From Bacteroidetes bacterium B1(2017) (GTDB lineage: Bacteria > Bacteroidota > Bacteroidia > UKL13-3): a DNA stretch of 64,000 nucleotides. The DNA lies in contig NKJG01000002.1 of the NCBI GenBank assembly GCA_002256395.1, forward strand, positions 273,098 to 337,097. The letters run 5' to 3'. Under the pieces are notes generated by a model, which saw only the letters and a list, made by a program, of their open reading frames with translations, was not told where the DNA came from and did not search any database. A program made the translations under genes and the position numbers. Below are positions 1 through 64,000 of the stretch, in pieces; position 1 is the stretch's first letter; each line of letters begins with the position of its first letter.

Positions 1-1
1 A

Positions 2-244
2 AAAAATCAAATTCTAATCTTTCCTAATCCTGCCAAAATGGGAGAGAGGCTTCAACTAAATTCCGAACATACAATTGAGTCTATTTCAATTAGCGATTTA
101 TCTGGAAGGATACTTCAAACCACAGAATTCACTCAATACACCTTAAATACAAGCATTTTAACACCAACTCTATCTGGAGTTTTTCTAGTTATTATTAAAA
201 CTAACCTGGGTTCAATGGTTCACAAAATTTTGGTTCAGCCATGA
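2..244 (+). CDS. C-terminal end of a secreted protein with T9SS type A sorting domain (5' truncated by window edge)
   Basis: Frame is open from base 2 and reads KNQILIFPNPAKMGERLQLN...ISISDLSGRILQT...GVFLVIIKTNLGSMVHKILVQP*, a typical T9SS CTD (FPNPA...G.Y.V.I....G....K..V). Confidence 0.8.
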   Translation, partial: KNQILIFPNPAKMGERLQLNSEHTIESISISDLSGRILQTTEFTQYTLNTSILTPTLSGVFLVIIKTNLGSMVHKILVQP

Positions 245-420
245 CAAATAAGAAGTGTGAAAAGTGTGGGCAAGAGTTTGAATGTAAGCCCGAAGACATT
301 ACCAATTGCCAATGTGCAAGTATTCAATTAACAGAGAACGCAAGGAAGCTAATTGCTGCAAATTATACCGATTGCTTATGCTCAAATTGCCTTAGGAATA
401 TTAGCGAGGAGCAGGGTTAA
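241..420 (+). CDS. Small cysteine-rich protein (cysteine-rich CWC-like), 59 aa
   Basis: ATGA overlap with upstream stop; translation MTNKKCEKCGQEFECKPEDITNCQCASIQLTENARKLIAANYTDCLCSNCLRNISEEQG*; CxxC...C...CxC...CxCxxC pattern. Below ORF-track size cutoff. Confidence 0.75.
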   Translation: MTNKKCEKCGQEFECKPEDITNCQCASIQLTENARKLIAANYTDCLCSNCLRNISEEQG

Positions 421-424
421 ACAA

Positions 425-459
425 AAAAGGTCGAACTAATTTAGCTCGACCTTTTCTTT
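425..459. terminator. Bidirectional Rho-independent terminator
   Basis: aaaaggtcga-actaatttagc-tcgacctttt hairpin flanked by A/T runs between convergent genes. Confidence 0.75.
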
Positions 460-477
460 AAATACTGGTATTTGAAA

Positions 478-957
478 TTAGTTTTTAACTCCGTCTAATT
501 CATCAATAAAAGGGATATTATCCCAAATAGACATTCTTACGCTAAGAGCTAAGTAGTTTTCAATTTGCATAAATTTTGCGGCGTTTTTTGCACCAACAGC
601 TTTCTTTACTTTGCCATAATATTTATTCAAAAGCTTATCCGATTTAATATTGATATCCATTAATTCTTGAGTCAAAGCATCAATTTTCTTTTCATCTGCC
701 GAACCATAGGCATTCACGTATTCATTAATATTTGTAAGTCTTGCTCTACCCAATTCTTTTCTTTCAATTTCATATGCTTCATAAATAGGAGCAAATTTGG
801 CTAAATCTTCAACACTTAAGGATAAATACTGACCAACTAAAGCTCTTTTTTCTTTACCATATAAGGTTTGAATAATTTTAATGTCGTCTTGCGCATCTTG
901 AGCAAATACGGGTGCTACAAATAATAATAATAAGGCCCCTAGAATAATTTTTTTCAT
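478..957 (-). CDS. Secreted hypothetical protein with signal peptide
   Basis: ORF 478..996; likely start at internal MKKIILGALLLLFVAPVFAQ signal peptide. Confidence 0.7.
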   Translation of the reverse strand: MKKIILGALLLLFVAPVFAQDAQDDIKIIQTLYGKEKRALVGQYLSLSVEDLAKFAPIYEAYEIERKELGRARLTNINEYVNAYGSADEKKIDALTQELMDINIKSDKLLNKYYGKVKKAVGAKNAAKFMQIENYLALSVRMSIWDNIPFIDELDGVKN

Positions 958-1021
958 AATTTTTAAGTTTTGGTTCACAAATCTATAAAAGTTCAATTAT
1001 TAAAAAAGCGCACTCAATTTT

Positions 1022-4000
1022 TTAATGTAGAATAATTACTTTTTTAGGTTCAACTTGATACCCATTTATATTTTGGGGTTTAATAAAATAGGTTCCATTT
1101 TCCAAAAAGGAAAGATCTAGAGAGGTCTCAAGTCCCTTTATTTTAAAGGAATGAACAAGTTGTCCAAACATATTTAGAACCACCCAATCATTCTCATTTG
1201 GCTTACTTATTTGAAGTGTAATTTTACCAGAACTTGGGTTAGGATAAAGTCCAAAGGTATTGTATTCAATTCTGTTTAATCCATTAAATAGATCAATCAT
1301 AACAGGTAAATAGGCCGTATCACTTTGGCATGAAAACGAATTTTTTTCGATTAGTTTTAATACAAAGGTTCCTTTTTGAGTCCAGGTTACCTCTAAAGAA
1401 TCTGGACCGTTTAAACTAACTGGTAAATTGTTTACATACCAATTAAAAGTTGATCCAGCTTTTGGAGAAACCTTATAGGTATATGGTTTTAAGGTAATAG
1501 GTACTATTAAAACAATTGAATTAGTACCTGTTATAGTGCTCAAAGCTGGTTTAGGATTTTGGTTAACTTTTATTTGTTGACTCGTATCATAACACCCAAA
1601 TTCATTTCTTACAATTAATTGGAAATTACCTGGTATATCTGTGGCATAGGAATATTGGTTTGAACCAAATAATTTACTGCCATTCTTATACCATTGATAA
1701 TAATTAAGGTTCTTTTGTTGAGCCAGTAACAAAGCAAAATCACCTGCACAAATTACCAATGAATCTGGACTTTCTATTTTTCCAATTGGTTTAGGATTAA
1801 CAATTACCGTAACTGAATTTGAAGTATCACTACATCCAAATTCATTCGTTTGAATGCATTGGTATATGCCTGAATTTCTAACTTCTAAATCGCTTAAAGT
1901 ATCCAATAAAGGATTCAGGTTTTTAATCCAAACTCCTTTTTTTCCTCCGTTTAAATTGGTGTGTAGGGTAATTGAATTGCCAGCGCAAAATGTAGTAAAT
2001 TGAGTAGTATTAGTTATTGCTAAAGGCAAAGGATTAACTAAAATAGTCTTTGCTAAAGAGTCTTTACATCCCCAGTAATTTTGTTTAACGAGCTTTATAG
2101 AATAAGACCCAGAAATGGCGTAAGATTTATGAATTGATATTTGGTTCGAACTATCAAACATCCCATCTCCAAAATCCCAGGTATACCTAATAACAGAATC
2201 AACTAAAGTACTTTGGTCAGTAAGAAAAAAATCGTTGAATTTGGCGCATTGGGTAGGTAAATTTATATTAAATTGAGCGCTTGGCTTTGGAAACAAGTTC
2301 ATAGAAACAGCGTTCGAAGTATCAATATCACCGCCAGAAATTACTTTTCTTCTAAGCCAATATTTATAGGCAAAATTTCCTGGTACATAATTGGCCAAGG
2401 AGTTTGAACCAGGGGCAAGGGTAAAGCCAGAATTAGAATCCGTATAGGAAATAAGCCAAGAATAATTGTAAACGCCTGAGCCACCAGAAGGTATTAATCC
2501 AATAATAGGAGCAGGAGAGGTGCCACCACAAATTGTTTGTGAACCAAAAATCGCATTTTTTGTGATGGGAATTAAATTACCATTGCCTGTTAAGGATATT
2601 AAAAACATATCATTTGTTCCAGCCAATGTTGTTTGCCAAGCTCCAGAGGTACTAATATTGGAAATAGAATTTGTTAATCCTGTAACCAAAACATAATTGT
2701 TTTTCCCTATTGCCACGCTATAGGCATAATCGCCAAGGGTTCCGCCATAATAGGTCGACCAAATTCTATTGCCAGTGGTATCAAATTTGGCAATAAACGC
2801 ATCTTCATTTCCACCTAAAGTTAATTGGTAGGCATTTGCTGAAGCTATACCTAATGCCGAGTTTGTAAACCCAACAATAACAGGATTTCCTAGTTTATCC
2901 AAAACCACACTATTTGAAAACTCATCCACATCACTTCCAAAATAGGTTCCCCATTTTTTTGCACCCGACGAATCAAATGAGGCAAGGTAAACATCATTTT
3001 CACCTTTATTTATTGATTGAAAAACGCCAGAACTAGCAATTCCATTAGAGGAAAGGGTTGTTCCTGTTAAATAAATGGTTCCATTCTCATCACAAGTTAA
3101 TGATCTACCATCTTCATTACTACTTCCACCAAAATAGGTGCCCCAGATACGCAAACCATAGGTATTAAATTTCACCAAATAGGCGTCATTGGTTGTTCCC
3201 GAACCACCTAATTGACTTTGATACGCGTTGCTTGTGGCAATGCCACTTGAGGAGGCTGTAAATCCGGTAAACAACACGTTTCCTTGGGGGTCGCAGGTAA
3301 TTCCAGTTCCATACTCATTGGTTGAACCTCCATAATAGCTTGCCCAAATTAAATTGCCATTTGGGTTAAATTTAGCAATCATGGCATCATTATTCCCTCC
3401 AAATGAGCTTTGGTGTGAGCCTACCGTTGCTACATTCTGATCTGAATTGGTGTATCCACTTAAAAAAATATTTTCATTATCATCGCTTGCAATTCCATAT
3501 CCATAATCAAGAAAATTACCTCCAAAATAGGTTGCCCAAACCCTTGTACCAGAACCAGTAAATTTAAGTACAAAGGCATCCGTAACTCCATTTAAAGAAT
3601 CCTGAAAAGATCCTGAAGTAGCAATTCCATTAGTAGATCCTGTAAGTCCTGCAACTAATAAATATCCCTGTTTAGAAATAGTTACATCATAGCAATAATC
3701 ATTATCATTCCCTCCATAATAAGTTGCCCAAACTAAATTGCCAAACTCATTAAATTTTAAAATAAATCCATCGTTATTTCCGCCATAAGTACTTTGGTAA
3801 GCTCCAGAGGTAGCTATTCCAAAAGTAGAATAGGTATATCCAATTACGATAGAACTTCCAGAACTATCTATTTTAATACTATTACCATTATCATAACCTG
3901 AACCACCAAAATAGGTTGCCCATGGACTTGGGTCAATAACAAGCGTTTGATTTTTAGGAATATCCTGAATAAGAAACCCAAACTCTGAATCAGAATAGTG

Positions 4001-4711
4001 TTTATATTTTACATCTACAGCCTTTTGATTTTGATTCTCATTCTCATTGATTAAATAACTTAATGGGATATGCTCCTTGATAGTGCCCAACTTACATGAA
4101 AACTCAAGATTCCCAGCTTCATTTAGAGCACTTTTAAGGGAGCCGTTAACTCTTAATCGTATTTGGCTAGGATTACCTCCAGGGTGAACTACAAATGTGT
4201 ATTTAAAGCCATTTTCGCAGGTAAAAACAATATCAATATTTGGATAAATGTTTTTTCGAATAACCGTATTGAAATGATTAATTCCTTCAAAACCCTTATC
4301 AGGAGTATATTCATTATAAAAATTAAGTACTGAACTCTGTTCATTATCTGGTAGAAAAAGAGCCTCGGTATTACAACCAACTAGTTCAATGTCAATTCTA
4401 TTGAAGGAAATCGGCATCAAATTGCCAACATTAGGCCTTGTATTACCAAAGTTTTGAAACTTTTTTCCTTGGTTTATATTGCTCTCAGGATACTTAAATA
4501 GTTCATAGCTAAAGCCTTCATTATTCAAATGTACATTCATGGAATTACCCGAATGGTAATAAACAACTTTCGTATTCTGTTTTCTATTTTGGTCTAAAAT
4601 CTGACCTTCATTTTTAATGAAGCCAAATTTGGTATTTAACCCAAATACATTAAGCGGAACTATTTGTATGAGCACATAAAAAAAGAGGAAATATTTTATT
4701 GGTTTGCTCAT
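1022..4711 (-). CDS. Large secreted SBBP-type beta-propeller/PKD protein with T9SS type A C-terminal domain
   Basis: 1229 aa; seven ~64 aa repeats (WATYYGG...GIATSGAYQ...GGNNDAFIAKF); PKD-like segment YTWDFGDG; C-terminal FGLYPNPSSGKITLQI... Confidence 0.85.
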   Translation of the reverse strand: MSKPIKYFLFFYVLIQIVPLNVFGLNTKFGFIKNEGQILDQNRKQNTKVVYYHSGNSMNVHLNNEGFSYELFKYPESNINQGKKFQNFGNTRPNVGNLMPISFNRIDIELVGCNTEALFLPDNEQSSVLNFYNEYTPDKGFEGINHFNTVIRKNIYPNIDIVFTCENGFKYTFVVHPGGNPSQIRLRVNGSLKSALNEAGNLEFSCKLGTIKEHIPLSYLINENENQNQKAVDVKYKHYSDSEFGFLIQDIPKNQTLVIDPSPWATYFGGSGYDNGNSIKIDSSGSSIVIGYTYSTFGIATSGAYQSTYGGNNDGFILKFNEFGNLVWATYYGGNDNDYCYDVTISKQGYLLVAGLTGSTNGIATSGSFQDSLNGVTDAFVLKFTGSGTRVWATYFGGNFLDYGYGIASDDNENIFLSGYTNSDQNVATVGSHQSSFGGNNDAMIAKFNPNGNLIWASYYGGSTNEYGTGITCDPQGNVLFTGFTASSSGIATSNAYQSQLGGSGTTNDAYLVKFNTYGLRIWGTYFGGSSNEDGRSLTCDENGTIYLTGTTLSSNGIASSGVFQSINKGENDVYLASFDSSGAKKWGTYFGSDVDEFSNSVVLDKLGNPVIVGFTNSALGIASANAYQLTLGGNEDAFIAKFDTTGNRIWSTYYGGTLGDYAYSVAIGKNNYVLVTGLTNSISNISTSGAWQTTLAGTNDMFLISLTGNGNLIPITKNAIFGSQTICGGTSPAPIIGLIPSGGSGVYNYSWLISYTDSNSGFTLAPGSNSLANYVPGNFAYKYWLRRKVISGGDIDTSNAVSMNLFPKPSAQFNINLPTQCAKFNDFFLTDQSTLVDSVIRYTWDFGDGMFDSSNQISIHKSYAISGSYSIKLVKQNYWGCKDSLAKTILVNPLPLAITNTTQFTTFCAGNSITLHTNLNGGKKGVWIKNLNPLLDTLSDLEVRNSGIYQCIQTNEFGCSDTSNSVTVIVNPKPIGKIESPDSLVICAGDFALLLAQQKNLNYYQWYKNGSKLFGSNQYSYATDIPGNFQLIVRNEFGCYDTSQQIKVNQNPKPALSTITGTNSIVLIVPITLKPYTYKVSPKAGSTFNWYVNNLPVSLNGPDSLEVTWTQKGTFVLKLIEKNSFSCQSDTAYLPVMIDLFNGLNRIEYNTFGLYPNPSSGKITLQISKPNENDWVVLNMFGQLVHSFKIKGLETSLDLSFLENGTYFIKPQNINGYQVEPKKVIILH
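2570..3922 (-). repeat. Seven tandem ~192 bp coding repeats (64 aa SBBP-like blades)
   Basis: Successive units beginning W(A/G/S)(T/S)Y(F/Y)G and ending KF...G..(V/I); six of 64 aa and one of 67 aa. Confidence 0.85.
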
Positions 4712-4793
4712 TTAATAGGTAGGTTTATTACTCTTAGTAAAAATATATTAAAAACTTAACATTTTCAAGTCGCAAATTTTTAAGTTATTGTTG

Positions 4794-4823
4794 TTGAATG
4801 TAGTTATAAAATAAATAACTTTG
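4794..4823 (+). promoter_or_regulatory. Candidate Bacteroidetes-type promoter of histidine kinase gene
   Basis: TTG - 19 bp - TAACTTTG, matching the -33 TTG / -7 TAnnTTTG consensus, just upstream of 4841. Confidence 0.5.
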
Positions 4824-4840
4824 TTAGAGAGAAACATACC

Positions 4841-6169
4841 TTGAAACGTACAATTTTTAGCTTAAATCATTTTTTGTTCCCAGAGGGGAATAAAATGGAT
4901 GTTTCTACCAAAATGTTTTTAGCCGGAAATGTAACAATAGCAGTTGCAAGCCTTATTGGAGTATTTTCTAATTTTCTAACGGGTTTACCTATTTCCTTAA
5001 GCATATTTACCCTTGTACTTTTCTTAATTAATTCAGCATTTTTCTTTAATGTAAGAAAACTTCAAGTCCTTAGCAATGCTAAAGCTATTCTATTTTTGAT
5101 TATCCTATTATCGTTTTTGATGTTTTTTTGGCCTCAGAATGGAGGTTATAATGGGCCAATACTCATGTACTTTTTTGTGATCCCAATGTTTACTGGATTT
5201 TTCTTTAATAGAAAAAAATCTTATGGGGTTTTCTTTCTTATTATTTTGCTTACCACCTTGTTCTTAGTATATTATTTCGTTCATCCAGAATTAATCTTTG
5301 CTTATTCTTCTGAAAAATTAAGGTTACTTGATACGGTAATTTCATTAGTATTATCTGGAGGAGTTTCTCTAGAGATGGCTCTATATTACAAGGAACAACA
5401 AACCAGACAGCAGGAAGAACTAGTTAAGAAAAACGAATTGATAGTGCTTCAAATGAAAGCCATTCAAGAAATAGATGAGTATAAATCCATCGTGTTTGCT
5501 AGCATGTCGCACGACCTGAAGGGCCCGATAAATAATGTAAAATCGATTTTTGAATTGATTAATGATGATACATTAAGTTTAGAAGAAAAAACTCAGGTGT
5601 TTAACTCAACCCAAGATCAAATTAAAGAATCTTCAGCTTTGGTTGAAAATATTTTGTTTTGGGCACGCTCTCAAATGAAAGGGTTAAACATTAATAAAGA
5701 AACTTTTCTTGTTAACGAACTTATCCAAAATGTTACTTCAAGTGAATCTAGTTCTCTATTAAAAAAAAGAATTTACCTTCAAACACATATACCAGGGCAT
5801 ATTTATGCGATTGGTGATAAAGAGCTATTTAAAATAGTATTAAGTAACATTATAAGAAATGCCGTAAAGTTTTCTAAGGAGCAATCTATCATAACCATAT
5901 TTGTAGGCAGAAATTCTAAGAAGGAAATTTTTGTTCAAGTTAAGGATGAGGGGATGGGAATTCCTGAAAGCCAATTGCCATTTATTTTTGATGGTGGATT
6001 AAGTAGCGTTGGTACAAAAAAAGAAATTGGTAGTGGTTTAGGTTTAAAACTTTGTAAATTATTTACAGAACTTAATGGTGGGTTAATTACCGTGGAAAGT
6101 AAAGTTAACGAGGGTAGCTTTTTTACCTTTACAATTCCTGAGGGCGCTAAGTCTATGATGAAACCATAG
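4841..6169 (+). CDS. Membrane-bound sensor histidine kinase (orphan)
   Basis: N-terminal multi-TM region; H-box SMSHDLKGPINNV; ATPase motifs NIIRNAVKFS, DEGMGIP, GSGLGLKLCK. Start codon is TTG or the downstream ATG. Confidence 0.9.
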   Translation: MKRTIFSLNHFLFPEGNKMDVSTKMFLAGNVTIAVASLIGVFSNFLTGLPISLSIFTLVLFLINSAFFFNVRKLQVLSNAKAILFLIILLSFLMFFWPQNGGYNGPILMYFFVIPMFTGFFFNRKKSYGVFFLIILLTTLFLVYYFVHPELIFAYSSEKLRLLDTVISLVLSGGVSLEMALYYKEQQTRQQEELVKKNELIVLQMKAIQEIDEYKSIVFASMSHDLKGPINNVKSIFELINDDTLSLEEKTQVFNSTQDQIKESSALVENILFWARSQMKGLNINKETFLVNELIQNVTSSESSSLLKKRIYLQTHIPGHIYAIGDKELFKIVLSNIIRNAVKFSKEQSIITIFVGRNSKKEIFVQVKDEGMGIPESQLPFIFDGGLSSVGTKKEIGSGLGLKLCKLFTELNGGLITVESKVNEGSFFTFTIPEGAKSMMKP

Positions 6170-6372
6170 TCAAGCCAAAACATAACACCTTTAAAAGCAA
6201 TTAAATACACACTTTAAAATTCCTATAATTAATATTATGTTAAATAGGTTTGTTCTAAACATTAACTTGTTACTTCCACCTTATTACTATACAATGTTCT
6301 AAAAGTATTTTATTATAATGCTTTTGAATTTGCTTCCATTATTGCACCTACCCTAATTATAGAACTTAATTC

Positions 6373-6411
6373 AAAAAAAAATCCCAAACACGAATGCTTG
6401 GGATTTTTTTT
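6373..6411 (-). terminator. Rho-independent terminator
   Basis: aaaaaaatcccaa-acacgaatgc-ttgggattttttt downstream of the minus-strand TPR gene. Confidence 0.75.
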
Positions 6412-6427
6412 GAAATTCTATTTTAAA

Positions 6428-7813
6428 TTAATCATACAATTCACGTTTCTTTTTAGTTTCCATGGCTTTCTTTTCATCACCTAAATTGGCGTAAACCATT
6501 TGGATGCTTTGAAGAATTTCTCTCATGTATTCGTATTTCTCTTTCTTCTTATCTGCCGTATCCTCACCCTTGGCATCAGCAATAGCTAATGCTTGATTAA
6601 AGTATCCTAAGGCTGTATTCAGGATATCATCCTTCTGTTTCTTCAAAGGATTATATCTTTTATCGTATTCGGCCTGGGTTATATTAGTTGGCAAACCATT
6701 AATTTTTTCAACTAATTCAGTGGTTTTATTGTTTGTAAGCGCTCCTAGGTTTATAAATGCATCAATATAATCAGGATTTAATTCCACAACTTTTTTATAA
6801 TCGGCTTCAGCTTTAACCGCACTTTCTTTACTCTTATTCTGAAATTCAGAATATTGTTTTTGATAATTAGCTGCAGCGGCAGTATAATTGGCCTTCTTAG
6901 CGGCAACCTTCTCACCCTGCGCCTTTCTTGTTAAGGTTGAGGCTGTATCTCTGCTATGTTTTCCCCTCTTAATAAGATCATTTGCAAAGTTGTCATAAAC
7001 ACTACCTCGAACATACAATAATTGAACGTCGTCTGGGTTAATTTCTAAAGCTGCATTTAATTTATCAAGCAACATATCTGGTTTACCCATATTTAAATAA
7101 ATATTCAATTCCTGATTAATTAATGCCTTTTCTGTAGGGAATTTACTTCTTCCAAGATCTACAAATTTTAATGCACTAGTGGTATCTTTCTCCTCTAAAT
7201 AAATATTAGCCATTTGCATGTAAATTAAATGGTCGTCGTAATTTAAGTCCATTAATTTTTGCAAATAAATCTTTGCTTTGGGATTGTTATTAGATTGAAC
7301 TGCAGAATATGCCATGTATAGATAGATATTCTTTTCCGACAAATTGTTCTTTTTTAAATCTTCATTTTTGTCATAAGGAATTACATCTAAAACCATTTGA
7401 TAGTAATTAATTGCAGCTGAATAATCTTTCTTCTCATAAGCTGTAATACCCTTATTAAAATTCATAAAAGCACTATTCAAAATGGCATTATCGCGGCAAT
7501 AGTATTCGTAACGTTTTTTAACATCTGTTTCGATACATTTTTTGCAACCGGCATAAAATTTTTCAGCCAAATCAGTATCTACTAGTTTTTCATAGGCAGG
7601 ATTTCTATAAATAGTATCCAAAATTGCCACATAGTAAAACCATGCCTTTGGATCATCTTTGGTTTCAGGATTAATAATGGCTGCCTCGATGGATTTTTTT
7701 GCATCTTCCATTTCACCGTTTCTAAGGTAAATGGCAGCGCTCTCTACATTGCTTTTTTGAGCAAAGGCTTGTAAACTCAGGATTGCCAAGCCGGCTAACA
7801 ATAGTTTTTTCAT
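6428..7813 (-). CDS. Secreted TPR-repeat protein
   Basis: Signal peptide MKKLLLAGLAILSLQAFAQ; repeated TPR-like helices (AINYYQMVLDVIPYDK, AALEINPDDVQLLYVRG). Confidence 0.8.
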   Translation of the reverse strand: MKKLLLAGLAILSLQAFAQKSNVESAAIYLRNGEMEDAKKSIEAAIINPETKDDPKAWFYYVAILDTIYRNPAYEKLVDTDLAEKFYAGCKKCIETDVKKRYEYYCRDNAILNSAFMNFNKGITAYEKKDYSAAINYYQMVLDVIPYDKNEDLKKNNLSEKNIYLYMAYSAVQSNNNPKAKIYLQKLMDLNYDDHLIYMQMANIYLEEKDTTSALKFVDLGRSKFPTEKALINQELNIYLNMGKPDMLLDKLNAALEINPDDVQLLYVRGSVYDNFANDLIKRGKHSRDTASTLTRKAQGEKVAAKKANYTAAAANYQKQYSEFQNKSKESAVKAEADYKKVVELNPDYIDAFINLGALTNNKTTELVEKINGLPTNITQAEYDKRYNPLKKQKDDILNTALGYFNQALAIADAKGEDTADKKKEKYEYMREILQSIQMVYANLGDEKKAMETKKKRELYD

Positions 7814-8006
7814 TGGTTATCTTAGTTAAAATTTGGACTTACCCTTAAGTATGTATTTTGTTCACTTGCTTATCTATAAATAGTAGTCAACAAAATACTA
7901 AAAAGGTTCAAACCCTCCTATTTCAATACAAACATAAGGCAAAACTTTATTTGGGTCAAATTATTACTTTGTGTTTAAAAACAATTTTCAAGTTTGTTTC
8001 GAACCT

Positions 8007-8046
8007 AAAAAAATGCCCCACCTTCTTAAAGGCAGGGCATTTTTTA
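8007..8046 (-). terminator. Rho-independent terminator
   Basis: aaaaaatgccc...gggcatttttt hairpin downstream of the M16 peptidase gene. Confidence 0.7.
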
Positions 8047-8092
8047 TATGGTTTTAAATTTATTTAATAAATCAAAACAGAGGTCAACTAGG

Positions 8093-11023
8093 TTAGTTTT
8101 TCTCGTAAGTTGCTACTTCTACCTCTTTGTAATCCTGTATTTTGTAGCCTAATTTCTCAATTGGAGCTTTTACTTTTTCTTTATCACCTACAATTAAAAT
8201 AACCATCTTTTCTGGTTGAAGAATTTCTTTTGCTAATGCATTAATTTCTTCTTTAGTTAACGATTTAATGGTAACATTTTGTTGACGGATATAATCTTTA
8301 GGCAAGTTGTATTCAACCAATCTATTCAAGAAACTAGCTTTTTGGAAATTGGTTTCATAACGTAAGGCGTCACTTTGAGTTATAGATTTCTTCATAAAAT
8401 CTAGTTCCTCATCAGTAATACCATTGTTTTTGTAATTGTTTACTTCGTACATAATTTCTTTTAAAGCGCTATCTGTAGCCGAAGTACGTACACCTGTAGA
8501 AATTTCGTAAACACCTGGACGATCTCTATAACCACTATTGTATGAACGAATTCCATAAGTAAATCCTTTATCTTCACGAAGGTTTAAGTTAAGTCTACTG
8601 TTAAAGTTACCGCCCAAAGGATAATTCATAGCATTAGTTTTAAAGAATTTGCCATTCCAATCGTAGGTTTGACCCAAGTTACCGATACGAATTTCGGATT
8701 GAGCAGCTTTGTATTTATCTACTAACATTACCTGGTTACCATTAACAACTGTTGCAACTGGAGCTGCTATAACAGGGATAACAACACCTTTCTTCTTCCA
8801 ATTTTTCAAGAAATCTAATTTGCCCATAATTTCTTGTTCTGTAATATCACCAACAATTGTTAAGGTCGCAAAATCTGGTGCATAAAATCTATCGTAATAG
8901 CTTTGAACATCTTTAAGTGTCATTGCTTTAATAGATTTAAGTGTTCCATTTACAGGTTCTGCCGCAATAGATTTTCCATAAATCAATTTACCAAAAGCTA
9001 AATCAGCTGTTGCCCCTGCATCATATTTTTGAGAATTAATTCCTTGGTAATTTTGAGATTGATTTAACTTAAATTCATCTGCATTAAATTTAGGTCTCAT
9101 TAATTTTTCTTCAACCAACTTCAATGTAGCATCAATATTTTTCTTTACACATACAATTTGCATAAAGTGGTTGTCAGAGCCAGCACCGAAGCTTATCGAA
9201 CTACCTAATTTATCTAATTCATTTTCTAATTGCTCGCTCGTATAATTTACAGAAGCCTCTCCCATCATATCTGCAGTTAAATTAGCAAGACCCGTTTTTG
9301 CTGGATCACCTACTGCAATATTTCCACCTTTCATGTTTAATAAAATAGTAACGATAGGCGATTCTTTAGTTTCCGTACCAATTACTTTCATTCCATTATC
9401 CCAGTTTGCACTATAGAAATTAGGGATTTCAGTTAATTTTGCTGGTCCAGTTTCAGGACGTTTGCTTCTATCAAAATTATCTTTAGGAGTGGTATAACTT
9501 AATCCTTTGTATTCTAATTCAGTTTTGCCAGCGGTTTCTGTTTTAGGTGTTTCTTTCGCTTCGTCTTTATTGGCTGCAGCATTAGCTTTTTTAGGGAATA
9601 CATTTACTAAAGTGTAATTTTTACCTTTTATATATTGACGGAAAACACGCATTACATCTTCCTTTGTTACCTTAGTATAACGCGCAAGTTCGTCAGATAA
9701 GTTATAATTTTTCTCTAAACGTGGATTGCTGTGGCTTAAATACCAAGTTTGACTTAATATACTGGCTCTGCTTCCAACACTTTGCATGCTTTGAATGATA
9801 CTTGTTTCAAATTGTCCTTTTGCTCTATTTAAATCATCATCATTTACACCTTTAGCATCAAACTCATTTAATGCAGCCATAAATCCTTTTTCTATGTCAT
9901 TATCACCTTCAAAGTTTGGCATGGCAACAAATACAACCTCAAATTCGCCTGAAAGCTCGTATCCACCATTAAAGGAAACAGCTTGGAATGCTTTTTCAGG
10001 TTTAACAAAATTCTTATACAGAATTGAATTGCTACCATTACCCATCACATATCCTAAAATATCAAGAGCAGCTTCATCTGGATGGTAGTTTTTAACAGTT
10101 GGATAAGTAAATGCATACATTGGAGCAAATACATTATCACCATAGTTTACATATTTATTATCTGGTAATCTTACTGGGTCAATTCTTTGTGCACGCACTT
10201 CTGGACCTTTAGGAATTGGGCCAAAATACTTTTCTGTTAATTTTATAGCCTCAGCAGTGTTTACATCTCCTGAAATTACAATACAAGCATTGTTTGGTCC
10301 ATACCAGCGCATAAAGAAGTTCTTTAAATCGTCTACATTCACACGATCCAAATCTTCTAAATACCCAATAGTAGGCCAGCTGTAAGGATGTCCTTCAGGA
10401 TACAAGGCAGCATCTTTAATTTCATCTCTTTTGCCATAAGGTACGTTATCTACACGTTGTCCTTTTTCATTTTTAACAGTTGATCTTTGAACTTCAAATT
10501 TCTTTTGAGTAACCGAATCAAGCAAGAAACCCATTCTATCTGCTTCTAACCACAAGGCTGTTTCAAGATAGTTTGCAGGTAACGTTTCAAAATAATTGGT
10601 TCTATCTCTATTTGTGGTACCATTCATTTGACCACCCGCACCTTGAACAATTTTAAAATGCTCTTCATCTTTTACGTGCATAGATCCTTGAAACATCATA
10701 TGCTCAAAAAAGTGCGCAAACCCAGATTTTTTAGGGGTTTCGCGGGCCGAACCAACATGGTAAGTAACCTCTACATGCACAATTGGATCAGAGTGATCTT
10801 CGTGTACAATAAGCGTTAATCCATTAGGTAAACGATACTTCTTGTAAGAAATTTTCATTTCACCTGGCTTGGCACTAACAGAGTCCAGCAGGGTTGTTTG
10901 GGCTGGATAGGCAGGCACTGGAGTTTGGGCATTGCTTGTTTGGATTCCCAACAACAAGGCAAATGCTCCAGCAAATAATAAACCTTTTTTCATTTTAAAA
11001 TATTTGGTTAATGGTTTTTTCAT
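8093..11023 (-). CDS. M16 family (insulinase/pitrilysin-like) zinc metallopeptidase, two-domain
   Basis: HFFEHMMFQGS (HxxEH) motif, two M16 domains in 976 aa, signal peptide. Confidence 0.92.
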   Translation of the reverse strand: MKKPLTKYFKMKKGLLFAGAFALLLGIQTSNAQTPVPAYPAQTTLLDSVSAKPGEMKISYKKYRLPNGLTLIVHEDHSDPIVHVEVTYHVGSARETPKKSGFAHFFEHMMFQGSMHVKDEEHFKIVQGAGGQMNGTTNRDRTNYFETLPANYLETALWLEADRMGFLLDSVTQKKFEVQRSTVKNEKGQRVDNVPYGKRDEIKDAALYPEGHPYSWPTIGYLEDLDRVNVDDLKNFFMRWYGPNNACIVISGDVNTAEAIKLTEKYFGPIPKGPEVRAQRIDPVRLPDNKYVNYGDNVFAPMYAFTYPTVKNYHPDEAALDILGYVMGNGSNSILYKNFVKPEKAFQAVSFNGGYELSGEFEVVFVAMPNFEGDNDIEKGFMAALNEFDAKGVNDDDLNRAKGQFETSIIQSMQSVGSRASILSQTWYLSHSNPRLEKNYNLSDELARYTKVTKEDVMRVFRQYIKGKNYTLVNVFPKKANAAANKDEAKETPKTETAGKTELEYKGLSYTTPKDNFDRSKRPETGPAKLTEIPNFYSANWDNGMKVIGTETKESPIVTILLNMKGGNIAVGDPAKTGLANLTADMMGEASVNYTSEQLENELDKLGSSISFGAGSDNHFMQIVCVKKNIDATLKLVEEKLMRPKFNADEFKLNQSQNYQGINSQKYDAGATADLAFGKLIYGKSIAAEPVNGTLKSIKAMTLKDVQSYYDRFYAPDFATLTIVGDITEQEIMGKLDFLKNWKKKGVVIPVIAAPVATVVNGNQVMLVDKYKAAQSEIRIGNLGQTYDWNGKFFKTNAMNYPLGGNFNSRLNLNLREDKGFTYGIRSYNSGYRDRPGVYEISTGVRTSATDSALKEIMYEVNNYKNNGITDEELDFMKKSITQSDALRYETNFQKASFLNRLVEYNLPKDYIRQQNVTIKSLTKEEINALAKEILQPEKMVILIVGDKEKVKAPIEKLGYKIQDYKEVEVATYEKN

Positions 11024-11274
11024 TGATAAGTTTTAGAGCAAAACCGTATAAAATAGTTTCGTTCTAAAATATTTGTGCAATTTAAAGACTTTCGACTGAG
11101 TGCGACAAGTTTTTTTATAAATGGCCTTTACTTCTTTTGGGCGGCCTTTTGAATGGTTCATTATCCAAGAATGGACAATTGGGGAAAAATAGTTTAGAAT
11201 AATCGGTTCGGAAATAGCTTTTGACCTTGTATTCTATAAAAAGCTTCTTATTTTCGCCTCCACAACAAAATATC

Positions 11275-11811
11275 ATGAACAAGAGATTTTTAACCATAAC
11301 TGCATTAATTTTCACTGCTGCATTATTACGCCTTATCCCACATGCTCCTAATTTTAGTCCTATTGGTGCTATTGCCCTATTTGGAGGTGCTTATTTGAAT
11401 AAGAAATATTTGGCGTATTTAGTTCCAATTTTGGCCATGGTAGTTAGTGATTTGTTTTTGCCATTTTATGGCGCTGAAATGTTAATTACCTATTCCGCAT
11501 TTATGGTATCAATATTTATTGGAACCTTATTAAGAAACAATACAAGTTGGTATAAAATAGCTCTTGGTTCAATGAGTTCTTCAGTAGCTTTTTATTTAAT
11601 AACCAATTTTGTGTTTTTCTACCCTGTTACGATGGGAACATTATATACTCATGATTTTGCAGGAATGATGAACAGTTATATTGCCGGATGGCCTTTCTTC
11701 CAAAACACTTTTGCATCAGATCTTCTTTATTCAAGCATTTTGTTTGGTGGGTTTTATTTGTTAAATATTAACATCCCTTCTTTACGCACCGAAAAAATTA
11801 AGGCTTCATAA
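11275..11811 (+). CDS. DUF6580-like putative membrane protein
   Basis: ORF 11221..11811; likely start MNKRFLTITALIFTAALLRLIPHAPNFSPIGAIALFGGAYL; hydrophobic multi-TM. Confidence 0.7.
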   Translation: MNKRFLTITALIFTAALLRLIPHAPNFSPIGAIALFGGAYLNKKYLAYLVPILAMVVSDLFLPFYGAEMLITYSAFMVSIFIGTLLRNNTSWYKIALGSMSSSVAFYLITNFVFFYPVTMGTLYTHDFAGMMNSYIAGWPFFQNTFASDLLYSSILFGGFYLLNINIPSLRTEKIKAS

Positions 11812-13447
11812 AATCCATTTCATTCTTTTTGACTAGGAATTGAGCGCTCAGGTGGTATAAACCGCCTGGGCGTTTTTTGTACCCTTTGATTACAAATCTA
11901 TTTAATCCTTTTTTAAGTGAAAAAGTAGAATTGTCCAAATCTCCTTTCACAGGCTCTTTTATAGTAATAGTTACTTTTTGAATGGAGCGAGAATAGATTG
12001 TAACGTGTAAATTTTGATCTGCTAATTCCCTAATATCTAAAATAGAATCTTGATTTGCCATAACCATAACACTTGCTAACTCCATTTCAGGAATACCATT
12101 ACCAAGATATTTGTCAGGCTTATAATATTGAGAGGAGCTAAGGGTAAGGATTTCCTTGAGTTTTTCGGCGCTAGTATTTGGTGCTTGCTGCAATAATTGT
12201 GCAGCTACACCAGAAATAAGAGGCGCAGAATAAGAGGTACCATTACCCTCAAAAACTTTCCCATCTTTAGAAAGTAAAACTGTTCCCTTTCCTTGTGCAG
12301 CCAAATCAGGTTTTATACGCTTATCGGCCGTTGGGCCAACCGAGCTAAAACCTACATATGATCCAAATTTATCCACTGCACCAACTGATAATACATGTGG
12401 ACCATCTGCAGGTGCACTTATTTGGCGCCAAATATCATCTCCTTCATTGCCTCCGCTAGCAACCACAAGTATTCCTTTTGAGGCAGCTATTTCTGCTGCT
12501 TTGGTAATAATAGTAGTTTTGCCATCGAGTTCAGAATATTTATGCCCCATTTGTTTTTCATCATGCTTTGTATATCCTAATGATGAATTTATTATGTCGG
12601 CACCGGCACTATCTGCATATTCGGCAGCAAGTGTCCAAAAATACTCTTCAACTAAGTATTCACTAGCTGCATTTTCGCTTCTAAGTAAAATGTAATTTGC
12701 CTGCGGGGCTGTGCCACAAATTAAACCAGGTTGAAAGGCGGCCATACAACTAAGCACTGCTAAACCATGCTCATCATCATCAAAAACTTCCTCCTCACGT
12801 TCAACAAAATCATAAGCAGCCAAAATTCTTTTCTCTTTAAAGAGGTGTTTAAAGGGTTTTAGCTGATCCAAATTTTTAAACCCAGCATCAATTACAGCAA
12901 TTAAAACATCCTTACCTCCTATTCCATTCGAAACTATTTTTTCGTCATGTAATTGTTTTAACTGGCCATAGCTTCTGCCAGCCATAAGAGTGTCGTTTTT
13001 ATCTCTTTTGTTTTCAAAACTTTGTTCTAAAATATTTAATTGGTTCTCCAAACTATTTTCGGTGGCATCATCGGCTTCATCATAAAAATAGGCAGGTCCT
13101 AAATAGCTAACTCCAGAAACAAAAGGTAGCTTTTTTATAGTATCACCAATATTTTTTACTTCGCTAAGTATTATTGCCCCGTTTAGCCATCTACTGTTAC
13201 CATACATTACTAGAGGAAGGCTTGCCAATTGAGACAAATAAGCACTATCTGGTGGTACATCATTTACATTTAATGGAACTCTGTTTTTTGTCCTTCTATC
13301 AATTGCTTTTAAGGAAATGTAGCTCGAAGGTTGATAGAGTTGATTTTTATAATTTGGTTTATCCGCAAAGGCAACAAAATAAAATTTTTGCTGAGCCATT
13401 AGGTTCGAACCAAGCAATAATAAAAGAAGCGCTAAAAATGACCTCAT
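11798..13447 (-). CDS. S8 family subtilisin-like serine peptidase, secreted
   Basis: Catalytic motifs AVIDAGF (D), DDDEHGLAVLSCMAA (H), NGTSYSAPLISGVAA (S); signal peptide. Confidence 0.9.
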   Translation of the reverse strand: MRSFLALLLLLLGSNLMAQQKFYFVAFADKPNYKNQLYQPSSYISLKAIDRRTKNRVPLNVNDVPPDSAYLSQLASLPLVMYGNSRWLNGAIILSEVKNIGDTIKKLPFVSGVSYLGPAYFYDEADDATENSLENQLNILEQSFENKRDKNDTLMAGRSYGQLKQLHDEKIVSNGIGGKDVLIAVIDAGFKNLDQLKPFKHLFKEKRILAAYDFVEREEEVFDDDEHGLAVLSCMAAFQPGLICGTAPQANYILLRSENAASEYLVEEYFWTLAAEYADSAGADIINSSLGYTKHDEKQMGHKYSELDGKTTIITKAAEIAASKGILVVASGGNEGDDIWRQISAPADGPHVLSVGAVDKFGSYVGFSSVGPTADKRIKPDLAAQGKGTVLLSKDGKVFEGNGTSYSAPLISGVAAQLLQQAPNTSAEKLKEILTLSSSQYYKPDKYLGNGIPEMELASVMVMANQDSILDIRELADQNLHVTIYSRSIQKVTITIKEPVKGDLDNSTFSLKKGLNRFVIKGYKKRPGGLYHLSAQFLVKKNEMDFMKP

Positions 13448-14166
13448 GGGCGTTTATAAAATACAAGTTTTTGATGGACTAAATAGCCAGATTTGCCAGA
13501 ACTTTGAGTGTTTAAATTATTATTTACAAAATCTACAAGTCCAATGCCTTTGCAATAAACCGAACGAATAAGAACTTCCTCTATAGCATTATTTGCTAGG
13601 GCTTCTTGAACCTGAATACAATTATTAAAAACAGTATCTTGATTTGAAAAACTAAACCCCAGGTTTTGCATAAAGAATGTCCTTTTGCCTAAATTAGTAT
13701 ATTGATTTCCGTTCCAATTTAGAACAGAACCAATTGGAAAGACAATTTTAACGAGTCGAATATTGTCTGATACAACTTGAAGATTAGAATTGGTTTGGAT
13801 GGCAAAAAGACTTGTTCTTGGCTCCCAAACTAAACTATTTTTGAACAGAACTTTTCTAGTTATTTCAACGTGTTGGTTGAGTCCTTGGGCCGAAATCAAT
13901 CCGTTGTTTTCTTCCAATAAAAGGAATTGAAAGGTATCTATTTTGCCTGTGTTATCATTAAATGAAATAGAATCCACAGAGTACATTTTCACCCATCCCG
14001 AATCAAGGGGGTAGTAAGAATAACCTAAATCTAATAGCTCATCTTTTACTTCCGTTTTCTTGCAAGAAAACAATATACTTACCATTGAAAGGATAAGGAT
14101 GAACTTAAAGCAACAAATTCGATTAGGATAAATTGTCATTAGATATCTCTGCTTGATTGAATCCAA
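13444..14166 (-). CDS. Hypothetical lipoprotein
   Basis: Signal with lipobox-like ILFSCKK; 4 bp overlap with S8 peptidase start. Confidence 0.65.
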   Translation of the reverse strand: MDSIKQRYLMTIYPNRICCFKFILILSMVSILFSCKKTEVKDELLDLGYSYYPLDSGWVKMYSVDSISFNDNTGKIDTFQFLLLEENNGLISAQGLNQHVEITRKVLFKNSLVWEPRTSLFAIQTNSNLQVVSDNIRLVKIVFPIGSVLNWNGNQYTNLGKRTFFMQNLGFSFSNQDTVFNNCIQVQEALANNAIEEVLIRSVYCKGIGLVDFVNNNLNTQSSGKSGYLVHQKLVFYKRP

Positions 14167-15239
14167 CCACCACCAATAACATCATTTCCTTCGTAGAAAA
14201 CTGCACTTTGTCCAGGTGCAATCCCCTTTACTAGGGAATGAAAATCAACCTTCATTCTATTTTCTTCTTGAGAAATAGTTGCTAATGCTCCGGCGTCTTT
14301 ATACCTAACTTTAGTTAGCGATTCCATTGGGCTTAGGATAGATTCATATTTTTGCAAATTAATATTTCTAACCCACATTCCATTACGTTGTAATTCTTCT
14401 TCTCTACCTAAAACAACCGTATTTGTATCAGGTTTAATCTCTAGAACAAACATAGGTTCTCCCAATGCTATTTCTAGGCCTTTTCGTTGTCCAACCGTAT
14501 AAAATGGGTAGCCTCTATGTTTGCCCAGAACTTTACCTTCTCTGTTCACAAATAAGCCCCCATCTACCCTTTCTTCTAGACCATCTACTCTGCGCTTAAG
14601 AAATCCACGGTAATCGTTATCTGGTACAAAGCAAATTTCATAGCTTTCACTTTTATTTGCCAACTCGGTGAAACCTTTATCCAGGGCCATTTGCTTAATG
14701 TCGGTTTTATGAAAACCTCCTAATGGAAACTTGGTTCGAGCCAAACTTTCTTGACTTAGGCCCCAAAGAACATAGCTTTGATCTTTATGGTGATCAAGCC
14801 CACGGCTAACCACATATCTATTATTTTCTTGGCGTATTTGAGCATAATGACCTGTTGCAATAAATTCACAATCTAATTGATTAGCTCGTTTAAGTAAAGC
14901 TTCCCATTTAATGTGGGTATTACATAATACACAAGGGTTTGGCGTTCTTCCAGCCAAGTATTCTTCAATAAAATTATCGATTACATAATCGCCAAATTCA
15001 TCTCGAATATCTAAAATTAAATGGTGAATTCCATATTGCACAGCAATGGAACGAGCATCGTTTATGGAGTCTAAACTGCAACAGCCTGTTTCCTTTTTGC
15101 TGCCTCCACTGTTTTGGTAATCCCATGTTTTCATGGTTATTCCAACAACTTCATAGCCTTCTTCGGCTAACATTACGGCCGCTACGGTACTATCTATACC
15201 GCCGCTCATGGCCACTAAAATTCTTCCTTTTTTACTCAT
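14139..15239 (-). CDS. mnmA: tRNA-specific 2-thiouridylase MnmA
   Basis: VAMSGGIDSTVAA PP-loop; GCCSLDS; TPNPCVLCN; GQRKGL; SYEICFVPDNDYRGFL. Confidence 0.95.
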   Translation of the reverse strand: MSKKGRILVAMSGGIDSTVAAVMLAEEGYEVVGITMKTWDYQNSGGSKKETGCCSLDSINDARSIAVQYGIHHLILDIRDEFGDYVIDNFIEEYLAGRTPNPCVLCNTHIKWEALLKRANQLDCEFIATGHYAQIRQENNRYVVSRGLDHHKDQSYVLWGLSQESLARTKFPLGGFHKTDIKQMALDKGFTELANKSESYEICFVPDNDYRGFLKRRVDGLEERVDGGLFVNREGKVLGKHRGYPFYTVGQRKGLEIALGEPMFVLEIKPDTNTVVLGREEELQRNGMWVRNINLQKYESILSPMESLTKVRYKDAGALATISQEENRMKVDFHSLVKGIAPGQSAVFYEGNDVIGGGWIQSSRDI

Positions 15240-15327
15240 AGTTCAAAACAATTAAGGGTAAAAAGCCCTGGTGATTGAATGATACAAAGATAGTTTTAAG
15301 TTATTAGGAACGAATACTCCTGCTAAA

Positions 15328-15987
15328 TTATTCTTTCCAAACCGCTGGAAATAAAATATAGGCGAGTGTAATAACCAAAATATTAAAGGCAAACAATATC
15401 CCAAGATCCTTGTAAATTAAGCTAGAATCCAGTCCATCCATAGACCTCATGGCAGCTTTAATTACTATTAATAAGAGTGGAATAATAATTGGTAAGCTTA
15501 ATACGGGCATTAATAAGTTGCTATTTCCAGCTTTAGAGGCAATTGCCGAAAGCATGGTAAAGGTACTTGCAAAACCAAGGCAACCTAAAATGGTTACAGC
15601 TATGTAAAGGCCTAATGATTGAATTGGGTTGCCCATTAGTAAAGAAAATGTAGCCAAACAAAGGGAAGCTAAAACTATGTTTAATAAAGCATTATAAATA
15701 AACTTTGCCAATAGTAATTGTTGAGGTTGAACCAACATGTGGTAATACAAGTTTCTACCCTTTCCTTCACCTATAAAGCTTTTAGCAATGGCATTAATTG
15801 AAATAAACAACATAACAACCCAAAAGACACCATTCCATGTAGGGTTGTTTAACTGTTTTACAGCTAAGTATACAACAAATACAGAGGATAATACTTGTAA
15901 CAGAATCCCATTTAAGGCATAACGTTGCCTCCATTCTAGAAGAAGTTCTTTTCTAATTAAATTTTTGATGGCATTCATAAAGGCCAA
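15328..15987 (-). CDS. ccmB: Heme exporter protein CcmB-like
   Basis: KNLIRKELLLEWRQRYALNG..., six-TM CcmB-like protein with FIGEGKGRNLYYHMLVQP. Confidence 0.8.
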   Translation of the reverse strand: MAFMNAIKNLIRKELLLEWRQRYALNGILLQVLSSVFVVYLAVKQLNNPTWNGVFWVVMLFISINAIAKSFIGEGKGRNLYYHMLVQPQQLLLAKFIYNALLNIVLASLCLATFSLLMGNPIQSLGLYIAVTILGCLGFASTFTMLSAIASKAGNSNLLMPVLSLPIIIPLLLIVIKAAMRSMDGLDSSLIYKDLGILFAFNILVITLAYILFPAVWKE

Positions 15988-16022
15988 AAATAAGGATTAT
16001 CTTTAAAATCTGCTTAATAATT

Positions 16023-17105
16023 TTAGTCCATACCTAGCTCTTTAAGTCTTCTTATATGCGACTTTATAGCCATCCACAAGGTGTCATTTTGAAGGTAAGG
16101 AACACCATATTTATCTGCAGTGGCCTCTACAATTTTTGAAAGAGCAGGATAATGCAGGTGACAGATATTTGGGAATAAATGGTGCTCCACCTGAAAGTTA
16201 AGTCCCCCAACATACCAATTTAATAGCCAATTACGAGGTGCAAAATTGGCTGTTGTCATCAGTTGATGAACAGCCCATTCGTTTTCGGCAACATGGTTTT
16301 CATCTGGCATTGGCTGCGCCACACCTTCAACAATATGTGCCATCTGAAACACCAATGAAAAAATAAAACCTGCAACCATATGCATTGCTACAAATGAAAT
16401 TAAAACTTGATACCAAGTTAAATCCGTAAATAGTATTGGTAGACCAATGAAGACAAATAAATAAATAATTTTAACCCCAATCATTATTGAGAATTCCTTT
16501 TTGGGATCTCCTAAATGTTGTTTCATTAACCCAACTTTATAATAGCCAATTAATTGAGGAAGATCACCTAATAACATTGAAAATGTCATCATAGTATATA
16601 GCGGTAAAGAATATAAATATTGGTATTTATGGATAGGTTTTAAAGGCGTATGTTCTGAAAAACGCATAATCCAACGAGTTTGAATATCCTCATCCAAACC
16701 TTCAATATTGGTATAAGCATGATGGAAAATATTATGTTGAATTTTCCAGTTAAATACATTACTTCCAATAATGTACATACTCCACCCCATTATTTTGTTA
16801 ATCCATTTATGTTTTGAATAGGAATTATGTAAGGCATCGTGCATAACACTCATTCCTACACCTGCAGTGCCAAATCCAGAAACAATATACATTAAAAATG
16901 CCCATCCAAATGGCAGATTATAGTTGAAAATGGCAATAATTGGCAGAACATACAAGGCATATACCGAAACGGTTTTTACCACCATGATAAAATTGCCCTT
17001 GGTTGATAAATTATTCTCCTTAAAATAAGCATTTACATTTTGCCTTAACTCTTTGGCAAATTGTTTTTGAGTGTTTTCGTCGCTATGGAATTTAATTAGC
17101 TTCAT
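16023..17105 (-). CDS. Fatty acid desaturase (acyl-CoA desaturase)
   Basis: His boxes HDALHNSY, HNIFHHAYTN, QVEHHLFPNICH. Confidence 0.92.
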   Translation of the reverse strand: MKLIKFHSDENTQKQFAKELRQNVNAYFKENNLSTKGNFIMVVKTVSVYALYVLPIIAIFNYNLPFGWAFLMYIVSGFGTAGVGMSVMHDALHNSYSKHKWINKIMGWSMYIIGSNVFNWKIQHNIFHHAYTNIEGLDEDIQTRWIMRFSEHTPLKPIHKYQYLYSLPLYTMMTFSMLLGDLPQLIGYYKVGLMKQHLGDPKKEFSIMIGVKIIYLFVFIGLPILFTDLTWYQVLISFVAMHMVAGFIFSLVFQMAHIVEGVAQPMPDENHVAENEWAVHQLMTTANFAPRNWLLNWYVGGLNFQVEHHLFPNICHLHYPALSKIVEATADKYGVPYLQNDTLWMAIKSHIRRLKELGMD

Positions 17106-17299
17106 GCAAAATGGGTTTATGACTTAATAGCCCACCTTAAAGGGTAATTAAATTTATGTAAATGTAGGTTTAATTGATTAACTAAGTGTGATGTATAAAT
17201 TTTGGATCAAACTTTATTTCTTTAAAGCTTAAATAGTGGAGGTTAGAGCTAATACAAGTAATTAAAATGGTATAATTATAGTCAATTCTAATTTTCTAT

Positions 17300-17307
17300 T
17301 AATTTTG
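17300..17307 (+). promoter_or_regulatory. Candidate -7 promoter element for accC
   Basis: TAATTTTG matches TAnnTTTG 20 bp upstream of the ATG; no convincing -33 TTG identified. Confidence 0.3.
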
Positions 17308-17326
17308 TTCGATTTATCTTCAAAAC

Positions 17327-18802
17327 ATGAAAAAAATATTAATTGCTAACAGAGGCGAAATTGCCTTACGAGTAATGCGTACAGCAAAAGAAATGGGCAT
17401 TAAAACTGTTGCCGTTTTTAGCGAAGCAGACCGTAAAGCCTTACATGTTAGATATGCAGATGAAGCTGTTTGTATTGGCCCACCGCCAAGTAACCAAAGT
17501 TATTTATTAGGAGATAAAATCATTTCGGTTGCTTTAGAAACGGGTGCAGATGCCATACATCCAGGTTATGGTTTTTTAAGTGAGAATGCCAATTTTGCTC
17601 GTAAAGTAAAGGAAGCTGGGCTTATATTTATCGGTCCTTCGGCCGAAAGTATGGAGGTTATGGGAAGTAAAATTGGCGCTAAACAGGCTGTTTCAAAATT
17701 TAATGTGCCTTTAGTTCCTGGAACTCAGGAGGCATTAAGAGATGTGGCAGAAGCTAAAAAAATTGCCAATTCAATTGGTTACCCCGTTTTAGTTAAAGCC
17801 TCTGCAGGTGGCGGTGGAAAAGGAATGCGAGTAGTTAATGCTGAATCAGAATTTGAAGAATCTATTCGCATGGCTCAATCTGAGGCATTAGCTTCTTTTG
17901 GGGACGATAGTGTTTTTATTGAAAAATTTGTTGGATCGCCAAAACATATAGAAATTCAAGTATTAGGCGACCAACATGGCAATGTTGTTTATTTATTTGA
18001 GCGCGAATGTAGTATTCAGCGCAGGCATCAAAAGCTGATTGAGGAAGCTCCATCAAGCTGTCTTACTCCTGCTGTTAGAAAGTTAATGGGTGAGGCTGCA
18101 GTAAATGTCGCAAAAGCATCAAACTATTATGGAGCAGGAACTGTAGAGTTTCTGGTTGATCATGAGTTGAATTTTTATTTCTTAGAAATGAATACTCGTT
18201 TACAAGTTGAGCACCCCGTTACGGAACAAATTGTTGGCCTTGATTTAGTGAAAGAGCAAATAAGAATTGCACGCGGCGAAACCTTAGGATATACTCAGGA
18301 TGAGTTGAAAATTCATGGACATGCTATTGAACTTAGAGTTTGTGCAGAAGATCCAATGAATAATTTCTTACCGGATATTGGGAAATTAGTTAGTTATAAA
18401 ACACCACAAGGTTACGGGGTAAGAGTAGATGATAGTTTTGAAGAAGGCATGGAAATTCCTATTCAATATGATCCTATGATTGCCAAGTTAATTACGTTTG
18501 GTGCTACTAGGCAAGAAGCAATTGACAGAATGAAACGTGCCATTTCGGATTATCGAATTAGTGGAATTGAAACAACCTTAAGTTTTGGAACATTTGCCAT
18601 GAACCATGAGGCATATGTTAAAGGAGATTTTGATACAAAATTTATTGAGAAATATTTTTCTCCAGACTTGCTTAAAAAGACGAACACTGAATTAAATGAG
18701 GCTGCCGCATTTAGTGCTGGGAATATTTTCTTTCAATATGAAGGAAAGGAAACCAAAACAATTGAAAACACTTCTAGTAATTGGCAGTTGAGGCGTAAAT
18801 AG
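17327..18802 (+). CDS. accC: Acetyl-CoA carboxylase biotin carboxylase subunit
   Basis: MKKILIANRGEIALRVMRTAKEMGIKTVAVFSEAD; KASAGGGGKGMRVV; FLEMNTRLQVEHPVTE. Confidence 0.93.
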   Translation: MKKILIANRGEIALRVMRTAKEMGIKTVAVFSEADRKALHVRYADEAVCIGPPPSNQSYLLGDKIISVALETGADAIHPGYGFLSENANFARKVKEAGLIFIGPSAESMEVMGSKIGAKQAVSKFNVPLVPGTQEALRDVAEAKKIANSIGYPVLVKASAGGGGKGMRVVNAESEFEESIRMAQSEALASFGDDSVFIEKFVGSPKHIEIQVLGDQHGNVVYLFERECSIQRRHQKLIEEAPSSCLTPAVRKLMGEAAVNVAKASNYYGAGTVEFLVDHELNFYFLEMNTRLQVEHPVTEQIVGLDLVKEQIRIARGETLGYTQDELKIHGHAIELRVCAEDPMNNFLPDIGKLVSYKTPQGYGVRVDDSFEEGMEIPIQYDPMIAKLITFGATRQEAIDRMKRAISDYRISGIETTLSFGTFAMNHEAYVKGDFDTKFIEKYFSPDLLKKTNTELNEAAAFSAGNIFFQYEGKETKTIENTSSNWQLRRK

Positions 18803-18825
18803 TCTGAATTAATTAGAATACAGAT

Positions 18826-18870
18826 GGCCTATTGGTGTGCAAAAGCTCGTACCAATAGGCTATTTTTTTT
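18826..18870 (+). terminator. Rho-independent terminator after accC
   Basis: gcctattggt-gtgcaaaagctcgt-accaataggc followed by tattttttttt. Confidence 0.85.
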
Positions 18871-18913
18871 AGCAAATTTAGTACATCTTTGAGTGCAAGA
18901 ATTAGCAATCCCC

Positions 18914-20266
18914 ATGAAAAATTATCTTCTTCTCTCCTATTTATTTCTCCTAACCATTGCCTTTTCAGGAACTAAGGCCTTGGCTCAATCTAAAATCATT
19001 TTGGATAAGCAATCTGGTGGGGGCTATTGCAATCATCATTACGACTTGGGCGAGTATGGCTTTATTCTAGTTTTTAATAAAAGTAAAGATGTTGATGAAG
19101 GAGTTGGAAAAGATGCAAGCATCCAAAACAATTATTTTTATTATAGCAAGGATTTAAGTAAAAGAGCTAATTTTAAAATAAACACTACCGGACAGGTGAG
19201 TTTTTATGCAAGCAAAAACAATATTTTCTTAATAGATAGACTCAGCACAAAATATACCATTAGGGTATTAGATTTTACTGGTAGAGAAATAGCTAATAAG
19301 AAATTAGATATTGAAAGTGTTGGTCTGAACCAAGATTTAATTTCTAAAATCCATTTTACCACCCTTGGTAAGATGGTTTTTGAGGTATATGATGGCCATT
19401 CACAACTGCATATCTATCAAAATAATTTATTGAACCCACAAGACAATTTGGTTCAAGAAATAGATATTGCTTTACCTAGTGCCAACCCATTACAAAGCAT
19501 GAAATTTATTGGCAATTGGAGCATGGTAGGCGAAAGTATGGGGTATTATATTTTGGCAAAAAAAGGTGCCAATGCAGAATATGATCCTAACGCTATCGCT
19601 TATCACATTGCCTTTTACGACGAGGAGTTTAATCTTTTTAGAGAATTGCTTTTGGATAATTTTATTATGCCTAATGAGCAAATGTTGGGAAAGGAAGCGG
19701 CATTTAGTTTAAACCCAAGTTTACAAACTTTTATTGTTAGTTGCTTAATAAATAAGAACGGCAAATCGGGTTATTTAGTCGCAAATTATGGTATGGATCC
19801 AAACTCTAGTGTTATGCGTTTGTTTTGGCATAAAGAGTTCGAAATAATTAATAATGAAAAGTATAAATTAATTGAAAATGATGGCTTATCGGTTCCTGCA
19901 CCTCCCATTATTTCTCATAAGGGCCCATTGGTAACTGTTAGTGTTATGCGTGGTAGAACAAACGTTCAGGAGGAAGCTGTAAACCAATTAACTATTTTAG
20001 ATGGGCAAGGGACTTTACTTTTTAATGCGGTTCAAAATGGAAACTTTGATGCCTTAAATTTAGATAATTATTGCGTTGACAACGACAATAGATATAGCCG
20101 AATTAAAAAGCTCCAAATGGCTGCAGTATTAAAGCCCTACTGTGAAAAAACCACCTGTGAGGTTTTGGATATTGATGTGGATCAATTTGGAAATGAACTT
20201 GTCATTATCAGAGATGGAAACATTAATGTTAACCAAGTTGTTATTTATAGATTCACTAAAAAATAG
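18914..20266 (+). CDS. Secreted hypothetical protein
   Basis: ORF 18893..20266; signal peptide MKNYLLLSYLFLLTIAFSGTKALAQ. Confidence 0.7.
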   Translation: MKNYLLLSYLFLLTIAFSGTKALAQSKIILDKQSGGGYCNHHYDLGEYGFILVFNKSKDVDEGVGKDASIQNNYFYYSKDLSKRANFKINTTGQVSFYASKNNIFLIDRLSTKYTIRVLDFTGREIANKKLDIESVGLNQDLISKIHFTTLGKMVFEVYDGHSQLHIYQNNLLNPQDNLVQEIDIALPSANPLQSMKFIGNWSMVGESMGYYILAKKGANAEYDPNAIAYHIAFYDEEFNLFRELLLDNFIMPNEQMLGKEAAFSLNPSLQTFIVSCLINKNGKSGYLVANYGMDPNSSVMRLFWHKEFEIINNEKYKLIENDGLSVPAPPIISHKGPLVTVSVMRGRTNVQEEAVNQLTILDGQGTLLFNAVQNGNFDALNLDNYCVDNDNRYSRIKKLQMAAVLKPYCEKTTCEVLDIDVDQFGNELVIIRDGNINVNQVVIYRFTKK

Positions 20267-20331
20267 GTTTTTGATTTTCGTGAATTTGGAGAAACAGAAA
20301 ACAAACCTATTTTTGTTGTATTGAGTAGATA

Positions 20332-20517
20332 ATGGACACCTTAGAAAAAGCACAAGATAAGCCCTTAGAATGCCCTGTAAGCCACAAAGGACGAAGTAAA
20401 TTCAAACTTTGGATGAAGCGAATGGGTGTTGCCGGCTTTTTATTTTTTCTAATTAAGGGAGTTGTTTTATGGATTATTATCCCCTATTTGGTTGCTAAAG
20501 GATTCTTTAGTAACTAA
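20332..20517 (+). CDS. Small single-TM hypothetical protein, 61 aa
   Basis: MDTLEKAQDKPLECPVSHKGRSKFKLWMKRMGVAGFLFFLIKGVVLWIIIPYLVAKGFFSN; soluble N-terminus then TM helix. Confidence 0.6.
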   Translation: MDTLEKAQDKPLECPVSHKGRSKFKLWMKRMGVAGFLFFLIKGVVLWIIIPYLVAKGFFSN

Positions 20518-20522
20518 TCAAT

Positions 20523-21194
20523 CTACTTATTTCGTAAAAAAACTTCAGCTACCAATAAATCTTCAGGGGTAGTTATTTTGATATTCTGGTAGGAACCTGT
20601 TATCATGTTTATTTTATCACCCAATACTTCTTCTATTACCGATGCATCATCTGTAAAGTTATCATGCGACGCATTTTGATAAGCCTTAAGTAAAATGTTT
20701 GTTTGAAAAGTTTGTGGTGTTTGAACCAAATAATAATTCGCTCTATTTACGCTGTGGTTTTCTAATAGCTCTTGTTTACGCAAGGAATCTTTTAAAGGCA
20801 CAACAACAACAGAATTCCCTTTTAATTGAGCTGTTTCAAAACCGTTTTCAATAATTTCTTTGCTTATCATTGGTCGCACGCCATCATGAATAGCAACCAA
20901 TGAATTGGGTTCGGGAATAGCCATTAAACCATTTGAAACAGAGTGAAACCTGGTAGGCCCACCAACTACAATTTGATGATTGGGGACAGATTCCATCGAA
21001 TTACATAGGGTCTCCCAAAAGCCAACCTGATCTTGAGGTAACACCAAAATCAAGTTGATATTTTCGATAACTGCAAAAGCCCTTAAGGTATGCATTAGAA
21101 CAGGTGTTCCATTCAAGTTAATAAACTGCTTAGGCATTTCAGAACCCATTCGCAATCCTTTACCTCCAGCAACAATTAAGGCGTACTTTAGCAT
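20523..21194 (-). CDS. ispD: 2-C-methyl-D-erythritol 4-phosphate cytidylyltransferase
   Basis: ALIVAGGKGLRMGSEMPKQF; VAIHDGVRPMIS; TDDASVIE. Confidence 0.93.
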   Translation of the reverse strand: MLKYALIVAGGKGLRMGSEMPKQFINLNGTPVLMHTLRAFAVIENINLILVLPQDQVGFWETLCNSMESVPNHQIVVGGPTRFHSVSNGLMAIPEPNSLVAIHDGVRPMISKEIIENGFETAQLKGNSVVVVPLKDSLRKQELLENHSVNRANYYLVQTPQTFQTNILLKAYQNASHDNFTDDASVIEEVLGDKINMITGSYQNIKITTPEDLLVAEVFLRNK

Positions 21195-21203
21195 ATTAAT
21201 TAT

Positions 21204-21245
21204 AAAAAAAATGCTTGTTAAAAGTTACCTATTAACAAGCATTTT
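21204..21245 (-). terminator. Rho-independent terminator of queA
   Basis: aaaatgcttgttaa...ttaacaagcatttt hairpin. Confidence 0.7.
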
Positions 21246-21252
21246 GATTTAT

Positions 21253-22299
21253 CTAAATAATTATCATTGCATCGCCATAAGCAAGAAAACGATATTTCTT
21301 TTTAATGGCTTCGTTATAGGCTTCTTCCAATAATTCAAACCCAGCAAAGGCAGCGGTTGCCATCAATAATGTTGATTCTGGTGGATGAAAATTAGAAATT
21401 AACACATTCGCAATTTTGAAATCATGCGGAGGGAAAAGAAACTTATCTGTCCAACCACTCAAAGGATTTAATCTATCGGCTGAAGAAACAGAAGATTCTA
21501 ATGCACGCATAACGGAGTTTCCAACTGCAACAATTTTCCTTTTTTCGGTAATAGCTGTATTTACAATTTCTGTGGTTTCCTTCGGTATTTCATAGTACTC
21601 AGAATCCATTTTATGTTTAGTAAGGTCTTCTACTTCCACAGTTCTAAATGAACCTAAACCGTTGTGTAAGGTTAACTCTGGAAAACGCACGCCTTTAATT
21701 TCTAGACGCATCATTAATTCGCGGCTAAAATGCAAACCTGCAGTTGGAGGAATAACTGCACCTACATTTTTGGCGAAAATGGTATTGAAACGTTCTTTAT
21801 CGTTTTTGTCAACGTCTCTTCCCATGTATTTAGGAATTGGCATTTCACCCAATTTATCAATTAGTTTTCTTAATTCTTCGTCAGAACCATCAAACAAGAA
21901 ACGAATAGTACGACCTCTACTTGTAGTGTTATCAACTACTTCAGCAACTAAATCATCGTTTCCAAAGTATAGCTTGTTACCTACCCTAATTTTACGAGCT
22001 GGATCAACCAATACGTCCCATAATTTCATTTCCTTATTTAATTCACGTAATAAGAAAACTTCAATTTTGGCACCTGTTTTTTCTTTGCTACCATATAAAC
22101 GTGCAGGAAAAACTTTTGTATTATTAAGAACCATCACATCTCTGTCGTTGAACATGCCTAAAATATCAGAGAATTTTTTGTGTTCTATTTTACCTTTCTC
22201 ACGATTAATAACCATTAATTTTGATTCGTCGCGAGCATCGGTTGGATGTTTGGCAATTAAGCTTTCATTGAAGGCAAACTTAAATTGAGATAATTTCAT
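21253..22299 (-). CDS. queA: S-adenosylmethionine:tRNA ribosyltransferase-isomerase
   Basis: [60 protein letters not shown]. Confidence 0.95.
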
Positions 22300-22472
22300 T
22301 TAGTATACTGGTTTTAAATCCGTTAAAAGAAGATTGTCTCCTAGTTTCTTACTGTATAGACACATTTAAGGCTAATTAAGCAAAAAAAACGGACTGCAAA
22401 TGTAATGCGGAATGAAGGAAAATCAACCAATCTTTATTTTTTTTGCACAAGTGTTTCGTTTTGTGGTGTTTA

Positions 22473-22530
22473 ATAAAAAAAATAGGCTTTAAATTTTCGT
22501 TTATGAAAACCTAAAGCCTATTTGATTTTA
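22473..22530 (-). terminator. Rho-independent terminator
   Basis: aaataggcttt...aaagcctattt hairpin downstream of the zinc metalloprotease gene. Confidence 0.65.
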
Positions 22531-22542
22531 AGCATTAAAGAA

Positions 22543-25068
22543 TTACTTCTCCAACCCTTGTTTAATTTTTTGGTTCAGCAAAACACTTTGAGCTTTTGCT
22601 TCATCATTACCTCCTATTGGCATTTTTTCGATAGCTTTTAGCTGAGCCAATGCTGCGGCTTGAGATATGCCATCATAAAAATTACTTGAAACTATCCCTA
22701 GCAATCTATCCACATAAGCAGCTTGCAGGTTAAACCTAAAGGTTGGAACAGCGCCATTATCGCCTTTAAAAATAGCGTTTGTTAGATCGTTAAACATAGC
22801 CACAACAGAATAGGTATTTCCATACATACGTGTGTCTGATAAACGTTTTAAAACACTTGCACTAGTTAAATGTGCAAGTAATGTTTTTTGGTACCCTAAT
22901 ACTCTATCATTAATCTTTGGATCTTCATTTACTCCAAAGAAATTAAATCCTCTACGTTGGTTTTGAAGGTATGGATACAAATCTGTTTGAACCCCATATG
23001 CATTAGCCGAAAATGCGTATTGCGACAGGATGCTCATAGCGCGTTTTTGTTCTGCTAATGGAACAGGAACATACGCTTTTCCTGCACCTGGTTGACCTAC
23101 AAAAGTTCTATTCACATAAACCCCACCAATGTATTTAACAATTACATTTGTTGCTTGAAAATACTCGTTTTGAACCACACTATAGGCTTGTCTTAATTCT
23201 TGATAACTTTGATTTGGCTTGCTATATTTATCTTTCAATTTACCCATTAATTGAAGACTTAATTGAATGCGTTCTACTCCGTAACCTATGGCATCTCCGC
23301 TTAAATCATTCACATTTACTCTTGGGTCAATACCACTGCCAACCCCACGCATATCATCTGCATCATTTCCAAAAATAAGTAAGGAGTCGTTTGATTTTGA
23401 AAGCAAGGTAATGGTTCTGTTTTCTTCGGCTTTAGTATCTGCTAATGCTGGTGTATATCCAAATTCAATTGCCCATAAATCGTATGGACCTGGGCGAGTT
23501 GTAAAATAATCGCCTTGTTTGCTTTTATCTAAGGCAACGTTGGCAGCAGGATAATCCATTACAGAAGCTGTTAGTCCAATTTGGCGTGTAAGTGTTTTAT
23601 TATTAATTAGAGATGGCTTTAACATTTGACTGGCCTTCATATTATGGTTTAAGCCCATAGTATGACCCATTTCGTGAAGTACCAAATAGTACAAAGATTG
23701 TTTCATGTAATCACGTTTTTCAATATCGCTAATGCCTTGCACATCTAAAACTTGGGTTCCAAATAAAGTTGTTTGATGCAAGTAGTCGTTAGCATCACAA
23801 AAATTATTGAACTGTTTGTTAGGGGTGATTTCTGAAGAAGCATCACTTACAAAAAGTTTTTCTTGACGCAATCTATTTGTTACAAAAATATACTCCAACA
23901 TAATATCTGCACCTAAAATTTCGCCAGTCCTAGGATCAACAAAACTTGGCCCATACCCACCAAATGGAGGTTGTGGCGAGCTTGTCCAGCGCAAAACATT
24001 ATACCTAATATCTCCAGCATCCCAAGTGGCAGTATCGGGCTGTTCTTTAATAATAACTGCATTCTTAAAGCCTGCTTTTTCAAATGCAAGGTTCCACTTC
24101 TCTCCTGCTTCCTTAATGGTAGGTCTAAACTCTAGTGGAGTAGTATTTTCAATCCACCATACAATTGGTTCAACAGGCTCAGAGATGGCTGCATTGGTGT
24201 CTTTCTTTACTAAATTCCAACGATGAATTAAATCGTGATAAGCAACGGCTTCAGTAGTTGTCATGTCTTCAACTTGCTCTGAGAAATACCCAACTCTAGG
24301 GTCATCAAAGCGAGGTTTGAAGTTGTTTTTTGGTGCTTCAATAAGTGTGTGTTGAACGGTTATGCTAACAGCTCTTTCGTCTGTTACCTCTTTGCCACCG
24401 CCAAACACAGGAGAAGGATTATCATACACATACTCTACAATTAGGTCTGTGTTTTTTTCGTAATTTCTTAGGCTAACAAACTTGGTTTTATCCTTACTTA
24501 AGCCACCTAATTGAAATCCCATAGAGCCTGGCATGGCCGAAGGTTTAATTTGTTGCATATTTTCGCTTAAAAACAATGCGCTTGCATCAACAAGTATTTC
24601 ACCCTTTTTAGTGTCTTCAGCTACAATTTTCTGGCTACTTAAAATAGCATTACTAATATTAGCATTTGAAGCTTTGCTTATTGGATTACTTGGATCGAAA
24701 TAAAAACCAGTGTTTAACACTGTAAATTCTAATTTATCAAAATATCGTTTAATGGTAAAAACCTTATTGTCTCTAAAGCTACCTCTAAAATGTCCGGCAG
24801 CAACTACACCATCAACGGTATAGGAGAAATAAATATACTCTTTATCTAGCTGCTCTTTTTTAATGAGCATCATTACATTTCCGGTAGCTGTGTCTTGATA
24901 AAGAGGAAACAATCCTCCCAACTTTTTCGAAGACTTGGTTTTGTCGGCAATGCTAATTGTTTTAGCTGGCGTGGCAGCACCTGCAGCAGGTTTCTTTTTG
25001 CTCTTTGAGCTAGCGCAAGCAGCAAAAAGAATCAACGAGGCTAAACTTATTATGGTTATTTTTTTCAT
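22543..25068 (-). CDS. Zinc-dependent metalloprotease (metzincin-like, DUF5117/DUF5118-type), lipoprotein
   Basis: HEMGHTMGLNHN (HExxHxxGxxH); lipobox LILFAACASSKSKKK. Confidence 0.88.
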   Translation of the reverse strand: MKKITIISLASLILFAACASSKSKKKPAAGAATPAKTISIADKTKSSKKLGGLFPLYQDTATGNVMMLIKKEQLDKEYIYFSYTVDGVVAAGHFRGSFRDNKVFTIKRYFDKLEFTVLNTGFYFDPSNPISKASNANISNAILSSQKIVAEDTKKGEILVDASALFLSENMQQIKPSAMPGSMGFQLGGLSKDKTKFVSLRNYEKNTDLIVEYVYDNPSPVFGGGKEVTDERAVSITVQHTLIEAPKNNFKPRFDDPRVGYFSEQVEDMTTTEAVAYHDLIHRWNLVKKDTNAAISEPVEPIVWWIENTTPLEFRPTIKEAGEKWNLAFEKAGFKNAVIIKEQPDTATWDAGDIRYNVLRWTSSPQPPFGGYGPSFVDPRTGEILGADIMLEYIFVTNRLRQEKLFVSDASSEITPNKQFNNFCDANDYLHQTTLFGTQVLDVQGISDIEKRDYMKQSLYYLVLHEMGHTMGLNHNMKASQMLKPSLINNKTLTRQIGLTASVMDYPAANVALDKSKQGDYFTTRPGPYDLWAIEFGYTPALADTKAEENRTITLLSKSNDSLLIFGNDADDMRGVGSGIDPRVNVNDLSGDAIGYGVERIQLSLQLMGKLKDKYSKPNQSYQELRQAYSVVQNEYFQATNVIVKYIGGVYVNRTFVGQPGAGKAYVPVPLAEQKRAMSILSQYAFSANAYGVQTDLYPYLQNQRRGFNFFGVNEDPKINDRVLGYQKTLLAHLTSASVLKRLSDTRMYGNTYSVVAMFNDLTNAIFKGDNGAVPTFRFNLQAAYVDRLLGIVSSNFYDGISQAAALAQLKAIEKMPIGGNDEAKAQSVLLNQKIKQGLEK

Positions 25069-25218
25069 TCTTAGGTTATTCTATGAGGCAAGAACTGAAA
25101 AAAAAATCGAAATGAAAAACCGATTATCACAAAGACTGAAGTGGAATTTATAAAAATGTCAAAAAGCTTTATAGGTATTGTTGGCCTAATTCAGTAATTT
25201 TCAATTTTAATTAGAGTC

Positions 25219-25905
25219 TTGAAAAAGAAGTTTTTCCTTTTATTGGTTGCAGAAATTATGTTTTTGCAGAAAATTACTCTGCATGCACAAGTAGACAGTT
25301 CTGGTAAAATAGTGAAATTGGATTTGCCAGCCGTCATTTTGGGGAATTTTTCGCTTGCATATGAAATGCAATATGCGCCACATAAAAGTTGGGAATTGGG
25401 ATTGGTGGTGTTTTTGCCACCAGCAGGAATGTTGATTGATGCCACCAAATTGAGTGGATTTATGTTACGAGCGGGTCAAAAAAGCTACCCTCAAACTAGG
25501 TATATGCGAAAGCGGGGCCTTGAGAATCGAGCTATGGAAGGCTTTTACATCAGAAGAGATTTGTTTTTTTTGAAACGTAATTCAGAGTATTCGGTTCAAT
25601 TCGATGAATACATAGGAGGAAGAACAGTTGAAACGAGGAATGTGCAATTGCGTTTTCACGAAATAGGGTTTGGAGCTATTTACAATTTAGGGTATCAAAA
25701 GAATCTAGGTAGAAAAGTAAAGTTTGATGCTTTTATGGGTATGGGGCTTGGATATACGTATGAACAAAATAATCTAGAACCTGGATATAATTATTATTTT
25801 AATTACGAAAACCCCAATAACAAAAATGTTTATGGGGCAATTCTAAGTTTTAACACATTTACGTTTGCTTTTCAAGCCGGTTTAAAATTGGGTTATGTTC
25901 TATAA
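25219..25905 (+). CDS. Hypothetical outer-membrane-type protein
   Basis: Non-ATG start; alternating beta-like C-terminal strands (FAFQAGLKLGYVL). Confidence 0.55.
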   Translation: MKKKFFLLLVAEIMFLQKITLHAQVDSSGKIVKLDLPAVILGNFSLAYEMQYAPHKSWELGLVVFLPPAGMLIDATKLSGFMLRAGQKSYPQTRYMRKRGLENRAMEGFYIRRDLFFLKRNSEYSVQFDEYIGGRTVETRNVQLRFHEIGFGAIYNLGYQKNLGRKVKFDAFMGMGLGYTYEQNNLEPGYNYYFNYENPNNKNVYGAILSFNTFTFAFQAGLKLGYVL

Positions 25906-26572
25906 ACAAGTATATAATTACGTTTGTCTTGCCTTGCTTTGTCTGGCTTTTCCATTAAACGCGCAAAAACCAGTTCGTGCTATTGTTAAAGGAGATGTAG
26001 TGGCGCCATTTACGGGAAATATATATGTATCTATTCAGTTTCATCCAGAAAGAAAAAATTTAAGTCCAGAATTCGGTCTTGGACTTATAGGGCCATGGGC
26101 AAGTGCCTATACAGGGCAGGACCATAGAAGAGGGATTTACGCACGTGCTGGATTATTTCTTATCAATGGGGTACCTCAAAGCAAACCCAAAAACATCTGG
26201 CGAAGATTATATATAAAACCTGAGTTGGCGGTATTTCAGCATCATGCCGGTTATGTATATCCCTCAAGAAAAATAAACCTTCAAACCGGATTTTTTGAAG
26301 ATGCTATTAACCGAGAATCTTATGATATTAAGGGCGCTTGTTTGATTCTAAATATAGGTAAGCAAATTGATTTCAATAATTGGGTAATAGATTTTTCATT
26401 TGGATATGGCGGTATGGTAACCAAGGCAACACATTACAAAGAAGACCCTGCTACCATATCAAAACAAAAGAATTTTGTCTTTCCAATTGAAGGACCTTTC
26501 CCAATATACAGTATCAATACATTTACTGATCAATTGCAGGGTGGCATTAAACTGGGTTATAAAATTCGCTAA
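25895..26572 (+). CDS. Hypothetical outer-membrane-type protein, paralogue-like to upstream gene
   Basis: Overlaps 25219..25905 by 11 bp; signal peptide; C-terminal LQGGIKLGYKIR resembles upstream AFQAGLKLGYVL. Confidence 0.55.
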   Translation: MFYKQVYNYVCLALLCLAFPLNAQKPVRAIVKGDVVAPFTGNIYVSIQFHPERKNLSPEFGLGLIGPWASAYTGQDHRRGIYARAGLFLINGVPQSKPKNIWRRLYIKPELAVFQHHAGYVYPSRKINLQTGFFEDAINRESYDIKGACLILNIGKQIDFNNWVIDFSFGYGGMVTKATHYKEDPATISKQKNFVFPIEGPFPIYSINTFTDQLQGGIKLGYKIR

Positions 26573-26573
26573 C

Positions 26574-27290
26574 TCATTTCATGCACCAAATGAGCCCATC
26601 GGCCATTTCGTATTGAACAATTCCAATTTCTTTTGCAATCCAAACCAGCCTAATTGCGCTAGATTTAGTCTTTACCAACCTAAATGCTTCGAGAGGAACT
26701 TTATACACGTTTGAAAAGGTTCTACCCGAAATACCTGTAAAATTTGAAAAAAATGTGGCTTTAGAATAAAGCAATTCGGGAGAATCATAATACAACTCGT
26801 ATTTACTAAATTTTGATTCGGTAGATAAAGCTGAATCAACAATTGAAAATAAAACTTCCTCAAAGAATTGATTATCATAATCACCATTGGTGTTCTCGTG
26901 ACTCACCTTTACTTGTATATTTTTAGTAAATGGATTGTGTAAAATATCGAAACCTAGTTGAACAGGATAGATACTTGGTGTAAAAGTGAATTGTAATGGC
27001 AGGGCAACATATCTCCTGCACTTATCAATATCTAATTTAATGGGTGGTACTAATTTGTTTGAATAGTAAGAATAATAAATTGGCTTTTTTACCAATGCAG
27101 CAGATTGTGAAAAACCAGTATTTGAAATCCAAGCACTATTTGCACTTCCACGCTGCGCATCCAATGCCCAATTGTTATCTGCAAGTGATAGGTAAATAAC
27201 TTCTTCTTTTTCGCATTCTATATACGCTTCCCCACACGATGCAAACAACAAGCATAAAAGGCATGCAAGCAACGTTATTTTTTGTACCAT
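26574..27290 (-). CDS. Hypothetical lipoprotein
   Basis: Lipobox LLCLLFASCGEAYIECE. Confidence 0.6.
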   Translation of the reverse strand: MVQKITLLACLLCLLFASCGEAYIECEKEEVIYLSLADNNWALDAQRGSANSAWISNTGFSQSAALVKKPIYYSYYSNKLVPPIKLDIDKCRRYVALPLQFTFTPSIYPVQLGFDILHNPFTKNIQVKVSHENTNGDYDNQFFEEVLFSIVDSALSTESKFSKYELYYDSPELLYSKATFFSNFTGISGRTFSNVYKVPLEAFRLVKTKSSAIRLVWIAKEIGIVQYEMADGLIWCMK

Positions 27291-28018
27291 ACTTCGGCTT
27301 TATTGGTAAGGTACATACCCACTACTCCTTCTTTGCACGAGTAATAAATGCCTTGAGGAATGATATATGTGGTATCTGCATTGGGCTTTAACAATTCATA
27401 CACGCTATCATACCTTACATTTTCAAAGGTAATAGATGGATGAAATATTTGTGTTTGGGTATTGACGAAGTTTCTAGGGTTGAAACTAAATTCAAGATTA
27501 GAGAAGGTAACTTTTAACACTTCATATGATTTATAAAAATTAATCGAGTCGAAAACAGTGCCCATGACATACGGCCCTGGAACCACCAATCTTTTAACGC
27601 TTAATTCTAATTTTGCGCCCGGAGAGCCTGTATATTTAAAACTCTCAAAACTACAATTGGCATAATCTCGGGTGTACACATCTCTCTTACAGGCAGAATC
27701 GCGTGTAATGCGATTGCGCACGTTTATGGTATAATATGGTCTGTCAAAACCCGACCTGAGATAGGATATTTCTGCAGTTGAATTTACTTTCTTGAACGGA
27801 ATAGTTGCACTTCCAATAAACTCCGGCACCCAATTTTGGTTGGCTGTATCAAGTCCTAGATATGCTATTGCATCACCTTTACGATCAAAACTTTTGTAAG
27901 AGCAAGGATCATAGTCATAGCAACAACCATCATCTCCTTGCCCACAGCCAGCAAGAAGTAGCAATGTAAATGAAAGAAATATTGCTGCTCGCTTTTTCAT
28001 TAGGTAAATATAAAACAA
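27275..28018 (-). CDS. Hypothetical cysteine-rich lipoprotein
   Basis: Lipobox LLLLAGCGQGDDGCCYDYDPCSYKSF; overlaps next gene by 16 bp. Confidence 0.6.
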   Translation of the reverse strand: MFYIYLMKKRAAIFLSFTLLLLAGCGQGDDGCCYDYDPCSYKSFDRKGDAIAYLGLDTANQNWVPEFIGSATIPFKKVNSTAEISYLRSGFDRPYYTINVRNRITRDSACKRDVYTRDYANCSFESFKYTGSPGAKLELSVKRLVVPGPYVMGTVFDSINFYKSYEVLKVTFSNLEFSFNPRNFVNTQTQIFHPSITFENVRYDSVYELLKPNADTTYIIPQGIYYSCKEGVVGMYLTNKAEVWYKK

Positions 28019-28038
28019 AGCCTGAAAATTACAACTAG

Positions 28039-31000
28039 TTAATACCTCGGATCGGGCTTGGTGGCAAGCTTGGCCATTTTGCTAACTTCAATAGAGTAAA
28101 AGCCAAACTCTTCTACTACTGTTCCTTCAATTAAATACACGCCACGCCCAGCAAAAGGGTATGTTTCTAGGCTTTTAGCAAAGTGTGTGGTGTCAAAAAA
28201 ATTAGAGGCGGCATCGTAAAAAGTACCAAAGGCCATATAGTCGCCACGTACTGTTTTTACAGATTTAGTAGTTACATAATTTCCCAACATGCGTACGGTT
28301 TGATCCAAGTATTTGCTCATATCAAGGGCGCTTACATCGCCACGATAAGTAGTTTGTAAAAGATCAAACTCTGTCATGCTTACCGGAAATCCAAGTAATT
28401 CTATTTCGTCGTAAGCATCTTCTATTGGGTTGTATAGCAATTGTGGCAAGGTAAATTCTTTATGAGGTCTCGCAAATAAAATAGACTGAACCGTTTCTTG
28501 CATTAATAGCTGAATGGTTTGCGGCCCTTCTGAGTTAGTTACTTTTTGAGTAATTGGTTCGGCGTGCTTTATAGAGTCTTGTTGAAACATATATGCTTGC
28601 CACATAAGATGCTTTTTACCTGTTCCGCAAAAATTAAATGCTCCGGCTTTAATCAAAATTTTTACTTGTGTAACACTAATGGGCACACGATCCATAAAAT
28701 CGGCAAAGCTTAGAAATGGCCCATTTTGCAAGCGATCACTTAAAATGGCTTCTATAGTTTTGCGTTCAAGACTTTCTATATGAGCAAAGCCAAGATACAC
28801 CTCCTCTCCTTTTATATTGGTAAACTGAACCGACTCGTTTACGCAGGGCAAATTAACTTTTGCGCCTGTTTTTTTGAGTTCGTTTATATACACCCAAGTG
28901 CGGTAAAAGCCTCCAAAATTATTGATAACAGCCACCATAAACTCCATTGGATAATAGGTTTTGAGGAATAAACTTTGAAAGCTTTCTACAGCAAACGAGG
29001 CCGAATGAGCTTTGCTAAAAGAATATCCTGCAAAGCTTTCTATCTGCCTCCACACTTCTTTCGTAAGTTCATCGGGGTAGCCTTTCTCTTTGCAGTTGGC
29101 AAAAAACTTATCGATTATTTTTTGAAACTCAGCCTTTGACCTAAACTTCCCACTCATGGCTCTGCGCAACACATCTGCATCGGCTAAATCTAAACCTGCA
29201 AAGTGGTGACAAACTTTTAAAACATCTTCTTGAAACACCATTACGCCATAAGTTTCTTCTAATTGTTCTTGCATAACAGGATGTAAATAATTGATGCTTT
29301 TAGGGTCGTGAAAACGTTGTATATACGCCTTCATCATTCCCGATTTTGCAACCCCTGGTCTAATAATAGAGCTAGCAGCAACCAAATGAATATAGGTGTC
29401 GCACTTGAGTTTTTTTAATAAGCCACGCATGCCAGGACTCTCAATATAAAAACAACCAATGCTATTTGCTTCTTTTAATTGTTGTTTGATGTGAGGGTCT
29501 GTTTTAAATTTTTGTACTTCGTGAACATCCACTTTAATGTGTTTGTTTTGCCATACTAAATCGGCGGCATCTTTAATATGTCCAATGCCACGTTGAGATA
29601 GTATGTCAAATTTTTCGAAGCCAATATCTTCAGAGATATACATATCCCATTGAACGGTTGGCAAGCCTACTGGAGGTAAATCAAGGGCAGAATATTGAAA
29701 GATTGGTTCTTCTGAAATAAGCACCCCACCTGCGTGAATAGATCTATGATTGGGAAAATCTTGAAGTTGTTTTCCAATGTCGAGTATGCGTGAAATAATG
29801 GGTGATTTTCGGTCGGCTTTATGGGGGTAATCTGCCAAAATATCTATTTCACGTTTAGGTAAACCGTATACTTTCCCTAGCTCTCTGTAAATAGAACTAC
29901 TTCTAAAGGTAGACATGGTGCCAAGCAAAGCGGTATGATCTCTGCCATATCGTTTAAAAATATAATCGTGCACTTGAGGTCGTTCCTTCCAACTGTAATC
30001 AATATCAAAATCGGGTGGTGAAGTACGTTTAGGATTTAAGAAACGTTCAAAATATAGGTTCAGCTCTATAGGATCTACATCTGTAATTCGCAAGCAATAA
30101 GCTACTACACTATTAGCCCCACTCCCACGTCCAACGTGGTAAAAGCCTCTCGACATAGAGTATCTAATAATATCCCAAGTAATTAAAAAATAGGCCGAGA
30201 AACCAAGCTTATCAATAATGTCTAATTCTTTTTGAACACGTTGTTTTGCTACTATATTATTACTTCCGTAACGATATTCTAAACCATCGTAGGCAAGCGT
30301 TTGCAAGAGCTGTTTATCGTCGTAAACAGATGACGAATAAACCTTTTTATTTTTGTTTGTTTTAAAATCAAAATTCACGCTGCACCGATCCATAAAATTA
30401 ATGGTGTTACTGAGAATATAATGATGGTAACGGCATGCATGAATAATATCTGGCTCCGACATTAAATACTCATCTGGAGCAGCAGCAGCGCTTGTTTCGA
30501 GCCTACTTAGCAATACGTTGTTATCAATTGCTTGTAGGTGCAAATGCAAGGCATAGCTTGAGGCGTCTTTAAACGTAACGGGTTGTTGGAGGATAAGTTT
30601 GTTTTTAATTTTAGTGCAATCCTTACGCATTAATTTAGTGAAGTCAGAAAGTCGAACACCAATTAATTCATGATCCATTAAAATGCTCGGGTAATTTGCC
30701 AAAGGGTAAATCACATAGCTATTTTGAAGGTGTTTAAGTCTATCGGCGTAGGCTTTTCCATACAAGTTATGATCCGATAATAAGCGATTTATTTCTTCTA
30801 TGCCTGCTGTGTTTTTGGCAACAGCGGTAAACAGTAAATGATTTTTTTCTCTAAACTCAATGCCGGCTATGGGTTTAATTCCATGTTGGATGCAGCATTT
30901 TACAAACTCAAAAATTCCAGTTGAACAGTTTATATCTGTTATTCCAAGAGATTGCAAGCCCAATCGTTTGGCTTGTAATACTAACTCTTCTACCGAAAAA

Positions 31001-31044
31001 GTACCGTATCTAAGACTATAATATGTATGTGTATTCCAAAGCAT
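28039..31044 (-). CDS. DNA polymerase III alpha-like, probable error-prone (DnaE2-type) polymerase, 1001 aa
   Basis: PDFDIDYSW, GRGSGANSVVAYCLRITDVDP, MVFQEDVLKV, DADVLRRAMSGK; N-terminal PHP domain with altered metal-ligand motifs; adjacent to dinB. Confidence 0.9.
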   Translation of the reverse strand: MLWNTHTYYSLRYGTFSVEELVLQAKRLGLQSLGITDINCSTGIFEFVKCCIQHGIKPIAGIEFREKNHLLFTAVAKNTAGIEEINRLLSDHNLYGKAYADRLKHLQNSYVIYPLANYPSILMDHELIGVRLSDFTKLMRKDCTKIKNKLILQQPVTFKDASSYALHLHLQAIDNNVLLSRLETSAAAAPDEYLMSEPDIIHACRYHHYILSNTINFMDRCSVNFDFKTNKNKKVYSSSVYDDKQLLQTLAYDGLEYRYGSNNIVAKQRVQKELDIIDKLGFSAYFLITWDIIRYSMSRGFYHVGRGSGANSVVAYCLRITDVDPIELNLYFERFLNPKRTSPPDFDIDYSWKERPQVHDYIFKRYGRDHTALLGTMSTFRSSSIYRELGKVYGLPKREIDILADYPHKADRKSPIISRILDIGKQLQDFPNHRSIHAGGVLISEEPIFQYSALDLPPVGLPTVQWDMYISEDIGFEKFDILSQRGIGHIKDAADLVWQNKHIKVDVHEVQKFKTDPHIKQQLKEANSIGCFYIESPGMRGLLKKLKCDTYIHLVAASSIIRPGVAKSGMMKAYIQRFHDPKSINYLHPVMQEQLEETYGVMVFQEDVLKVCHHFAGLDLADADVLRRAMSGKFRSKAEFQKIIDKFFANCKEKGYPDELTKEVWRQIESFAGYSFSKAHSASFAVESFQSLFLKTYYPMEFMVAVINNFGGFYRTWVYINELKKTGAKVNLPCVNESVQFTNIKGEEVYLGFAHIESLERKTIEAILSDRLQNGPFLSFADFMDRVPISVTQVKILIKAGAFNFCGTGKKHLMWQAYMFQQDSIKHAEPITQKVTNSEGPQTIQLLMQETVQSILFARPHKEFTLPQLLYNPIEDAYDEIELLGFPVSMTEFDLLQTTYRGDVSALDMSKYLDQTVRMLGNYVTTKSVKTVRGDYMAFGTFYDAASNFFDTTHFAKSLETYPFAGRGVYLIEGTVVEEFGFYSIEVSKMAKLATKPDPRY

Positions 31045-31100
31045 GTTGTTGCTTATTAAAACCTAAATGGCGTATAAAAAATGTACTAAATAAATAAACC

Positions 31101-32264
31101 TTAATTATTGGTATTCTTCCTCGAATCTATTGAATGGCCTTTGGCTACAGCCTTCTTTCCATACCAAAACTTAATTTGATCCAAGGCTTGATAGAGTTTT
31201 ACTAATTCTTCGCTGTCTTCAAAAAGATCTATTTGTTGGGCTCCATAAACAAGGTTACTCACTTTTACGCCAATAAGTCTAATAAGTAGTCTTCTATCGT
31301 ATACTTTATCAAGCAATTCTTTTGCCTTGGCTAGTATTACATGGTCGTAAGAGGTATAGGCAACTCTAGCTTGCATGGTATGTGTTTGAAAATCGGAATA
31401 CCTAATTTTAATGGTTACAGTAGCACAAAGGCGGTTTTGTTTACGCATATCAAAGCATACATCTTGCACCATTTTAGAGAGTGTTTGGTGCAAGAATTTT
31501 ATATCGGTGGTATCTGTTTCAAAGGTTCGCTCCGAACCAATTGATTTTTGCTCGTGATAGGGCTCTACCCTTCTCGCATCAATGCCATTAGCTTTCTCCC
31601 AAATAATCTTACCATTCTCGCCCATTACTCTACTAAGCAGTTCAACAGGCATATTGGCTAAAGTTTCTATTTGCACAATACCCATATCACGCAGCGTGTG
31701 ATACGATTTATCGCCTATGCCAGGTATTTTTTTTATTGAAAGTGGGAAGAGAAAAGGTTTTACATTTGTTTGTTGCACTTCCTTTTCTCCATTAGGTTTA
31801 GCTTCGCCTGTAGCAATTTTGGATACTGTTTTGTTTACTGATAAGCCAAACGAAATAGGTAATCCTGTTTCTGTAATGATGCGGTGCCTAAGTTCATGCA
31901 TCCATTTATAGGTTCCAAAAAAACGATCTAAACCTGTTACATCAAGGTAATGCTCATCTATTGAAGCTTTTTCAACTAGAGGGGCAGCTTCTTCAATAAT
32001 ATCCGTAACAGTATGCGAAAATTTACTGTATTTATCCATATCGCCTCGTATCCAAATAGCTTGTGGGCAAAGTCGGCGGGCAAGTTTGCCAGGCATAGCA
32101 GAATGCACGCCAAACTTACGGGCTTCGTAGCTACAGCTAGCTACAACACCCCGGTCGGAGAAGCCGCCAATAATGACAGGCTTCCCCTTGAGGGCTGAAT
32201 TTTCTAGTCGTTCCACCGAAACAAAAAACGTGTCGAGGTCCATATGGGCAATGGTCTTATTCAT
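31101..32264 (-). CDS. dinB: DNA polymerase IV (Y-family)
   Basis: MDLDTFFVSVE, SIDEHYLDVTG, CSYEARKFGV; clamp-binding-like QIDLF near C-terminus. Confidence 0.93.
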   Translation of the reverse strand: MNKTIAHMDLDTFFVSVERLENSALKGKPVIIGGFSDRGVVASCSYEARKFGVHSAMPGKLARRLCPQAIWIRGDMDKYSKFSHTVTDIIEEAAPLVEKASIDEHYLDVTGLDRFFGTYKWMHELRHRIITETGLPISFGLSVNKTVSKIATGEAKPNGEKEVQQTNVKPFLFPLSIKKIPGIGDKSYHTLRDMGIVQIETLANMPVELLSRVMGENGKIIWEKANGIDARRVEPYHEQKSIGSERTFETDTTDIKFLHQTLSKMVQDVCFDMRKQNRLCATVTIKIRYSDFQTHTMQARVAYTSYDHVILAKAKELLDKVYDRRLLIRLIGVKVSNLVYGAQQIDLFEDSEELVKLYQALDQIKFWYGKKAVAKGHSIDSRKNTNN

Positions 32265-32267
32265 TTT

Positions 32268-32282
32268 GTTAATATAAATAAC
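32268..32282. promoter_or_regulatory. Degenerate second copy of candidate SOS operator in dinB promoter
   Basis: GTTAATATAAATAAC, one mismatch to GTTAAT-N3-ATTAAC, abutting the dinB start. Confidence 0.35.
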
Positions 32283-32290
32283 ATTTAGTA

Positions 32291-32305
32291 GTTAATAATA
32301 TTAAC
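32291..32305. promoter_or_regulatory. Candidate SOS operator upstream of dinB
   Basis: GTTAATAATATTAAC: perfect inverted repeat GTTAAT-N3-ATTAAC, same architecture as the site upstream of the XRE-S24 regulator. Confidence 0.55.
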
Positions 32306-32390
32306 TTTAATATAATAAAAATGCAAATTGTTTTTTTACCTCTCAGCAAATGAGGGCGTTAAAATGTAGGGCGAAAAATGCGGAGAATGA

Positions 32391-32422
32391 AGACCATTTT
32401 GTTGACGTCAACAAAATGGTCT
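32391..32422. repeat. Perfect 32 bp palindrome, copy A
   Basis: agaccattttgttgac|gtcaacaaaatggtct. Confidence 0.95.
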
Positions 32423-32464
32423 AGGGCTTGTAAATACTGGCATCTCAACGAAAACAATAGTTTG

Positions 32465-33355
32465 TTAAATAGAATTGTTTTTATTTATTCTCAACTTCTT
32501 TTTAGTGATATCTTTATCTGAGGATTTTATCTTTCGTTCTAGTTTTTTAATATCTTCTTCAGCAGGCAATTTTTCGGGCTTAATCCCGCTTTTCCCAAGT
32601 AATTGCCTTACATCTTCATTGTTTTTCACATGCTCTTGGGTAATCTCGCTTTCACCAAAAAGACCTTTCTTGCTTACGTTAAAATGGGTAATTTCTGCAG
32701 CCAACTGTTTTGCAGAAATAGTAATGGTTGGTAGGAAATCTGCTAAAGGGCGAGATTCAGAAATCCCCAATTTTCGTTTCATTGCACGAGTATCAAATCC
32801 TCCAAACAATGCGCTATCACCCTTACTTCTAACAATAGCGAACCCTTTGCTATCTACGCCTCTTTCATAAAGATTTTTAGATAATTGCATTTCTGCCGAA
32901 ATTAAGTTTTCACGAGCTCGTAATCTTTCTTCGAGCAAAATTCTTTCTTCAAGCAAAATTCTTTCTTCAAGCAAAATTCTTTCTTCAAGAAGTTCTTGCT
33001 TTCTGGTTTGCATGGCAAAATAGCTTTGCGCAAAAGCAATTTGCTCTTTTTTGGGATCGCCATTTTGGGCAATAAGATAACAGGCATACCGAGTAAGCAT
33101 AATATCCTCTTGCTTACGTTCCGCTCCAGATCCAATTCTGACCATTTTGTTGACGTCAACAAAATGGTCTAAAGGCTCTTCTCCTGTGGATCTACAGCTT
33201 TCTATTGCTTTTTCAATGGCATTTAAAAAGTTTCGCCATTCAGAGTAACCTAATAAAGGTTGGAGGTCTCTTGCAAGCCAGTATTCAACACCTTTTTCAT
33301 CATAAGCAAATTCTTCAAATTCGCCATGCAGTCTTTGTATTAGTTCTTTTTCCAT
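32465..33355 (-). CDS. dinD: DNA damage-inducible protein D
   Basis: LARDLQPLLGYSEWRNFLNAIEKA; DHFVDVNKMVRIGSGAER; DIMLTRYACYLIAQNGDPKKEQIAFAQSYFAMQTRKQE; similar to E. coli DinD in order of motifs. Confidence 0.9.
   Translation of the reverse strand: MEKELIQRLHGEFEEFAYDEKGVEYWLARDLQPLLGYSEWRNFLNAIEKAIESCRSTGEEPLDHFVDVNKMVRIGSGAERKQEDIMLTRYACYLIAQNGDPKKEQIAFAQSYFAMQTRKQELLEERILLEERILLEERILLEERLRARENLISAEMQLSKNLYERGVDSKGFAIVRSKGDSALFGGFDTRAMKRKLGISESRPLADFLPTITISAKQLAAEITHFNVSKKGLFGESEITQEHVKNNEDVRQLLGKSGIKPEKLPAEEDIKKLERKIKSSDKDITKKKLRINKNNSI
32922..32993 (-). repeat. 18 bp in-frame tandem repeat in dinD, about 4 units (LLEERI)
   Basis: tttcttcaagcaaaattc repeated; protein KQELLEERILLEERILLEERILLEERLRAREN. 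Confidence 0.92.
33140..33169. repeat. Perfect 30 bp palindrome, copy B, inside dinD CDS
   Basis: gaccattttgttgac|gtcaacaaaatggtc, encodes DHFVDVNKMV on the minus strand. Confidence 0.95.
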
Positions 33356-33420
33356 GGTACATAAAATTTATTATGATCCTAAATTATAGTAATACCTGAA
33401 TTTGAATGTGCAAGCTAAAT

Positions 33421-33453
33421 AGAACAGCAAGCATACTATGTAATGGCTGTTCT
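33421..33453. promoter_or_regulatory. Inverted repeat upstream of dinD
   Basis: agaacagc - 17 nt - gctgttct, about 66 bp upstream of the dinD start. Confidence 0.35.
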
Positions 33454-33574
33454 CTCTAACCCTTTTAATACGCGTGTTTAACGCCATAAAAAATAAATCG
33501 TGTTTCTATGATTTTTTTTAACAAACCAATGTTTAATAAGTAAGAATCTCTTAGCTATCAAGTTGAAATAATAG

Positions 33575-33606
33575 AGACCATTTTGTTGACGTCAACAAAA
33601 TGGTCT
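33575..33606. repeat. Perfect 32 bp palindrome, copy C
   Basis: agaccattttgttgac|gtcaacaaaatggtct; right flank also resembles that of copy A. Confidence 0.95.
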
Positions 33607-33642
33607 AGAGCCTGTGAATACAAGTGTCTCAAGGCTCCTCCA

Positions 33643-33804
33643 ATGAAGAATGCATATTCTATTGTTGGTAGTTTGGAAACAGAAAAAAATCTGTCTAATG
33701 AGCTCGAATTAATTGCTATTTCAGAGCTTGTAGTTGGCAGCTATTTAATTATGTTTGAAAATAATGAGAATCAATTTACTTCTCAACTAATTATTTTAAG
33801 ATAA
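33643..33804 (+). pseudogene. Remnant of a T9SS C-terminal sorting domain
   Basis: MKNAYSIVGSLETEKNLSNELELIAISELVVGSYLIMFENNENQFTSQLIILR* resembles a T9SS type A tail (ISEL..GSYL..FEN.....T...II) with no upstream gene body; begins just after palindrome copy C. Confidence 0.45.
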
Positions 33805-33841
33805 TTTATTATTTTGACTGTCATATACTTAGGCATTTTAT

Positions 33842-33856
33842 GTTAATATGATTAAC
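33842..33856. promoter_or_regulatory. Candidate SOS operator upstream of LexA-like regulator
   Basis: GTTAATATGATTAAC (within the larger inverted repeat tatgttaa-tatga-ttaacata, 33839-33859). Confidence 0.55.
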
Positions 33857-33917
33857 ATAAACTTGACATCTAAAATACCATTACATATCTTGCAAAAGTA
33901 TTCTAAGCAAGTAAACT

Positions 33918-34631
33918 ATGTATTTATCATCTAACATTAAGTTTCTCAGGAAACGGAAAAATTTTAGTCAGGAAGAAATGGCATTGGCGCTAGAATCTAA
34001 GCGCTCTGTTTTAAATAGCTATGAAAATAATATAGCCTCTCCTCCTATTGATATGGCAGTGCGCATTTCCGATTATTTTAGAATTAGTTTAGACACACTT
34101 TTACGCATAGACCTTACCAGATTGCCAGAGCACAAAGTTGGAGAATTAGAGCGTGGCTTAGAAGATTATATTAAAGGTAAATACTTGCGCATTATTGCAA
34201 CAACGACTAATTCTGATAATATAGATAATATAGAATTGGTATCTGAAAAAGCGCGCGCTGGCTATACTGCTGGCTATACAGATATTCAGTTTATTTCTGA
34301 ATTACCTCAATTTAGTTTGCCATTTTTAGATAAGCGTAAGAAATATCGCAGCTTTCAAATTAGCGGAGATTCTATGTTACCTATTCAAGATAAAACTTAT
34401 GTAACCTGCGAATATGTTGAAGATTGGAGCAGCCTTAAAGATGGTTTGTGCTACGTTATTCTTACTAAAGAAGATGGTATTGTATTTAAACGTGTATATA
34501 ACGATATAGCCAAGAGCAAAAAATTGGTTCTTATTTCAAACAACCCAATTTATAAACCCTATGAAGTAAATATTGAAGATGTTCTAGAGATCTGGAAGTA
34601 TATTATGGATCATAGCAAAACATTAGATTGA
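33918..34631 (+). CDS. XRE-family HTH regulator with S24 LexA/UmuD-like peptidase domain
   Basis: HTH IKFLRKRKNFSQEEMALALESKRSVLNSYEN; candidate cleavage EKARAGYTAGY; catalytic GDSM Ser and FKRV Lys. Confidence 0.9.
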   Translation: MYLSSNIKFLRKRKNFSQEEMALALESKRSVLNSYENNIASPPIDMAVRISDYFRISLDTLLRIDLTRLPEHKVGELERGLEDYIKGKYLRIIATTTNSDNIDNIELVSEKARAGYTAGYTDIQFISELPQFSLPFLDKRKKYRSFQISGDSMLPIQDKTYVTCEYVEDWSSLKDGLCYVILTKEDGIVFKRVYNDIAKSKKLVLISNNPIYKPYEVNIEDVLEIWKYIMDHSKTLD

Positions 34632-34655
34632 TATTCTCAATCTGATTGATTACGC

Positions 34656-34690
34656 AAAAAGGCAGCTCTTGGGCTGCCTTTCTTGTTTTA
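34656..34690. terminator. Bidirectional Rho-independent terminator
   Basis: aaaaaggcagctcttgggctgcctttctt between convergent genes. Confidence 0.85.
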
Positions 34691-34702
34691 TTTTTAATTC
34701 AT

Positions 34703-35893
34703 TTATTGCTTTACAAATGGTTTCGTTAAGATGGTATTTCCACTTTCAATTTTCAAGTAATACATACCTGCTTCTAAATCTTGAATAGCTAGTTCAAGTG
34801 TATTTGTTGGCGATAAATAAAGCTCTTGCTTAATACATACCTGACCTTGTAAGTTGCATACTTGAACACCTGTCAATTCTTTGTCGCACTGAATTATGAG
34901 GCTTGATTTTGCGGGGTTTGGATACACATTCACATCAGCTGAATGGACACTATTTTCTAGGCCTGCTGGTATCACTCGAGTAGTTAATTTTTTCCAATCG
35001 AAGTATGAATAGATAGGATAATGATCGGAAGTGTTGTTGCTAAATCCGGTACAATACGTAGCGGCATTATCTAAAACTTTTGCAGAACCTTTGAAGTAAA
35101 AAGAATCCAATGTTTTACTAATCATTTGATGGTCGATCATATTTACGCTGAAGGCATAAGATGATTTACCTGCATCTGTTAACTCTTTACTTGGAAAGGT
35201 ATAATTAGCGTTTAAGAAATTCTTATAAGGAGAAACAGAAGCGTTATAAATAGACTCATCTAAATCATCGTTCCAATCGCCAAGCACAATATATTTTGTG
35301 CCACGCAGTACACTTTCTAAATAGGTTTTTAAGGCATTAGAACCATCTACCCTATTATTATATGAGTTAACATCGGCAAAGGCTTTCATATGCAATACAA
35401 TAAAATAAAGAGTATCTGTTTTGGTACCACCTTTTGTTTTAAGCGCAACTCGCAAAGGCGATCTTCCTCCAAATTTTGATGCTTGAGAATTAAGGATATC
35501 GAAGGAGCTATCAATAATTACATCAAACATGCTTTTCTTCCAGTAAATACCCATTTTTTGGGTTTGCGAAAAGGCAGAAATATACGTATCGTATTTAGCT
35601 GCAAGTGCTGATGATAAAGAGTTGTATGCATTTGCATTGCTTATTTCTTCTAATGCAAAAACATCCATATCCGTTTTTTCTAGCATGGCTTTTACATTCG
35701 CAAATTGTGTAGCTTCATCTGTTGGTCCATTGCTAATATCACCAAACCATTCAACGTTCCAATTAGCTACATCCAATAAGCTATCATTACCAAGCTTTGG
35801 GAAATTTTGAGCACTTAGTTGGTTCGAACCGAGTAAAAAGAAAACTGTAATGAAAACGAATAGGTTTTTTATTTTAATTGATTTTAGTAGCAT
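34703..35893 (-). CDS. Secreted endonuclease/exonuclease/phosphatase family protein with T9SS type A CTD
   Basis: NVEWFGD, FALEEI, LGDWNDD, SDHYPIYS motifs; C-terminal VNVYPNPAKSSLIIQ. ORF extends to 35938; signal peptide start MLLKSIKIKNLFVF. Confidence 0.88.
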   Translation of the reverse strand: MLLKSIKIKNLFVFITVFFLLGSNQLSAQNFPKLGNDSLLDVANWNVEWFGDISNGPTDEATQFANVKAMLEKTDMDVFALEEISNANAYNSLSSALAAKYDTYISAFSQTQKMGIYWKKSMFDVIIDSSFDILNSQASKFGGRSPLRVALKTKGGTKTDTLYFIVLHMKAFADVNSYNNRVDGSNALKTYLESVLRGTKYIVLGDWNDDLDESIYNASVSPYKNFLNANYTFPSKELTDAGKSSYAFSVNMIDHQMISKTLDSFYFKGSAKVLDNAATYCTGFSNNTSDHYPIYSYFDWKKLTTRVIPAGLENSVHSADVNVYPNPAKSSLIIQCDKELTGVQVCNLQGQVCIKQELYLSPTNTLELAIQDLEAGMYYLKIESGNTILTKPFVKQ

Positions 35894-36851
35894 TTTTCTT
35901 GTTGTAATAGAAGAGCCAAAGATAAGCCGTAAATCCAAATAGCAATGTTAAGATTGTTTGAAACCCGTGAATGACAATTGCCAAGGCATTGCTGTTAACT
36001 AAATTAAGTCCAAGTAATACAAACGCCTGGCTCACTACAAAATGATAGGCTCCGGCCGAACCTGCTTGTATAGGAAGTGTTCTGGCTACTACGCCCAAAA
36101 CCATTACCAAAAAGGCATCATACATTGTAAGTTTTGCAGAGTCTTGGAACATAAAAAACCATAAATAGGTCATTAAATAAAATCCAATCCAAATACTAAT
36201 GGTATGAACCAAAAACCAAGATTTCTGTTTGATTTTTACTAGCGAAAGAGCGGTATCTATTAACTTTGTAATCCACTCGCTAAAGCCATCATGTCTTTTC
36301 TTTAGCCATTTATAAATTACAATCCCTACACCTAGCAATAATCCTAATACTAGTATTTTGTTTGGGGTTATTAGGTTTATGTCTTTTGTGAAATTATTAA
36401 GCAATGAACCATGGTTTAGAAACTCCAACAAGAAAGCTGTACAAATAATAATTCCTAAACAAATAACATCCGCAATGCGTTCAAATACTATTGTTCCTAA
36501 ACTTGTGTTTATAGGGTATTGCAGCGATTTTTTCAACAACATGGCCCTACTAATTTCACCTAAACGGGGCACTGCAAAATTTACTAGATATCCACTTGCA
36601 AGTGACGCAAGCAATACGTTAAATGGAGCTTTAAATCCAATTCCATTAAAGAGCACTTGCCACCTTAAACTCCGAGCTATGATAACCCAAACAGAAACAA
36701 AAAATACAGGTGCGAGTACCCAATGATTTCCATTTTGTATAACACCTAATAGCTCAGAAAAATTTGTTTTTCTAAAGCTAACATACAATAACCCTATACC
36801 TAAAATGGCAAATAATGTTGATTGCAAATAAACATATCGCTTAGGCAGCAT
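35874..36851 (-). CDS. Flippase-like (lysylphosphatidylglycerol synthase TM region / UPF0104) membrane protein
   Basis: Multi-TM; VPRLGEISRAMLLKKSLQYPI; PIQAGSAGAYHFVVSQAFVLLGL. Confidence 0.8.
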   Translation of the reverse strand: MLPKRYVYLQSTLFAILGIGLLYVSFRKTNFSELLGVIQNGNHWVLAPVFFVSVWVIIARSLRWQVLFNGIGFKAPFNVLLASLASGYLVNFAVPRLGEISRAMLLKKSLQYPINTSLGTIVFERIADVICLGIIICTAFLLEFLNHGSLLNNFTKDINLITPNKILVLGLLLGVGIVIYKWLKKRHDGFSEWITKLIDTALSLVKIKQKSWFLVHTISIWIGFYLMTYLWFFMFQDSAKLTMYDAFLVMVLGVVARTLPIQAGSAGAYHFVVSQAFVLLGLNLVNSNALAIVIHGFQTILTLLFGFTAYLWLFYYNKKNATKIN

Positions 36852-39589
36852 TATTTAAGGCGGTATAAGTTTAGTTTATTATTTTCATCAGCAAAGATGA
36901 GCCAATTGTCGGCCTCATTAAATAGGTTTCCAATTACAAATGGCCCAGAAGTATTAATTGGAAAAGGCTTATAGGCCTCCCCTTTAGCATTTTCGACAGC
37001 AATTTTTCTATTAATTTGATCCCAATAAATTAGTTTTTGACCATTACCAATTGCACACCATTGCGGCTGCAGTGTGCTTCCTGAAAGTGATTTTCTCTCA
37101 CAAATAGTTGCACCTTGTTCATCTATAATTTGCACCTTTTCATTCCCTATTAGTAAAAATCCTTTTCGGCTAGAGGAGAGTGAAACTTGGACAAAATGAT
37201 GAAACCCAGCTGCTGGTAAAGTTTTTACCGTAATAGGCTTAGTACTTGAATAAGTAATGGTAATAAGTTGATTTGAATCTAATGCAGTTAACGTAAATAC
37301 TCCTGTATCCTTTGTGTCAATTTTGGCATCCAAGAATTGGTAATTGCTATCTAGTTTTATTTTTTCAATTGATTTCGCTTGGTTAGAAAGAAAATTTATT
37401 TTTCCTTTTTCATTTAATGACCAGTACACTTGTTGCGAACCAAACATGAAATGTTGGATAGGTGTTTTTAGGTTCGGCCAAACTTCTTTTGGGTTCCAAT
37501 AAGGCAGTAAACGGCCTTGTGTATTATACGCCGAAACCTTATAAAAGATACCTGTAGCAAATAGTTGATAGTTTCTATCCTTATTAGGATCGATAACACT
37601 GACAGAGCAATTTGTCCCAGTTGGTATCCATACAGGCCAGCCAGAAATATTCACTCCTTTATCATCAATCATATAAATAAAATGACTAGAATTAAATACC
37701 CATTGGCGCTTCCCATTATTATATAAATCTACTTCCTCTATTTTTGAAATAATTTGGTCGTCGATAGCTTTCTTCCATAATATTTTCCCTTCCCTGTCAA
37801 TCATATATACTTGTTTTCGGGCATCTTGAGTTAAGATTACTTGCGACCCCAAGGAGTAATTATAGACCACTTGAGGTTGTATAATCATATTTGTATCAAG
37901 TTGAATTGCCCAAACCTGTTCGGTTTTTTCGGCTTTTGAGATATTAAAGTGGGTATAGATTTGTGTGGCAAAAATCTTATCGTTACTACCAGCAAACTGA
38001 ATAGCCATGCGATGTGCACGTTTAAATGCTCCCATATTTTGATTCACAATACTAAACCAATCATTATTCAAAAAATTAAGTGCATATTTAGGTGCATGAT
38101 CATTCATGATTAATATCTCCAAATTTGAATTTGGAGATAACTTTCTTTCAAAATCTTTATAATGTTCTTGCTTGGAAAGCAGTTTTTGCTGAGCCCAACG
38201 TAAACGCATAACATGCAATATTTGAGGGTTATTGGCAAAGTAAAAATACCCATTTGATTGAATGTAATAATTTGCTTCTAGGCCTTCAAATAAATCAGTG
38301 AAATAAAACTTTAAAGCATCGCCAAAATAAGCTCTAGGGATTATTCCATATTGAATTGTATCTGCCTTTTTAGCAATCGTATCAGAGGCAAATTTTCTTT
38401 TTACAGATCTTTCCATTTCAGCCAAAAGTGTTTCCATCCCGGGTGCATCGCTTACTTCTACGGCCATTACATAACAGCTATCTTTCCATAAGCCTGGTTC
38501 GTCAATTGATAAAATGGCTGCATGATTTGCGAATTTCGAGGCTAGCTTTTCAGCAAATGGATATTGCAATGACCTCTCTATACTATCAATATAGTTTTTG
38601 TAAGGCATGAACAATTTTCTGCTCAACAAATATTCATTTACATTTTTGTAAAAGGCTGGATACCCATTAAATCCTAAGGTATAAGCAAAATGAATTCCAT
38701 CAGGAATATTTGCTCTTAAATTGTTTTCAATAGGTGCTTGGGAGTTTAATAAGTCTAAATATTGAAAATTCGTTTCATGTGTTTGTGCGGCACCTTTTAA
38801 TAGTAGTTCCTCGTCATCGTACTCCACATTATAAACAGCTCTTTCAGCAAAATTTCCAAGAATAGAAAATGATTGCTGGTAATTTTCACTACAGGTGCTT
38901 TGGATTAGGCTTGGCAAATTTTTATAATTAAAATAAATATTTAAACCATCCCCGCTATTCTTAACAAATGCGAGTTTATCCTCAATTGAAGGGTCATTGT
39001 TAAATTGATTTATTTTTTGCAATGCAAGTTCAACCAAGGTTCCATCTGGCGAAAACAGCATAAGTTTACTTTTGAAAGCTATTGTAAAATGGGTGCCGTC
39101 ATTAAAATCTGTAAAGTCAAATAACTCCTCGTTCATAAACTTTCGTTTCGAAAGCTTGTACCTATTGGGGAAATGTGTTTGAAAAAATGCAAACGCATTA
39201 CTTGGCTCAACTTCTTTAAGTGTTTGAACGGCCATAAAAAAGCCAACACTTTTGTTTGAAAACGTATGAAAAGAATAAGTTGCCTGGCCCTTACTAAACC
39301 ATTCCTCCATTGTTTCATTGGTTTTCAATAAACTGTCGTAATAGTTTACTTGTGAATAAAAATTCGAAATTTGTTCGTTTAATAATAACCGATCCAGAAA
39401 GGTTGGGTCATCCAAATTTTTTAAATCTGTACTACTGTTTTTCGATTCAATTATTATTGCCGCATTATCAGGTACTATTTGAATTGGCTTAATACTTTTA
39501 TCTTCAATTTGCGCAAAATAAAGATATATCCCCAATGCTATTGCAATGGAAACTACTATACTTAATATGCTCAATAACTGCTTATTCAT
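36851..39589 (-). CDS. Large membrane-anchored hypothetical protein with C-terminal propeller-like region
   Basis: N-terminal TM anchor; PQQ-like repeats (VYMIDREGKILWKKAI, IYMIDDKGVNISGWP). Confidence 0.65.
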   Translation of the reverse strand: MNKQLLSILSIVVSIAIALGIYLYFAQIEDKSIKPIQIVPDNAAIIIESKNSSTDLKNLDDPTFLDRLLLNEQISNFYSQVNYYDSLLKTNETMEEWFSKGQATYSFHTFSNKSVGFFMAVQTLKEVEPSNAFAFFQTHFPNRYKLSKRKFMNEELFDFTDFNDGTHFTIAFKSKLMLFSPDGTLVELALQKINQFNNDPSIEDKLAFVKNSGDGLNIYFNYKNLPSLIQSTCSENYQQSFSILGNFAERAVYNVEYDDEELLLKGAAQTHETNFQYLDLLNSQAPIENNLRANIPDGIHFAYTLGFNGYPAFYKNVNEYLLSRKLFMPYKNYIDSIERSLQYPFAEKLASKFANHAAILSIDEPGLWKDSCYVMAVEVSDAPGMETLLAEMERSVKRKFASDTIAKKADTIQYGIIPRAYFGDALKFYFTDLFEGLEANYYIQSNGYFYFANNPQILHVMRLRWAQQKLLSKQEHYKDFERKLSPNSNLEILIMNDHAPKYALNFLNNDWFSIVNQNMGAFKRAHRMAIQFAGSNDKIFATQIYTHFNISKAEKTEQVWAIQLDTNMIIQPQVVYNYSLGSQVILTQDARKQVYMIDREGKILWKKAIDDQIISKIEEVDLYNNGKRQWVFNSSHFIYMIDDKGVNISGWPVWIPTGTNCSVSVIDPNKDRNYQLFATGIFYKVSAYNTQGRLLPYWNPKEVWPNLKTPIQHFMFGSQQVYWSLNEKGKINFLSNQAKSIEKIKLDSNYQFLDAKIDTKDTGVFTLTALDSNQLITITYSSTKPITVKTLPAAGFHHFVQVSLSSSRKGFLLIGNEKVQIIDEQGATICERKSLSGSTLQPQWCAIGNGQKLIYWDQINRKIAVENAKGEAYKPFPINTSGPFVIGNLFNEADNWLIFADENNKLNLYRLK

Positions 39590-39661
39590 AATATTCTTCG
39601 AAAATAATTTGTCAAATTCACATGTTACTTATAAATTGTTCACAAGTTCACACACATTCCT

Positions 39662-40162
39662 ATGAAACATACACATCGAATTTACACTCGTTTAGGCTTT
39701 TTACTAGCTGCTATTGGAGTTATTTTGGGAGCCTTTGGTAGCCATGTTTTAAAAGAATTAATTGGTGAAAGCGAGCTAAACACATTCGATACTGGTGTTA
39801 GGTATCAAATGATCCATGCATTGGCAATTATTATACTCTCCTTAAGTCATCGTAAATTTGATGAAAATAAGCTTGATCTTACCCTAGGTTTGTTCTTAGC
39901 TGGAATTTTAATTTTTTCTGGTAGTCTATACCTTTTAGCTACTCGTAGTATTTGGGGCGATGATTCCTATAGAATTATTGGTGCAATTACCCCCTTGGGA
40001 GGAATTGCCTTTATTAGTGGTTGGCTACTAATGTTTTTTAAGGGCTTTTTACCTGAGGAAAGTAAATTTGACGATTCCACGAGTTCGACACAATCAAGTT
40101 CAAGCCGTAAACATCGCAAACATCGCAGTAGTAGCTCCTCTTTAGAGGATGCTACGAAATAG
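39662..40162 (+). CDS. DUF423 family membrane protein with Ser/basic tail
   Basis: LLAAIGVILGAFGSHVLKELI...ITPLGGIAFISGWLLM; tail SSTQSSSSRKHRKHRSSSSSLEDATK. Confidence 0.85.
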   Translation: MKHTHRIYTRLGFLLAAIGVILGAFGSHVLKELIGESELNTFDTGVRYQMIHALAIIILSLSHRKFDENKLDLTLGLFLAGILIFSGSLYLLATRSIWGDDSYRIIGAITPLGGIAFISGWLLMFFKGFLPEESKFDDSTSSTQSSSSRKHRKHRSSSSSLEDATK

Positions 40163-40179
40163 TTTTTGTTGCTTAAATC

Positions 40180-40977
40180 TTAATGGTCGGCTGTTTTGCT
40201 TTTCGAAAAAAGGCTTTTAACCTTAACTGCCGGTACCCAAATTTTAGAGAGCATATATTTTAATGGGCTTTCCTTCTTAACGTGCCACACCGTAGTTCTG
40301 CTTGATTCTATTGGCTCTTGATGGATTGTATAGGCATATGCTGCAATAGATGTCCGGTATTTTCCTTCAGGAAAATTAATTGGATCATAGCCGTGCAAAG
40401 TGTAGCTCCTACAATGCATTATGGCCAACCTGTTAAAAGGAACATCCACTTCTGTTTTCACTCCACTTCTGCTATCCTCTAAACGCAATTCACCACCATA
40501 TTCTTTTTTCCAATCTTTATTGATATACAATAATAGATTTAAATTTCTATACCAATTATCATGTAAAGGGTGGTAATTAAAGTCGGCATGCATATCTAAA
40601 AAACTGCCTTTTTTTCCTTGATGAATGCCTCCACCATAAAAGGTAGGGTCAATAAAAACTTCTTCTTTTGTGATGTATGAAATTAGGCTGGAAAATCTTG
40701 GATTTATAAGGTCCTCATGCAATTCTCTAAACAAGCCTCCCATTTCGTAATACTTACTTTTTTCAAATTTATTCTTCGCAAAAACATAATCCGCACTTGG
40801 CGTTTCTATTTCAGGTATTTGATTATAAAGCTCTGTTAGTTTTTCGGCATCGCAAATTTCATCAATACCAATATGTGGGAAAGGAACTGCCTCTAAGAAC
40901 TGCTTACGGAATTTATCTTTATTTGCCTCTAAATAATCAAAACGAATCATTTTTTTTTGCTTTAAGTGTGTAGGCAA
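40180..40977 (-). CDS. 2OG-Fe(II) oxygenase family protein
   Basis: LDMHADFNYHP (HxD), CRSYTLHGYDP, KYRTSIAAYAYT (R). Confidence 0.82.
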   Translation of the reverse strand: MPTHLKQKKMIRFDYLEANKDKFRKQFLEAVPFPHIGIDEICDAEKLTELYNQIPEIETPSADYVFAKNKFEKSKYYEMGGLFRELHEDLINPRFSSLISYITKEEVFIDPTFYGGGIHQGKKGSFLDMHADFNYHPLHDNWYRNLNLLLYINKDWKKEYGGELRLEDSRSGVKTEVDVPFNRLAIMHCRSYTLHGYDPINFPEGKYRTSIAAYAYTIHQEPIESSRTTVWHVKKESPLKYMLSKIWVPAVKVKSLFSKSKTADH

Positions 40978-41063
40978 GTTTAATTCGTGAGCCCCTTTTT
41001 TTCAATGATATTTCTCATATGCTTAACAAAAATAAATCCTTGAAATAGCTTTTATATAATCTT

Positions 41064-42530
41064 CTAATACATATAAAAAGAGAAAACTCCTCTTCCACCA
41101 TTTGGGAAAATTCCTTCTAATGAAACTTGTCCTTTAGCTGTCTCCAAAATTTTAATTAAGGCCTCTGCGGTTTCGTATTCTTTACGATTAATTGCGGTAA
41201 TAATAAATCCTTCTTGAATACCCATACCAGCAATCTTTCCTTGGCGAATATTACTTACCCTATATCCGGTTTTGATGCCCAATTTATCTTTTTCTATTTT
41301 AGAAATGGGTTGAAAATCAGCGCCTAAAGATTCGGAGCTAATTGTTCCTTTTTTTAGTATAGCCGTATTCCCTTCCTTGTTAATGAGGCTAAGAGTTGTA
41401 AGTTCTTCTTTGCCATTTCTAAGGTAGGTCATTTTAATTTTATCACCAGGCCTCAAATAGGCAATTTGTTCATCGTAATTTGACTTGCTGTCAATATCCT
41501 TATCGTTTATTTTTATTAGCAAGTCTCCTGCCCTTATTCCCGATTTTTCGGCAGGTCCTTCAGGTAAAACAAAATCAACATATACTCCATGATTGTCGGT
41601 AATTTTCATCCGTTGAGCAATGGCTGCATCAATGTCTTTTACATCCATTCCTGTAAAGCCTCTTTGTACTTCTTTATAATCAACTAAATCTTTTACTATT
41701 TTGGCAACAATGTTTACAGGTATGGCAAATCCATAGCCATTGTATGAGCCTGTATTACTTGCAATAGCGGTATTAATTCCTACCAATTTACCTTCTAAAT
41801 CAACCAAAGCTCCTCCACTATTACCAGGGTTAATTGCAGCATCTGTTTGTATAAAACTCTCAATTGGAAATTGGTTGTTTACAATATTAATATTACGTCC
41901 TTTTGCACTTACAATACCTGCAGTTACGGTTGATGTTAAATTGAATGGATTACCTACTGCCAAAACCCACTCACCTACCTGTAATTGATCCGAATTCCCT
42001 AGTACAATATGAGGTAAATTACTGGCTTCAATCTTTAATAACGCAAGGTCTGTTGAGGGGTCTGATCCAATTACTTTTGCCTTATAAGATTGCTTATTAT
42101 TATTTGTTATAACCTCTATTTGATCAGCATTTTTTACAACATGAAGGTTTGTTACAATGTATCCATCGGAAGTTAATATTACACCTGAGCCCGAACTTGC
42201 TGTTGGCCCGCGTTGTCCAAAGAAATCCATTCCATTCCAAAAATCGAAAAAAGGATCTTGCTGATAAGCCCTTTGATTAGTGAGTGTTTTTATAAATACC
42301 ACACTATGAGTTGAGGCTTGCGATGCCTTCACAAAATCGGCACTGGCAAGGGAGTTACCTTTGTAGTTTACAGTAGAATATTCTTGATTTGCCTTAGATG
42401 CTGTTTCAAGAACAAGTACTTTAGATTGAAACTGGGTAATTAAAAGCGCTCCAGCTATACCGCCAATAAAGCCAAGTAATACAATGGTTACTTTTTTCAT
42501 ATACGATAATATAGATAAGGTTTTAAACAA
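41064..42530 (-). CDS. HtrA/DegP-like S1C serine protease with PDZ domains
   Basis: VTNLHVVKNAD, DPSTDLALLKI, AAINPGNSGGALVDLEG; two PDZ regions. Confidence 0.93.
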   Translation of the reverse strand: MFKTLSILSYMKKVTIVLLGFIGGIAGALLITQFQSKVLVLETASKANQEYSTVNYKGNSLASADFVKASQASTHSVVFIKTLTNQRAYQQDPFFDFWNGMDFFGQRGPTASSGSGVILTSDGYIVTNLHVVKNADQIEVITNNNKQSYKAKVIGSDPSTDLALLKIEASNLPHIVLGNSDQLQVGEWVLAVGNPFNLTSTVTAGIVSAKGRNINIVNNQFPIESFIQTDAAINPGNSGGALVDLEGKLVGINTAIASNTGSYNGYGFAIPVNIVAKIVKDLVDYKEVQRGFTGMDVKDIDAAIAQRMKITDNHGVYVDFVLPEGPAEKSGIRAGDLLIKINDKDIDSKSNYDEQIAYLRPGDKIKMTYLRNGKEELTTLSLINKEGNTAILKKGTISSESLGADFQPISKIEKDKLGIKTGYRVSNIRQGKIAGMGIQEGFIITAINRKEYETAEALIKILETAKGQVSLEGIFPNGGRGVFSFYMY

Positions 42531-42593
42531 ATTTATTGCCTAAACACAAAAACAATGCCTCTAGAATTGAGAATGAAAAATTGTCAGTTTCGT

Positions 42594-43733
42594 CTACTCA
42601 GTCACATTAATTTTCAAGGTAAGCGTTACCTCAGATTGTTTAGGGTCATTGGTAATTATTTTGATAGTTTTACTATCTGGACCTGCCATATTTACCAAAG
42701 AAAAGGCTACTTTAAGTGTGGCAGATTTTCCTTTTGGAATTATGGTTTGCGAAAGCTCTGGATTAAGGCAACTGCAGGTTCTAACAATCCTTCTAATAAT
42801 TAAATCTTGTTTACCTTTGTTTGTAATGGTAAAGGTACCACTAGGCGAGTTAAATAAAGGCACATTACCTAAGTCAATCTCTGTTGAAGATAATACCATT
42901 TTTGGAGCCTTCTTTAAATCAGATTTTGTTAACTGACTAAAATCTTCCTTTACATTGGCAGTGACATAAAACTTTTTAACTGGCAAAGAATCATCGTTTG
43001 TGTAAATACGTATTTCACTTTTCGACATCCCATAATCAGGTGGATTCTTTGGATAATACTTAAGCTTAATACGCATATCTGTATTAGGAGGCATATTATC
43101 ATAAGGCTTAATAGCTTCAATATTTGCTGGAGCCTCTATTTTATATACATAAATGCGTTTATTACTCATGTTGTACAAGCCAATTTCCGAAGAATCATAC
43201 CCTGTTGTTTTAACATTATTAAAAGTAATAGCATTTGTAATTACTGCTACATTTCCATATTGATATTTATACGTGTCGGTAAAATTAAACTTAGATGCAT
43301 AAACATGCCCTTTAATAGTCAATGTTTGATTGGAAGGATTACCATCTGTTTCAACTAAAATTGTTTTATCAAATTCTCCCTGACGACCATCGGGGTCATA
43401 ACTAGCAATTACAACACCCGAATCTCCAGGTTGGATAGTAGTTCTAGTATAGGTAGTATTTGTGCAGCCACAACTTGTTACAACATTCTTTATAGTTAAT
43501 GGACCTGAACCTAAATTTACAAAATGAAAATCATGGTAAACTCTACCCCCTTTTTCATTGATATTGCCAAAATTAAACTTAAGGTAATCAAATTGAATTA
43601 CGCCAAAACCTTCCTTTGATGGCTGCTCAATAGCTGTTTTTGGAACTTTGGTGTCTTTCTTTTTTTGTGCTTGAACTTGAATAATAGAAAATATAATTAT
43701 TCCTACTAAAGCTACGTATTTTTTTGTGGTCAT
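42594..43733 (-). CDS. DUF1573 domain-containing secreted protein
   Basis: FDYLKFNFGNINEKGGRVYHDFHFVNLGSGPLTIKNVVTSCGCTNTTYTRTTIQPGDSG typical DUF1573; second Cys-containing repeat RTCSCLNPEL. Confidence 0.87.
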   Translation of the reverse strand: MTTKKYVALVGIIIFSIIQVQAQKKKDTKVPKTAIEQPSKEGFGVIQFDYLKFNFGNINEKGGRVYHDFHFVNLGSGPLTIKNVVTSCGCTNTTYTRTTIQPGDSGVVIASYDPDGRQGEFDKTILVETDGNPSNQTLTIKGHVYASKFNFTDTYKYQYGNVAVITNAITFNNVKTTGYDSSEIGLYNMSNKRIYVYKIEAPANIEAIKPYDNMPPNTDMRIKLKYYPKNPPDYGMSKSEIRIYTNDDSLPVKKFYVTANVKEDFSQLTKSDLKKAPKMVLSSTEIDLGNVPLFNSPSGTFTITNKGKQDLIIRRIVRTCSCLNPELSQTIIPKGKSATLKVAFSLVNMAGPDSKTIKIITNDPKQSEVTLTLKINVTE

Positions 43734-43788
43734 CTGTGTTTCCTTATAACTACTTGATTAATTCTTTTGCAATATCGTTGCATGAAGT

Positions 43789-44574
43789 TTAAATTTCAAA
43801 CTTATCTGCGTCTAAACCAACGGGGAAAGTTTCTCTATATTTTACCAAATCCTCTTTAGATAATGAAATTGTAGCTGTTTCTATCCCCTTATTATTCGAA
43901 TATACCACATTCCCTAAAGCATCAACTACCTGCGAATCACCAGAATGATAGATTTCAGATCCATCTGCACCAACTCTATTTACCGCCACAACATAACTTT
44001 GGTTTTCAATTGCTCTCGCTTGAGCCAAAAGTTTCCAATGCAAGGCTCGGCGCTCTGGCCAATTAGCCACAAAAATTAATAGGTCGTAATTAAATTCAGG
44101 TGTTTTTCTAATCCAAACTGGAAACCTAAGGTCATAACAAACAAAGGGGGCAATATTCCAACCTTTATAGGCTATCAACAACCTTATACTTCCTTTCGAA
44201 TAATGCTTTTGTTCCTCGCCCATTCTAAACAAATGAGACTTATCGTAATACAATAAAGTGCCATTTGGTTCAGCCCAAATAAACCTATTAAAATACTTCT
44301 CACCTTCTTTAATCATAAGGCTTCCACAAACCGCAGCTTGAGTTTTTATTGCCCATTCCTTCATGCTCGAAACGGCATCCTCCTCCATGGTTTGAGCAAA
44401 TAAATGTGGTCTCATGCTAAAACCAGTGCTAAACATCTCGGGTAAAACTATGATATCAGTAGTGTTCTTAAGCTTCAATACCTCATTCGCAAAATTGTCT
44501 AAATTAGCCTTTGAATCCTCCCAAACAAGGTCGCTTTGAATTAAACTTACTCTTAATTTAGCTGCTATTTCCAT
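43789..44574 (-). CDS. Nitrilase/omega-amidase family carbon-nitrogen hydrolase
   Basis: VLPEMFSTGFSM, YDKSHLFRMGEE, APFVCYDLRFPVW (E-K-C triad). Confidence 0.92.
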   Translation of the reverse strand: MEIAAKLRVSLIQSDLVWEDSKANLDNFANEVLKLKNTTDIIVLPEMFSTGFSMRPHLFAQTMEEDAVSSMKEWAIKTQAAVCGSLMIKEGEKYFNRFIWAEPNGTLLYYDKSHLFRMGEEQKHYSKGSIRLLIAYKGWNIAPFVCYDLRFPVWIRKTPEFNYDLLIFVANWPERRALHWKLLAQARAIENQSYVVAVNRVGADGSEIYHSGDSQVVDALGNVVYSNNKGIETATISLSKEDLVKYRETFPVGLDADKFEI

Positions 44575-44633
44575 GTTTCAATGATACATAAACCCTGTGA
44601 ATGAATCCAATTAAGTTTGAAATAGGATAAACC

Positions 44634-45341
44634 CTAAAACTTTATACTATTTACAAGGTTAACAAATTCAAAGATGCCTTCTACAGCAGTTTTCTGAATG
44701 TGTGTAAGCTTTTGATTATTTATAAACGGCATGGGCTTTGGATCAATAATAAATAGTGGCTTATTGGTATCAAAGTACTGAACCAAACCCGCTGCTGGAT
44801 ATACTTGCAAGGAGGTTCCAATAATTAAAAAGATATCTGCCTTTGACACAATGCTTGCTGCCGGTTCTATCATAGGTACTGCCTCTCCAAACCAAACAAT
44901 ATGTGGTCGTAACTGACTACCTAATTCACACGTATCTCCTAAATTTAGGCTTGGGCCTTTAATTGGGTAGATTAATTTAGGATTTGCGGTACTCCTACTT
45001 TTATTTAATTGGCCATGCAAATGTAAAATTGTTGAACTTCCGGCACGTTCATGCAAATCATCCACATTTTGGGTGACAATGTCTACTTCAAATTCTTTTT
45101 CAAGGTCTGCTAAAGCCAAATGAGCTTTATTTGGACTTGCATTATGGGCAGCAATCCTGCGTAAATTATAGAATTCGAGCACTTTTTCTTTGTCTCTATG
45201 CCATGCCTCAGGAGTTGCAACTTCCTCTATTTTATGACCTTCCCATAGCCCATCACTATCTCTAAAAGTCTGCAATCCACTTTCTGCGCTTATACCAGCA
45301 CCGCTTAAAACAACTATTCGGGGTTTATTTTTGTCTATCAT
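44634..45341 (-). CDS. Sir2 family NAD-dependent protein deacylase
   Basis: VVLSGAGISAESGLQTFRDSDGLW; TQNVDDLHERAGSS; LHLHGQL; GTSLQVYPAAGL. Confidence 0.93.
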   Translation of the reverse strand: MIDKNKPRIVVLSGAGISAESGLQTFRDSDGLWEGHKIEEVATPEAWHRDKEKVLEFYNLRRIAAHNASPNKAHLALADLEKEFEVDIVTQNVDDLHERAGSSTILHLHGQLNKSRSTANPKLIYPIKGPSLNLGDTCELGSQLRPHIVWFGEAVPMIEPAASIVSKADIFLIIGTSLQVYPAAGLVQYFDTNKPLFIIDPKPMPFINNQKLTHIQKTAVEGIFEFVNLVNSIKF

Positions 45342-45364
45342 TTAGTTATATTTACCTGATTTTT

Positions 45365-48300
45365 TTGAAAACAGCCACAAAATATAAAAGGATATTCCTT
45401 CCGCTTTTTCTGAATTGCCTGTTATTACTAGCATTTCAGAAGGAAAGTCGTGCATCCTTACCAATAAAATCGGCCATTCAATTTACAGAAAACAAGGGAC
45501 AATGGCAAGAGAATGTTCTCTTTAAAGCAGATATTCCTATTGGAAATATTTTTATTGAAAAAAATTGCCTCACCTATTTGTTTATTGATAAAGAAGCAAC
45601 TCATGAATACCAACATGGTAAGGATATTAAGTCGGTTCATTTCCATTCTGTGAAAGTGTATTTTCAAAATTCCAATCCTAATCCAGGTATTGAAAAAACG
45701 AATAAGAGCGATGAGTATTACAATTATTTTGTAAGCGATCAAAGCAAATGGGCCTCTTTTGTGTATGCGTATAAAAGAATAGTTCTAAAAAATATTTATC
45801 CGAAAACAGATTTAGAAATTATCTCCAAACCAGATGGAATAAAGATAAATTTTGTTTTACAAGCAGGTGCTGACCCAAGTAAAATTCAATTAAAGTACGA
45901 AGGAGCCGATGAACTTTTTATCAAAGAAAATCAACTTCATGTAAAAACAAGCTTGGGCGAAATGATAGAATCTGCGCCTGTAAGTTATCAGCAAATTGGT
46001 CAAACACAAAAAGCTATTTCAACCCAATATACACTTCAAAACAACACGCTTGGCTTTAAGCTAAAAACTAAAAACACCTACCTTCCAATTACCATTGACC
46101 CCGATGTAATTTTTGGAACCTATATGGGCAGTGCGGCTGATAATTTTGGGTTTGCCGCTAGTTATGATACTTCTGGTAATGCCTACGGTGCAGGAACAGT
46201 TTATGCTGCCAATTTTCCCTTTACTACTGGTGCCTACGATGTAAGTTTTAATGGAGGAAGTGCAGCTAATAACGAGTATGCTAGAGATGCCTTTATTGCC
46301 AAGTTCAATCCCTCAGGTTCGGCTCTTATATTTGGAACATTTTTAGGTGGTAGTGATAATGAACAACCTCATAGTGTAACCATAGTTAATGGGGAGATTT
46401 TTGTTTTTGGAACAACCTACTCATCTAATTTTCCTACTACGTTTGCTGCACTCGATAGATCTTACAATGGAGGTGCCGATATTTTCGTTTTAAAATTAAA
46501 TAGCTCTGGTAGCTCTCTTATTGCCTCTACCTTTATTGGAGGTACAAATGATGATGGAATTAATGGAGAGTCGCACTATGGATTTCCCGCGCAATCACAC
46601 GATTTGCCGTATAATTATGCCGATTGGTTTAGAGGGGAAGTATTAGCAGATTTAACTGGGAATATTTATATAACTACTTGTACAAAATCTACTCAAGCGC
46701 AAGGTTTGCCCATTGTAAATGCAAACCAATTTTCGTTTGGTGGAGGTAATCAAGATGCCTATTTTATTAAACTCACCAATTCTTTAAGCTCTTTAATATT
46801 TGCTACCTACCTGGGAGGTACGGGCGACGAATCGGCTTATTCTGTGTGTGTAAATTCATTAAATGAACCAATAATAACTGGTGGTACAACAAGTTCTAGC
46901 TTGGCTTTTAATACAAGCACGTTTGGATACAGCGGCGATGTGGATGGTTTTATTGCTAAATACTCCAGCTCGGGTGTAAAACAACGGTTAATTTATTCAG
47001 GAACTGCTACCTACGATCAATCTTTTTTTGTTCAAACAGATGATATAAACAATATTTATATTTTGGGTCAAACCAATGGCAATATGCCCAAAAGCTCTGG
47101 AGTTTATGGAACTGCCAACGCCAAACAATTTCTTCAAAAATACAATTCTAGTTTAAGCACCTTACTTTTATCAACCACCTTTGGAAAGGCTGGGGCTGAA
47201 CCATCTATTTCGCCTTCTGCATTTCTAATTGATGTTTGCGGCCGCATATACGTAAGTGGCTGGGGAGGTGGAACAAATGAATCGTACCATTTTGGAATGG
47301 ATGATGTTACTGGTTTGGCAACAACTCCAGATGCTTTTCAAAAAAATACCGATGGCTCTGATTTTTATTTAATGGTATTGGCACCAAACTTTGGTAGCTT
47401 ATTATATGCAAGTTATTATGGAGGTACTTTTAGTCAAGAACATGTCGACGGAGGAACAAGTCATTTTGATAGATCGGGCGTAGTTTATCAAGCTGTTTGT
47501 GCGGGTTGCGGAGGTTTAAGCGACTTCCCCACTACTCCAACTGCCTACTCTAAAGTAAACCCTGGAAAGAGAGCGTATAATACAAATATTGGAGGATGTA
47601 ATCTGGGTATGTTTAAGTTTGATATGCGAACCTACATGATTCCTCCCAAATTTACCGATACTACTTTAACAATTATTGCTGGTCAAACATTAGATTATGA
47701 TTTTTTTACAACAGATGCAGGTGGCGATAATTTAACCATAAGTTTTACTGGCGACATTTTAACCCGACCAATTAATCCAGCTGTAATTACTACAATTAAC
47801 AATGTTCCTGGTTTAATAGCAAGTAAATTACACTTTAGCACACTATGTAGCGATTACCCTTCTGATACAATTGTTATTGATGTAACAGTTACCGATGGTG
47901 CATGCCCAGCGCCAAATGAAATTTATGGTAAAATAAAAATTGTTTTACGGTCTGAACCTATTCCAGCTCCTTTTCCAGAATGTATAAAAATTGTAAATGA
48001 TAATACGCTCCAATTAACCTGGATTAATGGTGCAGCAAACTCTGATTTTAAGAATTATCAACTATTAAGAAAAATAAATAATGGGCCATTAACTAGATTC
48101 GACTCTATTTCCAATCAGATAAAAACTTCTTATAAAGACTCTGTGGCTCCTGATAATTTAAACCAAAACTATTGCTACCAAATGGTAAGCCTAAATAGCT
48201 GTGGAAGGCCTGGCGATAGTTCTAGAGTCATTTGTAGCCTGCCTAAATCAGATACACTTGGTTCAAACTATTTTACCGGACTGCAAACAGAGTTGTTTGT

Positions 48301-49705
48301 ACTTCATGCCTTCGATACCTTTACACGAGATTTTAGAGTGGCTAGTGTAGACACCAAAGATTCTGTTTTTGTGAAATTGGGTGGATCATTTAATACCCTG
48401 GGAAAAGGTACAAGATTATTTGTGAACGGACTTGGAGAAGGTATTGTTAGTTTGGATTGGATACCAACCTGTGGTGATATTTACCAAGATACTTTAGAAC
48501 TTCAAATAATTGTAAGAGATAATACCTGCCCCTATTTTAGACAGGCAACTAAAATCATTCAGTTTTTAGTTATACCAGCCTTGCCTGTATCTCCTCCGGT
48601 TAGTTATTGCCCTAAAATAATTAGTTCAGATTCCATCTTATTAGAATGGTCAACCTTTGTCCCAAGCAATTTAACAAAGGAATTGTTTTTAATTAGAACC
48701 GTTAACGGAGTGCCTACGCGTGTGGCTAGTTTCACAGATTTAAGCACAGGAGGGTATACTGATATTTTTAAATTTGTTACTGCCAATACCACCTGTTACA
48801 AATTAAGTTCAATGGATGTATGTGGGTTTTATGGAGATACGAGTATATCTTCCTGCGTTCAAAACGATAAGACCTTTGCTCCGAATCTTGCTATTTATAC
48901 GGCAACAGTTAGTAATAACAAAGATGTTCAATTAGTATTTGAGGAAGCAGAATCGGATAGTTTTTGGCGCTACCAAATATGGAAACGAGCGGGTAGAGCT
49001 GGAGCTTATTCTTTACATAAAGAAATACGAACATTAGAAGATACCGTTTATACAGATTCAGAGGTAAAAGTGGGTGAAAATAGCTATTGCTACCAATTGG
49101 TGAACATAGATTTATGCGGCAATAAGAGTATTAAAAACAAAGAGGCATGTACCATTTTATTGGATGGAAAAGCAGAGCCTTTTGTAAATAATATGAATTG
49201 GTTACCTTATGATTATTGGGATCAAGGGGTAAATAAATATGAAATATTAAAAACTGAACCAACACTTTATGAAGATGCTATTTTTGGTTCAAAATCTATT
49301 AAACCATTAATGGCAACTGATACAAAATTAAACTACGATAATGGCCTATATGAATATACCATTCTTGCGTATGAAAATGATTTTGGCAACAACCAAACGA
49401 GTAAATCAAACACGATTCAATTACTGCAATTGCCAGTTCTTTATTCGCCAAACGCCTACACAGATAACAACGACGGGGTGAATGATGTATTTCATTTAGT
49501 GCCTGTATTTGTGAGAGACTACCATCTACAAATTTATAATAGATGGGGCGAACGTATTTTTGAAACGTATTCTAAAAAGGATGGATTTAAAGGTACCTAC
49601 GGAGGAAATGAATCTCAAGGAGATGTTTATTTTTATATCGTAGAGTATGGAGGATGGGATAACAGTAAATACATTAAAAAGGGCAATTTTACCCTTTTAC
49701 GATAA
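45365..49705 (+). CDS. Large secreted SBBP-repeat protein with T9SS type B (gliding motility-associated) C-terminal domain
   Basis: 1446 aa; FIAKFNPSGSALIFGTFLGGSDNE repeats; C-terminal YSPNAYTDNNDGVNDVFHLVPVFVRDYHLQIYNRWGERIFET. Confidence 0.9.
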   Translation: MKTATKYKRIFLPLFLNCLLLLAFQKESRASLPIKSAIQFTENKGQWQENVLFKADIPIGNIFIEKNCLTYLFIDKEATHEYQHGKDIKSVHFHSVKVYFQNSNPNPGIEKTNKSDEYYNYFVSDQSKWASFVYAYKRIVLKNIYPKTDLEIISKPDGIKINFVLQAGADPSKIQLKYEGADELFIKENQLHVKTSLGEMIESAPVSYQQIGQTQKAISTQYTLQNNTLGFKLKTKNTYLPITIDPDVIFGTYMGSAADNFGFAASYDTSGNAYGAGTVYAANFPFTTGAYDVSFNGGSAANNEYARDAFIAKFNPSGSALIFGTFLGGSDNEQPHSVTIVNGEIFVFGTTYSSNFPTTFAALDRSYNGGADIFVLKLNSSGSSLIASTFIGGTNDDGINGESHYGFPAQSHDLPYNYADWFRGEVLADLTGNIYITTCTKSTQAQGLPIVNANQFSFGGGNQDAYFIKLTNSLSSLIFATYLGGTGDESAYSVCVNSLNEPIITGGTTSSSLAFNTSTFGYSGDVDGFIAKYSSSGVKQRLIYSGTATYDQSFFVQTDDINNIYILGQTNGNMPKSSGVYGTANAKQFLQKYNSSLSTLLLSTTFGKAGAEPSISPSAFLIDVCGRIYVSGWGGGTNESYHFGMDDVTGLATTPDAFQKNTDGSDFYLMVLAPNFGSLLYASYYGGTFSQEHVDGGTSHFDRSGVVYQAVCAGCGGLSDFPTTPTAYSKVNPGKRAYNTNIGGCNLGMFKFDMRTYMIPPKFTDTTLTIIAGQTLDYDFFTTDAGGDNLTISFTGDILTRPINPAVITTINNVPGLIASKLHFSTLCSDYPSDTIVIDVTVTDGACPAPNEIYGKIKIVLRSEPIPAPFPECIKIVNDNTLQLTWINGAANSDFKNYQLLRKINNGPLTRFDSISNQIKTSYKDSVAPDNLNQNYCYQMVSLNSCGRPGDSSRVICSLPKSDTLGSNYFTGLQTELFVLHAFDTFTRDFRVASVDTKDSVFVKLGGSFNTLGKGTRLFVNGLGEGIVSLDWIPTCGDIYQDTLELQIIVRDNTCPYFRQATKIIQFLVIPALPVSPPVSYCPKIISSDSILLEWSTFVPSNLTKELFLIRTVNGVPTRVASFTDLSTGGYTDIFKFVTANTTCYKLSSMDVCGFYGDTSISSCVQNDKTFAPNLAIYTATVSNNKDVQLVFEEAESDSFWRYQIWKRAGRAGAYSLHKEIRTLEDTVYTDSEVKVGENSYCYQLVNIDLCGNKSIKNKEACTILLDGKAEPFVNNMNWLPYDYWDQGVNKYEILKTEPTLYEDAIFGSKSIKPLMATDTKLNYDNGLYEYTILAYENDFGNNQTSKSNTIQLLQLPVLYSPNAYTDNNDGVNDVFHLVPVFVRDYHLQIYNRWGERIFETYSKKDGFKGTYGGNESQGDVYFYIVEYGGWDNSKYIKKGNFTLLR

Positions 49706-50302
49706 TTACTTTTCCCACTCAAGAGTTTGAATTAAGTGCATCATATCTGCCTTAATAAACTTTAAAACAGGTGCAATAGAATCTTGGTTTGTTTTAGTTT
49801 CAAAGTATAAAGAGCCTCTTAAAAAATGCTCGGTACTATCTGTTACGTAAAATTGAGCATTTGTAGCTGTACTTCCATCTAGCTCATAAAATATCCCTTG
49901 AAACTTATCTGTACCTACGTAATTCTCTACTATTTGATCGGCACGCATAACATGTTTAAAAACCATTTCACGCGAATCATTCAGTAATTTAAATAAGTCT
50001 TTACGGTCTTTTACTTGCCTATAACTTAAATGTAGGGTGGCTCCAAAAGGTTTATAATACACGTTGTACCAACATTCTTCTGCTGCTGGATAGGGATCCA
50101 ATTTAACCTCAGCATACACCGGTAAATCAAAACTGTAATGACAATTATCAAGGTGGTATCTAGAATATTCCCGCTTTGGAAAATCAATTCGCTCAAAGCC
50201 TCTAGGACGCGGCGCGCCCTGTTCTTGGTTACCACCACAAGAAATAAAAAATAAAATACTTACTAAAAATAGCTTAGCTGTTTGCATGTTGTATTGGTTC
50301 AA
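49706..50302 (-). CDS. gldD: Gliding motility lipoprotein GldD
   Basis: Lipoprotein signal; PRPRGFERIDFPKREYSRYHLDNCHYSFDLPVYAEV; adjacent to gldE. Confidence 0.9.
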   Translation of the reverse strand: MNQYNMQTAKLFLVSILFFISCGGNQEQGAPRPRGFERIDFPKREYSRYHLDNCHYSFDLPVYAEVKLDPYPAAEECWYNVYYKPFGATLHLSYRQVKDRKDLFKLLNDSREMVFKHVMRADQIVENYVGTDKFQGIFYELDGSTATNAQFYVTDSTEHFLRGSLYFETKTNQDSIAPVLKFIKADMMHLIQTLEWEK

Positions 50303-51620
50303 ACGAAACTTTTACGCGTTTAATTCTTCTAGCATCAACTGATTCTATTTTAAACGTGTAGTTTTTAAACTTTATTTCCTGACCCATTTTTGGAAGATGT
50401 GAATTAATTTCAAGAAGCATTCCTCCTATTGTTTCTGCGTCGTTTCTAACATCTTCAAAATCTTCAACAGGAATCTCCATGTATTTGCACATGTCGTTTA
50501 TAAGCATTTTACCTTCAAACACAAACGTATATTGATTGATACGTGTGTATACATGCTCATCTTCATCAAACTCGTCTTGTATTTCACCAAAAATCTCTTC
50601 CACAATATCTTCCATACTCACTAAACCACTCGTTCCACCAAACTCATCCACCACTATCGCTAAATGCATCCTTTTGGTTTGAAATTCTTTTAATAAATCA
50701 TCAATTTTCTTGCTTTCAGGAATAAAATAAGCTGGTCTAATTAAAGCCTGCCAATTAAAATCGGATCCTTCGTTTAAGTGTGGTAATAGATCTTTAGTGA
50801 ATAAAATACCTTTAATTTGATCTAGGTTATCTTCAAACACAGGCACTCTACTATACCCAGAATCTACAATTTGCAACATTAATTGGTCAAACAAAATGCT
50901 AAGCTCAACGCCAATAACATCGGGACGTTGACGCATAATTTGTTTAACATTTGTATTTCCAAAATTAACCACACTTTTAAGAATATTCTTTTCTTGCTTT
51001 GGTGCATCTTTTTCAGAAGTAATTTCTATCGCATGGTTCAATTCGTCTACAGATAATATATGACCTTTTTTGGTAATTCTTTTATCAATAATAGAGGTAC
51101 TGCGCTCCAAAATAAATACCAGTGGTTGAAACAATTTATAGGTGTAATAAATAGGAACCGCCAATATGCGAGAGATTTTTACATTGTTTTGGAAAGAATA
51201 AACTTTTGGAATAACCTCACCAAACAATACCAATAAAAAGGTTACAAAAACTACTTCAAATAAAAATCCAAATAAAGGATAGGCATGGAAATTAAATATC
51301 GTACCAAATAGAAAAGTAGTAACCAAAACCACCGCTATATTCACAAACGTATTGGCAATTAAAATGGTTGCTAATAAGCGCTTTGGGTATCGTAAAAGAA
51401 AATTTATTGCATTAGCCCTTGATCCTGGTTCTTCAATTAATTCTGCTAATTGCGCTTTGCTTAAAGAAAACAAGGCATTTTCTGAGCCAGAATAGCAAGC
51501 TGAAAGAAAAACAAGAATGATAATTCCGAGAAGTGAAAACAAAACGCTAAGTGCGTCTGATGAGCTAAAAGCTGGATTAAACAGTTGTAAAAAAATACTA
51601 CCAGCGGGAGGTTCGTCCAT
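50274..51620 (-). CDS. gldE: Gliding motility-associated CBS/hemolysin-type protein GldE
   Basis: DUF21 TM domain SACYSGSENALFSLSKAQL; CBS domains; VDEFGGTSGLVSMEDIVEEIFGEIQDE. Confidence 0.9.
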   Translation of the reverse strand: MDEPPAGSIFLQLFNPAFSSSDALSVLFSLLGIIILVFLSACYSGSENALFSLSKAQLAELIEEPGSRANAINFLLRYPKRLLATILIANTFVNIAVVLVTTFLFGTIFNFHAYPLFGFLFEVVFVTFLLVLFGEVIPKVYSFQNNVKISRILAVPIYYTYKLFQPLVFILERSTSIIDKRITKKGHILSVDELNHAIEITSEKDAPKQEKNILKSVVNFGNTNVKQIMRQRPDVIGVELSILFDQLMLQIVDSGYSRVPVFEDNLDQIKGILFTKDLLPHLNEGSDFNWQALIRPAYFIPESKKIDDLLKEFQTKRMHLAIVVDEFGGTSGLVSMEDIVEEIFGEIQDEFDEDEHVYTRINQYTFVFEGKMLINDMCKYMEIPVEDFEDVRNDAETIGGMLLEINSHLPKMGQEIKFKNYTFKIESVDARRIKRVKVSFEPIQHANS

Positions 51621-51703
51621 ATTATTTATTAAAGGTGATTAAGCAAAAGTAATCATTACCAGCTATAAAAGAAAAAAATGCTCCTAGTTTTGTCAACAAA
51701 ATA

Positions 51704-52096
51704 CTATCCATTTAAGTCCGTATTAGGCTCCGATTGCTTTTCATCCGTGCTTTTGGCCGAACCTAAGAGTTGAATTTGATTTGCCTTAATTTTCTTACGT
51801 GGCACCTCATTTCCATTTTTATCTTTATAGTTTTCGGTTCTAATTTTTCCTTCTACATAAACCTGAGTTCCTTTTTTAAGGTAACCCTTCATTTTAAGTG
51901 AATCAACAGATCTGGCCAATTGATCCCAAACTTCTATATTATGCCACTCGGTTTCTACTCTACGTTCGCCACTTTTATCTACAAACTGTTCGTGGGTTGC
52001 CATGGTAAATTGCGCTACTACCCTATTGTTTTCAAGGTATTTAACAACTGGGTCGATCCCAAGGTTACCAATAAGCATTACTTTATTTAAGGACAT
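51704..52096 (-). CDS. ssb: Single-stranded DNA-binding protein
   Basis: MSLNKVMLIGNLGIDPVVKYLENNRVVAQFTMATHE...TEWHNIEVWDQLA...GTQVYVEGKIRTENYKDKNG. Confidence 0.93.
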   Translation of the reverse strand: MSLNKVMLIGNLGIDPVVKYLENNRVVAQFTMATHEQFVDKSGERRVETEWHNIEVWDQLARSVDSLKMKGYLKKGTQVYVEGKIRTENYKDKNGNEVPRKKIKANQIQLLGSAKSTDEKQSEPNTDLNG

Positions 52097-52210
52097 AATT
52101 TACAGTTTTAGTATTCTCATGTGTGCATGTAAATTGCAAACTTGAGTTGGTAAAGGTATTCGATTTTACTTGAATTTAGCACCCAAGTTTGGCTCTAATT
52201 TTAAGGTGTT

Positions 52211-53248
52211 TTATTCCAAACTTTCTAGATAATGCTGAAATAATCGTGGTACACCAAAAGTTAGAAGTTCTTTTTTTGTCACCCAAATTTCGCCAATACC
52301 AAGAGGAATAGGCTTTGGTATTTCAAGGAAATAAAAATTGGCATGAAGATGTTGGTGTGAAAGAATGTGTTTTTTTTCATAAACCAATTTCAAACTTTGC
52401 TGGGCATGAATCCAATTTAACTCCAACATTTCTACAAAAAACTCCTGTAAACTTAATGGATTTGAACTTTCAAGTAAGGGTAAATCAACTAAATTTTGCC
52501 AAATATCCCCTGCAGGTCGTTTTATAATTGCCAATTTGGAGCCCGCTTGAAGGTGTAAATAACTAAAATATCTATGCCTTACCGGGTTCTTTTTGTTTTT
52601 AACGGGAAATAAATCTTCTTGTTTTAATTGGTGAGCCAGGCACTTACTTTCTAATGGGCAATTTGGGCAATTGGGTTTAGTGGGGGTGCAAACCAAAGAA
52701 CCTAGCTCCATCATAGCCTGGTTATGCATGGCAGGGTTCTTTTTATTTAAGAAAGTCTGAGCCAATTCAGCAAATATCTTTTTGCCAGTAGTAGAATTTA
52801 TTGATTCGGCCTGCCCATACAATCTAGAAAGCACACGAAACACGTTACCATCTAGCACGGCAACAGCCTCGTTATAGGCAAAACTAGCAATAGCTGCGGC
52901 TGTATATGGGCCAATTCCTTTCAATTTAATTAATTCGGCATAGGATTTAGGAAAACTGCCCTTGAATTGCTCATTTACCAATTTAGCGGTATGATGCATG
53001 TTTCTTGCTCTAGAATAATATCCCAAACCCTGCCAATGTTTCAAAATTTCGTCCTCGCTTGCCTGAGCCATGTCCTTAACTTGTGGATATGTTTGAAGAA
53101 AGTCTAAAAAATAGGGCAATCCTTGTTGCACTCTAGTTTGTTGCAAAATAACTTCGGAAAGCCATATCACATATGGGTCTGTGGTGTTTCTCCAAGGCAG
53201 TTGGCGTTGGTTCAAACCGTACCATTTTAAAAGTTCTTGTTGCAGCAT
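52211..53248 (-). CDS. mutY: A/G-specific adenine glycosylase
   Basis: LPWRNTTDPYVIWLSEVILQQTRV; LKGIGPYTAAAIASFAY; CX6CX2CX5C Fe-S motif CTPTKPNCPNCPLESKC. Confidence 0.95.
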   Translation of the reverse strand: MLQQELLKWYGLNQRQLPWRNTTDPYVIWLSEVILQQTRVQQGLPYFLDFLQTYPQVKDMAQASEDEILKHWQGLGYYSRARNMHHTAKLVNEQFKGSFPKSYAELIKLKGIGPYTAAAIASFAYNEAVAVLDGNVFRVLSRLYGQAESINSTTGKKIFAELAQTFLNKKNPAMHNQAMMELGSLVCTPTKPNCPNCPLESKCLAHQLKQEDLFPVKNKKNPVRHRYFSYLHLQAGSKLAIIKRPAGDIWQNLVDLPLLESSNPLSLQEFFVEMLELNWIHAQQSLKLVYEKKHILSHQHLHANFYFLEIPKPIPLGIGEIWVTKKELLTFGVPRLFQHYLESLE

Positions 53249-53314
53249 AATTAAGGACTGGCAAGAAAAATGAAATATTTTATTAAAAAAACATCTTTTT
53301 TCAGTTCTAATACA

Positions 53315-53322
53315 TACATTTG
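53315..53322 (+). promoter_or_regulatory. Candidate -7 promoter element of HU gene
   Basis: TACATTTG matches TAnnTTTG upstream of 53391. Confidence 0.35.
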
Positions 53323-53390
53323 CAACCCCTTACGAGTGGGCGAAAATTTAAAATAGAAGAAAACATTCAATCATATAATACAGAGTAACA

Positions 53391-53732
53391 ATGACTAAAG
53401 CAGAAATTATCCAAGAGATTTCACTTAAAACAGGTGTAGAGAAAAACCAAGTGCAGGAAGTAGTAGAGTCTTTCTTTAAAGTGGTTCGCAACAACATGAC
53501 AGAAGGTAAAAATGTTTACTTCCGTGGTTTTGGATCATTCATTATTAAAAGACGTGCAAAGAAAATTGCTCGTAACATCTCTAAAAATACCGCAATGGTT
53601 ATTGATGAGCATTATATTCCATCATTTAAGCCAGCTAAAACTTTCGTAGAGAAAATTAAGAAAAGTGAAGTTGTAAAAACTACTGCTGCAAAAAGAGAAG
53701 CAGAAGCTAAACAAGCCTTAAAAGAAGCTTAA
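53391..53732 (+). CDS. HU/IHF family DNA-binding protein
   Basis: MTKAEIIQEISLKTGVEKNQVQEVVESFFKVVRNNMTEGKNVYFRGFGSFIIKRRAKK. Confidence 0.94.
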   Translation: MTKAEIIQEISLKTGVEKNQVQEVVESFFKVVRNNMTEGKNVYFRGFGSFIIKRRAKKIARNISKNTAMVIDEHYIPSFKPAKTFVEKIKKSEVVKTTAAKREAEAKQALKEA

Positions 53733-54571
53733 TGCAATTTAACAAAGCACAAATAATCATCTTAGGCGTATTGCTTGGCCTGGTTGGGATTTTAGTTTAC
53801 TTAAACTATAAATCATCCACACCAGATATGGTACCTGCAACCCAGGCACCCATGGCTATGCATAAACCTTTTGATTTTGATGAGTATTTGGGCAATTTAA
53901 AAGATTCTGTTTCGGCCGAAACTTGGCAATCATTAAGCGACCAAACTCAAATAGCAAACAAGCCAGATGCTAGGCTATTTGAAATTGTTGGATTAGCTAG
54001 TACTTGGGATTCTTTAGGATTTAAATTGGTAGGTGCGCATTATTTTTCAAAAGCTGCCGCCCGTTTAAACGATGAAAATTCTTGGTACAATTCAGCGCTT
54101 AAATATTACGAGTTTGCCGCTACTTGTGTGGATACAGCCATGCAAATTTATGCTTCTAAGCAAGCCATTACTGCATTTGAAAAAGTAATTGCACTTAATG
54201 AAAATAATCTTGAAGCTAAAAATGCATTAGCCATTTGCTACGTTCAAAATGATTTAGACATTATGAAGGGCGTACAATTACTAAAGGATGTAACACGTAG
54301 AGATTCAAATAATGTTGACGCTAATTATACCCTTGGAATGCTTTCTATGCGTTCTGGGCAAGTAGATAAAGCTGTTGGCCGTTTTGAAGCGCTTACACGT
54401 ATTGAGCCGATGAATCCAGAATTTCATTATTACCTTGGCGAAGCATATAGCCAGCTAGGTAAGAAGAACGAAGCAATAAAATCTTTTGAAACCTTTAAAG
54501 GCCTTGTGCCTGATGAGGAAGCTAAGAAAAATATAGATATCACTATTAATAACCTTAAAAATTCTAATTAA
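53732..54571 (+). CDS. TPR-repeat protein with N-terminal TM anchor
   Basis: N-terminal TM; TPR motifs NNVDANYTLGMLSMRSGQVDKAVGRFEALTRIEPMNPEFHYYLGEAYSQLGK. Confidence 0.82.
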   Translation: MQFNKAQIIILGVLLGLVGILVYLNYKSSTPDMVPATQAPMAMHKPFDFDEYLGNLKDSVSAETWQSLSDQTQIANKPDARLFEIVGLASTWDSLGFKLVGAHYFSKAAARLNDENSWYNSALKYYEFAATCVDTAMQIYASKQAITAFEKVIALNENNLEAKNALAICYVQNDLDIMKGVQLLKDVTRRDSNNVDANYTLGMLSMRSGQVDKAVGRFEALTRIEPMNPEFHYYLGEAYSQLGKKNEAIKSFETFKGLVPDEEAKKNIDITINNLKNSN

Positions 54572-54572
54572 C

Positions 54573-54662
54573 ATGCCAAGCGGTAAAAAAAGAAAGCGTC
54601 ATAAAATCGCAACCCACAAACGCAAAAAACGTCTTCGTAAAAATAGACACAAGAAGAAGTAA
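54573..54662 (+). CDS. Basic 29 aa micro-protein, AURKAIP1/COX24 (mS38)-like ribosomal protein
   Basis: ATG at 54573, translation MPSGKKRKRHKIATHKRKKRLRKNRHKKK*; below ORF-track cutoff; lies between the TPR gene and rng. Confidence 0.8.
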   Translation: MPSGKKRKRHKIATHKRKKRLRKNRHKKK

Positions 54663-54670
54663 TGTGAATT

Positions 54671-54706
54671 GAAAAAGAAGTAAGTATTTAGCTTACTTCT
54701 TTTTCT
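54671..54706 (+). terminator. Rho-independent terminator
   Basis: gaaaaagaagtaag-tatttag-cttacttctttttc hairpin after the micro-ORF. Confidence 0.75.
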
Positions 54707-54792
54707 GTTCTTGCCCCCTCTTAAGTTATTACTTTATTACCCTCCCTCACATTGCAACAACCTTTTGGTTGATTGCCTAAAACATTATTGTA

Positions 54793-56349
54793 GTGAATTA
54801 CGAATTAATAATCAATTCAAACCCTTCGGGAGGGGTAGATATTGCCATTCTCAAGGATAAAAAACTTATCGAACTACACCACGAAAAGGTAGACAATAGT
54901 TTCCAAGTTGGTGATGTATACCTAGGAACTGTAGGTAAAATTATGCCTGGCCTTAATGCCGGCTTTGTTAACGTTGGCCACGAAAAAGATGCCTTTTTGC
55001 ATTACCTCGACCTTGGCCCCCAATTTCAATCGACTCAGAAATTTACGCGCATGCTGCGCAGTAGCCGTCCTAAAGAAAATAGCATTCAAGCTCAACATTT
55101 AGAATCGGATATTAATAAAGGTGGTAAAATTACCGACCTACTTAAACGCAATCAGCAAATATTGGTTCAGGTTACTAAAGAACCTATTTCTAACAAAGGC
55201 CCGCGCCTAACGTGTGAGCTTTCTTTAGCTGGACGATTTTTAGTGATGATGCCCTTTGATAATTCTATTAGCATCTCTAAGAAAATTGTTAAACAAGACG
55301 AACGTAGAAGACTTAAAGAAGCAGTTAATGCCATTAAGCCCGAAAATTTTGGTGTCATTATTAGAACCAATGCGGAGGGTGAAAGTATTGACGATTTGCA
55401 AAGTGATTTAAAAGATCTCATGAGCAAATGGGATGGAATGTGCAAACAATTAAAAGAAGCAAATTCTCCTCAAAAAGTTTTAGGCGAAAACGACAGAACC
55501 CTTACCATGGTTAGGGATTTGGTAAATGAGACGTATACCAACATCCAAATAAACGACAACTTTTTATACACTAAAATTAAGTCGTACTTAAATAATAAAT
55601 CTCCTGAATTAGAAAGTATCGTTAAGTTCTATAATGGCAAATTGCCCATCTTTGAGCAGTTTGGAATTGAAAAACAAATAAAGACTAGCTTCGGAAAAGA
55701 AGTGAACTTTATGGGTGGATCGTACCTTATAATTGAACATACCGAAGCTTTGCATGTAATAGATGTAAATAGCGGTAACACTTCTAATAAAGGCGAAAAT
55801 CAAGAGGAAAATGCCCTTAAAGTTAATATGGAGGCTGTTGAAGAAATAGCCCGCCAATTGCGCTTAAGAGACCTTGGTGGTATAATTGTAATTGACCTTA
55901 TTGATCTTAAAACCGCTGGCAATCGCAAATTGGTTTACGAGAAGCTGAAGGAGGTAATGAAAACCGATAGGGCTAAACATAAGATTCTTCCAATGAGTCC
56001 GTTTGGCTTAATTCAAATTACTCGCCAACGTGTGAGGCCAGAAATGGCCGTTGTAACTAATGAAAAATGTCCTACCTGCATGGGCAGCGGCGAAATTCAA
56101 TCGAGTGTAAGTATTGTAGACGATATTGATAGCCACGTTAAATACCTTATTGAAAACCTTAGTTTAAAGGGTTTCTGCATAGAAGTTCATCCCTATTTAG
56201 CTGCTTTCTTAAAAGATGGTTGGTTTAAATCGCCTCGCTTTAAATGGTGGAGAGCCTATAAGCAATGGATAAAAGTTACTCCTAATAACAGTTTACATCT
56301 AGTAGATTATAAATTTATTGACGCAAAAGGCGAAGAGGTAGTTCTTTAA
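54793..56349 (+). CDS. rng: Ribonuclease E/G family protein
   Basis: GTG start; YLGTVGKIMPGLNAGFVNVGHEKDAFLHYLDL S1 domain; VIDVNSGN, GGIIVIDLIDL; KCPTCMGSG zinc link. Confidence 0.94.
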   Translation: MNYELIINSNPSGGVDIAILKDKKLIELHHEKVDNSFQVGDVYLGTVGKIMPGLNAGFVNVGHEKDAFLHYLDLGPQFQSTQKFTRMLRSSRPKENSIQAQHLESDINKGGKITDLLKRNQQILVQVTKEPISNKGPRLTCELSLAGRFLVMMPFDNSISISKKIVKQDERRRLKEAVNAIKPENFGVIIRTNAEGESIDDLQSDLKDLMSKWDGMCKQLKEANSPQKVLGENDRTLTMVRDLVNETYTNIQINDNFLYTKIKSYLNNKSPELESIVKFYNGKLPIFEQFGIEKQIKTSFGKEVNFMGGSYLIIEHTEALHVIDVNSGNTSNKGENQEENALKVNMEAVEEIARQLRLRDLGGIIVIDLIDLKTAGNRKLVYEKLKEVMKTDRAKHKILPMSPFGLIQITRQRVRPEMAVVTNEKCPTCMGSGEIQSSVSIVDDIDSHVKYLIENLSLKGFCIEVHPYLAAFLKDGWFKSPRFKWWRAYKQWIKVTPNNSLHLVDYKFIDAKGEEVVL

Positions 56350-56413
56350 AAAGTCCTGCTAGTTGATAGTAAGGATGGTTTTAATTAATTTTCACGTACC
56401 AATTAACTAGTTT

Positions 56414-57340
56414 TTGAACCTAAGCGAAAAAAATAGTATTCTTATCAAAGCCGAAGCTAAACGCTTGGGCTTTGCTTTTTGTGGGGTATCCAAAGCCGAT
56501 TTTTTAGAAGAGGAAGCCCCTCGATTAGAACAATGGCTTAAGGAAAATAGAAATGGCAAAATGGGGTATATGGAAAACCATTTTGATAAACGCCTCGACC
56601 CAAGACTATTGGTAGATGGCGCCAAATCTGTAATTAGTATGCTTTATAACTACCATAACCCATCCCCTGTTTTTGGTTCGAACCAATTAAAAGTCTCACA
56701 ATATGCTTATGGTGAAGATTACCATGAGGTAGTGAAGGATAAATTAAAGGAGCTATTATTTTTCATTCAAACAGAAATTGGTGACGTAAACGGAAGAGCT
56801 TTTGTTGATTCTGCACCCGTTCTTGAAAAAGCTTGGGCACAAAAAAGCGGTCTTGGGTGGTTGGGTAAAAATGGAAATATTATACATAAAGGTGCCGGAA
56901 GTTACTTTTTTTTAAGCGAGCTTATTTTAGACCTAGAATTAGCAGCCGACACTCCTGTAACCGACCATTGCGGCACCTGCACCGCGTGTATAGATGCCTG
57001 CCCTACCGAGGCAATATATGAACCTAATAAAGTAGATGGGAGTAAATGTATTAGCTATTTTACCATTGAATTAAAGGATGCTATTCCAGAAGAATTGAAA
57101 GGGAAATGGGCCAATTGGATTTTTGGCTGCGATATTTGTATGGATGTTTGCCCCTGGAATAAGTTTGCAAAAGCCACAAAAGAACCTAGGTTTGAACCAA
57201 ATAAAGGCTTTGAATTAATGAATTCTTCCAATTGGCAGGATATTTCCGAAGAATTATTTACCGAATTGTTTAAAAAATCGCCCTTAAAGCGCAGCAAATA
57301 CAACGGTTTGAAAAGAAACATTGACTTCCTAATAAACTGA
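56414..57340 (+). CDS. queG: Epoxyqueuosine reductase
   Basis: TTG start; [18 protein letters not shown] and [13 protein letters not shown] Fe-S clusters; [23 protein letters not shown]. Confidence 0.94.
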
Positions 57341-57344
57341 TATC

Positions 57345-58568
57345 ATGAGGAAACTATTTTTACTACTATCATTTTTTGTTTCATCTTTATCCTATGCACA
57401 AAGATTTGATGAGCCAAATTATGGACTTTCATTAAACGGTAATTTCACCACCGTTCATGTGGCTCATGAGAATTTAGTTGGAAGGGGAATGGGAAGTTTT
57501 GGAGTATTTTACCAAAGGGCAATTACCCCTTATCATACCAACAGGTATTTAAATAGATTGGATTTTACCTTAGAGCCAGCGCTTTCTTGGCTCAGTTATA
57601 GAGATAATACTAGCGACAAACGTTTCCAAAGTAATTTTATTGATTTTAGCGCCTACCTCAATTATGTGCCCGACAGAATGTCGGACGATTTGCGATTATT
57701 TATTGGCGCTAGGCCCTCCTATTTAACTTTTTCGAATACCCAGGTTGTAGAATTTGGTTCGTACCGAGAACTGACAAATGATAGCCAAAATGCAAATACA
57801 ATTGGGGCAATAGACTTTTCTGGAATTATTGGTTTAACAGTAAGTATGGGCGATGTGGCAAGCTTAGAGTTAAAGTATATCCATAGTTTTACTAATAAAA
57901 CAACGGCTACTACTTTTAATGGTCGACCAAGTTGCGTGGAGATTGGAATTAGATTAAGTGCAGTAAGAATTAAGAACAAAATGATTACTGAAGAAAAAAG
58001 TATCGTTGCCGAACTTAATAAAAGAGCTCAAGGAACATTGTTGGTTATGCTTGAAGCACCAAATGAAAAATTAATCAATCAGCTGATAACAGAAAAGCGA
58101 ATTGAGGATGCCAACTATGTTCGGAAATTGCAGTTCCAAACCAATAAAAACATCATGAAAGAGTTTGCTGCAAATTTTGATTTTTGCAAGGTTGAATTCT
58201 TTATGAATACCGATGCATACAAGGTAGATAGAGGCGATTTTAAAGGAGTATTTTTAGATCAAAATCTTGAACCAAAAGCAGAAGTTAGTTTTGATAGCAG
58301 CAATTATTTTATTGCTTCTTTTATTGAAGATGTATCTGAATATACCCATAAATCTGATTATGGTTTATATATGTACGACACCAAATTTAATCAACTAGGA
58401 AAACCCTACAATACAAGTGCAAACAGTATGGGGATTTTTATTGGTGGTGATCCCTTAAATTATTTTAGAAGAATAAAGACAAGCGGATATTTCTCGGATG
58501 ATTTTGCTAAAGTTATAAAGAAGGTAAACACCAAATTACAACTCGGTAGAATTCCAATTAATCAATAA
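57345..58568 (+). CDS. Secreted/outer-membrane hypothetical protein
   Basis: Signal peptide MRKLFLLLSFFVSSLSYAQ; beta-strand-rich N-terminal half. Confidence 0.65.
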   Translation: MRKLFLLLSFFVSSLSYAQRFDEPNYGLSLNGNFTTVHVAHENLVGRGMGSFGVFYQRAITPYHTNRYLNRLDFTLEPALSWLSYRDNTSDKRFQSNFIDFSAYLNYVPDRMSDDLRLFIGARPSYLTFSNTQVVEFGSYRELTNDSQNANTIGAIDFSGIIGLTVSMGDVASLELKYIHSFTNKTTATTFNGRPSCVEIGIRLSAVRIKNKMITEEKSIVAELNKRAQGTLLVMLEAPNEKLINQLITEKRIEDANYVRKLQFQTNKNIMKEFAANFDFCKVEFFMNTDAYKVDRGDFKGVFLDQNLEPKAEVSFDSSNYFIASFIEDVSEYTHKSDYGLYMYDTKFNQLGKPYNTSANSMGIFIGGDPLNYFRRIKTSGYFSDDFAKVIKKVNTKLQLGRIPINQ

Positions 58569-58576
58569 GTACCTGC

Positions 58577-58609
58577 AAAAAAAAATCCAGCCTAAGCTGG
58601 ATTTTTTTG
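58577..58609. terminator. Bidirectional Rho-independent terminator
   Basis: aaaaaaatccagc-ctaa-gctggattttttt between convergent genes. Confidence 0.88.
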
Positions 58610-58625
58610 TTTAATAAGTATCTAA

Positions 58626-59747
58626 TTAATAATTATTAAGCATCATTGGCATAATAAGCATTAATACATCTTCGTCTGCTTCTTGGTTTGCAGGTACTAT
58701 AACACCCGCACGATTAGGTTGCGAAAGTTCTAATACTATTTGAGGAGCATCCATATTGTTTAGCATTTCTAAAAGGTATTTAGAATTGAATCCAATTTCC
58801 ATATCCTCGCCCACATATGAGCAAGTTAACTTCTCTTGTGATTCATTTTCAAAATCAATATCCTCGGCGCTAATGGTTAAATCACTACCCGCTAGTTTTA
58901 AACGAATTTGATGGGTGGTTTTGTTTGAGGTAATAGATACACGTTTTACTGCCATCAAAAACTCACCTCTATCAATAGTTAATTTATTAGGATTTTCTGT
59001 AGGAATAACAGCGCGGTAATCAGGATATTTCTCATCTATTAATCTACAGATTAAGCTTACATCTCCAATTTGGAAGAAGGCATTCTGACGATTGAAATTA
59101 ACCTTTACCTGAGTATCATCATTAGGCAAACAAGATTTTAAAAGGTTTAAAGCTTTTTTAGGCAAAATTAAAGCTTCTTCAGTTCCTGGTTGCACATCAT
59201 TTCTAGTAAAACGCACCAAACGGTTTGCATCTGTAGCAACAAAGGTGATATTGTTTTTAAATAACTGAAGATAAACCCCTGTTAAGTTTAAACGCAACTC
59301 ATCGCTACTAGTAGCAAAAACACTTTTGTTGATGGCTTTTTGCAGAATCTTGGCACCAATTTCAAAGGTACTTGCACCCTCTACTTCTGGAGTTTTAGGA
59401 AACTCATCACCTTTTTGAGCCGTAAGTTTAAATCGACCACTTTCGTATTTAATTTCAACAGAACCCTTCTCTTCATTAATTGAAAAAGCCAATGGCTGAT
59501 CCGACAATGTTTTTAACAGCTCTAAAGTTGTTTTAGAAGGAATGGCAATAGATACATCCTCTTTGGCATCAACCTTAATGCTGGTGCTCATAGTGGTTTC
59601 TAAATCTGTTGAGTGAATTGTTAACACGCCATCCTTAATATCAAATAAAAAGTTATTTAATATTGGGATGATTGGTTTTGAAACCACAACCCCATCAATG
59701 TAGGATAAGTGGCGCAATAAGACACTGCTATTTACAATAAACTTCAT
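58626..59747 (-). CDS. dnaN: DNA polymerase III beta subunit (sliding clamp)
   Basis: MKFIVNSSVLLRHLSYIDGVVVSKPIIPILNNFLFDI; LTGVYLQ...ATDANRLVRF; C-terminal EDVLMLIMPMMLNNY. Confidence 0.95.
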   Translation of the reverse strand: MKFIVNSSVLLRHLSYIDGVVVSKPIIPILNNFLFDIKDGVLTIHSTDLETTMSTSIKVDAKEDVSIAIPSKTTLELLKTLSDQPLAFSINEEKGSVEIKYESGRFKLTAQKGDEFPKTPEVEGASTFEIGAKILQKAINKSVFATSSDELRLNLTGVYLQLFKNNITFVATDANRLVRFTRNDVQPGTEEALILPKKALNLLKSCLPNDDTQVKVNFNRQNAFFQIGDVSLICRLIDEKYPDYRAVIPTENPNKLTIDRGEFLMAVKRVSITSNKTTHQIRLKLAGSDLTISAEDIDFENESQEKLTCSYVGEDMEIGFNSKYLLEMLNNMDAPQIVLELSQPNRAGVIVPANQEADEDVLMLIMPMMLNNY

Positions 59748-59906
59748 TGTTATAGTTTGTTTTTTAGTACGTTCTAAATGTAAGAACTAAGGCAAGGTAT
59801 AAATTTGCTCCTATTTCTCTTGCAAACAAAAATAAAGGGCAAGTGTGTAGTAGCAAAAACAAGTTATGCACAATAAACACCTAAGCGCCTAGTAAATGGT
59901 TGAATA

Positions 59907-60872
59907 CTATTCTTGCCTGCCAAGCATTTTCTCTGGTAAGGCCACCGGAAAGGCTTCGAGGTTTATGGTATCTGTTGGTATTAAATTTAGATTATCCATA
60001 TTTGGTTGACCAGCATTTACCCAAGCTGTATACCAAAATGAAGAAACCGCTCGAATAGCGGCCTGCATACGTCGCTCTACCATACCATTTAATTGCTGAT
60101 GGTAGGCCCAAGCAAGTTCGGGTGAGTACATTTTAAGCAAAGCATTTCCTTTAACTTCATAGGTATATTTTTTATGTTCGGGGAAGTGTTGGTGCAATTT
60201 TTTTTCGAAGCCAAATACAGAATCTAAGCAGGCAAAACTACCTTCCACTGCTAGCCACGAAGCCTCTAAGGGTGAGCTAATATAGGACGCAGGCCCAACA
60301 AAAAAATCATACTTTGGTGCAAATAATTCGGGCAATCGGGTTTCAAAAAAAGCATGAATTCCATGCTGGTTTGTTTGCTGCCCGTTATAATTTGAGGTAG
60401 CATGCAAAGGCACATGACTATCTGCAATATAATGTCCAATTTCTGCACTGTATTTAAGTATTTGCGATGTGTTGTGTTGCGCAAATGCCTCGGTTAAATT
60501 GCGCAACATCCATTGAATATTCCAAGAAACAATGCCATAGGTATGCAAGGTGTCTTTGCTAAACTTTTCACAGGCCAAATGGTATGCTCTGGGTAAGGTA
60601 TCAAAAGGTAAAACTTTCTCATAATAATCCATGTCTATAAAATGCTTCACTCCCTCTCCTGCCACTAAATATCTTCGCTTATCGGGGTCAACCGCATGCT
60701 CAGAGATGTAATCAATGTTCTTTTTATAAAAGCCAAATAGCTCGGTTGGCAAACAAAATACGGCTAACCTATTTATTTGTTGATGGGCATAAAATCCCCA
60801 CGCAAACAAGCCTTGGTTCGGCATAAATAATAAGAAGAAAACAAAACCTAATTTTAAACAAGGATATTTCAT
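59907..60872 (-). CDS. Zinc-dependent phospholipase C / S1-P1 nuclease-like secreted protein
   Basis: WGFYAHQQINRLAVF; KHFIDMDYYE; IGHYIADSHVPLHATSNYNGQQTNQHGIHAFFETRL (His/Asp metal ligands). Confidence 0.82.
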   Translation of the reverse strand: MKYPCLKLGFVFFLLFMPNQGLFAWGFYAHQQINRLAVFCLPTELFGFYKKNIDYISEHAVDPDKRRYLVAGEGVKHFIDMDYYEKVLPFDTLPRAYHLACEKFSKDTLHTYGIVSWNIQWMLRNLTEAFAQHNTSQILKYSAEIGHYIADSHVPLHATSNYNGQQTNQHGIHAFFETRLPELFAPKYDFFVGPASYISSPLEASWLAVEGSFACLDSVFGFEKKLHQHFPEHKKYTYEVKGNALLKMYSPELAWAYHQQLNGMVERRMQAAIRAVSSFWYTAWVNAGQPNMDNLNLIPTDTINLEAFPVALPEKMLGRQE

Positions 60873-60999
60873 GCAACAAATTACAGCCTGCGTCCGATTA
60901 CTTGTTTATGGAAATGTACATTTTATCCTAGATATAGGATTATTGCTCAGAGATATGGATAGAGCAAGGTTTTTAGCCTGCTTTTATTATTTTTGAGCT

Positions 61000-61503
61000 A
61001 TGAGAAATTCCAAATCAGGCCTTTTAAAATTAATTTCCTTTGTGTTTTTTGTCTTACTTTTTAGCTGTTCGAACCTAAAAGCGCAACATAACGATACGCT
61101 ATTATATCATCCTTTTGATAACGCAAAAGAGGCCATTGGTTTAGCTGCAAAAAAAGCAAAACAAGAAAACAAAATGGTATTGCTTCAAATAGGTGGCAAC
61201 TGGTGTAAATGGTGCATAGAATTCAATAGGTTTTGCAAGGCCAATCCCACTATCGATTCTTTACTAAAAGCCGATTATGTGGTGTATCATTTAAACTATA
61301 GTAAAGAAAATAAAAACGAAGAGATACTCACTAGCCTTCAGTATCCTAATAGATTTGGCTTTCCTGTTTTTGTTATCTTAGATGGCAACGGCTCTAGGGT
61401 ACACACCCAAAATTCGTCGTACTTGGAAGAAGGTAAAAGTTATAGTGAAGAGAAAATAATCGACTTCCTAAAAGGCTGGAATTACAAGGCGCTGCATCCA
61501 TAG
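61000..61503 (+). CDS. Thioredoxin-like family protein
   Basis: GGNWCKWCIEFNRF CxxC motif; GFPVFVILDGNG cis-Pro region; signal peptide. Confidence 0.88.
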   Translation: MRNSKSGLLKLISFVFFVLLFSCSNLKAQHNDTLLYHPFDNAKEAIGLAAKKAKQENKMVLLQIGGNWCKWCIEFNRFCKANPTIDSLLKADYVVYHLNYSKENKNEEILTSLQYPNRFGFPVFVILDGNGSRVHTQNSSYLEEGKSYSEEKIIDFLKGWNYKALHP

Positions 61504-61511
61504 GGAGAAGT

Positions 61512-61636
61512 GGGCGCTGGGCATTGGGCGCTCGGGTCTTTAGGCCTTTTCTATAGCTATCCCTATGTCCCCTTAGTCCCCATTGTCCTATATGTCCCTT
61601 TCTATTAAAAAATGCCAGCAGCCAGATGCCAGCAGC
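61512..61636. repeat. GC-rich low-complexity intergenic repeat cluster
   Basis: gggcgctgggcattgggcgctcggg; tatgtcccc/ttagtcccc/attgtccta/tatgtccct 9 bp units; atgccagcagccagatgccagcagc direct repeat. Confidence 0.75.
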
Positions 61637-61734
61637 TTTAGCGTGTGTGATTATTGCAACAATTACACCTTACTATATAACATTAACCTAAAACCTGATT
61701 CTACTTTTGGTTCGTATAATAATACAATCCAAAA

Positions 61735-62496
61735 ATGAAACAATTAGAGAACAAAGTAGCCATTATTACAGGTGGTTCGGGTAGTATTGGAAGAACTACT
61801 GCTAAGTTATTTTTAGAAGAAGGCGCCAAGGTTTTGTTGGTAGATATCAACGAAGAAAAACTGAAAGAAACAATAAGTAAATTAGATAGCGTAAATGTGA
61901 GCTCTATTTTTGCCGATGTTTCAAAATCAATTGATGTAGAAAAGTATGTGAACCATGCCGTAAAATTGTATGGCAAAATTGATGTCTTCTTTAATAATGC
62001 AGGAATAGAAGGCGTTGTTAAACCCATTGTTGAGTACCCAGAAGAAGTTTTTGATAAGGTAATTTCTGTCAATGTAAAAGGCATTTGGTTGGGTAATAAA
62101 TATGTATTGCCACAAATGAATGATGGCGGTAGTATTATTATGACATCCTCTGTGGCAGGTTTATTGGGCTTTGCAAACTTGGGTGCCTATGTAACCAGTA
62201 AGCATGCCGTGGTGGGCATAATGCGCACCACAGCGCTAGAAGCTGCCGCAAGAAAAATTCGAGTTAATTCGGTTCACCCCTCACCTGTAAACAACAGAAT
62301 GATGCGTTCTATAGAAGAAGGTGCATCTGCCGGACATGGCGAAGATGTTAAGAAACAATTTGAAGCTAGCATACCATTAAAACGCTATGCCGAAGCCATT
62401 GAAATAGCCCAATTAGTTCTCTTTTTAGCAGGTGATAATAGCAAATTTATTACGGGTACCACCCAAGTAATAGATGGTGGTATGTGTGCTCAATAA
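61735..62496 (+). CDS. SDR family NAD(P)-dependent oxidoreductase
   Basis: ITGGSGSIGRTTAKLF; NNAGIEG; YVTSKHAV; GTTQVIDGGM. Confidence 0.94.
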   Translation: MKQLENKVAIITGGSGSIGRTTAKLFLEEGAKVLLVDINEEKLKETISKLDSVNVSSIFADVSKSIDVEKYVNHAVKLYGKIDVFFNNAGIEGVVKPIVEYPEEVFDKVISVNVKGIWLGNKYVLPQMNDGGSIIMTSSVAGLLGFANLGAYVTSKHAVVGIMRTTALEAAARKIRVNSVHPSPVNNRMMRSIEEGASAGHGEDVKKQFEASIPLKRYAEAIEIAQLVLFLAGDNSKFITGTTQVIDGGMCAQ

Positions 62497-62509
62497 ATTT
62501 GGGAAACTT

Positions 62510-62838
62510 CTCTATTTTTTAGAGGTAATCCTCCTAAATTATGAGGTGATCCTCGGTTTTTACGAGGATTACCTCGTTACAGCGAGGTGATCCTCTATTT
62601 TTTAGAGGTGATCCTCCTAAAATACGAGGTGATCCTCGGTTTTTACGAGGATTAGCTCGTTACAGCGAGGTGATCCTCATTTTTTTGGAGGTGATTCTCG
62701 TAAAATACGAGGTGATGCTCTGTTTTTACGAGATTCATCTCCTTACAGCGAGATGATTCTCATTTTTTTGGGGATGATTCTCGTAAAAAGGGAGATGATT
62801 CTCTGTTTTTACGAGATTCATCCCCTACTAGAGAGATA
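62510..62838. repeat. Non-coding higher-order tandem repeat: ~83 bp unit made of four ~21 bp subunits with near-palindromic 12-mer cores
   Basis: GAGGTGATCCTC-like cores start at 62522, 62543, 62564, 62584, 62605, 62626, 62647, 62667, 62688, 62709, 62730, 62750, 62771, 62792, 62813; GTTAC/CTTAC landmark at 62576, 62659, 62742 gives the 83 bp period. Confidence 0.93.
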
Positions 62839-62887
62839 TTATGAAAGTATAAGGTAGATTGTGTAGCCTAAAAACCTCAACTTCTAC

Positions 62888-63301
62888 TTAAACTAACTTT
62901 CTCTCCGATTCACTAATTTCTAAATCGTTGATGCTCGCATAGCGTTTTGCCATATAGCCAAGCTCGTCAAATTCCCAGTTTTCATTGCCATAGGCTCTAA
63001 ACCATTGTCCGCTTGAGTTTTGATATTCATACTCAAACCTCACAGCAATGCGGTTATTGGTATGCGCCCAATATTCTTTTTTGAGCTTATACTTGAGTTC
63101 TTTTTTCCATTTGGCATTCAAAAAGGAAACAATTTCATCTCTTCCTTTTAGAAATTGGTTTCTATTTCTCCACTCGCTATCAATAGTATAAGCTTGTGAT
63201 ACACGAACAGGATCTTTACTATTCCAGGCATCTTCGGCCATTTGAATTTTTTGTTTGGCTGTTTCCTCCGTAAAAGGCGGCAGCGGATTTCTTGGTTCCA
63301 T
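62888..63301 (-). CDS. DUF1348 / nuclear transport factor 2-like family protein
   Basis: [58 protein letters not shown]...[22 protein letters not shown]. Confidence 0.9.
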
Positions 63302-63391
63302 TATAAGTGAGGATTAAACTAGTTAGTATTTAAGCACCTGCTAAAGTACAATATTAATGGCTAAAAAAGGGACTTTAGTGAGCATCCCTCC

Positions 63392-63455
63392 CTAATTACT
63401 CAATCCCACACTCACACTATATTCTAATTACTCAAACTCACACTCCCACTTTACT
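63392..63455. repeat. Two imperfect 32 bp tandem direct repeats (intergenic)
   Basis: ctaattactcaatcccacactcacactatatt / ctaattactcaaactcacactcccactttact. Confidence 0.8.
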
Positions 63456-63642
63456 TTAGTGAAATTGCCTCAATAATAGAAAAGGAAAAGTAACCACAAT
63501 GGCCACAAAGGGAAGAACACAACAGACACGAAGGCGCTGAAGGCAGGGAAAAATTATGAATTTTGAATTATGAGTTATGAATTAATCCAAATTCACAGCG
63601 CTCAACGCCAACTCCACCATAGCAAAGCCACTACTTTCCTTA

Positions 63643-64000
63643 TTATCCTTGCAACATTTTAAGAAACAAATATTGCTTCTTAGTTAGGTTCCATTTGTTG
63701 GTTTCAAAATCATCCGAGAAATAATAAATCAATTGCTTCCCTTTATAGTTTATCCATACTTGGTGGTAAGGAACATGGTCTGTAATACTTGAAGAAATAA
63801 CTGTTCTTCCATCCTCCAAAACAAGAGTATCTTTACTCCTTTCAAGCTTTTCAGTTAGCATTTGCTCAAAATTAATAGCAAGAAAACTATCTAGGTCAAG
63901 CGCATTCGTTTTAAAGGATTTACTAAGGCCATAATTATTAATTTTCTTAGCATAATAATTCCTCTTTTCCTTGAAATAAAGGCTTACTTGAAAGGGGTTT
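63643..64000 (-). CDS. Hypothetical protein, 5' end beyond window
   Basis: ORF 63643..63861 stays open upstream to the window end (NPFQVSLYFKEKRNYYAKKINNYGLSKSFKTNALDLDSFLAINFEQMLTEKLERSKD...). Confidence 0.6.
   Translation of the reverse strand, partial: NPFQVSLYFKEKRNYYAKKINNYGLSKSFKTNALDLDSFLAINFEQMLTEKLERSKDTLVLEDGRTVISSSITDHVPYHQVWINYKGKQLIYYFSDDFETNKWNLTKKQYLFLKMLQG

Follow-up and report, generated by a model that had tools for sequence, protein, structure and literature searches.

A phased palindrome array between convergent genes of a Bacteroidetes bacterium: a candidate palindromic minisatellite

The gap between two converging genes of Bacteroidetes bacterium B1(2017) holds a non-coding array of sixteen 12-mer palindromic cores, arranged in 3.9 units of 83 bp and spaced about two helical turns apart. 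We tentatively read it, with a probability of roughly 0.48, as a species-specific non-coding palindromic minisatellite whose arms would be kept complementary by hairpin-templated replication. Positions refer to the window, that is, the whole 64,000-nt stretch of DNA that was analysed, unless another locus is named (Table 1).

Repeat architecture and gene context

Direct reading and scripts place the regular cores at 62522, 62543, 62564, 62584, 62605, 62626, 62647, 62667, 62688, 62709, 62730, 62750, 62771, 62792 and 62813 (together spanning 62522–62824), preceded by a degenerate first core at 62501 that reads GGGAAACTTCTC. The core-to-core step is 21/21/21/20 bp over the whole array (mean pitch 20.80 bp), with four cores per 83-bp unit and about four units, the copy number being that of the assembly. 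TRF likewise finds a period of 83 in 3.7 copies at 62510-62815 (score 405). The initial annotation had described about 15 cores with this spacing in an 83-bp unit, the fourth core of each unit being reversed; both descriptions are borne out, with the degenerate core added as the sixteenth and the inverted fourth core reading GAGGATTACCTC and, further right, GAGATTCATCTC. The periodicity is nested (21, 41-42 and 83), and compared with the first 140 nt the later copies fall to 92% and then to 79% identity. From left to right the arms shift gradually from GAGG/CCTC to GAGA/TCTC, and direct reading shows a cluster of four substitutions separating core 4 on the right from its counterpart in the left units; most of these changes restore pairing with the neighbouring core. 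Neither strand has a reading frame running through the array, so a coding origin is rejected, as the initial annotation had held on other grounds. The copies are head-to-tail, non-coding and at one locus, as expected of a bacterial minisatellite.

By mechanical gene calls, the array occupies the convergent (3'-3') gap from the end of the SDR gene at 62496 to the end of the DUF1348 gene at 62888. Across the genus, dnaN and an S1-nuclease-like gene, often with a thioredoxin-like gene, are syntenic; the SDR gene, the array and the DUF1348 gene do not share this synteny, and the nearest relatives are without the SDR locus. No SDR match at E<=1e-60 was found elsewhere in the genus, and the 3' flanks of DUF1348 homologues in two genus members hold no array. 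Heptamer-type tandem repeats are frequent in intergenic DNA of the genus, both in the window (63552-63584) and at other loci (L149, L156, L158, L225, L226).

Table 1 Coordinates of the array, its neighbours and other arrays.
Feature	Position	Strand	Remarks
SDR-family oxidoreductase gene	61735..62496	+	PF13561/PF00106; stop 4 bp before array
Palindrome array	62501..62838		Sixteen cores, 3.9 units of 83 bp
54-nt hairpin, unit 0 (core2-linker-core3-linker-core4)	62522..62575	+	-28.8 kcal/mol; c2:c4 12/12 paired
54-nt hairpin, unit 1	62605..62658	+	-29.5 kcal/mol
54-nt hairpin, unit 2	62688..62741	+	-25.4 kcal/mol
54-nt hairpin, unit 3	62771..62824	+	-35.1 kcal/mol; arms 62770-62795 / 62800-62825 88% complementary
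Alternative hairpin, core4:next core1, terminator-like	62564..62604	+	14-pair stem + T tract; -24.3 kcal/mol
Weaker core4:core1 recurrences	62647-62678; 62730-62761
DUF1348 (SnoaL-like) gene	62888..63301	-	PF07080; converges on array
CCTAAGGGTTTAGGAAAGGTG array, genus member (G018)	L159 3855-4330		21 bp, 23 units, non-coding; about 6 kb from dnaN
GTAGCTTCCCACC array, genus member (G007)	L195 3785-4270		22 bp, 20 units, non-coding
TGCAAA/TACAAA-based arrays, this genome	L203 9505-9815; L206 5650-6110		20-22 bp, non-coding
Related array, this genome, window's own contig (G000:C9)	L175 18050-18350
TGCAAA/TACAAA-based array, this genome	G000:C137:940871		20-22 bp, non-coding

Predicted folding and complementarity of the arms

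The gap is predicted to fold far more stably than shuffled sequence (z -12.0 on the plus and -11.9 on the minus strand). A large hairpin in each unit had been proposed, and one is predicted, but the quoted pairing of core 3 with core 4 is incomplete; the better prediction is a 54-nt structure that encloses core 3 between core 2 and its pairing partner, the inverted core 4. It occurs in four copies, for each of which 0/500 shuffles were as stable. Alternatively, core 4 may pair with the next core 1, and there a GC-containing stem (62564-62595) is directly followed by TATTTTTTA, the sequence pattern of an intrinsic terminator.

Within the cores, 58 of the 64 arm pairs are Watson-Crick, 3/64 are G.T and 3/64 are mismatched. 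Shuffling the 3' letters within columns equals this pairing in 0.4% of trials (p 0.004, four-pair arms together), so, six exceptions aside, the earlier claim that the two arms changed in concert is upheld. Among units the c2:c4 stem changes from A-T to G-C at pair 2 and from C-G to T-A at pair 9, while pair 4 passes from G-C through G:T to A-T and pair 6 from A-T through G:T to G-C. Complementarity exceeds that of within-column shuffles for c2:c4 (p 0.011) and for the hairpin as a whole (p 0.002); several other pairings had no excess in the same test. With about a dozen pairings tried on only four units, all related to one another, these p-values are indicative. A structured RNA made of repeats and lying 3' of the SDR gene, one of the readings first offered, is partly supported in that it would fit the modelled folding, the compensatory changes and the convergent position.

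Distribution of the array and of its pitch

Array DNA matches itself alone in the 5.5-Mb genome, and all eight genome-wide occurrences of the core GAGRTGATYCTC lie within it. DNA searches found the array in none of 59 relatives and in no plasmids or phages. These null matches and the missing synteny mark the array as local, and as either young or lost from other genomes. Membership of a known generic repeat family, named in the initial annotation as a refutation, did not emerge: Rfam gave no family at gathering score (sub-threshold hairpin look-alikes only) and the genome holds no dispersed copies. Literature searches for arrays of phased palindromes, or for bacterial tandem repeats with a 21-bp period, turned up no match. 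A viral origin was also rejected; two exact core-plus-linker matches in viral contigs are single, lie inside predicted reading frames and belong to no array.

A scan of 85,488 genomes for GAGR-N4-YCTC arms gave more than 119 matches, many of them coding or simply 20–22 bp tandem repeats containing the motif, and the two-core pattern, looked for in 396 genomes of the class, is no commoner there than a reversed control. Similar arms elsewhere are therefore not evidence of kinship, and a family defined by these arms is rejected. The scan brought up other palindromes. The rumen MAG Bacteroidaceae RGIG4776 carries a dispersed palindrome family, in which the perfect palindrome GAGGATATCCTC forms short arrays at 22-bp pitch in more than 20 loci (L026, L031, L051, L059, L069, L073, L076, L080, L099, L117, L123-L125 and others). 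Look-alike GCGAGGATTTCCTCGCT-type arrays of ~21 bp occur in gut MAGs labelled Dysgonamonadaceae, Tannerella, Treponema, Prevotellaceae, Proteiniphilum and Planctomycetaceae (L033, L036, L039, L041, L057, L089, L113), a sharing that may reflect transfer, a shared mechanism or mis-binning. Actinobacteria (L019, L047, L086, L087, L115, L126) have three operator-like GGAGG-N4-CCTCC palindromes at 22-bp pitch in similar context.

The pitch was surveyed across 2.48 Mb drawn from this genome and from its wider genus, family and class, covering non-coding arrays with a basic period of 15–40 bp. A 20–22 bp period is seen in 9 of 13 arrays, compared with 1.5 expected from an even spread over periods, a crude null applied to a small sample (binomial p 2e-6; p 6e-5 to 3e-4 with counts reduced for related arrays). 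The CCTAAGGGTTTAGGAAAGGTG, GTAGCTTCCCACC and TGCAAA/TACAAA-based arrays are unrelated in sequence, and the last, those of this genome, reach 20 units without RNA structure. None of six other ~21-bp arrays tested folds strongly, with a mild signal on one strand of the GTAGCTTCCCACC array. The helical pitch pointed out in the initial annotation is strengthened by such unstructured arrays in the genus; since they lack hairpins, the pitch is a feature of a wider class, and the palindromes one of the window array alone. An initial sign that such arrays prefer convergent gaps did not hold up against the background (6/23 placed arrays vs 38/180 gaps, on rough gene calls). This genome also contains a dispersed palindromic repeat, GGACAGGTCGCGACCTGTCC, in tandem copies of 28-31 bp (L203 6900-9100, L219 9365-9450), and a 146-bp tandem repeat in 2.9 copies that apparently contains a tRNA-like gene is found at L188 966-1385 (G013:C12).

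Origin of the array and rival explanations

The nested periodicity and graded divergence point to stepwise growth, in which an ancestral unit of ~21 bp would have given the 83-bp four-core unit and this would have been duplicated about four times, probably by slippage or recombination. Cores 2 to 4 of each unit are a quasi-palindrome able to form the 54-nt hairpin. Template switching at this quasi-palindrome, by which replication copies one arm from its partner, could then, along with exchange among units, keep the arms complementary during their drift from GAGG/CCTC to GAGA/TCTC. Such switching is described for quasi-palindromes of E. coli (PMC7202029) and has also been proposed for RNA stems (PMC8794818); the four clustered changes in core 4 are in keeping with it. 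The unrelated 20-22 bp non-coding arrays in the genus and in this genome indicate that such arrays arise often. Like intergenic VNTR-type minisatellites, the array is non-coding, tandem, single-locus, graded in divergence and not found in relatives; unlike them, it has a unit that combines four phased palindromes with a long hairpin. Several points count against the minisatellite reading: wobble intermediates are more natural under stepwise RNA selection than if template switching changed whole blocks, the lack of palindromes in the other ~21-bp arrays means that something specific acts at this one, and a neutral origin leaves the 20-22 bp preference unexplained. If SDR transcription reaches the array, the mRNA would end in four tandem hairpins plus the terminator-like core 4:next core 1 fold with its T7, and any role of the array would then be that of a transcript end or of an insulator between the converging genes.

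The main rival, possible though rather unlikely in our judgement, is an array selected in the 3' UTR of SDR transcripts, where each 54-nt hairpin would protect the 3' end and core4:core1 with T7 would terminate, sparing the DUF1348 gene antisense RNA. The wobble intermediates and a plus-strand bias fit such selection nearly as well. The array directly follows the SDR stop codon in a convergent gap, the plus strand folds 23 kcal/mol more stably than the minus, the hairpin wobble pairs are all G.T on the plus strand, and strong T tracts follow core 1 on that strand only. A scan of the 2.1-kb region for terminator-like sites gave 7 against 1.6 expected, four plus-strand ones falling within the array. 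The core4:core1 stem followed by T7 resembles an intrinsic terminator, but this putative terminator is repeated three times and accompanied by a competing hairpin, as core3:core4 would form earlier. Moreover, a single ordinary terminator would be enough, and the DUF1348 and dnaN neighbourhoods of relatives manage without the array.

The pitch itself speaks for DNA binding, because two turns of B-DNA match the mean of 20.80 bp, with its regular 20-bp step, and other arrays of the genus hold 20-22 bp despite unrelated sequence. A dimeric protein could sit on each GAGR-N4-YCTC core, a twelve-mer with recurring arms, cooperatively on one face, as a silencer, centromere-like or nucleoid site. We nevertheless consider this improbable. 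The cooperative protein-binding array of the initial annotation is weakened because the core is restricted to the array: with no second site in 5.5 Mb there is no site set for a general regulator, and a dedicated binder for the single locus is the possible form of it. No regulator gene adjoins the array, core 4 is inverted with a centre that is not conserved, and arms and linkers have diverged about equally between units (0.21 vs 0.24), where selected operators should exceed linkers in conservation. Plasmid iterons and centromere-like arrays also have sites about every two helical turns, but no Rep or Par gene lies alongside, the cores are palindromic with one in four inverted, and the contig is chromosomal. 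Extragenic palindromes of alternating orientation next to gene 3' ends recall REP elements and BIMEs, and Y1_Tnp (PF01797) matches at 7 places in the genome; a mobile REP/BIME or MITE family, or an assembly artefact, is nevertheless very improbable for a single-locus array of regular two-turn pitch, not found in the 59 relatives, with differing units inside an 857-kb contig. The single locus argues equally against a multi-site regulon. We also hold it doubtful that the 20-22 bp arrays form a general, undescribed class of Bacteroidia chromosomes, their pitch held by DNA geometry, whether through a nucleoid protein that binds one face or through a way of duplicating that counts helical turns, of which the window array would be a member turned palindromic.

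The common 20–22 bp pitch hints that helical geometry shapes the origin or survival of bacterial non-coding repeats. If hairpin-templated replication maintains the arms, the array would hold, within one piece of DNA, a compact natural record of how palindromes are homogenised, intermediates included; if selection maintains them, it would be an unusual tandem hairpin 3' end.
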